Assembly: GCA_022819645.1 (NCBI GenBank)
Contig: JAJEGU010000033.1
Coordinates: forward strand, 27,377-91,376
Direction: 5' to 3'
DNA from: Pseudomonadales bacterium
Lineage (GTDB): Bacteria; Pseudomonadota; Gammaproteobacteria; Pseudomonadales; Pseudohongiellaceae
DNA length: 64,000 bases
This document shows positions 1 to 64,000 of this stretch, one piece after another. Each line of letters starts with the position of its first letter. Position 1 is the first letter of the stretch. The translations under genes were made by a program, and so were the position numbers. The notes under the pieces were generated by a model, which was not told the origin of the DNA, ran no database searches, and was given only the letters and a program-made list of their open reading frames with translations.

Positions 1-861
1 GGCTCGGAAGTAGCTCCCGGTTCCCCGGAAGTGCTGCACCATATCATTACCACGGTGATTCCCCCCGAAGGCCGCCGGGATCCCATGGCAGCGATAGTCG
101 AGGCGATCAACGCGCTGCCGGAAGAGCGCGCCGTGAAAATCCGCACCGATATCTTCACCGCGGTCGTCGCGGGCGAGCCACCGCCGATCGACCGCATCTT
201 TGCGGAAAACCCCGACCTCGATGTAAGCGGCCTGATTGGCGGCGGAGACGAGAACCAGGGTTCCGTGGCGGGATATGCCCCGGGCAACAGCTTCTCCCTC
301 AATCCCGAAGGCGTCGGCGGTCTGCTCAAGGCCGGCTCCACGCTCAACCTGCAGATGCACTACACCACCTCGGGCAGGGAAACCGTGGACGCCACCGAAA
401 TCGCCATCTACTTCTACGATGAGGACGTAATCCCCGCCGAGCGCATGTCCGGCGGCGTGGGCAACGCCTTCACCATAGACATTCCGGCCCAGGCCAAGGA
501 CCACGAAATGCAACTCGTAACCCATGTCCCGGAAGAAGCCGAGATTTACTCCCTGATGCCGCACATGCATTTCCGCGGCAAGCGCATGGCCTTCACCGCC
601 CGCTACCCGGACGGCAGCGAGGAAGTGATCCTTTCAGTGCCCGCCTACTCGTTCAACTGGCAATTGAGCCACGAACTCGAAACGCCGTTGCGGGTTCCCG
701 CGGGCACCCGGATCGTCGCCACCGGCGCTTTCGATAATTCATCCCAGAACGAATACAACCCGGACCCGAATATCGAAGTCCACTGGGGCGAACAAAGCTG
801 GGAAGAGATGTTCATGGGCTTCTATAGCTGGAAGAACATCGATCAGGCCGGTTCCGAATAA
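1..861 (+). CDS. C-terminal part of a copper type II ascorbate-dependent monooxygenase-like protein (5' truncated by window edge)
   Basis: Frame open from the window start; motifs HYTTSGRE, SLMPHMHFRGKRM and EEMFMGFYSW resemble the monooxygenase C-terminal domain. Confidence 0.65.
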   Translation, partial: GSEVAPGSPEVLHHIITTVIPPEGRRDPMAAIVEAINALPEERAVKIRTDIFTAVVAGEPPPIDRIFAENPDLDVSGLIGGGDENQGSVAGYAPGNSFSLNPEGVGGLLKAGSTLNLQMHYTTSGRETVDATEIAIYFYDEDVIPAERMSGGVGNAFTIDIPAQAKDHEMQLVTHVPEEAEIYSLMPHMHFRGKRMAFTARYPDGSEEVILSVPAYSFNWQLSHELETPLRVPAGTRIVATGAFDNSSQNEYNPDPNIEVHWGEQSWEEMFMGFYSWKNIDQAGSE

Positions 862-890
862 AAGCTCGGCACACCAGGCAAGACAGAAAA

Positions 891-915
891 GGCGGGCATT
901 GCCCGCCTTTTCTTT
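891..915 (+). terminator. Rho-independent terminator
   Basis: GGCGGGC-att-GCCCGCC followed by TTTTCTTT, 30 nt after the stop at 861. Confidence 0.9.
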
Positions 916-1475
916 GGTAATTATTTTGTGTAACAGCATCATGGAGTACCTATCAGCCAGGATTGCAAAAGAGAAATGTTTTTGACATTACCTAGTCATG
1001 TTGGTAACGAGTCACAGAAGTGGTCGGGCAATTTTGGACAGCCTGAAATTGGGAGGTTTCAATCGGCGCTTTTGGGGAGAATTACGGGTTGATTGAATAC
1101 TCTAATATGGCATTTCGTGATCTTTGATACCAGATTCAATTAAAAATTCGGGAGAAATTCTTGGATTCGAGACTCTACCCCAAAGTTCAGTATGTGGGTC
1201 TCTTTTTATATCTTTCTTCATAACATACAAAATTTTTGGAACCAAAAAATCCATCATCGCTAGGCTATGTTGAATTTGCCTTACTCCTGTACCTGAGGGA
1301 TGTGTGTTGCGCCATGATGTCCTCGAAATCTGATCGGATGCAACAATCTATCACAGTGGTGTAGTCTGGAGGTCTGGAGGCGGCTAATCACCTACCTTTG
1401 GACATCGTCGAGTATACGAGGCGGGTGCAATCCGACCCATACATTCCTTTATTCATGCAATCCGGGTGCTAAGGG

Positions 1476-1503
1476 TTGACAAGATATGTATAGATGCAAT
1501 AAT
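1476..1503 (+). promoter_or_regulatory. Sigma70-like promoter
   Basis: TTGACA, 16 nt spacer, AATAAT, upstream of the 1569 CDS. Confidence 0.6.
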
Positions 1504-1568
1504 GGAGACATCAATTTGCCAGCTTTTTACTGGCAAGGCAATCAATGCAAACAAAGCAAGAGGTTGAT

Positions 1569-1784
1569 ATGGAAACTAAAAAAGTGACGATGGGCCTGAC
1601 AAAGCGAGACATTGCAAACACGGAAGTGCTGGTGGAACGCATGCATGCCAGAAACAAGGCGTCGGTCGTGAGCAATGCGCTTGCACTCACAGCCTTGTTG
1701 ACGGAGCGGACTGCGGAAGGCGATGAGCTGTTGCTACGAAAGAAAGATGGGACGATGGAGCGAATTCTTATTGCCAACATGTGA
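1569..1784 (+). CDS. Small RHH/CopG-like putative DNA-binding protein
   Basis: METKKVTMGLTKRD...NKASVVSNALALTALLTERTAEGDELLLRKKDGT matches the RHH-style '..KAEVVR.AL.L...L..G..I..R.KDG' pattern; SD AGAGG 5 nt upstream of ATG 1569. Confidence 0.5.
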   Translation: METKKVTMGLTKRDIANTEVLVERMHARNKASVVSNALALTALLTERTAEGDELLLRKKDGTMERILIANM

Positions 1785-2083
1785 GTACTCAATTTATGAA
1801 TGAGCGGGAAGTTCGCGACGGATCTACCCGGGGTGACGAGTCGTTCCAACAGGACGACTGGGGCGATACGCTTGGAGCCAAGGAACCAGAACACAGAAGT
1901 GCCTATCATAGCGACATTTGGTTTTGGAGAATTACCGTGGTCGCCTTGGCCGTGATTGTATTGGTCTCGCTAGGCGGGGGAATCTGGCTGGCATCACTGG
2001 AAAAGGATATTCCCGAGGCAGTTCTGGCATTAGGCGCCACAGCTGTCGGCGCGCTTGGTGGGGTAGTCGCGGGACAACGTTGA
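1781..2083 (+). CDS. Small membrane protein with two hydrophobic segments, GTG start
   Basis: GTGA overlap with upstream stop; hydrophobic WRITVVALAVIVLVSLGGGIWLA and AVLALGATAVGALGGVVAG. Confidence 0.5.
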   Translation: MSTQFMNEREVRDGSTRGDESFQQDDWGDTLGAKEPEHRSAYHSDIWFWRITVVALAVIVLVSLGGGIWLASLEKDIPEAVLALGATAVGALGGVVAGQR

Positions 2084-2172
2084 GCCGGAACTGGCTTGTG
2101 CGGTCATCGCAGCACATCTTGTTGTACTTCCAGCGAAGAAGTCAACTCTGGTGCCGGAGCCAGTCTGCTTTA

Positions 2173-2213
2173 GGTATTCTCTGGAAATTCTCTCCATAGA
2201 ATTTTTCATTATC
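2173..2213 (+). repeat. H1 hairpin repeat (variant copy)
   Basis: GGTATTCTCTG-GAAATTCTCTCCATAGAATTTTTCATTATC; same flanks as other H1 copies. Confidence 0.75.
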
Positions 2214-2273
2214 ATCCTTAGTGCCGCATAGAAATGCTGCCGGGTTGAATCGACAGCATTTTCTTGTCTTCTC

Positions 2274-3305
2274 CTACCGCCACACACTCGCCGGCTGGGC
2301 GGGGTCGGACTCCAGGAAACGAATCAGGTCATTGTGGAACTGGTCGGAAATCTCGATGTGGGGGTTGTGGCCCACATCGGGATACAGCAGCAGCGCGGAA
2401 TTCCGCAACTCGTTGTGGACATGGGTGGCGCGGGCAACGAAGTCGTCGATCAGCAGATCGTCTTCGCCGCCGATGACCAGCGCCTTGGCATGGATATGCT
2501 GCCAGTCGTACACCACCGGATCGTTATACATCATGGCCGAAACCATGCGGCGCACCCGGGCGTAGTGGGGGTAGCCGCCGGAAAGCGTCTGGCCGTAGGA
2601 ACGCCGGACGAACTCCAGTTGTTGCGGCGGCCAGAAGTCGGTGTAATAGCGCTGATGGCCGCGCAGGATGGACTGGTAAGTCGGCACGCCGGGCTCGCCC
2701 GCCATGGGGTCGCTCCAGGGGCGGGATTGACGGGAATCCACCAGGCCGATCTGATTCACCATGACGACATGGCTGACGCTGTCCGGGTACTGCATGGAGA
2801 ATCGGCTGACCACCATGCCGCCCATCGAATGGCCGACAGCCGCCACCCGGTCGATATCCAACTCATCGAGTAGCGCCTGCATGTTGGCCGCCACAAAATT
2901 GAAGTTGTAGGGAATCAGGGCCTTGGAGGATTTTCCATAGCCGATGCGGTCCACGGCGATGACGCGAAAGCCCGCTTCGGACAAGATCCGGAATGTCGGC
3001 GAGTAGGCTTCGGAATAGAAGTTTCCGCCGTGTTGCCAGAACACCGTTTGGCCGTTGGCCTCGCCGGTTGACGGAATATCCATGTAGGCCATGCGCATTT
3101 TCTCGCCGTAGCGGTCAAACTCCAGAAACCGGACCGGCCAGGGATAGTCAATCTCTTCAAAATTGATCGACACCGGGCCCCAGTGCGCAGGCGCTTCGGC
3201 CGGCGGTTGCGCGGGCCACTCCTCTTCGGCAATCGCCCGGGACATCGCGAGCATTGCGCTGAGCGTGGCAACCAGGGCCAGCAGCGGGTGCTTGATTCTG
3301 TTCAT
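2274..3305 (-). CDS. Secreted alpha/beta hydrolase
   Basis: Signal peptide; GHSMGG nucleophile elbow; 'VIAVDRIGYGKS' and 'YPDVGHNPHIE'. Confidence 0.85.
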   Translation of the reverse strand: MNRIKHPLLALVATLSAMLAMSRAIAEEEWPAQPPAEAPAHWGPVSINFEEIDYPWPVRFLEFDRYGEKMRMAYMDIPSTGEANGQTVFWQHGGNFYSEAYSPTFRILSEAGFRVIAVDRIGYGKSSKALIPYNFNFVAANMQALLDELDIDRVAAVGHSMGGMVVSRFSMQYPDSVSHVVMVNQIGLVDSRQSRPWSDPMAGEPGVPTYQSILRGHQRYYTDFWPPQQLEFVRRSYGQTLSGGYPHYARVRRMVSAMMYNDPVVYDWQHIHAKALVIGGEDDLLIDDFVARATHVHNELRNSALLLYPDVGHNPHIEISDQFHNDLIRFLESDPAQPASVWR

Positions 3306-3430
3306 GGTGTTCTCCTCAGGATGGAATTGCAGCCTGTAACGACCGGCGGATTATAGACTGGCCCGGCAACAATGTGCCGCCTGTTGAATCAGGTATCATG
3401 GATTGCAGTTAACCTTTCGGGGAAATAGCC

Positions 3431-3898
3431 ATGAGTGATTCAGCCAGTCGCCCGAAACGCATTATTATTCCGCCGGTCTGGTTCGCGCTCGGCCTGGTTG
3501 CGGTTTTCCTGCTTGACCGCGGATTCCCGCAAGCGGGATTTTCAGGCACGATGACTGTCGGTCTCGGCGTGATGCTGGCGCTACTCGGTCTGGCCTTGAC
3601 GATTTCCGCCGCGGGGCTGTTCCGGAAGGCGGAAACCGGCATCGTCCCCTTCTCGGACGCCTCCTCACTGGTCACCTCCGGCGCTTTCCGTTTCAGTCGC
3701 AATCCCATGTATCTCGGCATGGCGCTGGTGCTGCTGGGAACCGCGCTGATCACCGGCACGGCTGCCGGCTTGCTGGTTGCGCCAGCGTTCATGCTGATTA
3801 TCCAGTTGCGCTTCATTCTGGGTGAGGAACAGATGATGAGCGAGATTTTCGGCGGGGAGTACGAGGATTACCGCCGCAGGGTCCGGCGCTGGCTGTAA
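3431..3898 (+). CDS. Isoprenylcysteine carboxyl methyltransferase/phospholipid methyltransferase-like membrane protein
   Basis: GAFRFSRNPMYLGMALVLLG and C-terminal GGEYEDYRRRVRRWL. Confidence 0.85.
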   Translation: MSDSASRPKRIIIPPVWFALGLVAVFLLDRGFPQAGFSGTMTVGLGVMLALLGLALTISAAGLFRKAETGIVPFSDASSLVTSGAFRFSRNPMYLGMALVLLGTALITGTAAGLLVAPAFMLIIQLRFILGEEQMMSEIFGGEYEDYRRRVRRWL

Positions 3899-4007
3899 GC
3901 GCAAAAATGAGAATTGCCGGGAAATTGCGGCAATACTTGCATGGCGCTCGCCCGCTGGGGTAATGTCAGGGCGTTTCGCGGCTGCGGCCGCGCCTGCGAG
4001 TGAGGCC

Positions 4008-5288
4008 ATGGTGCATCCCTTTCCCCTTGCGCGAGCTTGCTCGCGATTGTTGTCGATTTTTCTGATTATTCTTGCGGCGTCTTTCTCCGTCCAGGCCCGG
4101 GCGCAGGAACGCGAGCCCGTGCGGATCGGCTTCATGGATCCGCTGTCGGGCCCCTTCGCCTCCATCGGCAGCAGTGGGCTGACAGTGCTTGAGTTCACAG
4201 CGGATTACCTGTTCAACTCCAGGGGCGGGATTCTCGGCGGACGCATGATCGAGATCGTGCCGCTGGACAACATGCAAAGCCCCACCGAAACCCAGATCCA
4301 GTTTCGCCGGGCGGTGAGCGAGGGCTTGCGGATCATCTTCCAGGGCAACAGTTCCGCCGTGGCGAACGCCCTCAATACCGCGGTGACGCGGCATAACCGC
4401 CGCAACCCGGGCCAGGAAATTCTGCAACTCAACTATTCCGCGGTGGACCCGATCCTCACCGAGGAAAACTGCAGTTTCTGGCACTTCCGCTTCGACGCCC
4501 ACGCGGTGATGAAGCTCAATGTGCTCACCGACTTCATCGCCCGGAATGAGGACATCCAGCGTATGTACATCATCGGCCAGGACTACTCCTTCGGCCATGT
4601 GGTCGCGGAAACTTCCGAGCGCCTGCTGCGCGAGAAGCGACCCGATATCGAGATTGTGGGCAATGAATTCCACCCCATCGGCCAGGTCAAGGATTTCACG
4701 CCCTACGTGACCAAGATCGTCGCCTCCAATGCCGACGCGGTCATCACCGGCAATTTCGGCGCCGATATGGTCTCTCTGGCGCGTTCGATCATCGATTCCG
4801 GCCTCGACATTCCCATCTACACTTTCTACGCCGCCTATGACGGCATTACCGCCACCCTCGGCGCCGACGGCAAGAACCGCATCCGCCTCGTCCACAATGA
4901 CAGCGCCAACCCCATTCCCACCGGGGAGCGCAAGCAATTCTACCGGGACTTCAAGACAGCGCACCCGGATCGGGATGTGACCCAGCCGCGGCTTGCCATG
5001 GCCCTGTCCATGCTCGTTCAGGCCATGGAACAGACCGGTGGCACCGACCCGTACGAGCTCGCCCTGGCGCTTGAGGACATGCGCTTTACCACCCTGAGCG
5101 GCGAGGAAGTCTGGATGCGCGGCAGCGACCACCAGATTTTCCAGGACCTGCACGTATCCGTGATGACCGATGAAAACATCGAGTTCGACGCGGACAACTC
5201 CGGATTCGGGCTGTACACCGAGCACTTCGTGCCGGCGGAACAAACCGTGATGGAAACGAGTTGCGAGATGAGGCGTCCGCAACGCTGA
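4008..5288 (+). CDS. Branched-chain amino acid/urea-type ABC transporter substrate-binding protein
   Basis: Signal peptide, 'VRIGFMDPLSGPFASIGSSG', followed by Liv-type permeases and ATPases. Confidence 0.85.
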   Translation: MVHPFPLARACSRLLSIFLIILAASFSVQARAQEREPVRIGFMDPLSGPFASIGSSGLTVLEFTADYLFNSRGGILGGRMIEIVPLDNMQSPTETQIQFRRAVSEGLRIIFQGNSSAVANALNTAVTRHNRRNPGQEILQLNYSAVDPILTEENCSFWHFRFDAHAVMKLNVLTDFIARNEDIQRMYIIGQDYSFGHVVAETSERLLREKRPDIEIVGNEFHPIGQVKDFTPYVTKIVASNADAVITGNFGADMVSLARSIIDSGLDIPIYTFYAAYDGITATLGADGKNRIRLVHNDSANPIPTGERKQFYRDFKTAHPDRDVTQPRLAMALSMLVQAMEQTGGTDPYELALALEDMRFTTLSGEEVWMRGSDHQIFQDLHVSVMTDENIEFDADNSGFGLYTEHFVPAEQTVMETSCEMRRPQR

Positions 5289-5307
5289 TTAAGGAAGATC
5301 GCGGCTT

Positions 5308-6258
5308 ATGCCGGAAGTTCTGGTTTTCGCCACCCTGAACGGCCTGGTCACCGGGCTGTTGCTGTTCATGCTGGCGAGCGGTCTCACCGTGATCTTCAGC
5401 ATGATGGGCGTACTCAATTTCGCCCATGCCAGCTTCTACATGCTCGGCGCCTATTTCGCCTATTCCATCAGCCTGTACTTCGGCTACTGGACCGGGCTGA
5501 TCCTCGCGCCGCTGATCGTCGGCGTGCTCGGCGCCCTGGTCGAGCGCTACGGGCTTCGGCGCGTACACCAGCACGGCCACGTGGCGGAACTGGTGTTCAC
5601 TTTCGGCCTCGCCTTTCTGATCGAGGAGGCGGTGCAGTTCTTCTGGGGCCAGGACACCAAGAATTATCAGACGCCCGACCTGCTCGACTTTCCCTTGTTC
5701 ACCTTGTTCGGCCAGGAGTTTTCGGCCTACCGCGGCTTCATGCTGGCGATTTCGATCGGCATTTTCATCGGACTCTACCAGGTGCTTACCCGTTCGCGCG
5801 TCGGCCTGATCATCCAGGCCGCGATTTCCCATCCGCATATGGTTGCGAATCTCGGCCACAACGTGCCCCTGATTTTCACGGCGGTGTTCGGTATCGGCAC
5901 GGCATTGGCCGGGCTTGCCGGGGTGATTGCGGGCCCGGTGCTGACGACTTTCCCCGGCATGGCGCTAGTGCTCGGCAGCATCGTATTCGTGATCGTCGTC
6001 ATCGGCGGGCTCGGCTCGCTGCCCGGGGCGCTGATCGCTTCCCTGCTCATCGGCCTGCTCCAGTCCTACGCCATCGCCGCCAATGTGGGCATGCCGGAAT
6101 TGCTCGAACTGCTTGGTCTCGAATTCCCCCGCAGCCATCCCCTGGATGATTTGTGGACGCTCAATCTGGCCCAGATCGCGCCGATCCTGCCCTTCCTGCT
6201 GCTCGTGCTCGTGCTGATATTCCGCCCCACCGGGCTCATGGGGAAACGCGAACAATGA
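5308..6258 (+). CDS. LivH-type ABC transporter permease
   Basis: Multi-TM protein with 'MMGVLNFAHASFYMLGAYFAYSI'. Confidence 0.9.
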   Translation: MPEVLVFATLNGLVTGLLLFMLASGLTVIFSMMGVLNFAHASFYMLGAYFAYSISLYFGYWTGLILAPLIVGVLGALVERYGLRRVHQHGHVAELVFTFGLAFLIEEAVQFFWGQDTKNYQTPDLLDFPLFTLFGQEFSAYRGFMLAISIGIFIGLYQVLTRSRVGLIIQAAISHPHMVANLGHNVPLIFTAVFGIGTALAGLAGVIAGPVLTTFPGMALVLGSIVFVIVVIGGLGSLPGALIASLLIGLLQSYAIAANVGMPELLELLGLEFPRSHPLDDLWTLNLAQIAPILPFLLLVLVLIFRPTGLMGKREQ

Positions 6259-7502
6259 AGGCGCTGGCGGCCAAATGGGGCCTCTGGGGCGGCTATCTCG
6301 CGGTGCTGCTGCTGTTGCCCCAGGTCTTCGATTCGATTCTGGCGATTTCGATATTCAACCAGATGGCCATCGCCATCGTCTTCGCCCTCAGCTACAACAT
6401 GCTGCTTGGCCAGGGCGGCATGTTGTCCTTTGGCCACGCGGTCTATTTTGGACTCGGGGGTTTTCTCGCCGTCCATGTGCTGCGGCTGATGGAATTCGAA
6501 GCGGTGTATTTCTCCATCGCCCTGATTCCACTGATCGGCGGATTGACGGGCCTGCTTGCCGGCATCTTCGCCGGCAGTTTCTCCACCCGCAAGGCGGGTA
6601 CGGTATTCGCCATGATTTCCCTGGGCATCGGCGAACTCGTGGCTGCTTCTTCGCTGATTTTCACAGGCTTTTTTGGCGGCGAGGCCGGGGTCAGCGGCGA
6701 CCGCACCTTCGGCCCGCCGCTGTTCGGCATGGATTTTTTCAGCGACACCGATGTGTACTATCTCGCCGTTTTCTGGGTTTTCGTCTCCACGCTGTTCATG
6801 TATCTCTTCACCCGGACCCCCGCCGGGCGCATGGCCAATGCCGTGCGCGACAACCCGGAACGGGCGGAATTTATCGGTTACAGCGCCCGCTGGGTGCGCT
6901 TCATCTCATTCTGCGCGGCCGGGACCTTCGCCGGGGTGGCCGGCGGGCTGTTCGCGCTTAATTATGAATTTCTCACCGATGAAAACCTGAATCTGGTGAC
7001 CTCGGGCCGGGTGCTGCTGATGGCCTATATCGGCGGGCTTGGATTCTTCATCGGGCCCATCATCGGCGCCATCATTCTCACCCTGATGAATTTCCTGCTC
7101 AGCAATTACACCGAATTGTTTCTGCTGTATCTCGGCATCCTGTTCGTGCTGACGGTGCTGTTCCTGCCCCGGGGATTCGCCGGTTTCATCATGATGCACC
7201 AGACCGCCTGGCTGCGGGGCAGGCTGCACGGTCTCGCCCTGCCCTATCTGCTCACCGGGCTGCCGGCGCTGCTGTTCATTCTCAGCGCCGTCTGCCTGCT
7301 GGAGCTTTCCCATGCCAGCGAACCGGTGCTGCATTTTCTCGGGCTCAGCCTGGCGCGGGATTCGACGCTGAGCTGGGCGGGGCTGGTGCTGGGCGCTGGA
7401 CTGGGAGCTTTTCTCACCGCAAGATCGACGCCGCGCCTGCGCCGGGCCTGGGAGGCCGCCAATGCGCCCGAAACCAGGGTCGGGCGGGAGCGGGCCTCAT
7501 GA
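6255..7502 (+). CDS. LivM-type ABC transporter permease with C-terminal membrane extension
   Basis: ATGA overlap at 6255; 'LGQGGMLSFGHAVYFGLGGF'; extra hydrophobic segments after 'FLPRGFAGFI'. Confidence 0.88.
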   Translation: MKALAAKWGLWGGYLAVLLLLPQVFDSILAISIFNQMAIAIVFALSYNMLLGQGGMLSFGHAVYFGLGGFLAVHVLRLMEFEAVYFSIALIPLIGGLTGLLAGIFAGSFSTRKAGTVFAMISLGIGELVAASSLIFTGFFGGEAGVSGDRTFGPPLFGMDFFSDTDVYYLAVFWVFVSTLFMYLFTRTPAGRMANAVRDNPERAEFIGYSARWVRFISFCAAGTFAGVAGGLFALNYEFLTDENLNLVTSGRVLLMAYIGGLGFFIGPIIGAIILTLMNFLLSNYTELFLLYLGILFVLTVLFLPRGFAGFIMMHQTAWLRGRLHGLALPYLLTGLPALLFILSAVCLLELSHASEPVLHFLGLSLARDSTLSWAGLVLGAGLGAFLTARSTPRLRRAWEAANAPETRVGRERAS

Positions 7503-8251
7503 GCATCCTTTCACTGCGCGGCCTGCGCAAGAATTTCGGCGCCACCGAAATCATCCGCGGCGTTGACCTTGGCATTGAAGACGGCGAAAAACACGCCATC
7601 ATCGGCCCCAATGGCGCGGGCAAGTCCACGCTGTTCCACCTCATCAGCGGCAGGTACGCCCCCAGCGCCGGCGCCATCGAGTTCAAGGGCCAATCCCTGG
7701 CCAACCTTCCGCCACACCGCATCAACCGGCTCGGCATCGCCCGCAGCTTCCAGGTCACCAATATCTTCCCCCGGCTGAGCGTATTCGAGAACATCCGCTG
7801 CGCCCTGCTGTGGCCGTCGGGTTACCGCTATTCCTTTTGGCGTCTGCTTGACCGCGAGGCCGGACTGAACCGGGAAACCGGACAGGTGCTGGAAAAGATC
7901 GGCCTTGCCGGGCGGGCGGAAATCCCCGCCGGCGAGATCGCCTACTCCGAACAAAGGGCCCTGGAACTCGGCATGGCGATCGCCGGCGGCGCTGAACTGA
8001 TACTGCTCGACGAGCCCGTCGCCGGCATGAGCCACAGCGAGGCCGACAAGGCAGTGGAGCTGATCCGCCGGGTCACGGAAGGCAAGACCCTGATCATGGT
8101 GGAACACGACATGAACATCGTTTTCGAGCTTGCCGACCGTATCAGCGTGCTCGTCTACGGCGAAGTGATCGCCTCGGGCGCCCCGGCGGAAATCCGCGCC
8201 AATGCCCAGGTGCAGGAAGCCTACCTCGGCGAGGCCCTGAGCGATGCGTGA
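7499..8251 (+). CDS. LivG-type ABC transporter ATP-binding protein
   Basis: Walker A GPNGAGKST, Walker B LILLDEP, ATGA overlap. Confidence 0.9.
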   Translation: MSILSLRGLRKNFGATEIIRGVDLGIEDGEKHAIIGPNGAGKSTLFHLISGRYAPSAGAIEFKGQSLANLPPHRINRLGIARSFQVTNIFPRLSVFENIRCALLWPSGYRYSFWRLLDREAGLNRETGQVLEKIGLAGRAEIPAGEIAYSEQRALELGMAIAGGAELILLDEPVAGMSHSEADKAVELIRRVTEGKTLIMVEHDMNIVFELADRISVLVYGEVIASGAPAEIRANAQVQEAYLGEALSDA

Positions 8252-8303
8252 AAGATACCCGGACCCTCGTCTGCCATGCCGCGCGGAGCGAATCCCATCC
8301 CCA

Positions 8304-8345
8304 CCGTCATTCTGCGCGGAGCGAAGCGGAGTCGCGGAATGACGG
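8304..8345. repeat. REP-like palindrome between livG-like and livF-like genes
   Basis: CCGTCATTCTGCGCGGAGCGAAGCGGAGTCGCGGAATGACGG imperfect palindrome; related sequences near 9385, 28050, 31710, 33907, 44530 and 52320. Confidence 0.8.
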
Positions 8346-8414
8346 TTGGTTGCGACTTGTCGACTTGGGACACCCACCCACAGAGCAGCCAGGGGCTCGA
8401 TGGGGGAACTCGCA

Positions 8415-9110
8415 ATGCTTGAAGTGAGCGACCTGCACGCCTGGTACGGCAAGAGCCATGTGCTTCAGGGCGTCAGCTTCCAGGTGGCCGAAGGCGAGAT
8501 CGTCAGCCTGCTCGGGCGCAATGGCGTCGGCCGCTCCACTACCGCGAAAGCCATCATGGGCGAGGTGGAACGCAAGGGTTCGATCCTGTTCAAGGGTGAA
8601 CAGATCGCCGGCCGCAAGAGTTATGAAATCGCCCGCCGCGGCCTCGGCTACGTGCCGGAGAACCGCGAAGTCTTCCCCACTCTCACCGTGCGCCAGAACC
8701 TGCTGCTCGGCATGAAATCCACCACCCCTTCCGGCCGCTGGAGCATCGAGGAAGTATTCGCCATGTTTCCCTTGCTCGCCGAGCGCGCCGATGTACCCGG
8801 CGGCGCCCTCAGCGGCGGCGAGCAGCAATTGCTCAGCATGTGCCGCACCCTCATGGGAGACCCGGACATGGTGCTCATCGACGAACCCACCGAGGGGCTC
8901 GCGCCGAAGATCGTCGAGCAGGTGGGCAATCTGCTGAAGGAAATAGCCAGCCGCGGCGTCGCCATTCTGCTCGTGGAGCAGAAACTCAACATCGCCATGC
9001 GAATCTCCAACCGCCTATACATCATGGGCAACGGGCAGATCGTTTGGGAAGGCGCCCCGGAAGCCCTCACCAGCGCCGGCAAGGTCCGCATGGAGTGGCT
9101 GGAGGTGTGA
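8415..9110 (+). CDS. LivF-type ABC transporter ATP-binding protein (Walker A lysine replaced by Arg)
   Basis: MLEVSDLHAWYGKSHVLQGVSF, GRNGVGRST, LSGGEQQLLSMCRTL, MVLIDEPTEGL. Confidence 0.88.
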   Translation: MLEVSDLHAWYGKSHVLQGVSFQVAEGEIVSLLGRNGVGRSTTAKAIMGEVERKGSILFKGEQIAGRKSYEIARRGLGYVPENREVFPTLTVRQNLLLGMKSTTPSGRWSIEEVFAMFPLLAERADVPGGALSGGEQQLLSMCRTLMGDPDMVLIDEPTEGLAPKIVEQVGNLLKEIASRGVAILLVEQKLNIAMRISNRLYIMGNGQIVWEGAPEALTSAGKVRMEWLEV

Positions 9111-9449
9111 GTAATGAATCGTGCCTGACAAGGCATTTGTCATCCATCAACGGCAGCCAGACAGTTTTCGAAGGGCTCGGCGCACTTCCATCGATGGGTG
9201 TGGAAATCGCGAAGGTCAGTGAAAAGAATACGACCCTCGCCGAGATTGTCGCAGCCAGTACCTGCGTGCTTACTCATCAGGGGTCGAAGCTCCGGCAGGC
9301 GACGGACAAACCTTTCCCGGGTCGCCCGCGGAGAGCGGGGAGTCCCGTTCAAGCGCCCGCTGAAGAAGCTGATTCATTCTCGTCATTCCGCGCGGAGTCG
9401 CATTCTTCCAATCACCGATTCGTACCTCCGTTTCAGCGGCTTCCCGGAT

Positions 9450-9878
9450 CTACCCCATTTTGCCAGACTGCAGGAACCGGTTGATTTCACTTGCAAACTG
9501 GCGAAAGTCGTCGAGAGAATTTTCGCAGATTGACAGAACGATTTCCCAGCGAATGTTGGTGTATTCGTGAACTGCGATGTTTCTGAATCCGACGGACCCG
9601 GTCATTGCTTTACAAGTCCTCGATGATATCGCCCCCAGTTTTTCAAGCTCTATGAAAACCCGTCCCATGGTCGCGGGAGCCACGGTGTCGGTATCGCTGA
9701 TGATGTGACTGCCGATATCGACGCCAAGCTGTATCGCCCGGGTCAGATTCAGTACCACAATGTCCTGGATATCCGGGTTTTGGGTCAACTCTTCCAGCGA
9801 TTCCGGTTTCCTGCCCTCGACCCGGCCTACGCAACGCCGCAGTGATTCGAGCTTCTCCCGAATGATCATCGTGTCCAT
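9450..9878 (-). CDS. hepT: HepT-like HEPN ribonuclease toxin
   Basis: RX4HXY motif (RNIAVHEY); overlaps an upstream MNT-domain gene by 13 bp. Confidence 0.82.
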   Translation of the reverse strand: MDTMIIREKLESLRRCVGRVEGRKPESLEELTQNPDIQDIVVLNLTRAIQLGVDIGSHIISDTDTVAPATMGRVFIELEKLGAISSRTCKAMTGSVGFRNIAVHEYTNIRWEIVLSICENSLDDFRQFASEINRFLQSGKMG

Positions 9879-10252
9879 CTGGCTTGCCTTTCCTCGAGAA
9901 TCCGCTGGCGCAGGGGAAGAAAATCCGCGCTGTCAAAAAGGTGTCTTTTCAGCAATTCCGCATAGGATCGATTGTCACCGAGCAATCTCCTGCCTCTGAG
10001 CGCCTGTCCGAGTATGGGCTGCGGGCCTCCAAACAGGTCCACGATGTCCACCGGGCAACCGCTTTCCTGGCCGATCTCCCCTGCAAGCTTTAGCGTGAAT
10101 TCGCTCGACAGCGGGGTATCCATCAGCAGCCCGAGGTCAATGTCACTGTCCGGCCCGGCCTCGCCGGTTGCCCGAGAGCCAAACAGGAAGGCCAGGCGAA
10201 TGCCCGGTTGGCGACGAAGAATCCTGACCAGTTGTTCATCCATCGTATCCAT
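9866..10252 (-). CDS. mntA: MntA-like minimal nucleotidyltransferase antitoxin
   Basis: Exact GSX10DXD motif (GSRATGEAGPDSDID); start from MDTMDEQLVRI. Confidence 0.82.
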   Translation of the reverse strand: MDTMDEQLVRILRRQPGIRLAFLFGSRATGEAGPDSDIDLGLLMDTPLSSEFTLKLAGEIGQESGCPVDIVDLFGGPQPILGQALRGRRLLGDNRSYAELLKRHLFDSADFLPLRQRILEERQARWTR

Positions 10253-10399
10253 ACCCGCATTGTCGCCCGCAATCGGTCGAAGCTCAATTGAGTTTGCGGG
10301 TTCCCGAATAAATTGAGTTTCGACCGGATTCGGTGTATCAAGGTACTGAAGTCCGGGACCGGCCGGCACACGGCCGGAAAGCATACTGACACAAGGGAA

Positions 10400-10441
10400 G
10401 ATAATGAAAAATTCCAAGGAGGGAATTTTTCAGAGAATACC
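10400..10441 (-). repeat. H1 hairpin repeat (compensated variant)
   Basis: GATAATG-AAAAATTCC-aaggag-GGAATTTTT-CAGAGAATACC. Confidence 0.8.
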
Positions 10442-10453
10442 AAGGTGACTTCC

Positions 10454-11371
10454 ATGCTGAATCGACGCGAGTTTCTTTTCTCGTCCCTTGCCGCCCCCGT
10501 GCTGCTGTCCAGCGGACAATCCCTGGCCCAGTCGGCGCCTGCGGGAAAAATGCTGCTTGCCATGCACCAGAACACTTCACGCGCCGCCGGTTTTCGCGGG
10601 TCACTGGAAGGTTGGGCTCGGGCAGGCATCGAGTACGTTGAACTCAATGACGGATTGCTCGATGGTTTTCTCGAAAACGACAGCTTGAGCGGCGCCCGGG
10701 CCTTGCTCGACGATCTTGGCATGACGCCGGTCTGCGCCGCGACGGCCTTGCCGGATCTCTGGATTCCGGGGCCGGCAAGAGAGGCGTCGCTGGAGTCGTG
10801 GAGAATGCGCTGCGATCAGTTCGCAAGCCTTGGCCTTGACAGGATCTATTCGCCATCCGTTACCAATCGCCCGGTCACCGCTGAAGATTTTGCGGCAACG
10901 CCGGAAAGCATTCGCGAAGCTGCGGTTATCGCAAGCGAGTACGATCTCACTTGCATGATCGAGTTCCTTCGCACCTCTACGCACCTCGCCACCCTGAGTT
11001 CCTCGCTCAGCGTGATTCGCGCCGCGGGCCATCCGAATATCCGGCCGATGATCGACTTTTTCCATTTCTGGTCGGGGCTTGGCAAACTGGAAGATCTGGA
11101 TTTGCTCGAACCGGGCGAGCTTGCCCATTGCCACTTCCAGGACTTGCTCGACGCGCCCAGGGAACTGACCGACAACAGTTATCGCGTCATTCCCGGCGAC
11201 GGCATCGCGCCGCTGAACGCCATCATTCGCAAACTTGCCGAAAAGGAATTCAACGGAGCGCTTTCGGTGGAACTGTTTCGGCAGGAACTGGTGAATGGCG
11301 ACCCCTTCGAAGTAGCGACGGAAATCAGGCGAAAATCCGAAGCGGTCATGCGCGAGGCCGAGGTCTTGTGA
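10454..11371 (+). CDS. Exported sugar phosphate isomerase/epimerase-like TIM-barrel protein
   Basis: Tat-like MLNRREFLFSSLAAPVLL; 'CMIEFLR', 'HCHFQD', 'ALSVELFRQEL'. Confidence 0.75.
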   Translation: MLNRREFLFSSLAAPVLLSSGQSLAQSAPAGKMLLAMHQNTSRAAGFRGSLEGWARAGIEYVELNDGLLDGFLENDSLSGARALLDDLGMTPVCAATALPDLWIPGPAREASLESWRMRCDQFASLGLDRIYSPSVTNRPVTAEDFAATPESIREAAVIASEYDLTCMIEFLRTSTHLATLSSSLSVIRAAGHPNIRPMIDFFHFWSGLGKLEDLDLLEPGELAHCHFQDLLDAPRELTDNSYRVIPGDGIAPLNAIIRKLAEKEFNGALSVELFRQELVNGDPFEVATEIRRKSEAVMREAEVL

Positions 11372-11455
11372 ACTGATTTTGTAAATCGCGAACGCCGCAT
11401 GGCCAGCGCGCGGCGGGGGATTCCCACCGCGCGCGCCGGCCCTGAGTTTAGCGCT

Positions 11456-13222
11456 TCAGAACGGCCAGGCTGGCATCGAGACGACTTCCTGCTCTATCGT
11501 TCCGAGGCTTTCCACCACGATTTCGACCACGTCCCCCACCTCCATGTTGCGCCGCATTCCGGGGACCACCGGCATTGCGCCGGTGTAGATCAGGTCGCCG
11601 GGCTCAAGCGTCATGTAGCGGGAGAGATAGCTCACGAGCCGGGCCGGACGATTGACCATCGTCGACGTGCGGCCCTCGGAGAGCAGTTCACCGTTGACCC
11701 GCACGCTGATTCCAAGATCGCTGTAATCAAGGCCCCGGACGATCATGTTGCCAAGGCCCGCCCAGGTATCGGTGGCCTTGCCCACGAGCTTGAGCGGCCG
11801 CACGCCCCGGTCGGATGCGACCCAGGAAAGTTCGGTCCAGTCATTGCCCGCGGCAACGCCGAAGATATAGTCCTCCGCCTCGCTCTCGGGAATGTGGCGA
11901 CCGCTGCGGCCGATGACGAGCACGAGTTCACCCTCGGGAATCATCATCTCGGCCTCGGGCGGCTTCTGGACTTCGCCGCCGTCCGGGCTGAGCCCTGTGG
12001 AGGCCTTGAAGAAATAGCGCGGATGCGGCACCTGGCTGGGCATGCCGTCCACGGGATGATAGTTGGCCGCGACCGAAAGCACCTTGCGGCCCGGCTGTTC
12101 CGGATCCACCGGCAGGCCAAGTTCGACATCCGCAAGATCGAAGCTGCGCCCGGTCGGGGCGGCGCCGCCTTCCACCGGGTCGCCGTCAAGCTCGCTGACC
12201 TGATCTCCATCGAGCATGCCGAAAGACCAGCCGTCCTCGTGCTGGAAACGAACATAGGCGCTCACGCCGTCGGGCTCGGGAAGCGCCGGGCCTGAAACCG
12301 TTTGCCGCGTTACCCGCACGAGCTGATTGCTCACCATGCCAACGCCCTCGATTTCGACCTCGACCACATCGTCCTGCCAAAGCTGGCGCCGCGTGCCGGG
12401 AAGCTGCGGGGGCGCAACCGTACCGGTGAAAATGAGGTCGCCGCGCTTGAGGGTGATGTAATGGCTCAACTTGCTGATCAGCGCGGCGGGGCTGTTGCGA
12501 AAGTCCGCGGTGGAGCCCTGGGCGGCCACCACGCCATCGAGCCTGACGGTGAGCTGCAGATCGCTCAGGTCGAGCCCGGTGACCATGTAATCCCCGAGTG
12601 AGGCGAAGGTATCGCCGGCCTTGCAGAAAACATGGCTGGGCTCTTCGATTCCCCGACCTTCGCCGCACCAGTCGTTCTCGCTCCAGTCATTGCCGACCAC
12701 CACGCCGAAGAGATGGTCCATGGCTTCGGACTCGGGAATATGCCGACCCTCGGTTCCGATAATCAGTCCGAGTTCGCCCTCGAAGTTGAAATTGGTGGCG
12801 CCGAAGGGAACTTCCACGGGATCGCCGTTCCGCGCCAGCGAAGTGGTCGCCTTGCCGAACCAGGATGGATGCTCCACCTCCACCGGGTTGCCATTGGGAT
12901 TGTTCGAGTTTCCGGCAACGCCGAAAACCCGGGGCACCCGGTCGGGGTCCATGGGCATCTCAAGCTCGACGTCTCCCCTGGCAACGGTCCGCCCGGTCTC
13001 GCTTACGCCGTCATCGAAAAGCGGGTCACCATCGAGTACGCGGATGGCGTCGCCGTCGAGGATGCCGTTGTGGGTGCCGGTATCGTCACTGAAGCGGACG
13101 TAACGGGTCATGTCCCCGTTCTCGGCTGCGAAGGCGGCGGTGAAGAGCTGCCCCGCAAACGCCAGCAAGGGAACCAGCAGGAATTTTGCCAAATCGTGCC
13201 TGAATCGGACGAATGCTTGCAT
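11456..13222 (-). CDS. Exported tandem-domain fumarylacetoacetate hydrolase family protein
   Basis: N-terminal hydrophobic segment, then two homologous ~270-aa halves (YVRFSDDTGTHNGILDGD / YVRFQHEDGWSFGMLDGD; each with 'HIPESEA.D..FGV..GNDW'). Confidence 0.85.
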   Translation of the reverse strand: MQAFVRFRHDLAKFLLVPLLAFAGQLFTAAFAAENGDMTRYVRFSDDTGTHNGILDGDAIRVLDGDPLFDDGVSETGRTVARGDVELEMPMDPDRVPRVFGVAGNSNNPNGNPVEVEHPSWFGKATTSLARNGDPVEVPFGATNFNFEGELGLIIGTEGRHIPESEAMDHLFGVVVGNDWSENDWCGEGRGIEEPSHVFCKAGDTFASLGDYMVTGLDLSDLQLTVRLDGVVAAQGSTADFRNSPAALISKLSHYITLKRGDLIFTGTVAPPQLPGTRRQLWQDDVVEVEIEGVGMVSNQLVRVTRQTVSGPALPEPDGVSAYVRFQHEDGWSFGMLDGDQVSELDGDPVEGGAAPTGRSFDLADVELGLPVDPEQPGRKVLSVAANYHPVDGMPSQVPHPRYFFKASTGLSPDGGEVQKPPEAEMMIPEGELVLVIGRSGRHIPESEAEDYIFGVAAGNDWTELSWVASDRGVRPLKLVGKATDTWAGLGNMIVRGLDYSDLGISVRVNGELLSEGRTSTMVNRPARLVSYLSRYMTLEPGDLIYTGAMPVVPGMRRNMEVGDVVEIVVESLGTIEQEVVSMPAWPF

Positions 13223-13326
13223 GAATCAGGTACTCCTCTGCTATTCTGGATTGGACGGGCAAGACTACAATTATTGTTTGACGATTCCAAACGTTTCCGG
13301 GCGCAGTGATTTTGGGGCAGGCGCGA

Positions 13327-14319
13327 ATGAAAATCCATATCGTTCTTCGGCATCTGGGCCTCTGCGCCCTGGTTTTTGGCACCCCCGCCATGGCCTGGGA
13401 TTCGGTGGGGCACCGGGTCAGCGCCCAGGTGGCTGTGGCGTTTCTGGAACCCGGCGTTCGCGAGCGGCTGGTGGCGATTCTGGCGGCCCATCCCCGCTAT
13501 CAGGAAGATTTTCTCGACGATGTGCCGGGCTTCATCGACGCCTCGAATCAAATCGAGCATGAAAGCTGGTTGCTGGGGCAGGCGGCGTTCTGGCCCGACA
13601 TCGCCAGGGGCCTGCCCCGCGGCGAGCGCGAACGCTATCACCGCGGCAACTGGCACTACATAGACGGCGCCTGGCTCCGGGGCCATGCCGCCACCCAAGG
13701 CAACAGTTATGTGGGAATCGACCCTCTGCCTGATTTCCCTGGCATGGAAGCGGAGGCGATCCTGAACGAGGCCGATGTGGACAATGTGGTGCTCGGGCTC
13801 GATTACAACATGGCCTTGCTGACGGATGCCGCCATGGACCCGGCCCGGCGCGCGGTGGCCCTGTGCTGGGTGCTGCATCTGGCGGGCGATATCCACCAGC
13901 CGCTGCACACGGGTTCCCTGTTTTCCGCCCGCCTGTTCGACAATGGAGACGCCGGCGGCAATGGCATCGACACCAGCGAAGGCAATCTGCACGCGGTGTG
14001 GGACGGCGCCCTGCGCGAGCAGGGGGTGGTCGCCGGCGTCAGCGCCATTCTTGACCGGCTGAATGGTATCGACCGAACCGAATTCGAATCGGCGCCGCTG
14101 GACTGGACCCTGTGGATGGAGGAAAGCCGTGAACTGGTGACCACGACCGTGTACCCGGATACGGTCAGGGAGGAAATCCTTGCAGCGGAGCGCGAGGGCC
14201 GGGATTTGGGCGAGATAGCCCTGTCAGCGGGCTATCTTGCGGAAATGCGCGAAATCTCCCGGCAACGCCTCGGTCTGGCGGCGCTTCGCATGGCCCTGCT
14301 GTTCAATCGAAACCTGTAG
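13327..14319 (+). CDS. S1/P1-type secreted nuclease
   Basis: Signal peptide then AWDSVGHRVSAQVA; 'LHLAGDIHQPLHTG', 'GGNGID', 'NLHAVWDGAL'. Confidence 0.9.
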   Translation: MKIHIVLRHLGLCALVFGTPAMAWDSVGHRVSAQVAVAFLEPGVRERLVAILAAHPRYQEDFLDDVPGFIDASNQIEHESWLLGQAAFWPDIARGLPRGERERYHRGNWHYIDGAWLRGHAATQGNSYVGIDPLPDFPGMEAEAILNEADVDNVVLGLDYNMALLTDAAMDPARRAVALCWVLHLAGDIHQPLHTGSLFSARLFDNGDAGGNGIDTSEGNLHAVWDGALREQGVVAGVSAILDRLNGIDRTEFESAPLDWTLWMEESRELVTTTVYPDTVREEILAAEREGRDLGEIALSAGYLAEMREISRQRLGLAALRMALLFNRNL

Positions 14320-14379
14320 TTGCCATGCCACTGCCCTGCCCGGAGTTCGGGGCGCCGGATGGAGATTCTGCGACTTCCC

Positions 14380-16614
14380 TCAGGCGTAGCAGTGCATTTT
14401 CCCGGCTTCTCCCTGTTGTCGCCGGTTCGCGGCAAGCTTCAGCACATTGTGAATCAGCCCCGGACCATGACCGTTTTCCAGGCTCATGATGGACTCGGGG
14501 TGGAACTGGACCCCCCATACCGGAAGCTCCCGGTGTTCCACCGCCATGATCACGCCATCTTCGCTGCGGGCGGTGACTTGCAGGCAGTCCGTTACCGAGG
14601 CGGCAAGCAGGGAGTGGTAGCGGCCCACCGGGAAAGACTGCGGGATTCCGGTGAACAAGACACTGCCCTCATGGGCGATCAGCGACTGCTTGCCATGCAT
14701 GGGAGCCTGTAATTGCCCGAGTTCGCCGCCAAAGTGTTCGACGATTCCCTGCAGGCCAAGGCAGACCCCAAAGACCGGAACCCGCCGCTCCAGCGCCCTG
14801 GCGATGGTCTCGCAGACAGCAAAGCGGCCTGGCGTAGATGGCCCTGGCGACAATACCACCAGATCGATCCGCTCCCCACGCAGGTACTCCCGGGCGGCCT
14901 CGGCGCGCAAGGTGATCAGTTCCGCGCCAAGCCGCCGGAAACAATCCCCGAGGCTGTGCACGAAGGAGTCTTCATGGTCCACCATGAGCACCTGCAACCG
15001 CCCGAATTCCGGCGTCGCCCGGAATGGCGCCGTAGCGGAAATCGGCTTTACGGAAACGCCAATGGCCTGCATCAGCGCCCTGGCCTTGAGCCGGGTTTCC
15101 TGCTCTTCGGCTTCCGGGTCGGAATCCGCCAGCAAGGTGGCCCCGGCCCGCACTTCGGCAACGCCGTCCTTGATGCGAATCGTGCGCAGGGTCAGGCCGG
15201 TATTGAGGTTGCCGTCAAAACCGATATGACCAATGGCGCCGCCGTACCAGCGCCGGGCGGATTTCTCGTGCCGTTCCAGATATTGCATGGCCGCCAGCTT
15301 GGGAGCGCCGGTGACGGTGACCGCCCAGGTGTGGGAGAGGAAACCGTCGAGGGCGTCAAAGCCGCTCTTCAGGCGGCCCTTGACGTGGTCCACGGTGTGA
15401 ATCAGACGGGAGTACATTTCAATCTGCCGCCGGCCAACCACTTCCACCGATCCCGGTTCGCAGACCCGGGCCTTGTCGTTGCGATCCACATCGGTACACA
15501 TGGAAAGCTCGGATTCATCCTTGCTGGAATTGAGCAGGCGGCGGATTTGTTCGGCGTCGGCGAGGGCGTCAACGCCCCGGGCGATGGTGCCGGATATCGG
15601 ACAGGTTTCGATACAATCGCCTTCCACCCGCACGAACATTTCGGGAGAGGCGGCGACGAGGTATTCCCGCTCGCCAAGATTCATCAGGGCGCCATAGGGC
15701 GCGGGGTTTGACTCGGCAAGACGCTGGAACACCTGTGCCGGGCTGTCCTTGCACGGCGCGAAGAAGGTCTGGCCGGGAACTACTTCGAACAGGTCGCCGC
15801 GGCTGAAATACCGCTTTGCGCGCTCGACGCCGGCGGCGTATTCCCCGGCCTCGTGATCACACTCCCGCTGCACGGAAATCGCCGGCGAAAAAGGAACCGC
15901 CAGGGCGGAGCGCTTGAGGCCGCCGGTGGTTTCCCCATGTTGCTCGCGACCCCGGGCGCGGCAGATGAACTCATAGTTGTACGCCAGCGCCTGTTCCCGC
16001 CGGTGGTCCGAAACGAGAATGCGGTCCGGCAGATACAGCACAAGGTCGCGATCATCCGGCCCGCGCTGCTGTTGCAGTTCGATCTCCTCGAACTGGAATG
16101 TCAGGTCGTAACCGAAAGCGCCATAAAGCCCGAGAAAGGGGTCATCCGGGAAGCGAAACCAGGCTGACAGGGCCCGCAGGGCGGAAAATACGCTGTGCCG
16201 GCGGCTGCGGTTCTCCTCGCTGAACCCGCCTTGCGGCGGCCGGATTTCCAAATGGATCGCCGACTGCCGTCGCTCAAGCCAGTGAAGAAAGTCGCCCCCG
16301 GCAAAGGCCCGCTCCACTTCGGCGAGCAGAATCCCGCCCCGGCGGTTGAGCGCCTCCACGGCGAGTTTGCGGCCGCGCCCCACGAGGCGCAACGGCGGAT
16401 TGACAAAGCCGATATCCCAGCGGGTATAGCGCCCGGGATATTCAAAACCCGAACGCAGCAATACGCCGGGAGAGGCATTGAGGGCTTCGGTCAGGCCATC
16501 CATTGCCGTGGCGTAGTCCAGCTTTTCCACCGACAGATGCACACGCACACCGCCGCCGGTCTCGTGGCGGTATTGTCGGCCGGGCTCCCATCGTACAGTT
16601 CCACTCGTTCCCAT
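14380..16614 (-). CDS. trpE(G): Anthranilate synthase, fused component I and II (TrpE-TrpG)
   Basis: Chorismate-binding domain (PISGTIARG, 'GAPKLAAM') fused to a class I glutamine amidotransferase (LSPGPSTPG, FGVCLGLQ, 'WGVQFHPES'); SD GGAGGA upstream of ATG 16614. Confidence 0.92.
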   Translation of the reverse strand: MGTSGTVRWEPGRQYRHETGGGVRVHLSVEKLDYATAMDGLTEALNASPGVLLRSGFEYPGRYTRWDIGFVNPPLRLVGRGRKLAVEALNRRGGILLAEVERAFAGGDFLHWLERRQSAIHLEIRPPQGGFSEENRSRRHSVFSALRALSAWFRFPDDPFLGLYGAFGYDLTFQFEEIELQQQRGPDDRDLVLYLPDRILVSDHRREQALAYNYEFICRARGREQHGETTGGLKRSALAVPFSPAISVQRECDHEAGEYAAGVERAKRYFSRGDLFEVVPGQTFFAPCKDSPAQVFQRLAESNPAPYGALMNLGEREYLVAASPEMFVRVEGDCIETCPISGTIARGVDALADAEQIRRLLNSSKDESELSMCTDVDRNDKARVCEPGSVEVVGRRQIEMYSRLIHTVDHVKGRLKSGFDALDGFLSHTWAVTVTGAPKLAAMQYLERHEKSARRWYGGAIGHIGFDGNLNTGLTLRTIRIKDGVAEVRAGATLLADSDPEAEEQETRLKARALMQAIGVSVKPISATAPFRATPEFGRLQVLMVDHEDSFVHSLGDCFRRLGAELITLRAEAAREYLRGERIDLVVLSPGPSTPGRFAVCETIARALERRVPVFGVCLGLQGIVEHFGGELGQLQAPMHGKQSLIAHEGSVLFTGIPQSFPVGRYHSLLAASVTDCLQVTARSEDGVIMAVEHRELPVWGVQFHPESIMSLENGHGPGLIHNVLKLAANRRQQGEAGKMHCYA

Positions 16615-16663
16615 CACGGGTTCCTCCGCTTGACCTGCCGGAGCCGTGACTGGAACGATTACT

Positions 16664-16776
16664 GAAAGGAAACAGAACGACCGCCACAACTCCGGGCGGC
16701 CGGTGAAGAATTACTCAGGATTCTTCCGGCAGCCCGCGTCGGCAAACCACCAGAAGCTGAAACGCAACCTGTTCAT
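16664..16776 (-). promoter_or_regulatory. trp attenuator: leader peptide plus alternative terminator/antiterminator hairpins
   Basis: trpL ORF 16776..16711; 1:2 stem CTTCTGG/CCGGAAG; 2:3 stem CGGGCTGCCGG/CCGGCCGCCCG (10 of 11 pairs); terminator stem GGCCGCC/GGCGGTC then GTTCTGTTTCCTTT. Confidence 0.88.
16711..16776 (-). CDS. trpL: Trp leader peptide MNRLRFSFWWFADAGCRKNPE
   Basis: Tandem TGG TGG codons within a 21-codon ORF, placed just upstream of terminator/antiterminator hairpins and trpE(G). Confidence 0.85.
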   Translation of the reverse strand: MNRLRFSFWWFADAGCRKNPE

Positions 16777-16933
16777 GGTCGCGATACTGAACCCGCGGCC
16801 CCGGAAAGTCAAGCGGGATTTGGCTAATAAGCTGATCCTGACTCCACAGGGGTTTGACCGCAGGGCCTTTGTCCGTCGGGCGGCTTGCTGCTAAGCTTTG
16901 GCGACTTCGGATTGCAACGGCGGGAGCTTTGCC

Positions 16934-18202
16934 ATGGTCCTTCTCCAACGATTTTTCATTGCCGCATTCGCGCTGGTTTTTTCGGCCGCATCGCTGGCCG
17001 CCGAGTTTGTCCGGGGCGACCCGGAGCAACTCGGGCTTTCCGCCGAGCGGCTGGCAGTGCTCGATGCGCGGCTGAAGGCCTTTGTCGAGGAGGACCGCAT
17101 CGCCGGACAGGTGGTGCTCGTGCTGCGCGATGGAAAAGTGGCGTTCAGCGCCGCCAATGGCTGGCGCGACAAGGAAGCGGGCGCGGCCATGAGCGGCGAC
17201 ACGATTTTCCGCATTGCTTCCCAGACCAAGGCCATTGTCAGCACGGCGATCATGGTCCTGCAGGAGCAGGGCAAGCTCGACATCAGCGACCCTCTCGGGC
17301 GCTATATTCCCGAATGGAGCGACATGCAGGTTGCGGTGGTGCCGGACGGCAGCGTGGGCTATGTGCTGGAAGACGCGGCCCGGCCCATCACGATCCGGCA
17401 TCTGCTGACCCACACCGCCGGCATGAGTTATGGCAGCGGGCCGGCCCAGGACCGCTGGGAGGCGGCGGGCTTCCAGGGCTGGTATTTCGCCAACCGCGAC
17501 GAGCCCATCGCCGAAACCATCGCCCGCATGGGTTCACTACCCCTGGACGCCCATCCCGGCGAGCAATGGATCTATGGCTACAGCACCGACATTCTCGGCG
17601 TGGTGGTGGAAAAAGCCAGCGGCATGGACCTGCAAAGCTTTCTGCAACAGCATATCTTCGACCCGCTCGACATGCGCGACACGCACTTCTACCTGCCGGA
17701 AGACAAACGCGACCGGCTGGCCACGGTGTATCGCCCCGGCGCCGATGGCGTCGAAGCGATTCCGGAAACCGACGGCATGCAAAGCCAGGGCATGTATGCG
17801 AACGGCCCCCGCACGAGTTTCTCCGGTGGCGCGGGCCTGCTTTCCACGGCCCGGGACTACGCCCGCTTCCTGCAAATGACCCTGAATGGCGGCGAGCTTG
17901 ACGGCGCGCGCGTCCTCTCGCCCAAGACCATGGAACTGATGACCGTGGACCATCTGGCGGGAATCCCCTTCCGCAGCGGCCAGGGTTTCGGCCTCGGCTA
18001 TTACGTGCTTGAAGACCTCGGCGCCAATGGGCGTCTTGGCTCGGAAGGCGAATACGGCTGGGGCGGAGCCTACCATTCCACCTACTGGGTGGATCCGGCG
18101 GAGGCTCTGGTAGTCGTCTATCTCACCCAGATCATCCCCGCCACGGGCCTGAACGACTACAACGTGCTCCGCAACGGGATTTATCAGGCGATCGTGGATT
18201 GA
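16934..18202 (+). CDS. Serine hydrolase, beta-lactamase/class C-like family
   Basis: Signal peptide; SQTK (SxxK) motif; YGYS motif. Confidence 0.88.
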   Translation: MVLLQRFFIAAFALVFSAASLAAEFVRGDPEQLGLSAERLAVLDARLKAFVEEDRIAGQVVLVLRDGKVAFSAANGWRDKEAGAAMSGDTIFRIASQTKAIVSTAIMVLQEQGKLDISDPLGRYIPEWSDMQVAVVPDGSVGYVLEDAARPITIRHLLTHTAGMSYGSGPAQDRWEAAGFQGWYFANRDEPIAETIARMGSLPLDAHPGEQWIYGYSTDILGVVVEKASGMDLQSFLQQHIFDPLDMRDTHFYLPEDKRDRLATVYRPGADGVEAIPETDGMQSQGMYANGPRTSFSGGAGLLSTARDYARFLQMTLNGGELDGARVLSPKTMELMTVDHLAGIPFRSGQGFGLGYYVLEDLGANGRLGSEGEYGWGGAYHSTYWVDPAEALVVVYLTQIIPATGLNDYNVLRNGIYQAIVD

Positions 18203-18251
18203 GACCCTGCCGACGGAGTTGACGAAACAAACAGGAGCCCGGGGATAGCCG

Positions 18252-18890
18252 ATGCCGCAATCTCAAACCATGACCCTGCGCGCGCTATTCCCCACCTTCC
18301 TTCACGAGGCCTGGTATCCCGATTTTGCGGCGGAAAAGGATCCATTCATCCGCCGCATCTATGCCATCCGCGACGAGGATGAAGCGGGGCGGGAGTACTC
18401 CGCCCGCCACTACCCACACGGCTTCACCAGCTTCCGCAGCCGCGACCGCCTCTACACCGACCCGGCCTTCCGCAAACTCGTGGACTTCATGTTCCAGGTC
18501 GCCTGCGACTACGGCCACAAGCAATTCTGGGACCTGGAAAACTTCGAACTCGCCATGACCCAGCTCTGGTGCAATATCAACTCGCGCCACAGCTTCCACC
18601 GGGATCACGTCCACCCCTACTCCCAGATCAGCGGCGTGTTCTACCTCCAGTGCGACCCCGGCGCGGCTCCCATCAGCTTCAAGGACCCGCGCCCGGCGCG
18701 CTGGATGGTTCCCGCGCCACTGCGGGAAAACCGCGCCGAGAACACCCTCATCACCACCCTCCCCCCGGAGGAAGGCAAGTTGCTGATGTTTCCCGCCTGG
18801 CTCGACCACGGCGTAAGCCAGCAGCACGAGGATGCCGACCGCATCAGCATGTCCTGCAACTTCGAGTTGCGGCAGAAAAGCGTTTCCTGA
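18252..18890 (+). CDS. TIGR02466-like putative 2OG-Fe(II) oxygenase
   Basis: LFPTFLHE...; 'SFHRDHVHPYSQISGVFYLQC', 'LLMFPAWLDHGV'. Confidence 0.7.
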   Translation: MPQSQTMTLRALFPTFLHEAWYPDFAAEKDPFIRRIYAIRDEDEAGREYSARHYPHGFTSFRSRDRLYTDPAFRKLVDFMFQVACDYGHKQFWDLENFELAMTQLWCNINSRHSFHRDHVHPYSQISGVFYLQCDPGAAPISFKDPRPARWMVPAPLRENRAENTLITTLPPEEGKLLMFPAWLDHGVSQQHEDADRISMSCNFELRQKSVS

Positions 18891-18948
18891 GGGAATTAAC
18901 AGGAAAATCCGGTGGTAGTCGCCGGGTTTTCCGGGTAGTATCCTGTCC

Positions 18949-20100
18949 ATGATTGAACGGGAACAACATGTTCGGGAAATCCTGCGGCGACTTCGCAACT
19001 TTGAAGTTGTGGCGATTCTCGGTCCGCGGCAAATCGGCAAGACCACCCTGGCGCGGCAGGTGGCCGGCGGTTTTCGATCTCGTTCACATCATTTCGACCT
19101 GGAAGACCCGGCGATCCTCGCGCAACTTGAGGCCGACCCGAATCTGGCCCTCAGGGAACTCAGGGGCCTGGTCATCATCGACGAGATTCAGCGTCTGCCA
19201 GACCTCTTCCCCCTGTTGCGGGTACTCGCCGACCGCAGACCGAGGCCGGCCCGGTTTCTGGTGCTGGGCAGCGCCTCGCCGAAGCTGTTGCGGCAATCTT
19301 CGGAATCCCTTGCCGGCAGAATCAACTATTTTGAACTGAATGGATTCGGCCTCCATGAAACCGGCCCGCAGCGGCTTGCCCGCCGCTGGCTGCGGGGCGG
19401 GTTTCCAGCCGCCTATCTGGCCAGATCCCATCGCGACTGCTTCGAATGGCTGGAAAGCTTCTGCCGCACTTTTGTTGAAAGTGATCTGGCCCAACTCGGC
19501 GTTCGCACTCCCGGGGTCACCTTGCGCAGATTCTGGGCCATGCTGGCGCATCGTCACGGACAGACCTGGAATTCCACCGAATTTTCACGCGCCTTTGGCG
19601 TGGCGGATACCACGGTCCGCAGATACCTCGACATTCTCAGCAGCGCACTGGTGGTGCGACAGCTTCCGTCCTGGCGCGAGAATCTGAACAAGCGTCAGGT
19701 GCAGGCACCGAAGGTGTATCTGCGGGATTCGGGGCTGACCCACCACCTGTTAGGCATAGCCGATACCGCGTCGCTTGATGTCCACCCGGCGAGGGGGGCC
19801 ACCTGGGAGGGCTTGCTCATCGAATTCGTCATGGAACAACTGGCGGAGCCGGGGCGCGAGTTCTACCACTGGCGCGCCCATACCGGGGCCGAACTCGACC
19901 TTTTCTGTCGCAGGGGCAACGAACGAATCGGCATTGAAGTCAAGCTCAGCTCCGCCCCACGAATCACGCCATCCATGCGCAGCGCTCTGCGGGACCTGAA
20001 GCTGAAGGAACTGGTGGTGATCCACGCCGGGGAAGAATCCTGGCCCATGGCGGAAAACATCCGCGCCGTGGCGGCCAGAAGGCTGCAAAGCGACCTGTAG
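18949..20100 (+). CDS. ATP-binding protein, AAA + DUF4143 family
   Basis: Walker A GPRQIGKTT; 'VIIDEIQRLPDLFPLLR'; DUF4143-like C-terminus. Confidence 0.85.
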   Translation: MIEREQHVREILRRLRNFEVVAILGPRQIGKTTLARQVAGGFRSRSHHFDLEDPAILAQLEADPNLALRELRGLVIIDEIQRLPDLFPLLRVLADRRPRPARFLVLGSASPKLLRQSSESLAGRINYFELNGFGLHETGPQRLARRWLRGGFPAAYLARSHRDCFEWLESFCRTFVESDLAQLGVRTPGVTLRRFWAMLAHRHGQTWNSTEFSRAFGVADTTVRRYLDILSSALVVRQLPSWRENLNKRQVQAPKVYLRDSGLTHHLLGIADTASLDVHPARGATWEGLLIEFVMEQLAEPGREFYHWRAHTGAELDLFCRRGNERIGIEVKLSSAPRITPSMRSALRDLKLKELVVIHAGEESWPMAENIRAVAARRLQSDL

Positions 20101-20154
20101 CCGATGGTGACCGTCGTGATCGACCAAGCGCCTGCCGGGCACCACCCAATGGAA

Positions 20155-20185
20155 AAAACGGCGGTGGGAGCGCCACCGCCGTTTT
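20155..20185. terminator. Bidirectional terminator
   Basis: Perfect 13-bp stem AAAACGGCGGTGG-gagcg-CCACCGCCGTTTT between convergent genes. Confidence 0.9.
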
Positions 20186-20209
20186 GGGTTATTCCTGTTC
20201 TGATTGGGA

Positions 20210-23200
20210 TCAGAGTGTGTGGGTAAACCTCGCGTAGATGCGGCGACCGCGCGGATCGAACACCAGGGCATCGTAGTTTCCGGCGCTGGCTTCACGATAG
20301 GGCAGTTGCTGATCCAGCAGATCCAGCACGCCGAAGGTGAAGATGGTGCTGCCGAATGCGGCACTATCCCAGTCATGGGTGTAGCGAAATTGCACGTCCC
20401 AAGTCTGGTAGCTGTCGACCTTGTGGCGCAACAGCGAACGAACCAGATCGTTTCCGGTTTCGTACTCAAAATCGTAGGACAAATCCTGGTAGGAACCGAT
20501 ATACCTGTTAATCAATGTCAAACCATATTGATCGCGCTGCCATGAGAACGTGATATTTCCCTTGTTGTCCGGCAGCGAGCGCACATGATTGCCGTTTCCG
20601 GTGTTTCCGGTCGTGCCTGCCGCATCAAAAATGCCGGTGTCAACCAATCCGAGTTCCAGCCCCGGCACATTAATCAGCTTGTACTGCCGCACATGAGTGT
20701 AATCGCTGCTGATGCGAAAGCGGCCCAGATCGTTGTCCCAGTTGTATGCGATCTTGACATCGGCTCCATCAACCTCGATCTGGCCAGCGTTGATGGCCGC
20801 CAGGGTCAAGGTGATCAGGTTGGCGTCCTCGCCTCGCGTAACCCGGCTGATGCCCCATCCTTCCGCAGGTGGTTCATACAAGGCAGGATTGACCACACAG
20901 TTCAGCCTTTCGTCGGAATCGCGTCCGAACTCGGCCTCAAGCGCATTGGGGTCGCAGGGCACGTCCAGCACGGGCGAATCAGCTGATATGCTGTCGTTCA
21001 GGATGTAGTTGGCGGGGTTGTCTCGCACTTCCAGAAACCGCTCAATCTCCGGTTGCACAGCGGAAATGCCAGGCTCCGGAAGCACCCTGTCGCTTACTTC
21101 AAAGCGCCAGAAATCGGCCTGCACCTGGAGTCCGTCCAGGTTGCCGGAAGGCGTCCAGATGAAACCGACCGAATAGGTGTCCGCATATTCGTTGCCGACA
21201 TCCGGCGCCGGGCCGCCCAAGGTGAAGGTTTGCTCTACTTCACCGTTCTCGGGTGTCGGATCGATAAGGCCGGCACGCACTCGCTGGTTCGAAATCGGAT
21301 CCTTGAATGTGAGGCTGCCGGCTTCCAGTCCTTCTTCGACAATACCGATATTGGGCGCCCGGAAGGACTGCGACCAGGAGCCGCGCAGCAACAGCTCGTC
21401 GACCGGACGCCAGCTCAGGGCGATTTTCGGCGACAGTTCGCTGCCTATGTTGCCGCCATAGTCTTCCCAGCGAAGCGCAACTTGCGACTCGACGTTTTCC
21501 ATGAACGGGAGCGACAACTCGCCGAACACTGAATTCGTGGAACGCATGTTGTTGTAATTGAAAATACAGTTGGAGCACTCGTAGTTGTTGGCTACGTAAT
21601 GGAATTGATTGGGAACGCCGTTTTCGTCGTATCCCAGAATTCGATTTTGCAGGCCGGGAAAGTTCAGATCGGGTGCAATGGAATGCGCGGTGCGTTCACG
21701 ATACTGGGCACCGATAGCGACCGCCGCCTCACCACCGGCCATATCGAACAGCCCGCCGCTCACTACCCCGTCAAACACACGCAGTTTATTGCGCTTGTCC
21801 GCCCGCAATACGGTCTGATTTATCCAATCCATCAACTCCGGGCTGTTGGCCACATTCGGATCGGTAAACTGGGTCAGAAACGGATTGTAGAACATGCAGC
21901 CGTCCTTGCCGTGGTTGTTGCTCGTCAATGCGTAAGACAGACTTTCACGCGTGGTGAACACATAGCCGGGAAAGAAAGTCTGGGTCAACCCCGCATAAAA
22001 ATCCCATCCCTGAGGCACGGCGCCACCAAACGGCCCGGGTTCACCGACAAAGTCAAAATCCGGTCTGCCGTTCGGTGTGCAGTTGGGGCCGCCCAATCCA
22101 TTGGCCGCCAATTCGGTTCGCTCGCGATTGAAAACCTGGTAGGACTGCTCATTGCTCGTGCTCGACCAGGAAAGGCTCACATCGTAGTTCCAATCCCGAT
22201 CGTTAAACTGAAAATCTCCGCGGATACCCGTCTGTATCAAGTCCGATGATGTGTCGGTGAAATTTTGCCGCTGCCCGTTTCTGGGAAGGTTGTCCCGGGG
22301 ATTTGCCCAGAACGCCATGTTGGGTCCTCCGTTGGCCATTGAAACGGGAGCGTTTGGTATCTCGGTTGGACGTTCCAATCCTGCCTTTGGTGCGAAAAAC
22401 CCCAACTCCATGGTCTGTCCAATCGCGTTGAATCCGAAGGCGGGATTGCGGGTATAGGCGCCAGGCTGGGCCAGGAAAACCGTTGGTCCGCGAGTCTGGC
22501 TGGAACCGCCGGTATTGTTCAAGCCGCCGCCCTCAAGCGTTACGGTATTCTCGGAATGGACCGCAAACAGGTAAAACTCCGCCGACTCGCTGAAGGTATG
22601 GTCGAACGAGAGGGCAACGCTGCTGCGTTCGGTTTTGTTCTCGAGAAAGTTAAAGCGAGCGGCATCTTCGCGACATGCGCCGCTACGTTCTCCGCGCTGC
22701 TCACGCAAGGTTCCATACTGGAACGGAATGCCTGTGGCCCCAACCATGGTTTCACATAGTGGGTCGCTGTAAATTGCCTGGTCCAATCCGCCTTGGGAAA
22801 TATTGTACGCTCTGATTTCCTCATTGACATAAGCGGGGTTGACGTTCGCGCCGAATACCGGAGAAGAAACTGCGCCGCCAATTGCCGAAACGGTCTCCAG
22901 AAACTCCGAGTTTTCGTCGATATGGTTGCCATACAGAACGTTGAGCGGGTCGCGCTCGAACATCTCGCCGGAGATGACGAAATGCGTGTCGCCGTCGTCG
23001 CTGGCCCAGCCCCAGATACCACTAATCGTCTGATCGAAGGAATCGCCCGCAGCTTCCACACCCTGAATGTCGCCGTAAAGCTCAATGCCTTCGAAATCGG
23101 TGCGCATGACGATATTGACCACGCCAGCCACAGCGTCTGCGCCATAGAGTGCCGAACCACCGTCGGTCAGGACTTCGATTCGGTCGGTCATCATGGTCGG

Positions 23201-23617
23201 AATCGCGTTGATATTGACGAACTCGCCACCGGAGACTGTCTCACCCGCGTGGGGCGCCATACGTTTTCCGTTGATTAACGTCAGAGTCGAATTCTCGCCA
23301 AGGTTCCGCAGATTGACCACAGCGGTTCCCTCGGTCTGGGAGCGCTCGCCCGAACCCTGGTTGGTAAATGACCCGGAATTTACTTCCAGGTTCTTGATGA
23401 CGTCCCAGACGATTGCGGCCCCCTGGGCTTCAATGCTGTCCCGGTCAATCACCTGCACCGGCGAAGGCGCGTCCAGCGGAGTGCCGCGGATGAAGGAGCC
23501 GGTGACCACCACTTCCTCGATGGCGTCCTCATCGTCCTGGGCGGCGACTGGCAGGGAAAGGCCGGCGAGTACGGCCAGGGTGAGCGCTTTTCGCGCACTC
23601 GGGAATCTGCGTTGCAT
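20210..23617 (-). CDS. TonB-dependent receptor
   Basis: Signal peptide, TonB-box-like 'IEEVVVTGSF', plug domain, C-terminal aromatic beta-barrel strand. Confidence 0.93.
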   Translation of the reverse strand: MQRRFPSARKALTLAVLAGLSLPVAAQDDEDAIEEVVVTGSFIRGTPLDAPSPVQVIDRDSIEAQGAAIVWDVIKNLEVNSGSFTNQGSGERSQTEGTAVVNLRNLGENSTLTLINGKRMAPHAGETVSGGEFVNINAIPTMMTDRIEVLTDGGSALYGADAVAGVVNIVMRTDFEGIELYGDIQGVEAAGDSFDQTISGIWGWASDDGDTHFVISGEMFERDPLNVLYGNHIDENSEFLETVSAIGGAVSSPVFGANVNPAYVNEEIRAYNISQGGLDQAIYSDPLCETMVGATGIPFQYGTLREQRGERSGACREDAARFNFLENKTERSSVALSFDHTFSESAEFYLFAVHSENTVTLEGGGLNNTGGSSQTRGPTVFLAQPGAYTRNPAFGFNAIGQTMELGFFAPKAGLERPTEIPNAPVSMANGGPNMAFWANPRDNLPRNGQRQNFTDTSSDLIQTGIRGDFQFNDRDWNYDVSLSWSSTSNEQSYQVFNRERTELAANGLGGPNCTPNGRPDFDFVGEPGPFGGAVPQGWDFYAGLTQTFFPGYVFTTRESLSYALTSNNHGKDGCMFYNPFLTQFTDPNVANSPELMDWINQTVLRADKRNKLRVFDGVVSGGLFDMAGGEAAVAIGAQYRERTAHSIAPDLNFPGLQNRILGYDENGVPNQFHYVANNYECSNCIFNYNNMRSTNSVFGELSLPFMENVESQVALRWEDYGGNIGSELSPKIALSWRPVDELLLRGSWSQSFRAPNIGIVEEGLEAGSLTFKDPISNQRVRAGLIDPTPENGEVEQTFTLGGPAPDVGNEYADTYSVGFIWTPSGNLDGLQVQADFWRFEVSDRVLPEPGISAVQPEIERFLEVRDNPANYILNDSISADSPVLDVPCDPNALEAEFGRDSDERLNCVVNPALYEPPAEGWGISRVTRGEDANLITLTLAAINAGQIEVDGADVKIAYNWDNDLGRFRISSDYTHVRQYKLINVPGLELGLVDTGIFDAAGTTGNTGNGNHVRSLPDNKGNITFSWQRDQYGLTLINRYIGSYQDLSYDFEYETGNDLVRSLLRHKVDSYQTWDVQFRYTHDWDSAAFGSTIFTFGVLDLLDQQLPYREASAGNYDALVFDPRGRRIYARFTHTL

Positions 23618-23964
23618 TTTGGTTCTCCCCTCGATTTGGAGTATTTCTGAAGTCTTGTTTATTCCGCTTCGGTCGTTTTGCCGAAATTGCGCGAGGGCTA
23701 AGTTTACTCATATTTTGTTCGGGATAAAGCCTTCCAGGGAAATACTTTCGATATTTTGTCAAGATGTTACTTTTTTACCCAGTTCGAGAATCCGGCTCAA
23801 CCCCTGATGTCGAATGAGGGGGCAATTTGAAACAGTGTGTAATCTTGCTGGCGCCTCCGGGAGAGTGGATTTAGGCTTGCTTGCCTGCGGAGAATTTTTT
23901 GGGCGGGGCTGCCGGTCGTCGGTTTTCCCGGTACCGGGGGAGTCGCGGTAAGGAGATTGATGCA

Positions 23965-24765
23965 ATGAAAAGAATACTTCTCGGCCTCGCATTGGCCGCG
24001 CTTGCGGCGCCGGCACCGGGGCAGCTCGCCACGCCGAACCCCGCCGGGCTGACCTACGGCCATGTCCATCTCAATGTTTCCGACATCGAACTCCACAAAC
24101 GGATCTGGGTGGAACATTTTGACGGCGTGGTGGTGCAAAAAGGCCCGCTCACCGCGGTGCGCCTGCCCAATATGCTCGTGGCCCTCAGCGAGCGCGCCCC
24201 CAGCATGGGCTCCCGGGAGACCGTGATGGACCATTTCGGTTTCAAGGTGCGCAATATCGAGCGTTTTCTGGAGAAGTGGAGCGCGGCGGGATATGAAGTC
24301 GGCCGGGTATTCACCGGCGCCGAGGGACAGACCAATGCCTATGTGATGCTGCCGGACGATGTCTATGTGGAATTGCAGGAAGACCAGTCGCTGCACGTGG
24401 AGGTCATGGGCTACCACGTGCATTTCATTACTCCGGGGCATGAAGGTCTGCTCGAATGGTACACCGATGTTTTCGGCCTCGAAGTGCGCCCCCGGGGCTC
24501 CATCGCCACCACCACCAATGCGCCGGGAATGAACCTGAGTTTCGGCGCCGGCGAACGGGAGCGCCACGCCACCGAAGGAGCGGCCATCGACCACATCGGC
24601 TTTGAGTTTGAAGACCTCGAAGCTTTCTGCAAGCAACTCGAAGCCCGGGGCATCGAGTTCGATGTCCCCTACCGGGAAATTCCCTCCATCGAACTCAAGA
24701 TCGCCTTCATTACCGACCCCGCGGGAGTTCGTATCGAACTCACGGAAGGCTACGACGAGTATTGA
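23965..24765 (+). CDS. Exported VOC/glyoxalase-family protein
   Basis: Signal peptide MKRILLGLALAALAAPAPG; 'YGHVHLNVSD', 'IDHIGFEFED'. Confidence 0.82.
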   Translation: MKRILLGLALAALAAPAPGQLATPNPAGLTYGHVHLNVSDIELHKRIWVEHFDGVVVQKGPLTAVRLPNMLVALSERAPSMGSRETVMDHFGFKVRNIERFLEKWSAAGYEVGRVFTGAEGQTNAYVMLPDDVYVELQEDQSLHVEVMGYHVHFITPGHEGLLEWYTDVFGLEVRPRGSIATTTNAPGMNLSFGAGERERHATEGAAIDHIGFEFEDLEAFCKQLEARGIEFDVPYREIPSIELKIAFITDPAGVRIELTEGYDEY

Positions 24766-25823
24766 GCCTCTCGCATTTTCCCAGGTGCGTTGACCAGCAC
24801 CTGCCGGCCTTCGACCCGGCCGGCCTTGAGATCGGCCAGGGCGCCGGTGGCTTCATCGAGGGGGCGTTCGGTGATGCGAATCGGGTCCACCTTGCCGGCC
24901 CGCACGAGGTCCATGAGTTCGGCGAAGTCCGCCAGACTGCCCACATAGCTGCCCCGGATCACCCGGGCGTTCATGGGAAGAAAGGGAATCGGCAGGTTCA
25001 GGGCGCCGCCGAAAAGGCCCACCACCACCAGCGCGCCACCTTTGCGCAGGCAGCCGAGCCCGAAGTGAACGCTGGCTTCATTGCCGACGAAATCCAGCGC
25101 CGCGGAGGCCCCGCCGGTGGCCTTGCGGATAGCCTTCGCCGCCTGGGAATCGCCGGCATGAACCGTGCGGCTCACGCCGAGACCCTGGGCGGCCGCGAGT
25201 TTGGTCTCGTCGATATCGACCACAATGGGGTCCAGCCCGAAGGCGGAACGGGCGATCTGAATCGCCATCATGCCCACGCCGCCTGCGCCGATAATGACGA
25301 CTTCATCTCCCGGCGCGGTCTCGCCGACTTTCTTCAGGGCGCCATAGGCGGTGAGCCCGGAACAGGCATAAGTCGCGGCCAGCGGACCGGGAACCCCGCC
25401 GCAGTCGAACAGGTAGCGGGAATGCGGCACGAGCACATGATCGGCGAAGCCGCCCGGCGCAACGATGCCAAGCGCCCGCCCCGGCGTGCAAAGCTGTTCC
25501 TCGCCGCGGCGGCACACGGGACATTCGCCGCAGCCGATCCAGGGAAACACCACCCGGCGCTCGCCGACCGTGACGTTTTCCGCATCCGGCCCGAGCGCCG
25601 CCACTTCTCCATAAATCTCGTGGCCAAGCACCTGCCCCGGCCTGCCCACCTCAAGCTGCTTGCCATGGCCGAGGTCAAAACCCCCGTCGTGCAGATGAAT
25701 GTCGGAATGGCAAACCCCGCATGCCAGCACCTTCAGCAGCACCTCGCCGCCCCGGGGCGCCGGAACCTCCCCCGCCACCTTCTCCAGCGGCCCGCCCGGT
25801 GTCGTCGTCTGCCAGGAAATCAT
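24750..25823 (-). CDS. Zinc-dependent alcohol dehydrogenase
   Basis: CGVCHSDIH; structural Zn cysteines CGECPVCRRGEEQLC; GAGGVG Rossmann motif; ATGA overlap with upstream gene. Confidence 0.9.
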   Translation of the reverse strand: MISWQTTTPGGPLEKVAGEVPAPRGGEVLLKVLACGVCHSDIHLHDGGFDLGHGKQLEVGRPGQVLGHEIYGEVAALGPDAENVTVGERRVVFPWIGCGECPVCRRGEEQLCTPGRALGIVAPGGFADHVLVPHSRYLFDCGGVPGPLAATYACSGLTAYGALKKVGETAPGDEVVIIGAGGVGMMAIQIARSAFGLDPIVVDIDETKLAAAQGLGVSRTVHAGDSQAAKAIRKATGGASAALDFVGNEASVHFGLGCLRKGGALVVVGLFGGALNLPIPFLPMNARVIRGSYVGSLADFAELMDLVRAGKVDPIRITERPLDEATGALADLKAGRVEGRQVLVNAPGKMREAQYSS

Positions 25824-27922
25824 GCCTGCCGCCGGTCCCACTCCGCAAAACTGCTGTCGCCCTCGGCAAGTTCCTTCAGCAGGTTTGCGGGCTGCCAGTT
25901 GGTTGCGCCGTGTTGCCGCCGGAATTCCAGAATCTGCTCGTACACCTTTTTCAGGCCGACCTGATCGGCATAAAACATGGGGCCGCCCTTGGCCACCGGG
26001 AAGGCGTAGCCGAAAACATAGACCACATCCACATCCGAAGCCCGCTGGGCAATGCCCTCCTCAAGAATCCTGGCGCCTTCATTGACCAGAGGATACATGC
26101 AGCGGGCGATGATCTCTTCGGCGCCGATTTCGCGCCGGGCGATGCCGAACTTCTCCGCCTCTTCGCGAATCATGGCCTCGACTTCCGGGTCGGGAATGCG
26201 CTTGCGGGTTTCGCTGTCGTAACGGTAATAGCCGGCGCCGGTTTTCTGGCCGTGGCGGCCGGATTCCACGAGCCGCGTGCTCACCGCGTAGGGACGCGGA
26301 TCATCGCCGGTGGTTCCCCGGGACTGCCGCGCCTTGTAACCCACATCGAGCCCCGCCAGATCGCCCATGGCCACCGGCCCCATGGCCATGCCGAATTGCT
26401 CGAGGGTTGAATCAACCTGCCGGGGCGTGCAGCCCTCAAGCAGCAGCAACTGTGCTTCGCGGCCATAGCCGGTGAGCATGCGATTGCCGATGAAACCGTA
26501 GCAGACGCCGGACAGCGCGCAGACCTTGCCGATTCGCTTGCCGAGGCGCATTACCGTGGCGAGGGCGTCGGCGGCGGTTTTTTCGCCGCGGACCACCTCA
26601 AGCAGGCGCATGACATTGGCGGGGCTGAAGAAGTGCGTGCCGAGTACGTCCCCGGGCCGGGCGGTAGCCGCGGCAATGGCGTCCACGTCCTGATAGGAAG
26701 TGTTGGTGGCGAGAATGGCGCCGGGTTTGCAGGTCTGGTCGAGTTTGGCGAAGATTTCCTTCTTCAGCTCGAGATTCTCGAACACCGCCTCGATCACGAT
26801 GTCGGCATGGGCGATGTCGGCATAATCCGTGGTGCCGGTAATCAGGCCCATGCGCCGCTTGACGTCGTCCTCGCTGAGCTTGCCGCGCTTGACGGTGATG
26901 CCGTAGTTCTTGCGGATGATTTTCATGCCCCGGTCCAGGGCTTCGTCGCTGACTTCAAGCAGGATCACCGGAATACCGGCGTTGGCGAAACACATGGCGA
27001 TGCCGCCGCCCATGGTGCCGCCGCCGATGATCGCCGCCTGGCTGATTTCACGCTGGGGAGTTTCCCTGGGCAGGCCCTTGATCCTGGCGGCCTGCCTTTC
27101 GGCGAAAAAGATATGGCGCATGGCGGCGGATTCCGGCGAGGTTACCAGTTCCCGGAACAGTTCCCGCTCCCGCTCGAGCGCCTGGTCGATGGGCAGATTG
27201 ACCGCGGCTTCGAGACAACTCACGATACGGTCGGGAGCGATCTGGCCCCGGGCCCGGGCATTGACCCGTTTGCGCGCCTGCTCGAAGAAGCCGGGTTCGA
27301 TGGTGTCCGGGTCGATGACCACATCGCGGATGCGCTTCAGTGGCGCGCCGGAATCCACCAGGTCCCGGGCGTAGCGCCTGGCGCCTTCGAGCAGATCGCC
27401 TTCGATGATTTCATTCACCAGGCCCATGTCGTGGGCCTTGCCGGCGGGCACCGGATTGCCCGAGGTGATGATGTCCAGCGCGGCCTTGACGCCGGCGATG
27501 CGCGGCAGGCGCTGGGTGCCGCCGGCGCCGGGAAGCAGGCCGAGCTTGACCTCGGGCAGGCCCACTTTCGCGCTGGCTACGGCGCAGCGGTAATGGCAGG
27601 CAAGCGCCACTTCAAAGCCGCCGCCGAGGGCAGTGCCGTGGATCGCGGCAATCACGGGCTTGCTTGAATTTTCCAGCGCGCCGAGTACTTCCGGCAGGCC
27701 GGGCGCCATGGGCGGCTTGTTGAATTCGGTAATGTCGGCGCCGGCGATGAAGGTCCTGCCTTCGCAGGCGAGAATCACGGCTTCGGAATCGTCCCGCTGG
27801 GCCGCCTGGATGGATTTGAGAATGCCTTCCCGCACGCGCTGGGCGAGGGCGTTCACCGGTGGATTGTTGACGCTGATGACGCCGATCTTGTCCTGTACGG
27901 AATAGCTGACTGCCTGCGACAT
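25820..27922 (-). CDS. Multifunctional enoyl-CoA hydratase/3-hydroxyacyl-CoA dehydrogenase (FadB/FadJ-like)
   Basis: Crotonase domain ([12 protein letters not shown]), HAD domain ([17 protein letters not shown]), HAD C-terminal domains. Confidence 0.92.
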
Positions 27923-28128
27923 GGGGGCTCCCTGGATTTGTGGCCTGCTGGGGCGAAATGCGCGACGCCGGTCACGACTGTGCCGGAACGGGCGAGATAA
28001 TAGCATAGGGAAGGCGGCAATCCCGCCATTCTGCGCGTAGCCCACCCCCGTCATTCTGCGCGCAGGATGACGATACAACCTGTCTCCGCCTGTGCTAACT
28101 TGTCGCCCTTCGCGGCGGGGAGGCCGGC

Positions 28129-29274
28129 ATGATCAGAGACCAGGAGACCCTGAACCAGTTGCTTGCGTTGATCGAGCGATTCGTCCGCGAACGGCTGGTT
28201 CCCGCCGAAAACCGGCTCGCCGAAGACGAGCGCGTACCCGATGAAATCTTTGCGGAAATGAAGCAGCTCGGCCTGTTCGGGCTGACGATACCGGAACAGT
28301 ACGGCGGCCTCGGCCTGACCATGGAAGAGGAAATTCACGTCGCCATGGAACTCGGCAAGACCTCGCCCGCCTTCCGTTCGCTGGTCGGCACCAACAACGG
28401 CATCGGTTCGGCGGCCATCGTTTTCAACGGAACCGAAGCCCAGAAGCAAAAATACCTGCCCCGATACGCCAGCGGAGAATGGCTCAGTTGCTTCTGCCTC
28501 ACCGAACCCGAAGCCGGCTCCGACGCCGCCTCCCTGCGCACCACGGCAAGCCGCCGGGGCGACCATTATCTGCTCAACGGCGCCAAGCGCTTCATCACCA
28601 ATGCGCCCCTGGCCCATACCTTCAACGTCATGGCCCGCACCGATCCGGACATCCAGGGCGCCCGGGGCATTTCCTCGTTCATTGTGGAGCGCGGCACGCC
28701 GGGCATCACCCTGGGCGCGGTGGACCGCAAGATGGGTCAGGCAGGCTCGCTCACCTGCGACGTGATCTTCGAGGATTGCCCGGTTCCCGCGGAAAACATC
28801 ATCGGCGAGGAAGGCGAGGGATTCATTACCGCGATGAAAGTGCTCGACCGGGGCCGGCTGCATATTTCCGGCGTCGCCGTGGGCCTGGCGGAACGCCTCA
28901 TAGCCGACGCGCTCGACTACGCCATGCAGCGCAAGCAGTTCGGCAAGCCCATCGCCGAGCAGCAACTCGTCCAGGCCATGCTTGCCGATTCGCGCACCGA
29001 AGCCTGGGCCGCCCGCTGCATGGTGCTGGAAACCGCCCGCAAGCGCGACGCCGGCGAGAACATCACCCTGGAATCCGCCGCCTGCAAGCTGTTTTGCGCG
29101 GAAATGGCGGGCAAGGTGGCAGACCGCGCGGTGCAGATTCACGGCGGTTCAGGCTACATGGCGGAATTCGCCGTGGAGCGCTTCTACCGCGACGTCAGGC
29201 TGCTGCGCCTCTACGAAGGCACCAGCCAGATCCAGCAACTCGTCATCGCCAGGAACATGATCCGCAACGCCTGA
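28129..29274 (+). CDS. Acyl-CoA dehydrogenase
   Basis: 'CFCLTEPEAGSDAASL', 'QIHGGSGYMAEF.VERFYRDVRLLRLYEGTSQIQ'. Confidence 0.93.
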   Translation: MIRDQETLNQLLALIERFVRERLVPAENRLAEDERVPDEIFAEMKQLGLFGLTIPEQYGGLGLTMEEEIHVAMELGKTSPAFRSLVGTNNGIGSAAIVFNGTEAQKQKYLPRYASGEWLSCFCLTEPEAGSDAASLRTTASRRGDHYLLNGAKRFITNAPLAHTFNVMARTDPDIQGARGISSFIVERGTPGITLGAVDRKMGQAGSLTCDVIFEDCPVPAENIIGEEGEGFITAMKVLDRGRLHISGVAVGLAERLIADALDYAMQRKQFGKPIAEQQLVQAMLADSRTEAWAARCMVLETARKRDAGENITLESAACKLFCAEMAGKVADRAVQIHGGSGYMAEFAVERFYRDVRLLRLYEGTSQIQQLVIARNMIRNA

Positions 29275-29296
29275 AGATCCTGCTTGCCTCCACGTT

Positions 29297-29397
29297 GGTA
29301 TTCTCTGAAAAACTCCATCCGTGGAGTTTTTCATTATCGCAAAACAAAAGCGTGGTTTTGTTTTGCTCCTGAGCTCTGACTTGATCCGAGCTTCTCT
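29297..29397. repeat. Hairpin array H1-H2-H5'
   Basis: H1 29297-29338, H2 29339-29366 (GCAAAACAAAA/TTTTGTTTTGC), H5-like GAGCTCTGACTTGATCCGAGCTTCTC. Confidence 0.85.
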
Positions 29398-29469
29398 TGG
29401 GTTTGGAAGTCGGTATTCGTGGGGGTAGAATCGACCTGGGGCTCGTGCGGAGGCCCGGGGAGCAAGCTC

Positions 29470-29901
29470 ATGTACGACAAGATTCTGGTGGCGGTGGATT
29501 TGTCCGATGATTCCCACAAGGTGATCGCAACCGCGGTGCGGCTCGCCGAGGACCCGGCCAAGCTCTGCCTCGTGCATGTGGTCGAGCCCGTGGCGGCTGC
29601 ATACAGCATGGATTTGTACGCGGTCAATATCAATGAACTGCACGAGGAAGCCGTGGCCTACGCCGCCGAGCGCCTCAGGAAAATCGCCAGGGAAGACGGG
29701 CTGCGGGAAGACCGGATCTATACCCTGCCCGGCTCACCCGCCACCGAAGTGCCCAATCTCGCCGAGGAAATCGAAGCCGACGCCATCGTCATCGGCAGCC
29801 ACGGCCATTCCGGCTGGAAAGCCCTCATCGGCTCCACCGCCATGAAGCTGCTGCACCACGCAAAATGCGATGTGCTTACCGTGCATGTATGCTGCGACTG
29901 A
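29470..29901 (+). CDS. Universal stress protein (UspA family)
   Basis: MYDKILVAVDLSDDS and GSHGHSG. Confidence 0.9.
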   Translation: MYDKILVAVDLSDDSHKVIATAVRLAEDPAKLCLVHVVEPVAAAYSMDLYAVNINELHEEAVAYAAERLRKIAREDGLREDRIYTLPGSPATEVPNLAEEIEADAIVIGSHGHSGWKALIGSTAMKLLHHAKCDVLTVHVCCD

Positions 29902-29915
29902 GTCGGGAGGAGGCC

Positions 29916-30080
29916 AGGAGCCTGCGCCGCAGGAATTCGCGAAAGCGAAAATTCGCTATCGCCGCGCCCCTGGCCGGTCGATTGAGGCGAATATTGGTGG
30001 ATATGCAACGAAATCGAGCGGCCGGGGGCGCGGATGAGAGCGGATTTGCAGCCGTGAATTCCTGCGGCGCAGGCTCCTAG
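29916..30080 (+). repeat. Element B copy 1 (MITE-like palindrome)
   Basis: Terminal inverted repeats AGGAGCCTGCGCCGCAGGAATTC/GAATTCCTGCGGCGCAGGCTCCTAG; inner stem CCGCGCCCCTGGCCGGTCGATT/AATCGAGCGGCCGGGGGCGCGG. Confidence 0.9.
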
Positions 30081-30958
30081 TCCCGCAGCAGATTGCCCGG
30101 GGAATACTGATCGGTCAGCACTCGCCGGCTCATGTCCCAGTCTACCCTGGTTGACATGCGGGCGGGATACTCCAGCAGCGGAACGCCATAGGGATCCAGC
30201 CTTTCGGCGAGCCTCCGAGCGACGCCGCCGAGATCGCCCCGGGGCGGCAGCGCCCCGGAACGGGTGATGATGATGCGGTTGCCCGAAGTGGGCAGCTTGA
30301 AATTGTAGAACTCGTTCCACACCCGCTGGTAAGTCACCGATTCGTGATCGTACAGGCGGCTGGTGGAAAAGGTATTGGCGACGAGTACGCCGCCGGGGCT
30401 GAGAATCTGCTTCACCTCTTCGAGGAATTCCCGGGTGAGCAGATGCTCGGGAATATAGTCGCCGGTGAAGGCGTCGAGCATGATGTAGTCGTATTGCCTG
30501 CCGGCGAGCACGGCGCGCTTGATGAAAACCCGGGCATCGTTCACATGCACCCGCATGTTTTCGCTTTCCTCGAACAGGAAGAACTCCCTCGCCACGCTGA
30601 CCACCGCCGGGTCGATTTCGATCACATCGATGCGCGCCTCGGGAAACAGGTCGCCGAAAGTCATGGGAATCGAGCCGCCGCCGAGGCCGGCGATGAGAAT
30701 CGACTCGGGCTCTGGGGTCAGCAGCAGACCGGCGAAGCTCATTCTGGTGTAGCTGAAGACCAGGCGTTCCGGCTCGTTGAGATCGATGCAGGTCTGGTTG
30801 CGGTCGCCGCGGTGGACATTGAATATCAAACAGCGCCGCGGGCCGTTCTGCTCCACGGTGATGTCGCGATACAGCGAACGTTCCTCATGGATGACGTCAG
30901 CGGCCACCGGCGCCGCCAGCGCCAGCAGCAGCATGGGCGCCAGTATTCTAGGATTCAT
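30077..30958 (-). CDS. Spermidine synthase-like methyltransferase-fold protein with signal peptide
   Basis: MNPRILAPMLLLALAAPVAA; 'ILIAGLGGGSIP', 'DVIEIDPAVV', 'YDYIMLDAF'. Confidence 0.8.
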   Translation of the reverse strand: MNPRILAPMLLLALAAPVAADVIHEERSLYRDITVEQNGPRRCLIFNVHRGDRNQTCIDLNEPERLVFSYTRMSFAGLLLTPEPESILIAGLGGGSIPMTFGDLFPEARIDVIEIDPAVVSVAREFFLFEESENMRVHVNDARVFIKRAVLAGRQYDYIMLDAFTGDYIPEHLLTREFLEEVKQILSPGGVLVANTFSTSRLYDHESVTYQRVWNEFYNFKLPTSGNRIIITRSGALPPRGDLGGVARRLAERLDPYGVPLLEYPARMSTRVDWDMSRRVLTDQYSPGNLLRD

Positions 30959-31601
30959 GGCCGCGCATCGGAAGATAAAGTGAGCCTCGCTGGTAACCCG
31001 CAAGCAGGATTATCGCGGCGGCGATGAGCAGGGCGCTGACTGCGCCCCAGAGAATCAGGTTCAGTTCCCACCAGAGCACGAAATAGAACGAGGTGCCCAG
31101 GGTGCCGGCGGCGCTGCCGATGGTGGAAACAAAGAACAGCAGCCCCGCCATCTGGCCGCTGTGTTCTTCGGATTCCACCAGCAGCCGCACGGAGTACGGC
31201 GAGATCATGCCGAGCAGGGTGGTGGGTACCGAGAACATGACGATGGAGGCCAGCAGCGCGCCGTAGCGGATGTCCTCCACGGTGAGAAAGATCGGTCGCA
31301 TGATCTGGTCGGCAAACAGGATGATCGGCAGGGAAAACAGCGCGGCGCTGACGTAGAAACTGGCGAAAACCAGGGCATTGGGATTGCGCATGGAAAGTCG
31401 ACCGCCTACGAGATAACCCAGCGCCAGGGCGAGCATGAAGACGGTGATGATGCTGCCCCAGACCGAAACCGAGCCGCCGAAGTACGGCGCCATGATGCGC
31501 GCGCCGAGCATTTCCACGGTCATGATGCAGAAGCCGCTGACAAAGGCCACGGTGGCGACGACGGGCCGGGGCAGCGGAGAATGGTTCGCGGCTTCCGCCA
31601 T
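30948..31601 (-). CDS. Integral membrane protein resembling the membrane half of fused spermidine synthases
   Basis: 'FVSGFCIMTVEMLGARIMAPYFGGSVSVWGSII', multi-TM; overlaps downstream gene by 11 nt. Confidence 0.8.
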   Translation of the reverse strand: MAEAANHSPLPRPVVATVAFVSGFCIMTVEMLGARIMAPYFGGSVSVWGSIITVFMLALALGYLVGGRLSMRNPNALVFASFYVSAALFSLPIILFADQIMRPIFLTVEDIRYGALLASIVMFSVPTTLLGMISPYSVRLLVESEEHSGQMAGLLFFVSTIGSAAGTLGTSFYFVLWWELNLILWGAVSALLIAAAIILLAGYQRGSLYLPMRGHES

Positions 31602-31681
31602 GGTTTTTCCGTCCGGGGTGAAAGGCCAGACAAGGTATCAGACCGGAGGGCTTAATGGAATCCGGAATGTTTCTTTGGCGT

Positions 31682-31826
31682 AATTCTCATTTTGGCGCTC
31701 CATGCATGTCATTCTGCGCGAAGCGAAGCGTAGTCGCAGAATCTCTTGCAGTGGCCACACGATGAGATCCTGCGACTGCGCGCAGGATGACTGATATGAG
31801 CGCGCCCATTGGCATAATGAGAATTG
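31682..31826. repeat. BIME-like element: two inverted REP palindromes bounded by AATTCTCATT/AATGAGAATT
   Basis: GTCATTCTGCGCGAAGCG...CGCAGAATCTC plus GAGATCCTGCG...CGCAGGATGAC; outer inverted ends. Confidence 0.82.
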
Positions 31827-31910
31827 CTGGTTTCTTTGGCGCATCGCCGCTGACGGCAAATTGAAGGATTTGGTCGCAGTAACTTTGCAAATGAGGAATG
31901 ACCCGACAAC

Positions 31911-32705
31911 TTACCGAAGCCTGAGCAAGCGGCGGAAGGATTCGGCAACCAGTTCCAGGCGGGATTTTTCGTCCTCGTTCAGGCCGCGCACGGCAAGTTC
32001 GATATCGGGGGTGATCCTGACCCGGGACCAGGTTTCGACGGGGCGGACCTGGTCAAGCGGTACTCTCCCGTCAAGGCGCTTCAGTAGTTCAATCAGTTCT
32101 AATGCGTAGTCTTCAGGGAGTCTTCTCTGGGGCGCCCCCACGGCCATGGCCATCCTGAGTGTTTCTTCATCGTCTTCGTTCAGATGGTCCTCTGGCTCAA
32201 GTTCCACGTCGTCATCGGAATCCGAAGGATCGGTCATCCGCGCCACGGGGGCCTCCATTGTGGCTTCCTGGTCGGCGGCAGACTCCATGTCCCGCCAGGC
32301 GTGCTCTCTTGCGGCTCTTCTTGCCGCCGCCGTGACGCTGCGGGTCGGGGCTTTGGTCTTCTTGTCGAGGGCTTCCACCGCCAATCGCGCCGGCAGCACC
32401 CGGTTCGCCACCCGGTTGATAATTTGCTGGGGGAGTTTTTCGAACAGGCGGCGCAGATCCTGCAGGGTGAGCGGCTCGACCTCGCCGAGTTCTTCGGCTT
32501 CCCGCACTTGCTGGATAAACAGCAGCCGATCCCGCACCAACGCCGGATAACGCGTGCGCCTGCCGCGCCGCCCCACTCGCGGCAGCAAGTCTTCCTGCAC
32601 GTAATAGGCGATCGTGCGCCGGTCGAAGCCGGTTTCCTGTTCCAACTCTTCAGCGGTGTAGCTGCGCTGGTTGTGTAACACCGGATTGGGTTGTTGATAT
32701 GTCAT
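31911..32705 (-). CDS. MerR-type HTH transcriptional regulator with acidic linker
   Basis: 'YTAEELEQETGFDRRTIAYYVQEDLLPRVGRRGRRTRYP'; divergent from the 32856 gene. Confidence 0.8.
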   Translation of the reverse strand: MTYQQPNPVLHNQRSYTAEELEQETGFDRRTIAYYVQEDLLPRVGRRGRRTRYPALVRDRLLFIQQVREAEELGEVEPLTLQDLRRLFEKLPQQIINRVANRVLPARLAVEALDKKTKAPTRSVTAAARRAAREHAWRDMESAADQEATMEAPVARMTDPSDSDDDVELEPEDHLNEDDEETLRMAMAVGAPQRRLPEDYALELIELLKRLDGRVPLDQVRPVETWSRVRITPDIELAVRGLNEDEKSRLELVAESFRRLLRLR

Positions 32706-32732
32706 TTACTGTCAATTAAATGCAATTAACTG

Positions 32733-32760
32733 TTGACATTTATGTCGCCGCCTTTATACT
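32733..32760 (+). promoter_or_regulatory. Near-consensus sigma70 promoter within a repeat-rich divergent control region
   Basis: TTGACA, 16 nt, TATACT; ACTGTCA heptamers at 32708, 32758 and 32778. Confidence 0.7.
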
Positions 32761-32855
32761 GTCATCTACTGGCGATAACTGTCAAGAAAGAGAAGCAGGC
32801 GCCCGGCAACCTTCCCTCCCGGCAATCAGCCATCAATCAATCCAAGGAGAACCTT

Positions 32856-33857
32856 ATGCATCCCGTACAAAACTTCCTGTCCGGCGCCAGGCCGGGCGAA
32901 CCCCTCAGTTGCGGCGGACTCGCGGTATTCCCGCTGCAATCCTCTGCCAAAGCCAAAATCGACTACCTGTTGCTCGGCGAGGCGCTCGAAGCGAATCTCG
33001 TTTCCGTGCGCGAAATTTCCGAAAGCGGCAGCGTGCCGGAATTGCTCGTGGAGAACCGCGCAGACCGCCCCGTGCTCATTATCGACGGCGAGGAACTCAT
33101 CGGTGCCAAGCAGAATCGCGTGGCCAACCTTACCCTGCTCGTGCCCGCCGCCAAAACCACCACCATCCCGGTTTCCTGCGTTGAAGCGGGCCGCTGGTCC
33201 CGGCAAAGCCAGGAATTCGCACTCGCCGAACGGCTTGAGTTTGCCAGAGGCCGGGCGGAAAAGCTTGCCAGCGTGCATCAATCCATGCGCAGCACCGGCG
33301 GGCGCCGTTCCGACCAGAGCCGGGTGTGGCGCAATATCGCCGAAAAAGCCGCCAATATGGGCGCCGAGTCGGCTACCAGCGCCATGTCCGCGATCTACGA
33401 AAAACACTCACGCGGGCTCGATGAACTCGTGCGGCAATTCCAGGCGCTGGAAGGCCAGTCCGGCGCGGTATTCGCCATCGGCAACAGCATTTGCGGCCTT
33501 GACGCCTTTGACAAGCCGGCCACCTTCGCCACCCTGCTGCCCAAACTCGTGCGCAGCTACGGTATAGACGCCATGGAGCTTGGCCTGAACAATGAAACCG
33601 CGCCGGCAATCGAGGAAGTGGGCGCCTTCCTCAAGAATCTCGCCGCGGGAAAAATCGAGGAGCACCCGGCGGCAGGGCTTGGGGACGACATCCGCATTGA
33701 AGCCCGGGACGTGATCGCCGGCGGCCTTGTGGCCGAATCAAGCCTGCTGCACCTCGCCGCCTTCAACGAGCCGCGCAGGCGCCGCGAGAATGCCGGAGAC
33801 CGAAGCAGCTTCGCCGACTATCGCCAGCGAAGAAGCAGCTACCGCAGACGGAGATAG
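32856..33857 (+). CDS. ARPP-1-domain-like protein with Arg-rich C-terminal tail
   Basis: 'LVENRADRPVLIIDGEELIGAKQNRVANLTLLVPA', 'VSCVEAGRWS'; tail RRRRENAGDRSSFADYRQRRSSYRRRR; SD AAGGAGA. Confidence 0.72.
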   Translation: MHPVQNFLSGARPGEPLSCGGLAVFPLQSSAKAKIDYLLLGEALEANLVSVREISESGSVPELLVENRADRPVLIIDGEELIGAKQNRVANLTLLVPAAKTTTIPVSCVEAGRWSRQSQEFALAERLEFARGRAEKLASVHQSMRSTGGRRSDQSRVWRNIAEKAANMGAESATSAMSAIYEKHSRGLDELVRQFQALEGQSGAVFAIGNSICGLDAFDKPATFATLLPKLVRSYGIDAMELGLNNETAPAIEEVGAFLKNLAAGKIEEHPAAGLGDDIRIEARDVIAGGLVAESSLLHLAAFNEPRRRRENAGDRSSFADYRQRRSSYRRRR

Positions 33858-33906
33858 TAACCTGGGGAAAATACCCGTGCTCCGGATATTCCGTGGCCGC
33901 CCTTTC

Positions 33907-33943
33907 GTCATTCCGCGACTCTGCTTCGCTACGCGCAGAATGA
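33907..33943. repeat. REP-like palindrome
   Basis: GTCATTCCGCGACTCTGCTTCGCTACGCGCAGAATGAC. Confidence 0.75.
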
Positions 33944-33977
33944 CATGTATGGATTGTGCATACCAACCCGGAGCGGT

Positions 33978-35057
33978 TCAATTCTCGATTCTTCCGCTGA
34001 TGATGAGGCCGCACATCCGCTGCAATACGTAAGCCTTTTGCAGGAAGCTTGCGAAGCGCTGGTCCTTCGTGTGGCCGTGGTAGTAGCGATAGTAGATCTG
34101 CTGGCCCACCACGAGCAGCCGGAACAGGGCAAAGCAGAAGTAGAAAGGGAAACCCTCCACGGCAATGCCGGTGCGCTCCTGGAAACGGCTGAGGATTTCG
34201 GCCCGATCCGGGGCGCCCGGCACGTCCGAAGGCATGGTGCGCGCCTCGCGGTACCAGTCCGGGTCGCTGGCCTGCACCCAGTAGCCCAGGGTGTAGGCCA
34301 GATCCATTACCGGGTCGCCCACGGTCGCCATTTCCCAGTCGAGCACGCCGATGAGCCGGAGCGGATCGTCCAGGGAGAAAATCACGTTGTCGAGCTTGTA
34401 ATCATTGTGAATCACGCTGGCGCGGCCGCTTTCCGGGGGCAGGTGGTCGAGCAGCCACTTGATGGTGTCATCGCAGTTCACCGTGTCCTCGGTGACGGCG
34501 TTTTCCCAGCGCCGGATCCAGCCTTCCACCTGGCGCCGCACATAGCCCACCGGACGGCCGAAACCGTCGAGACCGGCCTCGGCCAGATCCACCGAATGCA
34601 ATTCCCCCAGCACATCGAAAAAATTGAGCAACTGCCGGCGCGCCTGTTCCGGGCTCAGCTTCAGTTCCGGCGGATACTCGCGGCGGATCACCAGGCCGCG
34701 GATGTAGTTCATCAAGTAGAAATCACAACCGATGACTTCCGGGTCGGCGCAGAAATGCAGGGGCCTGGGGCCATAGGGAAACACTTTTCCCAATGCCGAC
34801 AGCACCCGGTGCTCCCGGGACATGTCATGGGCCGACTTCACCTTGCTGCCGAACGGCGGCCGCCGCAGCACCCAGTTTTCGGCGCCGCTGGAAAGCAGAT
34901 AAGTCAGGTTGGAGTGGCCGCCGGGAAACTGCCGCACTTCCAGGCCGCCCGCGGCTTCGCCAAGCACCGGGCGCAGATATTCCCGCAGCCGCTCAAGCGG
35001 CAGTTCTTCTCCGGGCCTGATCCGGCCCGCCCGGTCTTCGAGTCTGGCATCGGTCAT
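33978..35057 (-). CDS. APH-family phosphotransferase (ACAD10/11-like kinase domain)
   Basis: 'QFPGGHSNLTYLL', 'VIHNDYKLDNVIF', 'VLDWEMATVGDPVMDLAY'. Confidence 0.88.
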   Translation of the reverse strand: MTDARLEDRAGRIRPGEELPLERLREYLRPVLGEAAGGLEVRQFPGGHSNLTYLLSSGAENWVLRRPPFGSKVKSAHDMSREHRVLSALGKVFPYGPRPLHFCADPEVIGCDFYLMNYIRGLVIRREYPPELKLSPEQARRQLLNFFDVLGELHSVDLAEAGLDGFGRPVGYVRRQVEGWIRRWENAVTEDTVNCDDTIKWLLDHLPPESGRASVIHNDYKLDNVIFSLDDPLRLIGVLDWEMATVGDPVMDLAYTLGYWVQASDPDWYREARTMPSDVPGAPDRAEILSRFQERTGIAVEGFPFYFCFALFRLLVVGQQIYYRYYHGHTKDQRFASFLQKAYVLQRMCGLIISGRIEN

Positions 35058-35065
35058 GGCGGCAT

Positions 35066-35773
35066 TCAGCGGTAAGTGATCATGTCCGCGCTTCCCGCCC
35101 GCTCCAGGTGCGGCAGGGAGTTGAACTGCATGAGCGAGATTCTGCCATTACCGTACTTGATTCGGCTAACCGAACTGTTATGCACCATCCAGTTGGTGGC
35201 AATGGCCACAGAGTCGGGATAGCGCAGCACCCGCTGCAGCGCCAGGGCGATGACGCCGCCCGAAGTGGCCACCAGCACCCGGCTGCCCCGGCCGTGGCGC
35301 GCCATGATGCGATCCAGCGCCTGGTGGACGCGCAACTGGAAATCGGGCCAGCGTTCGAAACCCGGCTCGTCTTCCGCCGGCGTCAGCCGTCCGGCGATCC
35401 ACTTGGCCGCCGCGGCCTCGAACAGCCGCTGAAACAGCGCGCGGTCGCGCATGGGCCAGACGGGGGCGGGATCGAAATCCTCTTCCGCGGCGAAATCCCG
35501 CAGGTAGGAACGGATCAGCGGATCGCCATCGTATTCATTGAGCGCAGGATCGATGCGGGGGCTTTCTTCGTCGCCCACGAGTTCCCGCAATTCCGCCGCG
35601 GTTTCCCGCTGCCGCAGCAGGCTGCCGCAGTACAGGCAATCGAAAGTCTCGCCGAACTCGCGCCAGTGGCCGGCAAGCCGGCGCACCTGCTCGATGCCGA
35701 GTTCGCTGAGCTTGTCGTAGGTTTCCGCGCCGAATGTCGCCTGACCGTGGCGAACGAGAATGAGCTCACTCAT
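35066..35773 (-). CDS. Histidine phosphatase family protein
   Basis: LILVRHGQATFG (RHG motif). Confidence 0.87.
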   Translation of the reverse strand: MSELILVRHGQATFGAETYDKLSELGIEQVRRLAGHWREFGETFDCLYCGSLLRQRETAAELRELVGDEESPRIDPALNEYDGDPLIRSYLRDFAAEEDFDPAPVWPMRDRALFQRLFEAAAAKWIAGRLTPAEDEPGFERWPDFQLRVHQALDRIMARHGRGSRVLVATSGGVIALALQRVLRYPDSVAIATNWMVHNSSVSRIKYGNGRISLMQFNSLPHLERAGSADMITYR

Positions 35774-36918
35774 TATCCGGCGTTCTGCAATCGGGTGAAG
35801 CGGGCGGTGTGGTAATCGGCGTCGCCGAACAGTAATTCGAGCCCGGTTACCTGCCGGAACAGGTGCGACACGTCAAGCTCGTCGGTCATGCCGATGCCGC
35901 CGTGAATCTGCACGGCTTCCTGGCCCACTTTGCGGATGGCCCTGCCCAGCCGGCTCTTGGCCGCGCTGACCGCCGCCGAGCGGCTTTGCCAGGGCGCGTC
36001 GGAATCGAGTTGCATCGCCGCCATCACGGTAATCGAACGGGCAAGCTGACATTCGATGAACATGTCCGCCATACGGTGCTGCAGCGCCTGGAAACTGCCG
36101 ATAGGCACGCCGAACTGCTTGCGGGTCTTGCTGTATTCCACGGTTTTCCGCAACAGGGTGTCGAGGGCGCCCACCGCCTGGGCGCAAACCGCCGCGGTGG
36201 CGTGATCGAATACCCGCTCCAGGGCCTCGTATGCGCCGCCGGGCTTGCCGAGCCGGGCCGATTCCGGCACGGTGACTTCGTTGAAGCTGATCCTGGCGGC
36301 CCGGCTGGCGTCCATATTGGCGTATGCCCGCACATCGACTCCCGGGGCGTCGCGGTCCACCAGAAACACGCTGAGGCCGTCGCTCCCGGTGACCGCGCCA
36401 CTTTCCCGGGCGGTTACCAGCAACTTGTCGGCATTGGGGCCATGGAGCACATTGACCTTGGCCCCGCTGAGAACGACATTGCCGCCTTCGCCGCGGGCAC
36501 TGAGGCGAACATGGGCCAGATTGTAGCGCGAGCCGGATTCGGCCCAGGCGCAGGCGAGCTGCAGATTGCCCACCATCAACGCCGGCAACAGTTCCTCCTT
36601 CTGTCGCGCATCGCCCAGGGCGGCAAGCAGGCGCCCCGCCAGAACCACAGACGGCAGGAAAGGTTCCAGCAGCATCGCCTTGCCGAATTCTTCCATCATC
36701 ACCATCAGGTCAACGGCGGAATCGCCAAAACCGCCGTCTTCGCCGGCGAAAGGCACGGTAAGCCAGCCCAGTTCGGCAAACAGTTTCCAGTTTTCCTCGC
36801 TGTAGCCGGTTTCGCTGGCGGCAATGCGGTTGCGGGTGTCGAAGTCGTATTGTTGCCGCACAAATTTGCCGACGCTCTCCTTGAGCATCTGCTGTTCTTC
36901 GGAATAGGAAAAGTCCAT
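35773..36918 (-). CDS. Acyl-CoA dehydrogenase
   Basis: ACAD fold; 'FGVPIGSFQALQHRMADM', 'VQIHGGIGMTDELDVSHLFRQ'. Confidence 0.9.
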   Translation of the reverse strand: MDFSYSEEQQMLKESVGKFVRQQYDFDTRNRIAASETGYSEENWKLFAELGWLTVPFAGEDGGFGDSAVDLMVMMEEFGKAMLLEPFLPSVVLAGRLLAALGDARQKEELLPALMVGNLQLACAWAESGSRYNLAHVRLSARGEGGNVVLSGAKVNVLHGPNADKLLVTARESGAVTGSDGLSVFLVDRDAPGVDVRAYANMDASRAARISFNEVTVPESARLGKPGGAYEALERVFDHATAAVCAQAVGALDTLLRKTVEYSKTRKQFGVPIGSFQALQHRMADMFIECQLARSITVMAAMQLDSDAPWQSRSAAVSAAKSRLGRAIRKVGQEAVQIHGGIGMTDELDVSHLFRQVTGLELLFGDADYHTARFTRLQNAG

Positions 36919-36954
36919 GGATGCCTTACTCTTTCTCTTTGAATCGGGCCGAAC

Positions 36955-38154
36955 CTACAGTCCAAGCACGGCCTTGCAGATGATGTTGCGCTGGACCTCG
37001 TTGGAGCCGCCGAAAATCGACAGCTTGCGGTCATTGAGATACACCAGCCCCTGGCCGGCAAGCCCGCCGGGCTCCAGGGTCGTTCCCTGGAAGCCTTCGT
37101 CGAACTGTTCCGGCAGGTAGGGCAGACTGTGGTAGGCGCCCAACTCAAGAAACATCTCGTCGATGCGCTGGGCGAGTTCGGTGCCGACGATCTTGAGGAT
37201 CGAGGATTCCGGGCCGGGGGATTTGCCCACGCTCAAGGAAGCCAGGGTCCGCAGTTCGGCGTATTCCAGCGCCTTCAACTCGATTTCAAGCCCGGCGAGG
37301 CGGTGGCTGAACACCGGGTCCTCCAGCATGCTGCCGCCCTGGCCGTCGTCGAGGCTTGCCGCGGCCCGGCGCAGGGCGCGCAGGCGGCGGGTGCTGCGGG
37401 GAACCAGGGCGATATTGGTGCGCTCATGGGTCAGCAGCACCTTGGCGTAGGTCCAGCCCTTGTTTTCCTCGCCGATCAGGTTTTCCGCCGGAACGCGCAC
37501 CTCATCGAAGAAGATCTCGTTCACTTCGCTGTGGCCGTCGAGCAGGACGATGGGCTTGTGGGAAACGCCGGGTGAATGCATGTCGATGAGCAGGAAGCTG
37601 ATGCCCTCCTGCTTCTTGACCGTGGTATCGGTGCGAACCAGGCAGAAAATCCAGTCGGCGTACTGCCCGTAGGTGTTCCAGGTCTTGGCGCCGTTGACGA
37701 TGTAGTGGTCGCCGTCACGCACGGCGGAGGTCTTGAGCGAGGCCAGGTCCGACCCGGAATTGGGTTCGGAATAACCCTGGCACCACCAGACATTGCTTTG
37801 CAGGATGTCGGGCAGGAAACGCTGCTGCTGCTCCCCGCTGCCGTAAGCCATGAGTACCGGCGCCACCATCTTCATGCCGAAAGGCACCGGCTCCGGCGCG
37901 CCGGTCAAGCCCATTTCCATGGCGAAAATGTGTTTTTGGGTGGGGCTCCAGCCGGTGCCGCCATGCTCCACCGGCCAATTCGGCGCGGCCCAGCCCTTCT
38001 CAAAGAGGATCTTCTGCCAATGGACGATCTCGTCCTTGCTCAGGCGGATTCCGGCGTCCACCTTGTCGCGATACGCTGTTGGGAATTCGTTTTGCAGGAA
38101 TTCCCTGACTTCATCCCGAAAGGCGGCATCTTCCGGCGAAAAATCCGCATTCAC
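36955..38154 (-). CDS. Acyl-CoA dehydrogenase (GTG start)
   Basis: 'CQGYSEPNSGSDLASLKTSAVRDGDHYIVNGAKTW'; VNADFSPEDAAFRDEVREF start. Confidence 0.88.
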   Translation of the reverse strand: MNADFSPEDAAFRDEVREFLQNEFPTAYRDKVDAGIRLSKDEIVHWQKILFEKGWAAPNWPVEHGGTGWSPTQKHIFAMEMGLTGAPEPVPFGMKMVAPVLMAYGSGEQQQRFLPDILQSNVWWCQGYSEPNSGSDLASLKTSAVRDGDHYIVNGAKTWNTYGQYADWIFCLVRTDTTVKKQEGISFLLIDMHSPGVSHKPIVLLDGHSEVNEIFFDEVRVPAENLIGEENKGWTYAKVLLTHERTNIALVPRSTRRLRALRRAAASLDDGQGGSMLEDPVFSHRLAGLEIELKALEYAELRTLASLSVGKSPGPESSILKIVGTELAQRIDEMFLELGAYHSLPYLPEQFDEGFQGTTLEPGGLAGQGLVYLNDRKLSIFGGSNEVQRNIICKAVLGL

Positions 38155-38512
38155 TGTGTGTCTCCCAAACCGTTGCTGGCGCAAATCGCCATGAAACCCG
38201 AACCCCACGCCCCCCGACAACCGGCGGCAAGATTATCATGGGCCGGGGGCCAGCGCTATGCGCAGGCGGCATCTTTCGTGGCACTGCGTGTCCCTTCCGT
38301 TATTCTGCTCGGTGGGTGTCCCATTCAAGGCTGGAAAGCCTGTCCGCGGCCAGCGAGAAGATTCACGACTCTTTCGGCGACTCGCGCCTGCCTTCGAGCC
38401 TTGATATTCTGCACTGGCCCGGAGTCATCGAGACCGACGCGGCGGTCCAGACCACCCGCAATGCGCTCGATCTGAAAGTACTCATCGAACAAATCAGGGA
38501 ACAGGTACAGAA

Positions 38513-38735
38513 CATTGAATGACAATCTGGAACAACAGGGCGGCAACAGGGGAATTCCGGCGCTGCCTATCGCGGTCCTCTTCATCGTGGCGCTGGCCGC
38601 GCTGGGCATGGCCGTACGCTATGGCCTTCACGGCCATCCGAGTCTGGCCTATTGCGTCTTTGCCGTATTCTTTTCGACCAATTTCTGCTGATCTGTTTCT
38701 GGGAAGTGATTCTCGACGGCAACTATCAGGTGCTG
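38513..38735 (+). pseudogene. Small membrane protein interrupted by a +/-1 frameshift near 38688
   Basis: LNDNLEQQGGNRGIPALPIAVLFIVALAALGMAVRYGLHGHPSLAYCVFAVFFSTN in one frame, continuing as LLICFWEVILDGNYQVLGF* in another. Confidence 0.5.
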
Positions 38736-38770
38736 GGATTCTGACGCCGCAGGCGAGACGGAGGTAAATC

Positions 38771-39655
38771 ATGCGTATCTTGCTGTTTTTGTTGACCAAC
38801 TTCTCGATATTGCTGTTGATCAGCGTCACCTTTCGCGTGTTCGGCATCGAAAGCATGCTGCTTTCGAGCGGCACGGGACTCGATATGAACGCGTTGCTGT
38901 TGTTTTCCGCCGCGTTCGGATTCGGCGGCGCCTTCATTTCGCTGGCCCTGTCGAAGTGGATGGCCAAGCGCTCGATGCGAGTGGAAGTCGTCAAGACGCC
39001 TTCGAATCAGCAGGAGCGCTGGCTTCTGCAAACCGTCGAGCGTCAGGCGCAGCGCGCCGGCATCGGCATGCCGGAAGTGGGGATCTTTCCGTCCGATGTG
39101 GTCAACGCCTTCGCCACAGGAATGCGGCGCAACAACGCGCTTGTCGCGGTCAGCAGCGGCCTGTTGCGCAAGATGACACAGGACGAAGCCGAGGCCGTAC
39201 TCGCTCACGAGGTCGCCCACGTCGCCAACGGCGACATGGTTACCATGGGCCTGCTGCAAGGCGTACTGAACACTTTCGTGATCTTCCTTTCGAGAGTGAT
39301 CGGCCACGTCGTCGACCGGGTCGTATTCAGAAACGAACGCGGATTCGGCATCGGCTATTTCGTCGTTTCCATCGTTGCCCAGATTGTGCTGTCGATCCTC
39401 GCGACCATCGTCGTCATGTGGTTCAGCCGCTGGCGCGAATTCCGCGCCGACGTCGGCGGCGCCAATCTGGCGGGCCGGCAGAAGATGATCGCCGCACTCC
39501 AGCGTCTGCAACAGAATCAGGCCGAAGACCTGCCCGGAGAACTCGCCGCTTTCGGCATCAACGGCGGCCGCCCGACCGGCCTGCGCGCGCTGTTCATGTC
39601 GCATCCGCCGCTCGAAGACAGGATAGCCGCCCTGCAGAAACCCGGGGTGCTCTGA
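38771..39655 (+). CDS. htpX: Protease HtpX (membrane M48 metalloprotease)
   Basis: HEVAHVANGDMVTM; N-terminal TM pair; 'REFRADVGGANLAG'. Confidence 0.95.
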   Translation: MRILLFLLTNFSILLLISVTFRVFGIESMLLSSGTGLDMNALLLFSAAFGFGGAFISLALSKWMAKRSMRVEVVKTPSNQQERWLLQTVERQAQRAGIGMPEVGIFPSDVVNAFATGMRRNNALVAVSSGLLRKMTQDEAEAVLAHEVAHVANGDMVTMGLLQGVLNTFVIFLSRVIGHVVDRVVFRNERGFGIGYFVVSIVAQIVLSILATIVVMWFSRWREFRADVGGANLAGRQKMIAALQRLQQNQAEDLPGELAAFGINGGRPTGLRALFMSHPPLEDRIAALQKPGVL

Positions 39656-39668
39656 TATTGGATTCACC

Positions 39669-40277
39669 ATGACAAGCGGCGCGCTTTTCATCGTCACCGC
39701 CCCTTCCGGGGCGGGCAAGACCAGCCTGGTCAGGGAGCTCGTCAAGGACGACGATTCGCTTTGCATCTCCGTCTCCCATACGACCCGCCCGAGACGCGAG
39801 GGAGAACGCGACGGCGTCGACTATTTCTTCGTCGACCGCGAAGAGTTCGAACGCAAGCTGGCGGAAAACACCTTCCTCGAACACGCCGAAGTCTACGGCC
39901 ACTACTACGGCACCTCGCGCGAATGGGTACAACAGCAGCGCGAGCAAGGCCTCGACGTAATCCTCGAAATAGACTGGCAGGGAGCCGAGCAAGTCCGCAA
40001 ACTCGACCCGACCGCCTGCTCCATCTTCATCCTGCCCCCATCGGTCGAAACCTTGCGCCAGCGTCTCGAAACCCGAGCTCTCGACGACGAAAAAACCATC
40101 GAACGCCGCATGCGCCAGGCTCGGCAGGAACTCGCCCAGTCAAGAAAATCGGATTACCTGGTAATCAACGAAGAATTCGAACGCGCCCTCGCCGACATCC
40201 GCGCCATCATCCGCTCCCGCCACCTGCGCCGCGAAGAACAACAAACCCGCTACGCCAACCTGATGGACTCCCTGTAG
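39669..40277 (+). CDS. gmk: Guanylate kinase
   Basis: LFIVTAPSGAGKTSLVRELV, 'VSHTTRPRREGERDGVDYFFV'. Confidence 0.95.
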   Translation: MTSGALFIVTAPSGAGKTSLVRELVKDDDSLCISVSHTTRPRREGERDGVDYFFVDREEFERKLAENTFLEHAEVYGHYYGTSREWVQQQREQGLDVILEIDWQGAEQVRKLDPTACSIFILPPSVETLRQRLETRALDDEKTIERRMRQARQELAQSRKSDYLVINEEFERALADIRAIIRSRHLRREEQQTRYANLMDSL

Positions 40278-40279
40278 CG

Positions 40280-40301
40280 ATTCCTGTTTTTCAGGAATTT
40301 T
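40280..40301 (+). terminator. Terminator after gmk
   Basis: ATTCCTG-ttttt-CAGGAAT-TTT. Confidence 0.75.
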
Positions 40302-40393
40302 GACCACATATACACGGAGAGGAATGCACTTTCCGAAGGGAATGGGCTTGGTTGCCCCGAAAGCCTGCGGATTCCCGATTCCGACTCGTAAAC

Positions 40394-40560
40394 CTAGGAG
40401 CCTGCGCCGTAGGAATTCACGGCTGCAAATCCGCTCTCATCCGCGCCCCTGGCCGCTCGATTTCGTTGAATATCCACCAATATTCGCCTCAATCGACCGG
40501 CCAGGGGCGCGGCGATAGCGAATTTTCGCTTTCGCGAATTCCTACGGCGCAGGCTCCTAG
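40394..40560 (-). repeat. Element B copy 2
   Basis: CTAGGAGCCTGCGCCGTAGGAATTCACGGCTGC...GAATTCCTACGGCGCAGGCTCCTAG; opposite orientation to copy 1. Confidence 0.92.
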
Positions 40561-40691
40561 CTGGCGTTGGTGGAGAGGAAGGTCAGCAGGTTTTGTTCGA
40601 TGGTTTCGGACAGGCCGGGGACGAACAGGATGGCGCCCGCGACCAGCACGGTGACCGCCACGCAAACTGCGAGATAGGTTCTGTTCGACAT
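40557..40691 (-). CDS. 44-aa single-TM small protein MSNRTYLAVCVAVTVLVAGAILFVPGLSETIEQNLLTFLSTNAS
   Basis: Strong SD (TTTAGGAGG, 5 nt, ATG); one hydrophobic helix; directly downstream of the 40701..41231 gene; stop TAG lies in the end of element B. Confidence 0.6.
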   Translation of the reverse strand: MSNRTYLAVCVAVTVLVAGAILFVPGLSETIEQNLLTFLSTNAS

Positions 40692-40700
40692 AGGAGCCTC

Positions 40701-41231
40701 CTAAACGTCCTGGCCGCGCGGGGCGAGTTCGAATACCCAGAGGTTGCCCGACTCCACGCTTTCGCGGCTGGAATTGCCGCCGTATTTTTCACGCAGGGCG
40801 GCCGTGACGCCATCGAGCGCGTCGCCCTCGCGGATGCGCACGATTTCGCGTTCGTAGCGCACGCCGTCGATGCGCACGACGGCCATGCCGTCGCCTTCGT
40901 CCGCGTCTACCGCCCAATGTTTCCAGATGCGCCCGAGCGTCGTGCCCATGTAGCCGCTGACCACGTACAACCTGCCCTCGCTTTCGAGTATGAATATCAG
41001 GCGCGAGCTCGGCGGGGCCGGGTTGGTCAATTCGAGTTCAACCAGGCTAATGTCCCGAGTGAAGCTCCAGTCGGGTTCAGGGCCGGTGTAGAGCTCGCCG
41101 GAGACGAGTTCGCCGCCTGGAAATACGATGGAAGGGCCGTCCGCATTGCGATTTTCCATCCTCAGGGTGACATAGGCCACCACCGGAATCAGCACCAGAA
41201 TGCCAATCACCTGCAGAATCAATCGCAACAT
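40701..41231 (-). CDS. Membrane-anchored protein of unknown function
   Basis: N-terminal TM (LILQVIGILVLIPVVAYVTL); downstream of PQQ dehydrogenase. Confidence 0.65.
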   Translation of the reverse strand: MLRLILQVIGILVLIPVVAYVTLRMENRNADGPSIVFPGGELVSGELYTGPEPDWSFTRDISLVELELTNPAPPSSRLIFILESEGRLYVVSGYMGTTLGRIWKHWAVDADEGDGMAVVRIDGVRYEREIVRIREGDALDGVTAALREKYGGNSSRESVESGNLWVFELAPRGQDV

Positions 41232-41257
41232 CGCACAGCCCTCCCGTGGTCGGCCTG

Positions 41258-43285
41258 TCAGTACCCGGACGTTTGCGGATATGCAGCCGGCAGGGCCATG
41301 GCGGTCAGTTTCGCGCCGGTCTGCAACATGATGTACTGGTGCCCGTCGTGGACCCAGGAACTCATGCCGTAGTTGGATCGGGCCGGCGCTTCGATCTCGG
41401 CCATGATCTCGCCGCTTTCCTTGTCGATCGAATACAGCATCGGCGTGCCGTCGCTGGCGACATCGGAATAGACGAGCATATTGGGCGTTACCACCATCGG
41501 CACGAGATTGCCGGTGCCGGTGTTGCCGACATCCACGCCTTCCAGCGCCGGACTGTTGGCGATGCGGGCCGGGGTTTCACCGGTGGGAATCTGCCACAGG
41601 TGTTCGCCGGTGTTCATGTCGATGGCGACGATGCGGCTGTACGGCGGCTTCCACACCGGAATGCCGGACTGCAAGCGCGGCGGCCGCGCGGTGGCGCCGC
41701 GTACGCTGTTGGCGTATTCCGCCAGGGTCGTACCGGTCGGATTGGCAAACAACAGGTCGGCTTCCTCGCCGGGAATCAGGCGCAGGACGAAACAGGCCTT
41801 GTGCGAGGAAACGTACAGCACGCCGGAATTCGGATCGGCCACGGGCGGCGAGGTGATATTGGCGCCGCCGGCCCCACCCGGACAGTTCATCGCGCCGTAC
41901 TTGCCTTCCGGATTGTCAGCGTGAATGGGCGGATTGAACAGGGGGCCCATCACATAATCGTCCATCACTTCCAGCGCTTCGGCGCGCAGTTCCGGCGTGA
42001 AATCGACGAGGTCGTCCTCGGTGATGCCCTGCATGTCGAAAGGCTCGGGCCAGGTCACATGAGGCTGGGTCGGCGACAGCACTTCGCCGGGCACGATCGA
42101 AGGCGGCACCGGCCGGTCGACGATGGGCCAGACCGGTTCGCCGGTGAGACGGTTGAAGGTGTAAACCCAGGCTTGCTTGGTCACCTGGGCGACCGCGGGA
42201 ATGGCCTGGCCGTCCACGTTGATATCGAGCAGCACAGGCGCCGTGGGCGTGTCGAAATTCCAGATCTCGTGTTTCACGAACTGGAAGTGCCAGGCGCGCT
42301 CGCCGGTGCGGGTGTCGAGGGCGATGATGCTGGCGCCATAGAGATTATCGCCGGGGCGGAAGCCGCCGTAATAGTCGATGGTCGCGCTGTTGGTGGGAAT
42401 GAATACCAGGTTGTTCGCCGGGTCGGCCGACAGCGGCGCCCAGGAAGAGACGTCGCCGGTCCACTGCCAGGCGTCGTTTTCCCAGGTCTCGTGACCGTAT
42501 TCGCCGGGCCGGGGAATGACGTTGAATTTCCACTTGAAGTCGCCGGTGTTCTTGTCGTAGGCGAGGATGTCGCCCGGCACGTTCTCGACGCGGGCTTGCA
42601 GGTAGCCCTGTTCGGCGGAATTGCCGATGACGATGGTGTCGTTCACCACGATGGGCGGCGAGGAGGACGTGATATAGCCGGTCTCCAGCGGAATGCCCTC
42701 ATAGGGGTCGTAGGGATGACCCAGGTCGGCCAGCAGGTCCACTACGCCGGTTTGAGGGAAGCCTTCGATCGGCACGGGATTGCCGAAGCCTTCCAGCGGA
42801 ATGCCGGTCTTGGCGTCGAGCGCGGTGAGGAAGAAACCGGGAGAAACGATGTAGATCACGCCGCGGCCATCGACTTCCGCATAGGCCACGCCCTTGCCGT
42901 AATCGGCGCGCATGGAATATTCGGCGCGCGGGGTGTCGGGCTCGCGATAGGTCCAGATGGTGTCGCCGGTCTTCGGATCGATGGCGACCACGTAGCGCTT
43001 GTAGCCCACCACGGTGTACAGGATGCCGTCGATCAGCGATGGCGTGGAGCGCCCGCTCACGGCGTTGAAACTGGCGCCGTCCCACTCCCAGACGACTTCG
43101 AGTTCGCCGAAGTTCTCGGCGGTGATCTCGTCCGCGGGGGTAAAGCGGGTATGGGCGAAGTCATTGCCGAGGGTGAACCATTGGCCAGCGTCGGTGCTGT
43201 ACAACTCGCCATCAGCAGCGCCAGTGGACCCGGCAATGCACAAGAACAGCGCCGGCAGCCACTTCTTAAAGTGAAATAATTGCAT
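41258..43285 (-). CDS. PQQ-dependent dehydrogenase-like beta-propeller protein, exported
   Basis: Signal peptide; 'WFTLGNDFAHTRFTPADEIT'; repeated 'ALDTRTGERAWHFQ', 'AIDMNTGEHLWQIPTG' blades. Confidence 0.88.
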   Translation of the reverse strand: MQLFHFKKWLPALFLCIAGSTGAADGELYSTDAGQWFTLGNDFAHTRFTPADEITAENFGELEVVWEWDGASFNAVSGRSTPSLIDGILYTVVGYKRYVVAIDPKTGDTIWTYREPDTPRAEYSMRADYGKGVAYAEVDGRGVIYIVSPGFFLTALDAKTGIPLEGFGNPVPIEGFPQTGVVDLLADLGHPYDPYEGIPLETGYITSSSPPIVVNDTIVIGNSAEQGYLQARVENVPGDILAYDKNTGDFKWKFNVIPRPGEYGHETWENDAWQWTGDVSSWAPLSADPANNLVFIPTNSATIDYYGGFRPGDNLYGASIIALDTRTGERAWHFQFVKHEIWNFDTPTAPVLLDINVDGQAIPAVAQVTKQAWVYTFNRLTGEPVWPIVDRPVPPSIVPGEVLSPTQPHVTWPEPFDMQGITEDDLVDFTPELRAEALEVMDDYVMGPLFNPPIHADNPEGKYGAMNCPGGAGGANITSPPVADPNSGVLYVSSHKACFVLRLIPGEEADLLFANPTGTTLAEYANSVRGATARPPRLQSGIPVWKPPYSRIVAIDMNTGEHLWQIPTGETPARIANSPALEGVDVGNTGTGNLVPMVVTPNMLVYSDVASDGTPMLYSIDKESGEIMAEIEAPARSNYGMSSWVHDGHQYIMLQTGAKLTAMALPAAYPQTSGY

Positions 43286-43450
43286 GAGATGTCCTCCAGA
43301 ATCCGCGTGATCTTCCCATATTTCCACAGATTGTTCATCTCCGTTGGCAAACCCGGCCAGACCATCCCCAGGAGGCTCCGAGGTTGACCGCTACCAGGCT
43401 GCCCGCTTAGCATCAGCTTGCCGCAAGGCATTCCCTGACAGGAGACCGAC

Positions 43451-44290
43451 ATGAACCACATGCAAACCCTGCTCGCCACGCTTGCCGTCCTTTTCATCAG
43501 CGCGCCGTCGCTTGCCCAGGAGGACGCGGAACCGGAAATTTTCGTCCGCTATTCCCAGAATGGGGGCGAGATTTCCTGGGGCATGCTGCATGGCAGCCAG
43601 GTATGGCAACTTGCGGGGGCGCCGTATGAAACCATGGAGCATACCGGCGTCTGGCACGAACGCGACACGGTCAAGCTCGAAGCCCCGGCGGAGCCGTCCC
43701 AGATCTTCATGACCGCCTTCAATTTCTACAGCCACATCAGCGGGGACCCGGCGGAGGAGCCCGGCCTGTTCCTCGTGCCGCCGAGTTCCCTGGTGGGCCC
43801 GGAAGACCCCATCGTGCGCCCCGCCGGTTCCCAAAACCTGCACTACGAGGCGGAAATGGCCGTGGTCATCGGCAAGCGCGCGGATAACGTGCCCGTGGAG
43901 CAGGCCCACGAATACATCTTCGGCGTCACCGCGGGCAACGATGTTAGCGAACGCTCCTGGCAGGGCAGCGACATCCAATGGGTGCGGGCCAAGGGCAGCC
44001 GCGGCTTCAACGCCATCGGCCCGGTGCTGTACAAGGACGCCGACTACAAGAACATCCAGATCACCGGCCGTCTCAACGGCGAAGTTGTCCAGGGGGAAAA
44101 CTCCTCGGATCTGATCTTCGGCATGGAGGAAATGGTGAGCTACATCTCGCGCTTCTTCACCCTGGAACCCGGCGACATGATCTGGTCCGGCACCATGGGC
44201 AGCACCCGCGCCATGGTTCCCGGCGATGTCTACGAAGTCGAACTCTCCGGCATCGGCACCCTCCGCAACGAGGTCGTCCAGGGGCGGTAG
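43451..44290 (+). CDS. Exported fumarylacetoacetate hydrolase family protein
   Basis: Signal peptide MNHMQTLLATLAVLFISAPSLAQ; 'HYEAEMAVVIGKRA', 'GVTAGNDVSERSWQ', 'EPGDMIWSGT'. Confidence 0.88.
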   Translation: MNHMQTLLATLAVLFISAPSLAQEDAEPEIFVRYSQNGGEISWGMLHGSQVWQLAGAPYETMEHTGVWHERDTVKLEAPAEPSQIFMTAFNFYSHISGDPAEEPGLFLVPPSSLVGPEDPIVRPAGSQNLHYEAEMAVVIGKRADNVPVEQAHEYIFGVTAGNDVSERSWQGSDIQWVRAKGSRGFNAIGPVLYKDADYKNIQITGRLNGEVVQGENSSDLIFGMEEMVSYISRFFTLEPGDMIWSGTMGSTRAMVPGDVYEVELSGIGTLRNEVVQGR

Positions 44291-44299
44291 CAAAGTTCA

Positions 44300-44466
44300 C
44301 TAGGAGCCTGCGCCGTAGGAATTCACGGCTGCAAATCCGCTCTCATCCACGCCCCCGGCCGCTCGATTTCGTTGCATATCCACCAATATTCGCCTCAATC
44401 GATCAGCCAGGGGCGCGGCGATAGCGAATTTTCGCTTTCGCGAATTCCTACGGCGCAGGCTCCTAG
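44300..44466 (-). repeat. Element B copy 3
   Basis: Full-length copy with CTAG at both ends. Confidence 0.93.
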
Positions 44467-44479
44467 GCGGAAAAGGGCC

Positions 44480-44590
44480 AAGGCGCAGTCTCAGAATCTC
44501 ATCGCTTGGCCACTGCAAGAGATTCTGCGACTGCGCTTCGCGCAGAATGACACGAAGATTGGAGCGCTATAATGAGAATTGCCGGACTCC
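44480..44590. repeat. Partial BIME/REP element
   Basis: Shares 'CTTGGCCACTGCAAGAGATTCTGCGACTGCGCTTCGCGCAGAATGACA' and AATGAGAATTGCCGG end with other copies. Confidence 0.75.
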
Positions 44591-44636
44591 ACTGCAAGCT
44601 GCGGAGATTTTTCGCACACCGACATCGAAGCCGCCA

Positions 44637-44684
44637 GGGAAGCTCTGATCAAGTCAGAGCTTCCCTGCGGCACATGGAAGTGCC
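44637..44684. repeat. Hairpin pair H5-H4
   Basis: GGGAAGCTCTGA-TCAAG-TCAGAGCTTCCC and GGCACATGGAAGTGCC. Confidence 0.85.
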
Positions 44685-44793
44685 GACAAGATTTGTAACT
44701 TTTGCCGTCTTGTCAGGGGGATGGCCCTGAAATAGCCTCTTCCTTTTTTTATTCGGCAAATCAATCGATTGCCCGCGCTGGTCCGAGGTATAC

Positions 44794-47040
44794 ATGAGCA
44801 TTGCCCGCCATGGGACAACGTTGGTTTCCGCGTTGCTTGTCCCGTTCTTCAATCTTGTCGTCGGCGGTGCACTGGCGCAGGACTTGTCCACCCTGCCGGT
44901 GGCGCCTTCGACCACCGCGTACGCGCTGGGACAGGCGCCGGTTATCGACGGCAATGTGGCGGAAGACGTCGCCTGGGAAGGCGTCGCCCCGGCTTCGGGA
45001 TTCCGCCAGGTGCGCCCCGATGAGGGCCAGCCCGCCACCCAGCGCACCGAAGTGCGGGTGGGCTTTACCGATGAGGCGCTATACATCGGCCTGATCGCTT
45101 ACGAAACCGACCCTTCCCGCATCATCGTCACCGACAGCCGGCGCGATTCTCCCCTGGACCAGACCGACAGCTTCCGGGTCATTATCGACGGCATGCTCGA
45201 CCGCCAGAACGGCTTTGTCTTCGGCACCAATCCCGCCGGGCTGCAATACGACGCCCAGGTCACCAACGAAGGTGCCGGCGGTTTTCGCGGCCCCGGCAGC
45301 GGATTCAATGTCAACTGGGACACCACCTGGGAAGTCAATGCGCAGATTCTGGATTACGGCTGGAGCGCGGAAATGGAAATTCCCTTCCGTTCATTGCGTT
45401 ACGGCAATGGCGAGGACCAGACCTGGGGCATCAATTTCGAGCGCAATATCCGCCACAACAATGAAATCGTCTACTGGGCGCCCCTGGAACGGCAGTTCGA
45501 CATCAACCGGGTATCCGAGGCCGGCGTCATTGAAGGCATCCGCGTGCCGAGCCAGCGCGCCCTGCAGTTCACGCCCTATGCCCTCGGCTCGGCGGAGCGC
45601 GGCGGCAATATCGCCTCCGGCACCTTGAATGAACAGGAACTCGGTTTCGACTTCAAGTACACGATTACCCCGAGCCTGGTGCTGGACGGCACCTACAACA
45701 CCGATTTCGCCCAGGTGGAAGCCGACGATCTGCAGGTGAACCTGGACCGCTTCAGCCTGTTTTTCCCGGAAAAGCGACCTTTCTTTCTGGAAAACGCCGG
45801 CCAGTTCTCCGTGGGCAATCCGCGGGAAGTCGAGTTGTTTTTCAGCCGCCGCATCGGAGTCGGCGCCGGCGGCGCGCAACTGCCCATCGACGGCGGCGCC
45901 CGGCTCAGCGGAAAGGTCGGCAGCAACACCAACGTCGGCCTGTTGCAAATGCGCACCGAAAGCATCGAGGGCCGCATTTCCCGGAACGATTTCTCGGTGG
46001 CCCGGGTCAACCAGGAACTCGGCAACCGCTCCACCATCGGCATGATGTATGTGGAGCGCAACGGGGATGGTTCCGCGCACGAAAATCCCGGGGAAGACTA
46101 TAACCGCACCCTGTCGGTGGACGGGCGCTGGAGCATCGGCGACACGACCCTGATCACCGGCTGGGCGGCGCGCACCGATACCCCCGGCCTCGAAGGCCGC
46201 GACGCCGCCGGCGGCATGCGGGCGGCCTACCAGGACGAGGACTGGAATCTCGACGCCGGCTATTCCGAAGTGCGCGAGAACTTCAATCCCGAGGTGGGTT
46301 TCCTGTCCCGCCGCGCCTTCCGCAAATGGACCGCCGGCTGGCGCTACCGCTATCGCCCGGAAGACTGGTGGAACCTGCACGAATTGCGCCCCCACATGAA
46401 CTATCGCGGCTACTGGGGCTTCGACGGCTTCCAGGAAACCGGCTACCTGCACGTGGACAATCACTGGGAGTTCGAAAGTGGAATGGAAATCCACACCGGC
46501 ATGAATTTCACCCTGGAAGGGGTGCGGGAGCCTTTCGAGATCGTCGACGGCGTCCAGGTTCCCGCCGGCACCTATGAACACAGCGAAATACAGCCGGTAT
46601 TCTGGACCAACCAGGCGGCGCCGCTGAGCATCAATATCCGCGGCAATATAGGAGGTTTCTTCGGCGGCGACCGGGCCACCACCGACACCGCGTTGCGCTA
46701 CCAGCTCGACGAGCGTTTCAGCACCGAGGTCTCCTGGAACCGGAGCGACATCTCCTTGCCGGTGGCAAACGGAGACTTCACGGTGAATCTGGCGCGGGTG
46801 CGGGTGTCCTATTCCTTCACGCCGAACATTTCCCTGCAAACCCTGGTGCAATACAACGACCGCGACGATGTGGTCGCCGCCAATGTGCGATTCGCCTGGC
46901 TGCAATCCGCCAATGCCGGACTGTACCTCGTCTACAATGAAGTCGACGAATTCAGCGGCCTCAACCTGCCCCACCACGAACGCGAAAACGCCCGCCAGTT
47001 CATCATCAAGTACAGCCGCATTCTGGATGTGTTCAATTAG
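44794..47040 (+). CDS. DUF5916/CBM9-like outer-membrane-associated protein
   Basis: Signal peptide; 'PVIDGNVAEDVAWEGVAPASGFRQVRPDEG'; beta-strand-rich C-terminus 'KYSRILDVFN'. Confidence 0.82.
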   Translation: MSIARHGTTLVSALLVPFFNLVVGGALAQDLSTLPVAPSTTAYALGQAPVIDGNVAEDVAWEGVAPASGFRQVRPDEGQPATQRTEVRVGFTDEALYIGLIAYETDPSRIIVTDSRRDSPLDQTDSFRVIIDGMLDRQNGFVFGTNPAGLQYDAQVTNEGAGGFRGPGSGFNVNWDTTWEVNAQILDYGWSAEMEIPFRSLRYGNGEDQTWGINFERNIRHNNEIVYWAPLERQFDINRVSEAGVIEGIRVPSQRALQFTPYALGSAERGGNIASGTLNEQELGFDFKYTITPSLVLDGTYNTDFAQVEADDLQVNLDRFSLFFPEKRPFFLENAGQFSVGNPREVELFFSRRIGVGAGGAQLPIDGGARLSGKVGSNTNVGLLQMRTESIEGRISRNDFSVARVNQELGNRSTIGMMYVERNGDGSAHENPGEDYNRTLSVDGRWSIGDTTLITGWAARTDTPGLEGRDAAGGMRAAYQDEDWNLDAGYSEVRENFNPEVGFLSRRAFRKWTAGWRYRYRPEDWWNLHELRPHMNYRGYWGFDGFQETGYLHVDNHWEFESGMEIHTGMNFTLEGVREPFEIVDGVQVPAGTYEHSEIQPVFWTNQAAPLSINIRGNIGGFFGGDRATTDTALRYQLDERFSTEVSWNRSDISLPVANGDFTVNLARVRVSYSFTPNISLQTLVQYNDRDDVVAANVRFAWLQSANAGLYLVYNEVDEFSGLNLPHHERENARQFIIKYSRILDVFN

Positions 47041-47100
47041 GCACATGGAAGTGTCGCCGATAATGAAAAACTCCACGGATGGAGTTTTTCAGAGAATACC
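47040..47100. repeat. Hairpin pair H4'-H1 (reverse orientation)
   Basis: GGCACATGGAAGTGTC then GATAATGAAAAACTCCACGGATGGAGTTTTTCAGAGAATACC. Confidence 0.85.
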
Positions 47101-47149
47101 TGGTACATTTGCCAGCAACGGGGCAAAACGCTAAAGTAGCGCGTCCCGC

Positions 47150-47226
47150 GCGCCTGTAGCTCAGCTGGATAGAGTAACTGGCTTCGAACCAGTTGGTCGG
47201 GAGTTCGAATCTCTCCAGGCGCGCCA
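47150..47226 (+). tRNA. tRNA-Arg (anticodon TCG), CCA encoded
   Basis: Acceptor GCGCCTG/CAGGCGC, anticodon arm ACTGG-CTTCGAA-CCAGT, T arm GGGAG-TTCGAAT-CTCTC, terminal GCCA. Confidence 0.95.
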
Positions 47227-47271
47227 GTTTGCCCGCTTCTTCGGTTCACTGGCCTAGTGTGCTGTCCCACA

Positions 47272-47421
47272 GGAATTCTCTGAAAAACTCCATCCGTGGA
47301 ATTTTTCATTATCGCAAAACAAAAGCTTGGTTTTTTTCTGCCTAATTCAATGGCTTACGCCATCGAATTCGGGGGCACTTCCATGTGCCGCAGGGAAGCT
47401 CTGACTTGATCAGAGCTTCCC
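47272..47421. repeat. Full hairpin array H1-H2-H3-H4-H5
   Basis: H1 47272-47313; H2 47314-47341 (degenerate); H3 AATTCAATGGC-TTAC-GCCATCGAATT 47344-47369; H4 47374-47389; H5 47393-47421. Confidence 0.88.
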
Positions 47422-47831
47422 TAGCGGCTTCTCATTTCCGCCACGGACTTGCGAATGAGTTCCGCCAACACGTCCAGGTCTACATCATCCAGCCTGTTCA
47501 GATAGAGGCAGGACTTGCCCGTCCTGTGCTTGCCAAGCCTTGCGAGCAGTTCGGTCGCGCCAGAGAAGCCCGGCATGGCGTAGACCACCAGATTCTGCTT
47601 GCGGGGCGAGAATCCCGTGAGTGGCCAGTCGCCTTCCCGGCCGCTGGCGTACCGGTAACGGTAGCTGCCAAAGCCGACGATGCTGGAACCCCACATTTCC
47701 GGTGGCTCGCCGGTGATCCCGCGCATCAGTTTCAGGAGCTTCCCGGCATCGTCCCGGCGCCGCGGATTTTGCACCGCGTTGATGAAATCCTCCACGCTGG
47801 CGTCGTTTCGCACTGTCTTCGGTTCGCTCAT
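47421..47831 (-). CDS. DUF1801-family protein
   Basis: 'KLLKLMRGITGEPPEMWGSSIVGFGSYRYRYASGREGDWPLTGFSPRKQNLVVY'. Confidence 0.88.
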   Translation of the reverse strand: MSEPKTVRNDASVEDFINAVQNPRRRDDAGKLLKLMRGITGEPPEMWGSSIVGFGSYRYRYASGREGDWPLTGFSPRKQNLVVYAMPGFSGATELLARLGKHRTGKSCLYLNRLDDVDLDVLAELIRKSVAEMRSR

Positions 47832-47855
47832 CTTTCGGGGGTTCCTGTCTGCCCT

Positions 47856-47876
47856 GGAGCCTGCGGCGCAGGCTCC
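47856..47876. repeat. Solo palindrome of joined element B ends
   Basis: GGAGCCTGCGGCGCAGGCTCC. Confidence 0.65.
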
Positions 47877-47923
47877 TTGCCAATGATAGTCTTGCCTTTT
47901 CGCCCTTGCCGCAAATCAGGATT

Positions 47924-48961
47924 ATGCAACAAGCGCCCCTGCTTTTGTTTCCCACGCATTATCTGGGCAATCTCGTGCTCGGCCTGCCCTGGGTGATGCG
48001 GGCGCTGGCGCGGGAGCCCGAAGCGGCGGCGGTTTTCGATGCGGCGTTTCGCCCCCTGCTGTCGCTATTGCCGGAAGTGGAAGTGCGGGCGCTATACTAC
48101 CCGAGAAAGCAGTTGGCCAAGGATCAGGGATTTTCGAGGCGCCTGTTCCGCTATCTCGGCTTTCTGGGCAAACTGCGCAGGTATCGCGACCATTGCCTGA
48201 TCGATCTCGAAGGCGAACGATTTTCCGGCGTACTGGCAAGACTCAGCGGCTGCCGGCGGCGCATCGGGCCACAGGCCAAACGCTCGGACTGGTTCTACAG
48301 CGAGGCGCTGGAACTTGATTATCTCGCACACCGTTTCACCGCATTCGGAGAGATTCTGGGACCCTATGCCGCCTCAGGCGATGGCAAACCGCCGGCAAGC
48401 GAGCTGGATTTCCAGATCGACCCGACGCTTGCGGGCCGAATCGAACGACTGTTGGCGGAACATCGAATCAACCGGCCAATCGCGGTAATGCACCCCGGCG
48501 CCAGCGTCTCCTACAAGCTGTGGCCCGGACAGTATTTCGCCGAACTGGCGCAAGGCCTGCACGAGGCGGGTTATCAGCCGGCCTGGGTCGGCGCCGGGCA
48601 TTTCGATGCGGATATCATTGCCGGAATCGAAGCGCTCATGCCGGAACCCCCGACCGTGAATTTCTGCAATTTGCTGGACTTGCCCGAGCTGACGGCGTTT
48701 TTCCGACGAGCGGCGCTGTTCATCGGCTGCGACAGCGGCCCCATGCATCTGGCCGCGGCGGCCGGCCTGACGGTACATGCGCTGTTCGGCCCGAGCAGGG
48801 AAGCGATCTGGGCACCGCTCGGTAGCCACAGTACCGTGCTTCGCGGCGAGCGGGCCTGCGCCGCGGACTGTGATGCCTGGCATTGCCCCAACGATTACCA
48901 TTGTCTGCGCTCCCTGGCCCCGAAGAGAGTGCTGGACAGCATCACAGCCACGGGGAGATAA
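47924..48961 (+). CDS. Glycosyltransferase family 9 (heptosyltransferase-like)
   Basis: 'AVMHPGASVSYKLWPGQYFAELAQ', 'FIGCDSGPMHLAAAAGL', 'LFGPSREAIWAPLG'. Confidence 0.88.
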   Translation: MQQAPLLLFPTHYLGNLVLGLPWVMRALAREPEAAAVFDAAFRPLLSLLPEVEVRALYYPRKQLAKDQGFSRRLFRYLGFLGKLRRYRDHCLIDLEGERFSGVLARLSGCRRRIGPQAKRSDWFYSEALELDYLAHRFTAFGEILGPYAASGDGKPPASELDFQIDPTLAGRIERLLAEHRINRPIAVMHPGASVSYKLWPGQYFAELAQGLHEAGYQPAWVGAGHFDADIIAGIEALMPEPPTVNFCNLLDLPELTAFFRRAALFIGCDSGPMHLAAAAGLTVHALFGPSREAIWAPLGSHSTVLRGERACAADCDAWHCPNDYHCLRSLAPKRVLDSITATGR

Positions 48962-48965
48962 GCTG

Positions 48966-49739
48966 ATGCCAGGGAAAATTCCGGTCAGCGCCTACCTGAT
49001 CACCCTCAACGAGGAAGCCAATATCGCCGCCTCACTGGACCGAATGGCGGACTTCGATGAGGTAATCATCGTCGACAGCGGCTCCAGCGACCATACCCTG
49101 GAGATCGCTGAAAGCTATCCCAATGTGCGAACCGCATACCGTGCTTTCGATGGATTCGCCGCCCAGAAATCACATGCCCTGTCGCTATGCCGGAATGAAT
49201 GGGCGCTCAATGTCGACGCCGACGAAATTCTCACCGATGAATACCTTGCAGCGGTGCGCAAGACCGTGGCCGCCAATGAAGTCGACGCCCTGCAATCGAC
49301 CCGCACCCTGCTTCGCTGGGGCCGGAAGCCGCGGCATTTTGGCGGCAGGGACCGGCTGGTCAGGCTGTTCCGCAAGAGCGCCGGACACTACCCCGAGCGG
49401 CGCGTACACGAAAGCATCAGCATCAATGGCAAGCTGGCCCATACCGAAGCGACGATTCTGCACCACGAGAATCTCACCTTCAGCCAGCGAGTGGCCAAGG
49501 CAAAACGCTACGCCGAGGCCAGGGCAAGGGACAAGTTCGACCGGGGCGACACGGTTTCCGCACCGACCCTGCTGGCCATTTTCCCGCTTGTATTCCTCCA
49601 GCACTATATCCTCAAGGGCCATGTGCTCGACGGCATCGACGGCCTGCTCACCAGCATGAACGCCGCCTATTACGCCTTCATCAAGTACGCCCGGCTATGG
49701 GAACTGCGCCGCGGTCGCAACCAGGAGCCGGCGCCGTAG
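48966..49739 (+). CDS. Glycosyltransferase family 2 (WaaE/KdtX-like)
   Basis: 'VSAYLITLNEEANIAASLDRMADFDEVIIVDSGSSDHT', 'WALNVDADEIL'. Confidence 0.9.
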   Translation: MPGKIPVSAYLITLNEEANIAASLDRMADFDEVIIVDSGSSDHTLEIAESYPNVRTAYRAFDGFAAQKSHALSLCRNEWALNVDADEILTDEYLAAVRKTVAANEVDALQSTRTLLRWGRKPRHFGGRDRLVRLFRKSAGHYPERRVHESISINGKLAHTEATILHHENLTFSQRVAKAKRYAEARARDKFDRGDTVSAPTLLAIFPLVFLQHYILKGHVLDGIDGLLTSMNAAYYAFIKYARLWELRRGRNQEPAP

Positions 49740-49757
49740 GAATTCACGACCGCAAAC
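49723..49757 (-). repeat. Partial element B copy 4 (one end only)
   Basis: AGGAGCCGGCGCCGTAGGAATTCACGACCGCAAAC matches one end of element B. Confidence 0.75.
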
Positions 49758-49820
49758 TGGCGCAAAAGGGCCCGAATGGGGTAGAGTGGCCCGGTTTCCA
49801 TTCAGAGAGATTCCCATCCC

Positions 49821-51161
49821 ATGAAACTGAAAATGCACCTGGCGGCCCTGCCGCTGATGATGATTGGATTGTTGGCGGCCTGTAACCCGCCCGCGGAAGT
49901 ATCGGTGTCCGTGGACGCGGCCGCCCCCGAGGCAATGGCGGCGCCGGCGCGGGACCTCGCCATGGCGGCCCCGGAAGATGTCGGCATGGATTCAGGCCGG
50001 CTCGAGCGGCTCACCGGCGCCATGCAGGGCCTCGTTGACGAAGGCCGCCTCGCCGGCGTGGTGACCGCGGTGGCCCGCCACGGCAAGATCGTTCATTTCG
50101 AATCCGCCGGCTACCGCGACATCGAGGCCGGCGCGGCCATGACCAATGACACCCTTTTCCGCATCTATTCGATGACCAAGCCGATTACCGGCGTGGCGCT
50201 GATGATGCTGTACGAGGAAGGCAAGTTCCTGCTTTCCGATCCGGTGGAGAAATACATTCCCGAGTTGAGCAATCTCCAGGTTGCCGCGGGGCTTGATGAG
50301 AATGGGGACTTGCTCACCGAACCCGCCACCCATCCCATGACCGTGCGCGAACTCATGGCCCACACCGGCGGCCTCACCTACGGCATTTTCTCCGCTTCCG
50401 GCGTGGACAGCCTGTATGTGGAAGCCGACCTGCTCAACAATGACATCAGCCTCAAGGAAATGGTCACCCGCCTGGGCGCGATTCCACTGCGCCAGCAGCC
50501 CGGCACCATGTGGCACTACAGCGTGGCGGTGGATGTGCAGGGCTATCTGGTGGAAGTGCTTTCCGGCATGGCTTTCGACGATTTTCTCGATGAGCGCCTG
50601 TTCGGCCCCCTGGGCATGAGCGACACCGATTTCCATGTGCCGCCGGAGAAAGTCGACCGCTTCGCCCAGGTCTATACCTATGACCCGGAAGGCAATCTCG
50701 CCGCCGCGGAAATGTTCGGCGGCCTGAATGGCTATTTGGAAGATCCCGTCCTCAAGAGCGGCGGCGGCGGGCTGGTTTCCTCCACCATGGACTATCTGAA
50801 GTTCACCCAGATGCTGGCCAATGGCGGCGAGCTCAACGGCGTGCGAATCCTTTCGCCGCTGACCATCGACCTGATGCACCGCAACCAGTTGCCCCGCGGC
50901 CTGCCCGACAATATTCTCGGCGCGCCGGGGACGGTGTTCGGCCTTGATTTCGCCGTGGTGACCGATCCGGTGGAAGCCGAATCCTTCTCCGTCGGCGAAT
51001 ACTACTGGGGCGGCGCCGCCGGCACCTGGTTCTGGATCGACCCGGTGGAAGACCTGATCGTGGTGGGGATGATCCAGCAATGGGGTCAGGGGCTGCCCAA
51101 TGTGCGCGCCCTCTCCCGGCAACTCACCTATCAGGCGATTACCGAGCCATTGGGCATCTGA
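49821..51161 (+). CDS. Serine hydrolase lipoprotein, beta-lactamase/class C-like
   Basis: Lipobox LLAAC; SMTK (SxxK); YSVA motif; 'HTGGLTYG'. Confidence 0.88.
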   Translation: MKLKMHLAALPLMMIGLLAACNPPAEVSVSVDAAAPEAMAAPARDLAMAAPEDVGMDSGRLERLTGAMQGLVDEGRLAGVVTAVARHGKIVHFESAGYRDIEAGAAMTNDTLFRIYSMTKPITGVALMMLYEEGKFLLSDPVEKYIPELSNLQVAAGLDENGDLLTEPATHPMTVRELMAHTGGLTYGIFSASGVDSLYVEADLLNNDISLKEMVTRLGAIPLRQQPGTMWHYSVAVDVQGYLVEVLSGMAFDDFLDERLFGPLGMSDTDFHVPPEKVDRFAQVYTYDPEGNLAAAEMFGGLNGYLEDPVLKSGGGGLVSSTMDYLKFTQMLANGGELNGVRILSPLTIDLMHRNQLPRGLPDNILGAPGTVFGLDFAVVTDPVEAESFSVGEYYWGGAAGTWFWIDPVEDLIVVGMIQQWGQGLPNVRALSRQLTYQAITEPLGI

Positions 51162-51170
51162 TCAGGGATG

Positions 51171-51203
51171 CCCGCCCGGCCTCCCCATGGGCGGCCGGGC
51201 GGG
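51171..51203. terminator. GC-rich hairpin between convergent genes
   Basis: CCCGCCCGGCC-11 nt-GGCCGGGCGGG; no strong T run. Confidence 0.5.
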
Positions 51204-51208
51204 GTCAT

Positions 51209-52132
51209 TTACGGCGCAAGATAGGTCGAGAAGGTGTCCGGATAATCGTCGGCCGCATTGCCGACCCGCCCGGCAAGGCCGTCCACTCCGTCAAGATAGA
51301 CCTTGAGGAAAGCCAGGGTCAGCCGGCCCATGGTGTCGTGTTCCGGCCCGCCATTGGCGACGATCATGTGGTCGCCGGCGGCAAACTCCATATACACCTT
51401 GTTTTCGCTTCCCAGGGAATCGTAGAGCAGTCTGGCGTGGGCGTCGGGCGGGGCCACTTCGTCCGCGGCGCTGGCAATGACCAGGGCGGGAGTGGAAATG
51501 GCGCCGTAGTCGCCTTCGAAAGAACCGCCCGGCTCACAGCAATACAGTTGCAGTGGAATCACCGCGCTGATTTCATCGCCGAGCCTCCGGGCAGCCTGCA
51601 AGGCCGCCCCGCCACCCATGGAATGGCCCATCAGGGCGATCTTGTCCACATCGATCTTGTTGGCCACCGGGCTGTCCGGATTGGCGTTTTCCGACCGGAT
51701 GAATTCCACCAGCGCAGCCAGGGCGTCGGCCCGGGCGCCGAGGCCATCGGTGGGTTCATTGGTGTTGAGAATGAAAACGTTATAGCCCAGGGAAGCCAGG
51801 GTCGGTCCCCACCACTCGTAGTCAGAGGCCGCGGCGCGGAAACCCGGAGAGAAGGCAATGGCGCCATTGGGCCGGTCGAAACTGAGCGTCAGCGGATAAA
51901 ACACCATGACATCGGCAAACTCCGCCACGCCGGGACTCGCCTCGTAGGTGCGCACTTCATAGATTCGCTCGCCGAATTCTCGTCCGGTGGCGGTGCCGAT
52001 TTGACGACCTTCCGGCCGGTAGCGCCCCTGGCTGTTGTCCTGGGCGCTGGCCGCAGTCGGCAGCAGCAGGGCGCCTGCCGCAAGCAGTAGCAGGGCATGA
52101 GTGAGGGTCCGGAAAATCTTCGCGCTATGCAT
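51209..52132 (-). CDS. Exported alpha/beta hydrolase (dienelactone hydrolase/cutinase-like)
   Basis: Signal peptide; GHSMGGGAAL. Confidence 0.85.
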   Translation of the reverse strand: MHSAKIFRTLTHALLLLAAGALLLPTAASAQDNSQGRYRPEGRQIGTATGREFGERIYEVRTYEASPGVAEFADVMVFYPLTLSFDRPNGAIAFSPGFRAAASDYEWWGPTLASLGYNVFILNTNEPTDGLGARADALAALVEFIRSENANPDSPVANKIDVDKIALMGHSMGGGAALQAARRLGDEISAVIPLQLYCCEPGGSFEGDYGAISTPALVIASAADEVAPPDAHARLLYDSLGSENKVYMEFAAGDHMIVANGGPEHDTMGRLTLAFLKVYLDGVDGLAGRVGNAADDYPDTFSTYLAP

Positions 52133-52263
52133 GGTCGATAATCTCCACTATTGTTGACCCGGAAAGTATCCGGGGAGTTTCCCGCTATTGCCGGAGTCGC
52201 CCAAAGTCGGGGCCGCGAATGTCTCGACGCCAGAATATAACAAAATGTCATCTCCTTTCGTAA

Positions 52264-52402
52264 GGGAAGCTCTGATTAAGCAGCAATTCTCATTATGGCA
52301 GTGGGCGCGTTCACATGGGTCATCCTGCGCGCAGTCGCAGGATCTCATCGCGTGGCCACTGCAAGAGATTCTGCGACTACGCTTCGCTTCGCGCAGAATG
52401 AC
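52264..52402. repeat. Half H5 fused to BIME/REP element
   Basis: GGGAAGCTCTGATTAAG then CAATTCTCATTATGGCAG...GTCATCCTGCGCGC...CGCAGAATGACATG. Confidence 0.78.
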
Positions 52403-52517
52403 ATGCAAAAGTCACATTGGATGCTGCATATGGACGAATGCCGGCGTCCCATATCGAAGATTGCAGTCCTCTGGCAATCATGCTTGAATCCGCACGAATT
52501 TTTGCCGGGATGCCTCC

Positions 52518-53501
52518 ATGCTTGCCGTTCGCTGCCACTCCCATGGGCCGCCGGAAAACCTCAGCCTCGACGAAATCGAAACCCCCGCCCCGGGACAGAA
52601 TGAAGCCCTGATCGAGATTCACGCCGCTTCGCTGAATTTTCCCGACGGACTGCAGATTCGCGGCAAGTACCAGTTCCAGCCGGATATGCCTTTCATACCC
52701 GGTTCCGAAGCCGCCGGCATTGTTCGCGCCACCGGGCCCGGCGTCGAAGGCATCCAGGCGGGAGACCGGGTCATGGCGGCTCCGGGGCTCGGGGCATTTG
52801 CCGAATTCGTCACGGCGCCCGCCGCCAGCATTCGCAGGATCCCCGACAACATGGACTTCCCTACCGCCGCCGCCTTTCCCATGGTCTACACCACCTCCTA
52901 CTACGCCCTCAAGCAGCGCGGCCAGCTACAGGCCAACGAAACCCTGCTCGTGCTTGGCGCCGGCGGCGGCGTGGGCATGGCAGCGGTGGAACTCGGCAAG
53001 ATCATGGGCGCCCGGGTGATCGCCGCGGCCGGTTCGGCGGAAAAACTCGCCTTTGCCAAAAAACTCGGCGCCGATGAACTCGTGGATTACAGCGACGGCG
53101 AACTCAAGGAAAAAGTAAAGGAACTCACCGGCGGCGCCGGCGCCGACGTGATTTACGATCCGGTGGGAGGCGACCTGTTCGACCAGTGCTGCCGCTGCAT
53201 CAACTGGAATGGCCGCCTGCTCGTGATCGGCTTTACCAGCGGTCGGATACCCGCCTGCAAGGCCAACCTCGCCCTGCTCAAGGGTTCCTCCATGGTAGGC
53301 GTGTTCCTTGGCCGCTTCCGCCGGCAGGAGCCCGCCGCCTACGAGCGGAATTTCAGGGAATTGCTCGAACTGTATCGGGCGGAAAAGATCAGGCCGCTCG
53401 TCACCCGGACATTCCCGCTCAAGGAATATGCGGCGGCGTTCAATGTCTTTACCGAACGCCGCGCCCTGGGCAAGATCGTCCTGGAAATGAAAACCGGGTA
53501 G
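52518..53501 (+). CDS. NADPH:quinone oxidoreductase-family (zinc-independent MDR)
   Basis: 'LVLGAGGGVGMAAVELGKIMGARVIAAAGS'. Confidence 0.9.
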   Translation: MLAVRCHSHGPPENLSLDEIETPAPGQNEALIEIHAASLNFPDGLQIRGKYQFQPDMPFIPGSEAAGIVRATGPGVEGIQAGDRVMAAPGLGAFAEFVTAPAASIRRIPDNMDFPTAAAFPMVYTTSYYALKQRGQLQANETLLVLGAGGGVGMAAVELGKIMGARVIAAAGSAEKLAFAKKLGADELVDYSDGELKEKVKELTGGAGADVIYDPVGGDLFDQCCRCINWNGRLLVIGFTSGRIPACKANLALLKGSSMVGVFLGRFRRQEPAAYERNFRELLELYRAEKIRPLVTRTFPLKEYAAAFNVFTERRALGKIVLEMKTG

Positions 53502-53507
53502 TTCTCC

Positions 53508-55250
53508 ATGCTGACGGATCAGGAAATCGCGGCCGACCTGGAAAAACTGAAAACCGCCGCCGGGGAACTGCTCGCCGCCGATTCCCCATTCGCCACCACC
53601 ACAACGATGATCGGTGGCCAGGAGTACCGGGTTTTCAGCAAGGCGCCGGCCAATCTCGGCGAGTGGTACGACCTCGGCATGGCGGCTGCCGACGACACTT
53701 TTCTCGTCTATCTCGACGAGCGCTTCAGCTTTGCCGAAACCATCACCATGGCGCGCCGGCTCGCCCGGGCGCTGCGGGAAAAATACCAGATTCGCAAAGG
53801 CGACCGGGTGGCCATTTGCGCGCGCAATTCTCCAGAGTGGTGCCTGGCCTATATGGCCGCCACCATGCTTGGCGCGGTTGCGGCGCCGCTCAATTCCTGG
53901 TCCACGGCGAGGGAACTCGAATACATGGTGGCCGACAGCGGCAGCAAGCTGATCTTCGTCGATTCGCCCCGGCTCCGGCTGCTCGGCGGCAAGGCCGGCA
54001 AACTTGCCGTGGTAACCATCAAGCCGGAAGCATCCAGCGACTTGCCCGAGGTATACAGCCTGCTTGCCGCCTGCGAACCCCTGAGCGACGCCGAATTGCG
54101 CGATTGCGACGTGGCAGCCGACGACGACGCCACGCTGATGTACACCTCGGGCTCCACCGGCAATCCCAAGGGAGTGCTTTCCAGCCACCGCGCCGTCATC
54201 AATGCCCTGTTCACCTGGGCCTTCGTGCGCAGGATCAATGAACGGGTCTACCCGGAACTCGTGGAGAAAGAGTCGCCCTGGCAACCCGCCATTCTCGCCA
54301 ATGTGCCCCTGTTCCACGTGACCGGCAGTCATGCCCAGTTCCTGATCAGCTTTCTTGCCCCGCAACGCAAGTTCGTGATGATGTACAAGTGGGACCCGGA
54401 AGTCGCCCTGGAACTGATCGAGCGGGAGCGCATCTCGTTTTTCCACGGCGTTCCCACCATGACCTGGGAAATCATGCAGTCGCCCCATTTTGCCGCCGCC
54501 GATCTCGGCAGCCTGCGCGCCGTGCAAAGCGGCGGCGCCCCGCGACCGCCCGAGCATCTGGCGCTGATGCTGGAAAAATTCCCGCCCGCGGCGATTCCCG
54601 GTTTGGGCTACGGGCTTACGGAAACCAATGCCATCGGCGCGGTCATCAGCTACAGGTTCTATGCTTCAAGGCCCCACAGCACCGGTCGCCCGACGCCGCC
54701 GGTCACCGATCTCCGTATCGTGGACGAAGACGGTGGGGAACTCGGCGCGGGAGAAATCGGCGAAATCTGCATCAAGGGACCCACGGTGATGAAAGGCTAT
54801 TGGCGACAGCCTGAAGCGACCGCGGAAGTGCTGCGGGATGGCTGGTTCCGCACCGGCGACATCGGCAAGCTCGACCCATTGGGCTTTCTGGTCATCCTCG
54901 ACCGCGCCAAGGATATCGTCATCCGCGGTGGCGAAAACATCGCCTGCATGGAAGTCGAATACGCCATCAGCGAACATCCCGCGGTAAATGAAGTTTCGGT
55001 ATACGGCATTCCCGATGATCGTCTCGGCGAAGTACCCGCCGCCAGCATCATGCTCAAGCCGGGCAGGCAACTCGATACGGAAGAACTCGCCGCCTTTCTG
55101 TCCGAACGGCTCGCGGCATTCAAGATCCCCCGCACTATCTCCTGTCAGTACGAACAACTACCCCGCACCGGCACCGGCAAAATCGCCAAACGCCAACTCC
55201 GCCAGCGCGCCTGTCAGGAAAGGGATGATTTTGCGATGGAAAACTATTGA
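53508..55250 (+). CDS. AMP-dependent acyl-CoA synthetase/ligase
   Basis: 'LMYTSGSTGNPKGVLSSHRAV', 'GYGLTETNAIG', 'WFRTGDIGKLD', 'RTGTGKIAKRQL'. Confidence 0.93.
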   Translation: MLTDQEIAADLEKLKTAAGELLAADSPFATTTTMIGGQEYRVFSKAPANLGEWYDLGMAAADDTFLVYLDERFSFAETITMARRLARALREKYQIRKGDRVAICARNSPEWCLAYMAATMLGAVAAPLNSWSTARELEYMVADSGSKLIFVDSPRLRLLGGKAGKLAVVTIKPEASSDLPEVYSLLAACEPLSDAELRDCDVAADDDATLMYTSGSTGNPKGVLSSHRAVINALFTWAFVRRINERVYPELVEKESPWQPAILANVPLFHVTGSHAQFLISFLAPQRKFVMMYKWDPEVALELIERERISFFHGVPTMTWEIMQSPHFAAADLGSLRAVQSGGAPRPPEHLALMLEKFPPAAIPGLGYGLTETNAIGAVISYRFYASRPHSTGRPTPPVTDLRIVDEDGGELGAGEIGEICIKGPTVMKGYWRQPEATAEVLRDGWFRTGDIGKLDPLGFLVILDRAKDIVIRGGENIACMEVEYAISEHPAVNEVSVYGIPDDRLGEVPAASIMLKPGRQLDTEELAAFLSERLAAFKIPRTISCQYEQLPRTGTGKIAKRQLRQRACQERDDFAMENY

Positions 55251-55318
55251 ACTTTTTCGTGGAAGGCACGATATAGGGGGATAAGGGAGAAGTTTTGACG
55301 AATGTTGGGGGACTGGTC

Positions 55319-55528
55319 ATGCAAACTCCGGAATGGGAAGAAAACGACAGCCTGGATCTCGCCGATGCCGCCGCCAGGGCGCCAGCCGCGACGAATACCG
55401 AGAAGGCGGCCCGGGAAAAGGTGCACATCCTGGAACTGCGCCGCCGCCACGAGGAAAGGCTGGACAGCAAACGCATCGAAATGGAATACGGCTACGATTA
55501 TCTGGATGACGACGAGTCAATCCAGTAA
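55319..55528 (+). CDS. Small charged protein, possibly PA3496-like
   Basis: Charged C-terminus LRRRHEERLDSKRIEMEYGYDYLDDDE; start chosen at MQTPEW. Confidence 0.4.
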   Translation: MQTPEWEENDSLDLADAAARAPAATNTEKAAREKVHILELRRRHEERLDSKRIEMEYGYDYLDDDESIQ

Positions 55529-55619
55529 ACCGCAAGCTGAACGCCACCGAACCTGACCAGTGGCGGAAAAGTGAGCGGAGCCCGTTCGGAATCCGACACA
55601 GTGAGGATTTCTGCGCCAA

Positions 55620-58268
55620 ATGCCCGATCGCGCTCCGCCAGCCCAGTTCAGCCTGGGGCTTGACAGCAGCGAAGAGTGTATCGCTGCGGCGCATACTCCC
55701 ATGATGCGACAGTATCTGTGCATCAAGGCCCGGCACCCCGGCAACCTGCTGTTCTACCGCATGGGGGATTTCTACGAGCTGTTTTACGGCGACGCCAGCG
55801 AGGCAGCCCAACTGCTCGATATTACCCTGACCACCCGGGGCGAGTCCGCCGGAGCGCCGATTCCCATGTGCGGCATTCCCTATCACTCGGTGGACCGCCA
55901 TCTCGCCCGGCTTGTTGAGGCGGGAAAATCCGTGGCAATCTGCGAACAGGTCGGCGACCCGGCCGCAAGCAAGGGCCCGGTGCAGCGCGAGGTGGTGCGA
56001 ATCATCACTCCGGGAACCATCAGCGATGAGGCCCTGCTCGATGCGCGGCGAGACAATACCCTGCTCGCCCTCAGCGGTAGCGGCGATACCTATGGCCTCG
56101 CCGGCATCGACATCAGCAGCGGCCGCTTCGTGCTGTCGGAAGCCCGTGGCCGGGAAGCCCTGGTCAATGAACTGGAGCGTCTGCGCCCGGCTGAAATCCT
56201 GCTGCCGGAAACCCTGGCAGGCCTGAATGAATCCCTGGGACACCCTGCCATGCGCCCCCGGCCGGACTGGGAATTCGAATACGAAGGCGCGCTGCGCGAA
56301 CTCAGCCGCCAATTCGGCGTCCGGGATCTGTCGGCCTTTGATTGCCAGGGCATGGAAGCCGCACTGTGCGCGGCCGGCTGCCTGCTGCAATATCTGCGGG
56401 AAACCCAGCGGGGGGAATTGCCGCATATTCGCGGCCTGCGGGTGGAACGGCAGGGAGACAGCGTCATGCTGGACGCCGTCAGCCGCCGCAATCTGGAAAT
56501 CGACGTCAATCTCGCCGGCGGCCGAACCCACACGCTGCTGTCGGTCATGGACCGCTGCGCCACGCCCATGGGCTCCCGGCTGCTCGCCCGTTGGGTCAGC
56601 CGCCCCCTGCGCGACCGGGATGAACTGCGCAAGCGGCAGGACACGGTAAGCACATTGCGAGAGAACTACCAGTTCGAAGCCCTGGGCAAGCTGCTGAGGG
56701 AAGTCGGGGACATAGAGCGGATTCTCGCGCGAATCGGGCTGCGCTCGGCCCGGCCCCGGGATCTGACGCGGCTGCAAACCGCCCTGGAAAGCCTGCCCGC
56801 GCTCCAGAAGCAGCTTGCCCCCCTCGATGCCGCATACTTGCGGGAACTGGCCCGGAGTATCGGGGAATTTCCCGCCCAGGCCGAATTGCTGGGCCGCGCC
56901 GTGCGGGAAGAGCCGGCCCAGGTCATCCGGGAAGGCGGCGTGATCGCCGCGGGTTACGATGCCGAACTCGACCGCCTGCGCAAGCTGGGCAGCAACGCCG
57001 GCGAGTTTCTGGTGGAACTGGAGCAGCGCGAAAGGCGGCGCACCGGCCTCAATACCCTGAAAGTCGGCTATAACCGGGTCCATGGCTATTACATCGAAAT
57101 CAGCAAGGTCCAGTCCGCCGCGGAACTGCCGGCGGAGTACATGCGCCGGCAGACCCTGAAAAATGCCGAGCGCTTCATCACGCCGGAATTGAAGGAATTC
57201 GAGGACCAGGCGCTCAGCGCCCGCAGCAAGGCGCTCGCCCGGGAGCGGGAACTCTACGACGCCCTGCTCGACAAACTCGCGGAAGACCTGCCCGCCATGA
57301 TTGCCTGCGCCGGCGCCCTGGCGGAACTCGATGTGCTCGACAATTTCGCCGAGCGCGCCACGAGCCTGGAATACAGCCGGCCCCTGTTGCGCGATACGCC
57401 GGGAATCGAAATTCGCGGCGGCCGCCACCCCGTGGTGGAACAGGCGGCGGAGACGGAATTCGTCGCCAATGACCTGTTCATGGACGACGACAGCAGGATG
57501 CTCATCATTACCGGACCCAATATGGGGGGCAAGTCCACCTATATGCGGCAAACCGCCCTGATCGTGTTGCTTGCGCTTTGCGGCAGTTGCGTGCCCGCCC
57601 GGGAAGCCGCAATCGGCCCCATCGATCGCATCTTCACCCGCATCGGTTCCGCCGACGATCTCGCCGGGGGCCGCTCCACCTTCATGGTGGAAATGATTGA
57701 AACCGCCAACATCCTCCATAATGCCACCGGGGAAAGCCTGGTGCTGATGGATGAAATCGGCCGCGGCACGAGCACTTTCGACGGTCTGTCCCTGGCCTGG
57801 GCGGCGGCGGTATACATCGCCGAGCACATTGGCGCATTCACCCTGTTCGCTACCCACTATTTTGAGCTGACCGTGCTGGAGGGCCGGTACTCCGGCATTA
57901 TCAATGTGCATCTCGACGCCGCCGAACACGAGACAGGCATCGTACTGCTGCATTCGGTCAAGCCGGGCCCCGCCAGCCGCAGCTATGGCCTGCAAGTGGC
58001 CCAACTTGCCGGCATTCCCGCCCCGGTTATTCACCAGGCCCGGGGCAAATTGCGGGAACTCGAATCGCAAGGCGGCGATGCTCTTCCAGTTGACGGGCAT
58101 TCTGCATTAGAATCACCCGTCGAAGAGGACAGGCTGGCCGCGCCCGCCGCCAATCCGGTATTCGAACTGCTGACGGAACTGGACCCGGATACGGTCAGTG
58201 CCCGGGACGCCCTGGGCATCCTCTACGAGTTGAAAGCGAAACTGACAAAAATACGGCAAGGAAATTGA
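55620..58268 (+). CDS. mutS: DNA mismatch repair protein MutS
   Basis: '[15 protein letters not shown]', Walker [10 protein letters not shown], '[17 protein letters not shown]'. Confidence 0.97.
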
Positions 58269-58272
58269 ATCC

Positions 58273-58596
58273 ATGACATTTGTTGTAGGCGACAATTGCA
58301 TCCGCTGCAAACACACCGACTGTGTGGAAGTCTGTCCCGTGGACTGCTTCTACGAAGGCCCCAATTTCCTGGTGATTCACCCGGACGAGTGCATCGACTG
58401 CGCCCTGTGCGAGCCGGAATGTCCGGTGGATGCGATTTACGCCGAAGACGAGTTACCCGAAGATCAGTTCCAGTTTCTGGAATTGAACGCCGAACTCGCG
58501 GAACAATGGCCCAACATCACGGAAAAGAAGGACCCCCTGCCCGACGCGGAAGAATGGACTGACGTAAAGGACAAACTGCGGCATCTCCAGCGCTGA
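58273..58596 (+). CDS. fdxA: 7Fe/8Fe ferredoxin FdxA
   Basis: '[21 protein letters not shown]' and '[16 protein letters not shown]'. Confidence 0.95.
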
Positions 58597-58632
58597 AGCG
58601 CCGCGCTCCCCCGGCGCCAAAACATCGCATCC

Positions 58633-58799
58633 AGGAGCCTGCGCCGTAGGAATTCGCGAAAGCGAAAATTCGCTATCGCCGCGCCCCTCTGGCCGGTCGA
58701 TTGAGGCGAATATTGGTGAATATGCAACGAAATCGAGCGGCCAGGGGCGCGGATGAGAGCGGATTTGCAGCCGTGAATTCCTGCGGCGCAGGCTCCTAG
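58633..58799 (+). repeat. Element B copy 5
   Basis: Same orientation as copies 1 and 6; 2-nt insertion (CCCCTCTGG). Confidence 0.92.
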
Positions 58800-58818
58800 G
58801 TCCCAGGGTTCCGGGGAA

Positions 58819-59646
58819 TCAAGGCAACAACGAAGTAGGGTCGACGAAGGCTCCGTCCCGTTGCACATTGAAATACAGTATGGGCGGGCCCGGGTCGGCG
58901 GCGGCAAGCTCGACGATGGGCTGGCCCGCGGCAACCCGCTCACCGGTATCCACAAGCACCCTGCCCGTCTGGGTGTAGGCGCTGAGATAGCGGTCATCGT
59001 GGCGAATAATGAGCAGGCTGCCCTGATCATCGCCGAAAGGTCTGGCATAGACGACTTCACCATTCCTCGCCGCAAGCACTGCATCCCCCGCCCTGCCTTC
59101 GATATCGAGTCGATTGTTGATGTCCGGGCGATGTTCGGCGCCTCCCCGCTCGGCGAGGGGCCACTGCCAGCCGCCGTCGCCCGCGGTTTCACCCGGGATA
59201 TCCGCCCGCTCGATGGGCTGCCGCCCGGCGCCGCGGCCGGGTGAGACGGGAACCGGCGCGGCGGCGGATTGCGCGCCCCCGCTCCCGGTCGGGTTACCCT
59301 CGCCGAGGACGAGTTCCTGATCGATGTAGATCGTGTACGGCGGCGTCAGTCCATTGGCCGCGGCAAGCTCCCGGTAATCGACGCTGTACATGAAGGCTAT
59401 GGCGTAGAGCGTGTCGCCTTCCCGCACCCGGTAGGTCCCCGGCGGCGACAGGGATTCCGGGTCGGCGACGGGCTGGAATTCGATGGGTCCGCTGTTGCCA
59501 ACGATCTCCGGGTCCGGGTTTGGAAATTCGCGCCCCTGATCGCGAATCGGCGCCCGGGAAGACGAACTGCAAGCCGAAAGCATGACGAGGCCGAGGCCCG
59601 CCAGCAACAGCATTCGCCCGGCGCCATGGAGAAGTACGATTCGCAT
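58819..59646 (-). CDS. nlpD: NlpD-like LysM + LytM/M23 lipoprotein
   Basis: Lipobox LSAC; LysM 'TYRVREGDTLYAIAFMYSVDYRELAAANGL'; degenerate LytM domain 'LLIIRHDDRYLSAYTQ...ILYFNVQRDGAFVDPTSLLP'. Confidence 0.85.
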   Translation of the reverse strand: MRIVLLHGAGRMLLLAGLGLVMLSACSSSSRAPIRDQGREFPNPDPEIVGNSGPIEFQPVADPESLSPPGTYRVREGDTLYAIAFMYSVDYRELAAANGLTPPYTIYIDQELVLGEGNPTGSGGAQSAAAPVPVSPGRGAGRQPIERADIPGETAGDGGWQWPLAERGGAEHRPDINNRLDIEGRAGDAVLAARNGEVVYARPFGDDQGSLLIIRHDDRYLSAYTQTGRVLVDTGERVAAGQPIVELAAADPGPPILYFNVQRDGAFVDPTSLLP

Positions 59647-59781
59647 TACAGCGGCTATCCGCAATATCCGTGAAATCAATGACAATTATCGTCATTCACG
59701 CCCCGCACTTGAGAGTGGAACCCGGTCGGCGCAGCCGGCAAGAAGCGCAGCTTCGTGCACAGAATCCCCGAACCGGCGCCG

Positions 59782-59948
59782 CTAGGAGCCTGCGCCGCAG
59801 GAATTCGCGAAAGCGAAAATTCGCTATCGCCGCGCCCCTGGCTGATCGATTGAGGCGAATATTGGTGGATATGCAACGAAATCGAGCGGCCAGGGGCGTG
59901 GATGAGAGCGGATTTGCAGCCGTGAATTCCTACGGCGCAGGCTCCTAG
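59782..59948 (+). repeat. Element B copy 6
   Basis: Full-length copy with CTAG at both ends; direct repeat of copy 5. Confidence 0.93.
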
Positions 59949-59992
59949 CTTTGTAGTATATTGCCCGGAACACGGACGACAGAACCAAGCGA

Positions 59993-62458
59993 GTGCTGAG
60001 GCAATATAGCGAACTGGTTTTCGGCAGGCCCTGGCTGGTGATCGGCGTCACTGCCCTGGTGGTGGTCTGCTTTGGCTGGTTTGCCCAGTACTTTCGCCTC
60101 GACGCCTCCGCCGATTCGCTGTTGCTGGAAGACGACCCGGACCTGGCCTATTTCCGCCAGGTGGAAGCCCGCTACGGCATCCGCGAAATCGTCTATGTGG
60201 CTTACATTCCCGCTGGCGAGCTGTTCACGCCGGAAGAAATCGGCAAACTCGACAGCCTGCGCGAAGAGTTGCTGGCGATTGATCGTGTCGAAAGCATCGA
60301 CAGCATTCTCAATGTGCCGCTGTTCGGCGATACGCCGCTGACCGCGGTTTCCGAGAACTACCGGACCGTGGTGGATGAAGACATCGATCTCCCGGCCGCC
60401 CGGCGGGAACTGATCGCCAATCCCATCTACCGCGACGCCCTCATCAGCCCCGACGGCAATGCCGCCGGCCTGCAACTCAATCTGGCCATCGACGAAACCG
60501 CCCGGAGCCTGGTGAGCCGCCGGAGTGAATTGCGCCAGCTCCGGCTCGATGGCGCAATCGATGAAACACAGGCGGCGGAACTCGCCGAGGTCGAAACCGC
60601 CTGGGCCGAATACAGCGTCACCGTAAATACCAGGCAGAGCGAGTTGATCGCCGCGATTCGCGCCACCCTCGACCGCTATCGCGATGACGCAAGAATACAC
60701 CTCAGCGGCGCCCCCATGATCGCCGACGACCTCATCAGCTTTGTGCGCGGCGACCTTGGCAGTTTCAGCCTTGCCGTGGTCCTGCTCATCGTCGTCGCCC
60801 TCGGCCTGATTTTCCGCAAACCGCGCTTTGTCGCCATTCCGCTGCTCTGCTGCGCCGTCGCGGGAACCATCATGGTGGGTGTCCTGGGCATGATGGACTG
60901 GCGCGTTACCGTGGTCTCGTCGAACTTCATTTCCCTGCTGCTGATCATCACCATCTCGCTTACGGTGCATCTCACCGTGCGTTACCGCGAGCTGCGCGCG
61001 ACCCGCCATCACAGCCGCCACGGCAAGCTGCTGCGCCATGCGGTGCTGAGCATGTTCCGGCCCTGCCTGTACACCGCCCTGACCACCATCGTCGCCTTCG
61101 GCTCGCTCATCGTCAGCGGGATTCTGCCCATCATCACCTTTGGCTGGATGATGATGATGGGAGTCGCCACGGCGCTGATCGTGGCATTCACCCTGTTTCC
61201 CTCGATCATGTCCACCCTGCCTGCGGACCGCAGCCGGCTGTCGCCGGATTTGCGGCTCAATCTGACATCGGCGCTGGCGCGGCTCACCGATCGGCTGCGG
61301 GGCTGGGTATTCGTCATCTATGCGCTGATTCTGGCGCTCGGCGTGACCGGCCTGACCCGGCTGCGAGTCGAGAACAGTTTTATCGACTACTTTCGCGACA
61401 GCACCGAAATCCACCAGGGCATGAGCCTGATCGACGAACAGCTCGGCGGCACCCTGTCCTTCGACGCCATGGTCACCCTGCCGGACACCGGAGCCGCCTT
61501 CGACGACCCGTTCGCCGATGATTTTGACGATGGCTTCGGCGGTGGCTTCGACGAGGCAGCCGGCGACGCCTACTGGTTCACCGCGCCGCGCATGAACCAG
61601 GTCAAGGCCATGCACGAGTATCTGGACGCCGACCCGTACACCGGCAAGGTCCTGTCGCTTGGCTCCGTGGTGCAGCTTGCCGAGCAGCTCAATGGCAATG
61701 AGCCTGTGGATGGCCTTCTCTGGGCGGTGCTGTACAACCGCTTTCCCGAGGCCCTGCGGGAGGTCGTGCTGAATCCCTTCGTGCGGGTCGGCGACAATGA
61801 ACTGCGCTTCAATGTGCGGGTGCGGGAATCGGCGCCGGACCTCAATCGGAATGAATTGCTGCAAAGGGTGGAAACCGGCCTCGAAGAGGAATTCGGCCTT
61901 GCGCCGGAGCAGGTGCGGCTCACCGGTTTGCTGGTGATGTACAACAATGTGCTGCAGAGCCTGTTCCAGTCCCAGATCCTGACCCTGGGAGTGGTCATGT
62001 TCGCCATCATGGGGATGTTTCTGGTGTTGTTCCGTTCCCTGCCGATAGCGTTGTTATGCATTATTCCCAACGCCATCGCCGCATCCCTGGTTCTTGGCGT
62101 CATGGGCTGGCTCGATATTCCCCTGGACATCATGACCATCACCATCGCCGCGGTGTCGGTGGGCATCGGCGTGGACAACACCATCCACTACATGCACCGC
62201 TTCCGGCGCGAGTTTCCCCGGCTGGGGAACTATCGCAAGACGATGCATTTCTGTCACGACAGCATCGGCCGGGCGATGTACTTCACTTCCATGACCATTG
62301 TTGCCGGCTTTTCGATTCTGGTGCTGTCCAATTTCATTCCAACCGGCATTTTCGGCCTGTTGACGAGCCTGGCGATGCTCGTTGCCCTGACCGGCTCGCT
62401 GACCCTGCTGCCCCAGTTGCTTGCCACCTTCAAGCCACTGGGGCCGGAAACCGCCTGA
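59993..62458 (+). CDS. MMPL/RND-family transporter (GTG start)
   Basis: Two repeated 6-TM bundles; 'VGIGVDNTIHYMHRFRREF'. Confidence 0.88.
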   Translation: MLRQYSELVFGRPWLVIGVTALVVVCFGWFAQYFRLDASADSLLLEDDPDLAYFRQVEARYGIREIVYVAYIPAGELFTPEEIGKLDSLREELLAIDRVESIDSILNVPLFGDTPLTAVSENYRTVVDEDIDLPAARRELIANPIYRDALISPDGNAAGLQLNLAIDETARSLVSRRSELRQLRLDGAIDETQAAELAEVETAWAEYSVTVNTRQSELIAAIRATLDRYRDDARIHLSGAPMIADDLISFVRGDLGSFSLAVVLLIVVALGLIFRKPRFVAIPLLCCAVAGTIMVGVLGMMDWRVTVVSSNFISLLLIITISLTVHLTVRYRELRATRHHSRHGKLLRHAVLSMFRPCLYTALTTIVAFGSLIVSGILPIITFGWMMMMGVATALIVAFTLFPSIMSTLPADRSRLSPDLRLNLTSALARLTDRLRGWVFVIYALILALGVTGLTRLRVENSFIDYFRDSTEIHQGMSLIDEQLGGTLSFDAMVTLPDTGAAFDDPFADDFDDGFGGGFDEAAGDAYWFTAPRMNQVKAMHEYLDADPYTGKVLSLGSVVQLAEQLNGNEPVDGLLWAVLYNRFPEALREVVLNPFVRVGDNELRFNVRVRESAPDLNRNELLQRVETGLEEEFGLAPEQVRLTGLLVMYNNVLQSLFQSQILTLGVVMFAIMGMFLVLFRSLPIALLCIIPNAIAASLVLGVMGWLDIPLDIMTITIAAVSVGIGVDNTIHYMHRFRREFPRLGNYRKTMHFCHDSIGRAMYFTSMTIVAGFSILVLSNFIPTGIFGLLTSLAMLVALTGSLTLLPQLLATFKPLGPETA

Positions 62459-62898
62459 TGGCGTTCCGCGCGGGGCGCTTGCCGCGGACCTTGCATGCCC
62501 TGGCCCTGTGCCTGCCGCTGCTAGTCGCCTGCGGGGAGGGCGAAACCGCATCCCGGGCCAATCCCTTTGCCGATGTTCCCCTGCCGCCGACGCCGGAATT
62601 CGTCGTGGCCGGCTACCGCAATGACCCCGCCGCCCTGCGCCGGGGCCAGGAGTTGTTCCTCGGCTCCTGCGTCAACTTTTGCCACAACCTGATCGAGGAA
62701 GAGTCCGATGTGGCGGATGCGCTGTTCCTGTTCGATTGCCGCTGGAAATACTCGGGCGACAATGCCGAAATCTTCCGGGTGATCAAGGAGGGAATTCCCG
62801 GGACCCGCATGGTGGGATTCGGCGACAATTTCCCCGAGGGCGATGACGATGTGTGGAAGATCATCGCCTGGATTCGCCACAGCCAGGACAACTGCTGA
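62458..62898 (+). CDS. Cytochrome c-like lipoprotein with CX3CH motif
   Basis: Lipobox LVAC; RRGQELFLGSCVNFCHNL; TGATG overlap with transporter; C-terminal 'DDDVWKIIAWIRHSQ'. Confidence 0.7.
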   Translation: MAFRAGRLPRTLHALALCLPLLVACGEGETASRANPFADVPLPPTPEFVVAGYRNDPAALRRGQELFLGSCVNFCHNLIEEESDVADALFLFDCRWKYSGDNAEIFRVIKEGIPGTRMVGFGDNFPEGDDDVWKIIAWIRHSQDNC

Positions 62899-62904
62899 AC
62901 GCCG

Positions 62905-63285
62905 TTATTCCGCGGCCTTGCGAAACACCGCCTGACGGTTCCTGGCGAGGACGCAGACCACCATGTAGTCGGGCAGGCAAGTGCGGGCGAAGACGACAGC
63001 GTGGCCGCGTTCCTCAAGCCGGGCTTCGATGATTCCCGACACGCCGGCGTATTCGGCTTCCAACAGGAGACTGGCGCCGGAAACACTGGCGTTGCCGCTG
63101 CTCCACTGAAAACCGAGCGATTCGATCTGCCGGACTTCGACCCGGCCGTCTTGCACCGCGACTTCCACGGAAAACAGCGTGCCCTCGGCGGTCCAGATTC
63201 CGTTCCACCGGGCCGAATCATCGCTTTCCGCAGCCGCCGCCGGGCCGGCGAGGCAACACAGCAGGGCGAACAGGGCGGCCTTCAT
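62905..63285 (-). CDS. Small exported protein of unknown function
   Basis: Signal peptide MKAALFALLCCLAGPAAAA; ATGA overlap with upstream gene. Confidence 0.6.
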   Translation of the reverse strand: MKAALFALLCCLAGPAAAAESDDSARWNGIWTAEGTLFSVEVAVQDGRVEVRQIESLGFQWSSGNASVSGASLLLEAEYAGVSGIIEARLEERGHAVVFARTCLPDYMVVCVLARNRQAVFRKAAE

Positions 63286-63845
63286 TCGAGGATCAGACCC
63301 ACGCCGAACAGATCGCCATGAAAAACGAACACGGCGAAATACAGCAGGGAGCCGGTCACCAGGTACAGGAAATCCTGCATCAGCATGGGTTTGCGGAATT
63401 GTCCGAGATCGGGAGGTTCCCACAGGCTGAAGATCTTGACCGCGCTCCACAGGGCGAAGCTGCCGAACAGCAGTATGGAGGCGAGATCGCCATTGACCCA
63501 CAAATGCGCCGCCGCCCACAGAAACACCCCCATCAGCATGGGATGGCGCGTGACCATGCGCGTCAGCGATTTCCGCCCCACTCCCGCCATGATCAGGCAG
63601 AACACCGGCATCATGACGTAGTGGGAAATCCAGCGCAGCTCGAAAACCGGCTCCCAGACCATGATGAAGGGCGCCAGGGATTTTCCCCAGATCATCAGGC
63701 CCAGCCCGAACAGGGAGACGAGGCTGAAAGCGCCCTTGTACGCGCCTTCCGAGGGAAGCCTGCCCAGGGCCCCGTCCCGCAGGCCGAGTTCCCGCAGGCT
63801 GTGGGGCGCGAAGAAAAGAATCAATCCGGCAACAAGAACAGTCAT
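63282..63845 (-). CDS. NnrU-family membrane protein
   Basis: 'LILFFAPHSLREL', 'HPMLMGVFLWAAAHLWVNGDLASILLFGSFALWSA'. Confidence 0.85.
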   Translation of the reverse strand: MTVLVAGLILFFAPHSLRELGLRDGALGRLPSEGAYKGAFSLVSLFGLGLMIWGKSLAPFIMVWEPVFELRWISHYVMMPVFCLIMAGVGRKSLTRMVTRHPMLMGVFLWAAAHLWVNGDLASILLFGSFALWSAVKIFSLWEPPDLGQFRKPMLMQDFLYLVTGSLLYFAVFVFHGDLFGVGLILE

Positions 63846-63859
63846 GGGGCAGCACACTT

Positions 63860-63973
63860 GGTATTCTCTGAAAAACTCCATCCGTGGAGTTTTTCATTAT
63901 CGCAAAACAAAAGCGTGGTTTTGTTTTGCTCCCGAATTCAATGGCTTACTCCAGTCACGGAGCATAGCTCCGT
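63860..63973. repeat. Hairpin array H1-H2-half H3-H6
   Basis: H1 63860-63901; H2 63902-63929; AATTCAATGGCTTAC; new hairpin ACGGAGC-ATA-GCTCCGT. Confidence 0.83.
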
Positions 63974-64000
63974 ACCGTTGCGGCCGCGCTCGAAGCTGCG

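Follow-up and report, generated by a model that had tools for sequence, protein, structure and literature searches.

In the usual picture, an attenuator consists of three alternative helices and ends in a terminator. In the trp leader of E. coli the tandem Trp codons lie in strand 1, and the helices follow a 1:2, 2:3 and 3:4 logic. In the trp leader of B. subtilis, which works with TRAP, tryptophan controls both termination and a hairpin at the Shine-Dalgarno (SD) sequence of trpE. For trpL-trpE(G) of S. meliloti (rnTrpL/peTrpL) it has been described that the trpL ATG is the first codon and the very beginning of the attenuator RNA, and that the peptide has 14 aa (PMC7298713). In tlrB (yxjB) of B. 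subtilis, one stalled leader ribosome controls termination and an SD hairpin in response to an antibiotic (PMC6851288), and the vmlR leader of the same species, which also senses antibiotics, is reported to combine transcription and translation attenuation (PMC9226507). Actinobacterial ileS T-boxes have an SD sequestor and anti-sequestor, and the trp leaders of these organisms have poly-U terminators (PMC1262725).

Here we analysed a window of 64,000 nucleotides, the whole stretch of DNA studied, in which the initial annotation had placed a complete trp attenuator upstream of a fused trpE(G). The host is an uncultured, marine-type gammaproteobacterium related to Pseudohongiella and not a rhizobium, its nearest named relatives being Pseudomonadales and Pseudohongiella MAGs. 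A ribosome-mediated trp attenuator is almost certainly present upstream of trpE(G). The whole reading that we favour on balance is such an attenuator with an added relay to the ribosome-binding site of the gene (Table 1).

As in S. meliloti, the leader has consecutive Trp codons, its RNA is predicted to start from the leader ATG, the target is a fused trpE(G), and the gene lies apart from other trp operons. In contrast to the 14-aa peptide of S. meliloti, the peptide here has about 20-21 aa, and its two Trp codons (one in some relatives) stand among Phe and Tyr codons. Whereas the rhizobial-type leaders that we sampled have strong T tracts and mostly no helix 4:5, the window's leader combines a weak tract with 4:5. 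The 1:2/2:3/3:4 logic is shared with the E. coli trp leader, but the probably leaderless start, the fused target, the weak T tract and strands 5 and 6 set the locus apart. In tlrB the signal is an antibiotic and the stalled ribosome itself blocks both structures, whereas here an amino-acid signal would be passed on through a chain of helices. The TRAP leader likewise couples tryptophan to termination and an SD hairpin, but its sensor is a protein that binds free tryptophan and not a ribosome on Trp codons. The ileS T-boxes are similar in that an amino-acid signal leads to SD sequestration by competing hairpins, and differ in their tRNA-binding sensor and in having no leader peptide. Our literature search covered open-access papers, and we found none among them in which strands 5 and 6 are described in a trp leader.

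Table 1. Positions of the leader elements, trpE(G) and the neighbouring genes in the window.
Feature	Position	Strand	Remarks
Leader promoter	16812-16784	minus	-35 TTGACT (16812-16807), 17-nt spacer, -10 CAGTAT (16789-16784)
Leader peptide ORF	16776-16711	minus	ATG 16776 to TAA 16711; 21 codons; peptide MNRLRFSFWWFADAGCRKNPE + stop
Strand 1	16756-16742	minus	CTTCTGGTGGTTTGC; holds both Trp codons; pairs with strand 2
Tandem Trp codons of leader ORF	16752-16747	minus	within strand 1
Strand 2	16738-16724	minus	GCGGGCTGCCGGAAG; pairs with strand 1, or via 16736-16726 (CGGGCTGCCGG) with strand 3
Strand 3	16703-16693	minus	CCGGCCGCCCG; forms the antiterminator with strand 2 or a terminator-like hairpin with strand 4
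Strand 4 and hairpin loop	16695-16679	minus	CCGGAGTTGTGGCGGTC; strand 3 is the partner of its 3′ part, strand 5 that of 16695-16681
T-rich stretch 3′ of the 3:4 hairpin	16678-16664	minus	GTTCTGTTTCCTTTC; 5 T in first 8; weak intrinsic-terminator tract
Strand 5	16652-16638	minus	CAGTCACGGCTCCGG; pairs with strand 4 or strand 6
Strand 6	16628-16613	minus	SD GGAGG (16627-16623), GTG/ATG start (16617/16614); potential partner of strand 5
trpE(G), fused anthranilate synthase (components I and II)	14380-16614	minus	start ATG 16614 or in-frame GTG 16617
S1/P1-type nuclease	13306-14319	plus	
PF00144 beta-lactamase-fold protein	16898-18202	plus	
Double FAA-hydrolase	11456-13222	minus	
AAA_14/DUF4143 ATPase	18949-20100	plus	

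The gene downstream of the leader had been named a fused trpE(G), and its product indeed scores above the curated cut-offs of TIGR01815 (992.7 bits; cut-off 739.15) and NF010081 (1053.9 bits; cut-off 645). Its SD and start were found just beyond the leader, where they had been located before. A long mechanical ORF that begins at TTG 16689 overlaps the 3:4 hairpin; it is unlikely to give the true start of trpE(G). In the window, trpE(G) lies outside any trp operon. The same genome encodes separate trpE and trpG on contig C42 (names by homology) with no Trp leader; our search for one at this other trpE found none, and the gene begins directly behind an upstream ORF. Because separate trpE and trpG without such a leader are present in the same genome, trpE(G) looks like a starvation-inducible copy of anthranilate synthase. 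TrpE(G) was found in 42 of the 84 genomes of the genus and in 73 of the 137 genomes of the family; outside the family, one genome of another family had it among 296 sampled from the order. One genome (G033) has two trpE(G) genes, on C16 (L004/L039) and C94 (L031/L041/L192), which are 92% and 80% identical to that of the window. Each copy is preceded by a separate leader; two Trp codons are present in one of these leaders and a single one in the other.

The minus-strand ORF with tandem Trp codons was recovered letter for letter as annotated (ATG AAC AGG TTG CGT TTC AGC TTC TGG TGG TTT GCC GAC GCG GGC TGC CGG AAG AAT CCT GAG TAA), and its start lies 162 nt upstream of the trpE(G) ATG at 16614. 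A leader ORF at the same place was present in about 35 named loci and in further genome loci, with MNTRFYFWW...GCQ as the typical peptide. In about 40 genomes of the window's genus, the Trp-codon ORF was kept together with the alternative helices. Among 15 relatives, the pN/pS of leader codons 2-7 was 0.30 and the WW codons were invariant. On this comparative evidence, the leader peptide is under purifying selection and the ORF is a real coding sequence.

The Phe and Tyr codons just 5′ of the Trp codons (RFYFWW; leader codons 4-8, 16767-16753) are conserved, and their changes are mostly synonymous; they might conceivably contribute to the sensing of further aromatic amino acids. A single Trp codon within an otherwise whole architecture was found in L041-L045, L065, L064, L066, L102 and L116, the types including FYFWF, FFWQF and FYFWLF. 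The leader ORFs of L041-L045 and L065 lie about 157-172 nt upstream of trpE(G). L116 has a separate single-Trp leader that ends in LVQGWRRS[LM]GRR, with similar ones in L066 and L102. A single Trp codon seems to suffice in such relatives, or another cue is read.

The leader ORF is preceded by a promoter of the leaderless type, which had not been noticed in the initial annotation. In all 36 leaders compared, TTGAC was followed after 17-18 nt by a -10-like hexamer (mostly CA..AT) that ends 7-10 nt 5′ of the leader ATG, and none of the 36 showed an SD-like motif before this ATG. The spacing would place +1 on the leader ATG or a few bases from it at most, and together with the lack of an SD it suggests that the leader mRNA is probably leaderless, as in Sinorhizobium. 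A simple consensus scan for sigma-70 promoters and terminators listed neither the leader promoter nor the 3:4 hairpin. The leader -10 is a poor match to the consensus, and the loop of 3:4 is apparently over the limit of the scan, so that comparative evidence was used for both.

The attenuator had been called complete. Its strands 1-4 are all there, but the structure continues through strands 5 and 6 (16652-16614), which had been overlooked, to the start of trpE(G). The annotated pairing of CTTCTGG with CCGGAAG turned out to be part of a longer 1:2 stem (CTTCTGGTGGTTTGC/GCGGGCTGCCGGAAG, about 15 bp) with both Trp codons inside. The antiterminator 2:3, formed by CGGGCTGCCGG (16736-16726) and CCGGCCGCCCG (16703-16693), has 10 of 11 pairs as proposed; its single mismatch is kept in relatives, in which the helix shows covariation. 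The arms of 3:4 are GGCCGCC (16701-16695) and GGCGGTC (16685-16679), followed by TTCTGTTTCCTTTC. Of the terminator that had been drawn here, the hairpin is in place and conserved, but the T run is weak. The free 113-nt leader folded as 1:2 plus 3:4 (MFE -44.7 kcal/mol, z -2.56) and, when strand 1 was left out, as 2:3.

Strands 1-4 were counted on an alignment of 35 leaders. Helix 1:2 was paired in 86% of cells (34 leaders), 2:3 in 92.5%, with 17 double-change cells and none of 500 shuffles as good, and 3:4 in 97.9%; unguided RNAalifold on the same alignment returned 1:2 and 3:4. These pairings argue that 1:2, 2:3 and 3:4 are mutually exclusive helices with the Trp codons within strand 1. The initial annotation had left its case in part to the upstream regions of relatives; once aligned, these keep the Trp-codon ORF and all three helices, and the case stands as far as sequence can tell.

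Furthermore, we searched with a covariance model of strands 1-4 (R1). In the 3.1-Mb draft genome of the window there was one strong match (E 7e-25), and 46 of the 84 genomes of the genus had matches, nearly all directly upstream of trpE(G). Weaker matches in G203, G157, G010 and G028 had no Trp leader and no trpE there. Two strong matches away from trpE(G), L185 (G013, 303-408) and L186 (G008, 299-404), were considered as a second regulon and rejected as decaying leaders: ATA or TTG stood in place of the start ATG, one Trp codon was missing or an in-frame TAG was present in addition, and the genomes had no TIGR01815 match. These two leaders are relics after the loss of trpE(G). An Rfam 15 covariance-model scan of 16000-17500 gave 0 matches at E <= 1. 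A chance ORF with hairpins in G+C-rich DNA, not regulatory at all, would agree with the lack of an Rfam family and with the simple promoter and terminator scan, which lists nothing at the leader. However, such an origin can safely be dismissed, as it is refuted by the conservation, the covariation and the trpE(G)-adjacent position in dozens of genomes.

Strand 4, which comprises the loop and the 3′ arm of the 3:4 hairpin, is complementary to strand 5 over up to 14 bp. The 4:5 duplex of the window (-25.1 kcal/mol) was equalled in 11 of 20000 dinucleotide shuffles. Most leaders of the genus were individually significant for 4:5 at the same place; six of the 32 leaders first tested had no significant 4:5 on their own. 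With strands chosen and registered by hand, 336 of 384 cells were paired in the 32 leaders, whereas none of 20000 non-cognate reshufflings gave more than 322. When each clade was represented by a single leader, 150 of 168 cells were paired versus 131.9 (sd 2.8). Because these strands had been picked by hand, MAFFT was also used to align, without fitting, all of the sequence from strand 4 up to the ATG. On this alignment of 31 leaders, unguided RNAalifold gave 4:5 as the only consensus helix, with double changes in 6 of 11 pairs. In total, 87.3% of the cells were paired, and there were 30 double-change cells versus 10.7 in shuffles, which leave the relatedness among the sequences in (0 of 500 shuffles as good). 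Slid registers were at most 53% paired; this control and the one-per-clade count partly remove the relatedness. We consider it very likely that 4:5 is a real helix under selection.

In L059 and L116/G049, strands 4 and 5 have both changed, together. In L049 and L030, GGTGG with CACC replaces GGCGG with CGCC, and strand 5 thus tracks a change inside the 3:4 stem. These replacements bear on a pseudoknot, in which strand 5 would pair with the loop of an intact 3:4 and serve RNA stability or folding, with no ribosome-driven switch. The 5′ half of strand 4 is hairpin loop, where a short pseudoknot is possible, and 4:5 is predicted to be stable without stalling in most species. However, the complementary stretch also covers GTGGCG of the 3′ arm of 3:4, and the changes found there in L049 and L030 are matched by strand 5, so that we regard the pseudoknot as improbable.

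Strand 5 can also pair with strand 6, by GTCACGG/CCGTGAT and CTCCG/CGGAG. The z-score of this SD-region hairpin was -1.95 in the window and -2.03 on average over 22 leaders. Since unguided consensus folding of the segment found just the outer three pairs, the named structure was counted instead; 85.6% of the cells were paired in 15 leaders, and the covariation was moderate (24 of 500 and 9 of 500 shuffles). As read from these pairings, the 5:6 hairpin pairs the SD and start of trpE(G), and the conserved 4:5 is predicted to exclude it. In the apical loop of 5:6, a CGGTC or CCGTC motif recurs in many relatives, for instance L053, L102, L116 and L047, and could be a contact site.

The leaders with 4:5 fall into a single clade of the TrpE(G) tree (support 0.98); its nearest outgroup is g123, followed by g120. 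Significant 4:5 was mostly absent from g123, g120, g41, rhizobial and f82 leaders, and the helix as a general feature of these groups was not supported. A few single leaders reached a 4:5 p of about 0.01-0.05 and two sampled others were lower; genus g40 showed a trend only (2 of 12 leaders at p = 0.017). In f82 (Bradyrhizobium-like; L142-L164 group: L157-L161, L163 and L164), TGTGTGGCG is conserved 3′ of the hairpin. Inspection by eye showed CGCCA(T)CGCA or CGCCAGCACA of the strand 3/loop region to be its complement, possibly a different downstream pairing (p 0.02-0.06 in four of seven leaders).

The T tracts differ among the same groups. The T-score of the window's leader was 2.95, and the mean of its genus (g1) 3.05. 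Rhizobial leaders had a mean of 4.4, other Pseudohongiellaceae (g41/g120-type) 4.8, g123 3.37 (mixed) and f82 2.82 (weak, without 4:5). For g40 the mean was 2.85 (weak), an approximate value because in a few cases the tail was scored at another copy of the motif, close to the start codon; the g40 hairpins themselves are followed by non-T sequence, e.g. AGTCATACC. Weak T tracts accompany 4:5 in the window's genus, yet they are not unique to it. Because the T run after 3:4 is weak in the window's clade, 'terminator' is the least certain of our labels. Just 3′ of the 3:4 hairpin, CTATTG(T/C)T is conserved in most g1 relatives outside the window's own subclade. The g40 leaders (G287, G266, G307, L126-L131, L179-L184) encode FWW or FW peptides and have a strong hairpin without a T run; they also have a short hairpin beside the SD, which may be a different way to control translation.

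These data bear on two other accounts of the output. The locus could be a plain transcription attenuator of the rhizobial type, with the 3:4 terminator as its only output, 4:5 and 5:6 incidental, and the interval between terminator and trpE(G) without a regulatory role. The conservation of 1:2, 2:3 and 3:4 would be expected from this account, the tail TTCTGTTTCCTTTC has enough T to allow some termination, and the closest studied relative works that way (PMC7298713). We nevertheless judge it unlikely, given that 4:5 is conserved by covariation across the clade and that the T tracts of the genus are weak. Moreover, strand 5 lies beyond the termination point and therefore cannot serve termination. 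In the second account, 3:4 no longer terminates and the chain of helices sets only the access to the SD, which makes the attenuator purely translational. The T tract is weak in g1 and missing in g40 but strong in the outgroups g41/g120, and g120 falls outside the 4:5 clade in the tree, both as this account would have it. The tail of the window's clade is still T-rich, however, poor tracts can terminate with NusA or Rho, and f82 leaders are weak-tracted yet lack 4:5. All in all, we find a purely translational attenuator somewhat doubtful.

In our preferred reading, an attenuator with a relay, transcription would start with the leader AUG or no more than a few bases from it, and the peptide would be read from a leaderless mRNA, as the promoter spacing suggests. 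When charged tRNA-Trp is plentiful, the ribosome would pass the Trp codons, and the conserved helices 1:2 and then 3:4 would form. RNA polymerase would then terminate, or in read-through RNA 5:6 may hide the SD and start of trpE(G). Under Trp limitation, the ribosome would stall on the Trp codons in strand 1, so that 2:3 forms, 3:4 does not, and strand 4 is left free. Strand 5, which would emerge before strand 6, could be captured by strand 4, its partner by covariation, and the SD would emerge open. Since 2:3 and then 4:5 would follow from one stall, one stalled ribosome would give both read-through and open translation initiation. That the 4:5/5:6 relay acts on translation initiation is, in our view, somewhat more likely than not.

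Folding with the Trp codons masked by a ribosome had been suggested before as a check. Leaving strand 1 out of the short leader gave the expected change from 1:2 plus 3:4 to 2:3, but equilibrium folding of the full-length RNA was ambiguous. In L053 and L055, masking strand 1 flipped the MFE structure from 1:2+3:4+5:6 to 2:3+4:5. In equilibrium models, once strand 5 had been made, 4:5 usually beat 3:4, stalling or not, and in the full-length window RNA 5:6 was closed in both states. Opening of the SD was only slightly greater with strand 1 masked than with strand 2 masked (p about 0.02). Equilibrium folding with a masked leader ribosome was therefore set aside as a guide to the direction of the switch: it was not decisive, and most ambiguous for the window's own sequence. 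To work, the switch would need to be set while the RNA is still being transcribed.

We tentatively propose, as one possible history, that in one gammaproteobacterial clade the output of the attenuator has moved from termination to translation initiation. Strong poly-T terminators, such as those of g120, would be ancestral, the terminator strand would now be an anti-sequestor, and a six-strand chain would lead from the stalled ribosome to the SD of trpE(G). The natural series of leaders, from strong terminators without strand 5 to weak ones with 4:5 and 5:6, would allow a direct test of how a transcription attenuator can acquire or become a translation attenuator. The same series would show if a single leader ribosome is able to control both steps in one gene. 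Finally, the rhizobial trpL/trpE(G) arrangement, probably leaderless here too, occurs in a gammaproteobacterial family as a second, separately regulated anthranilate synthase.
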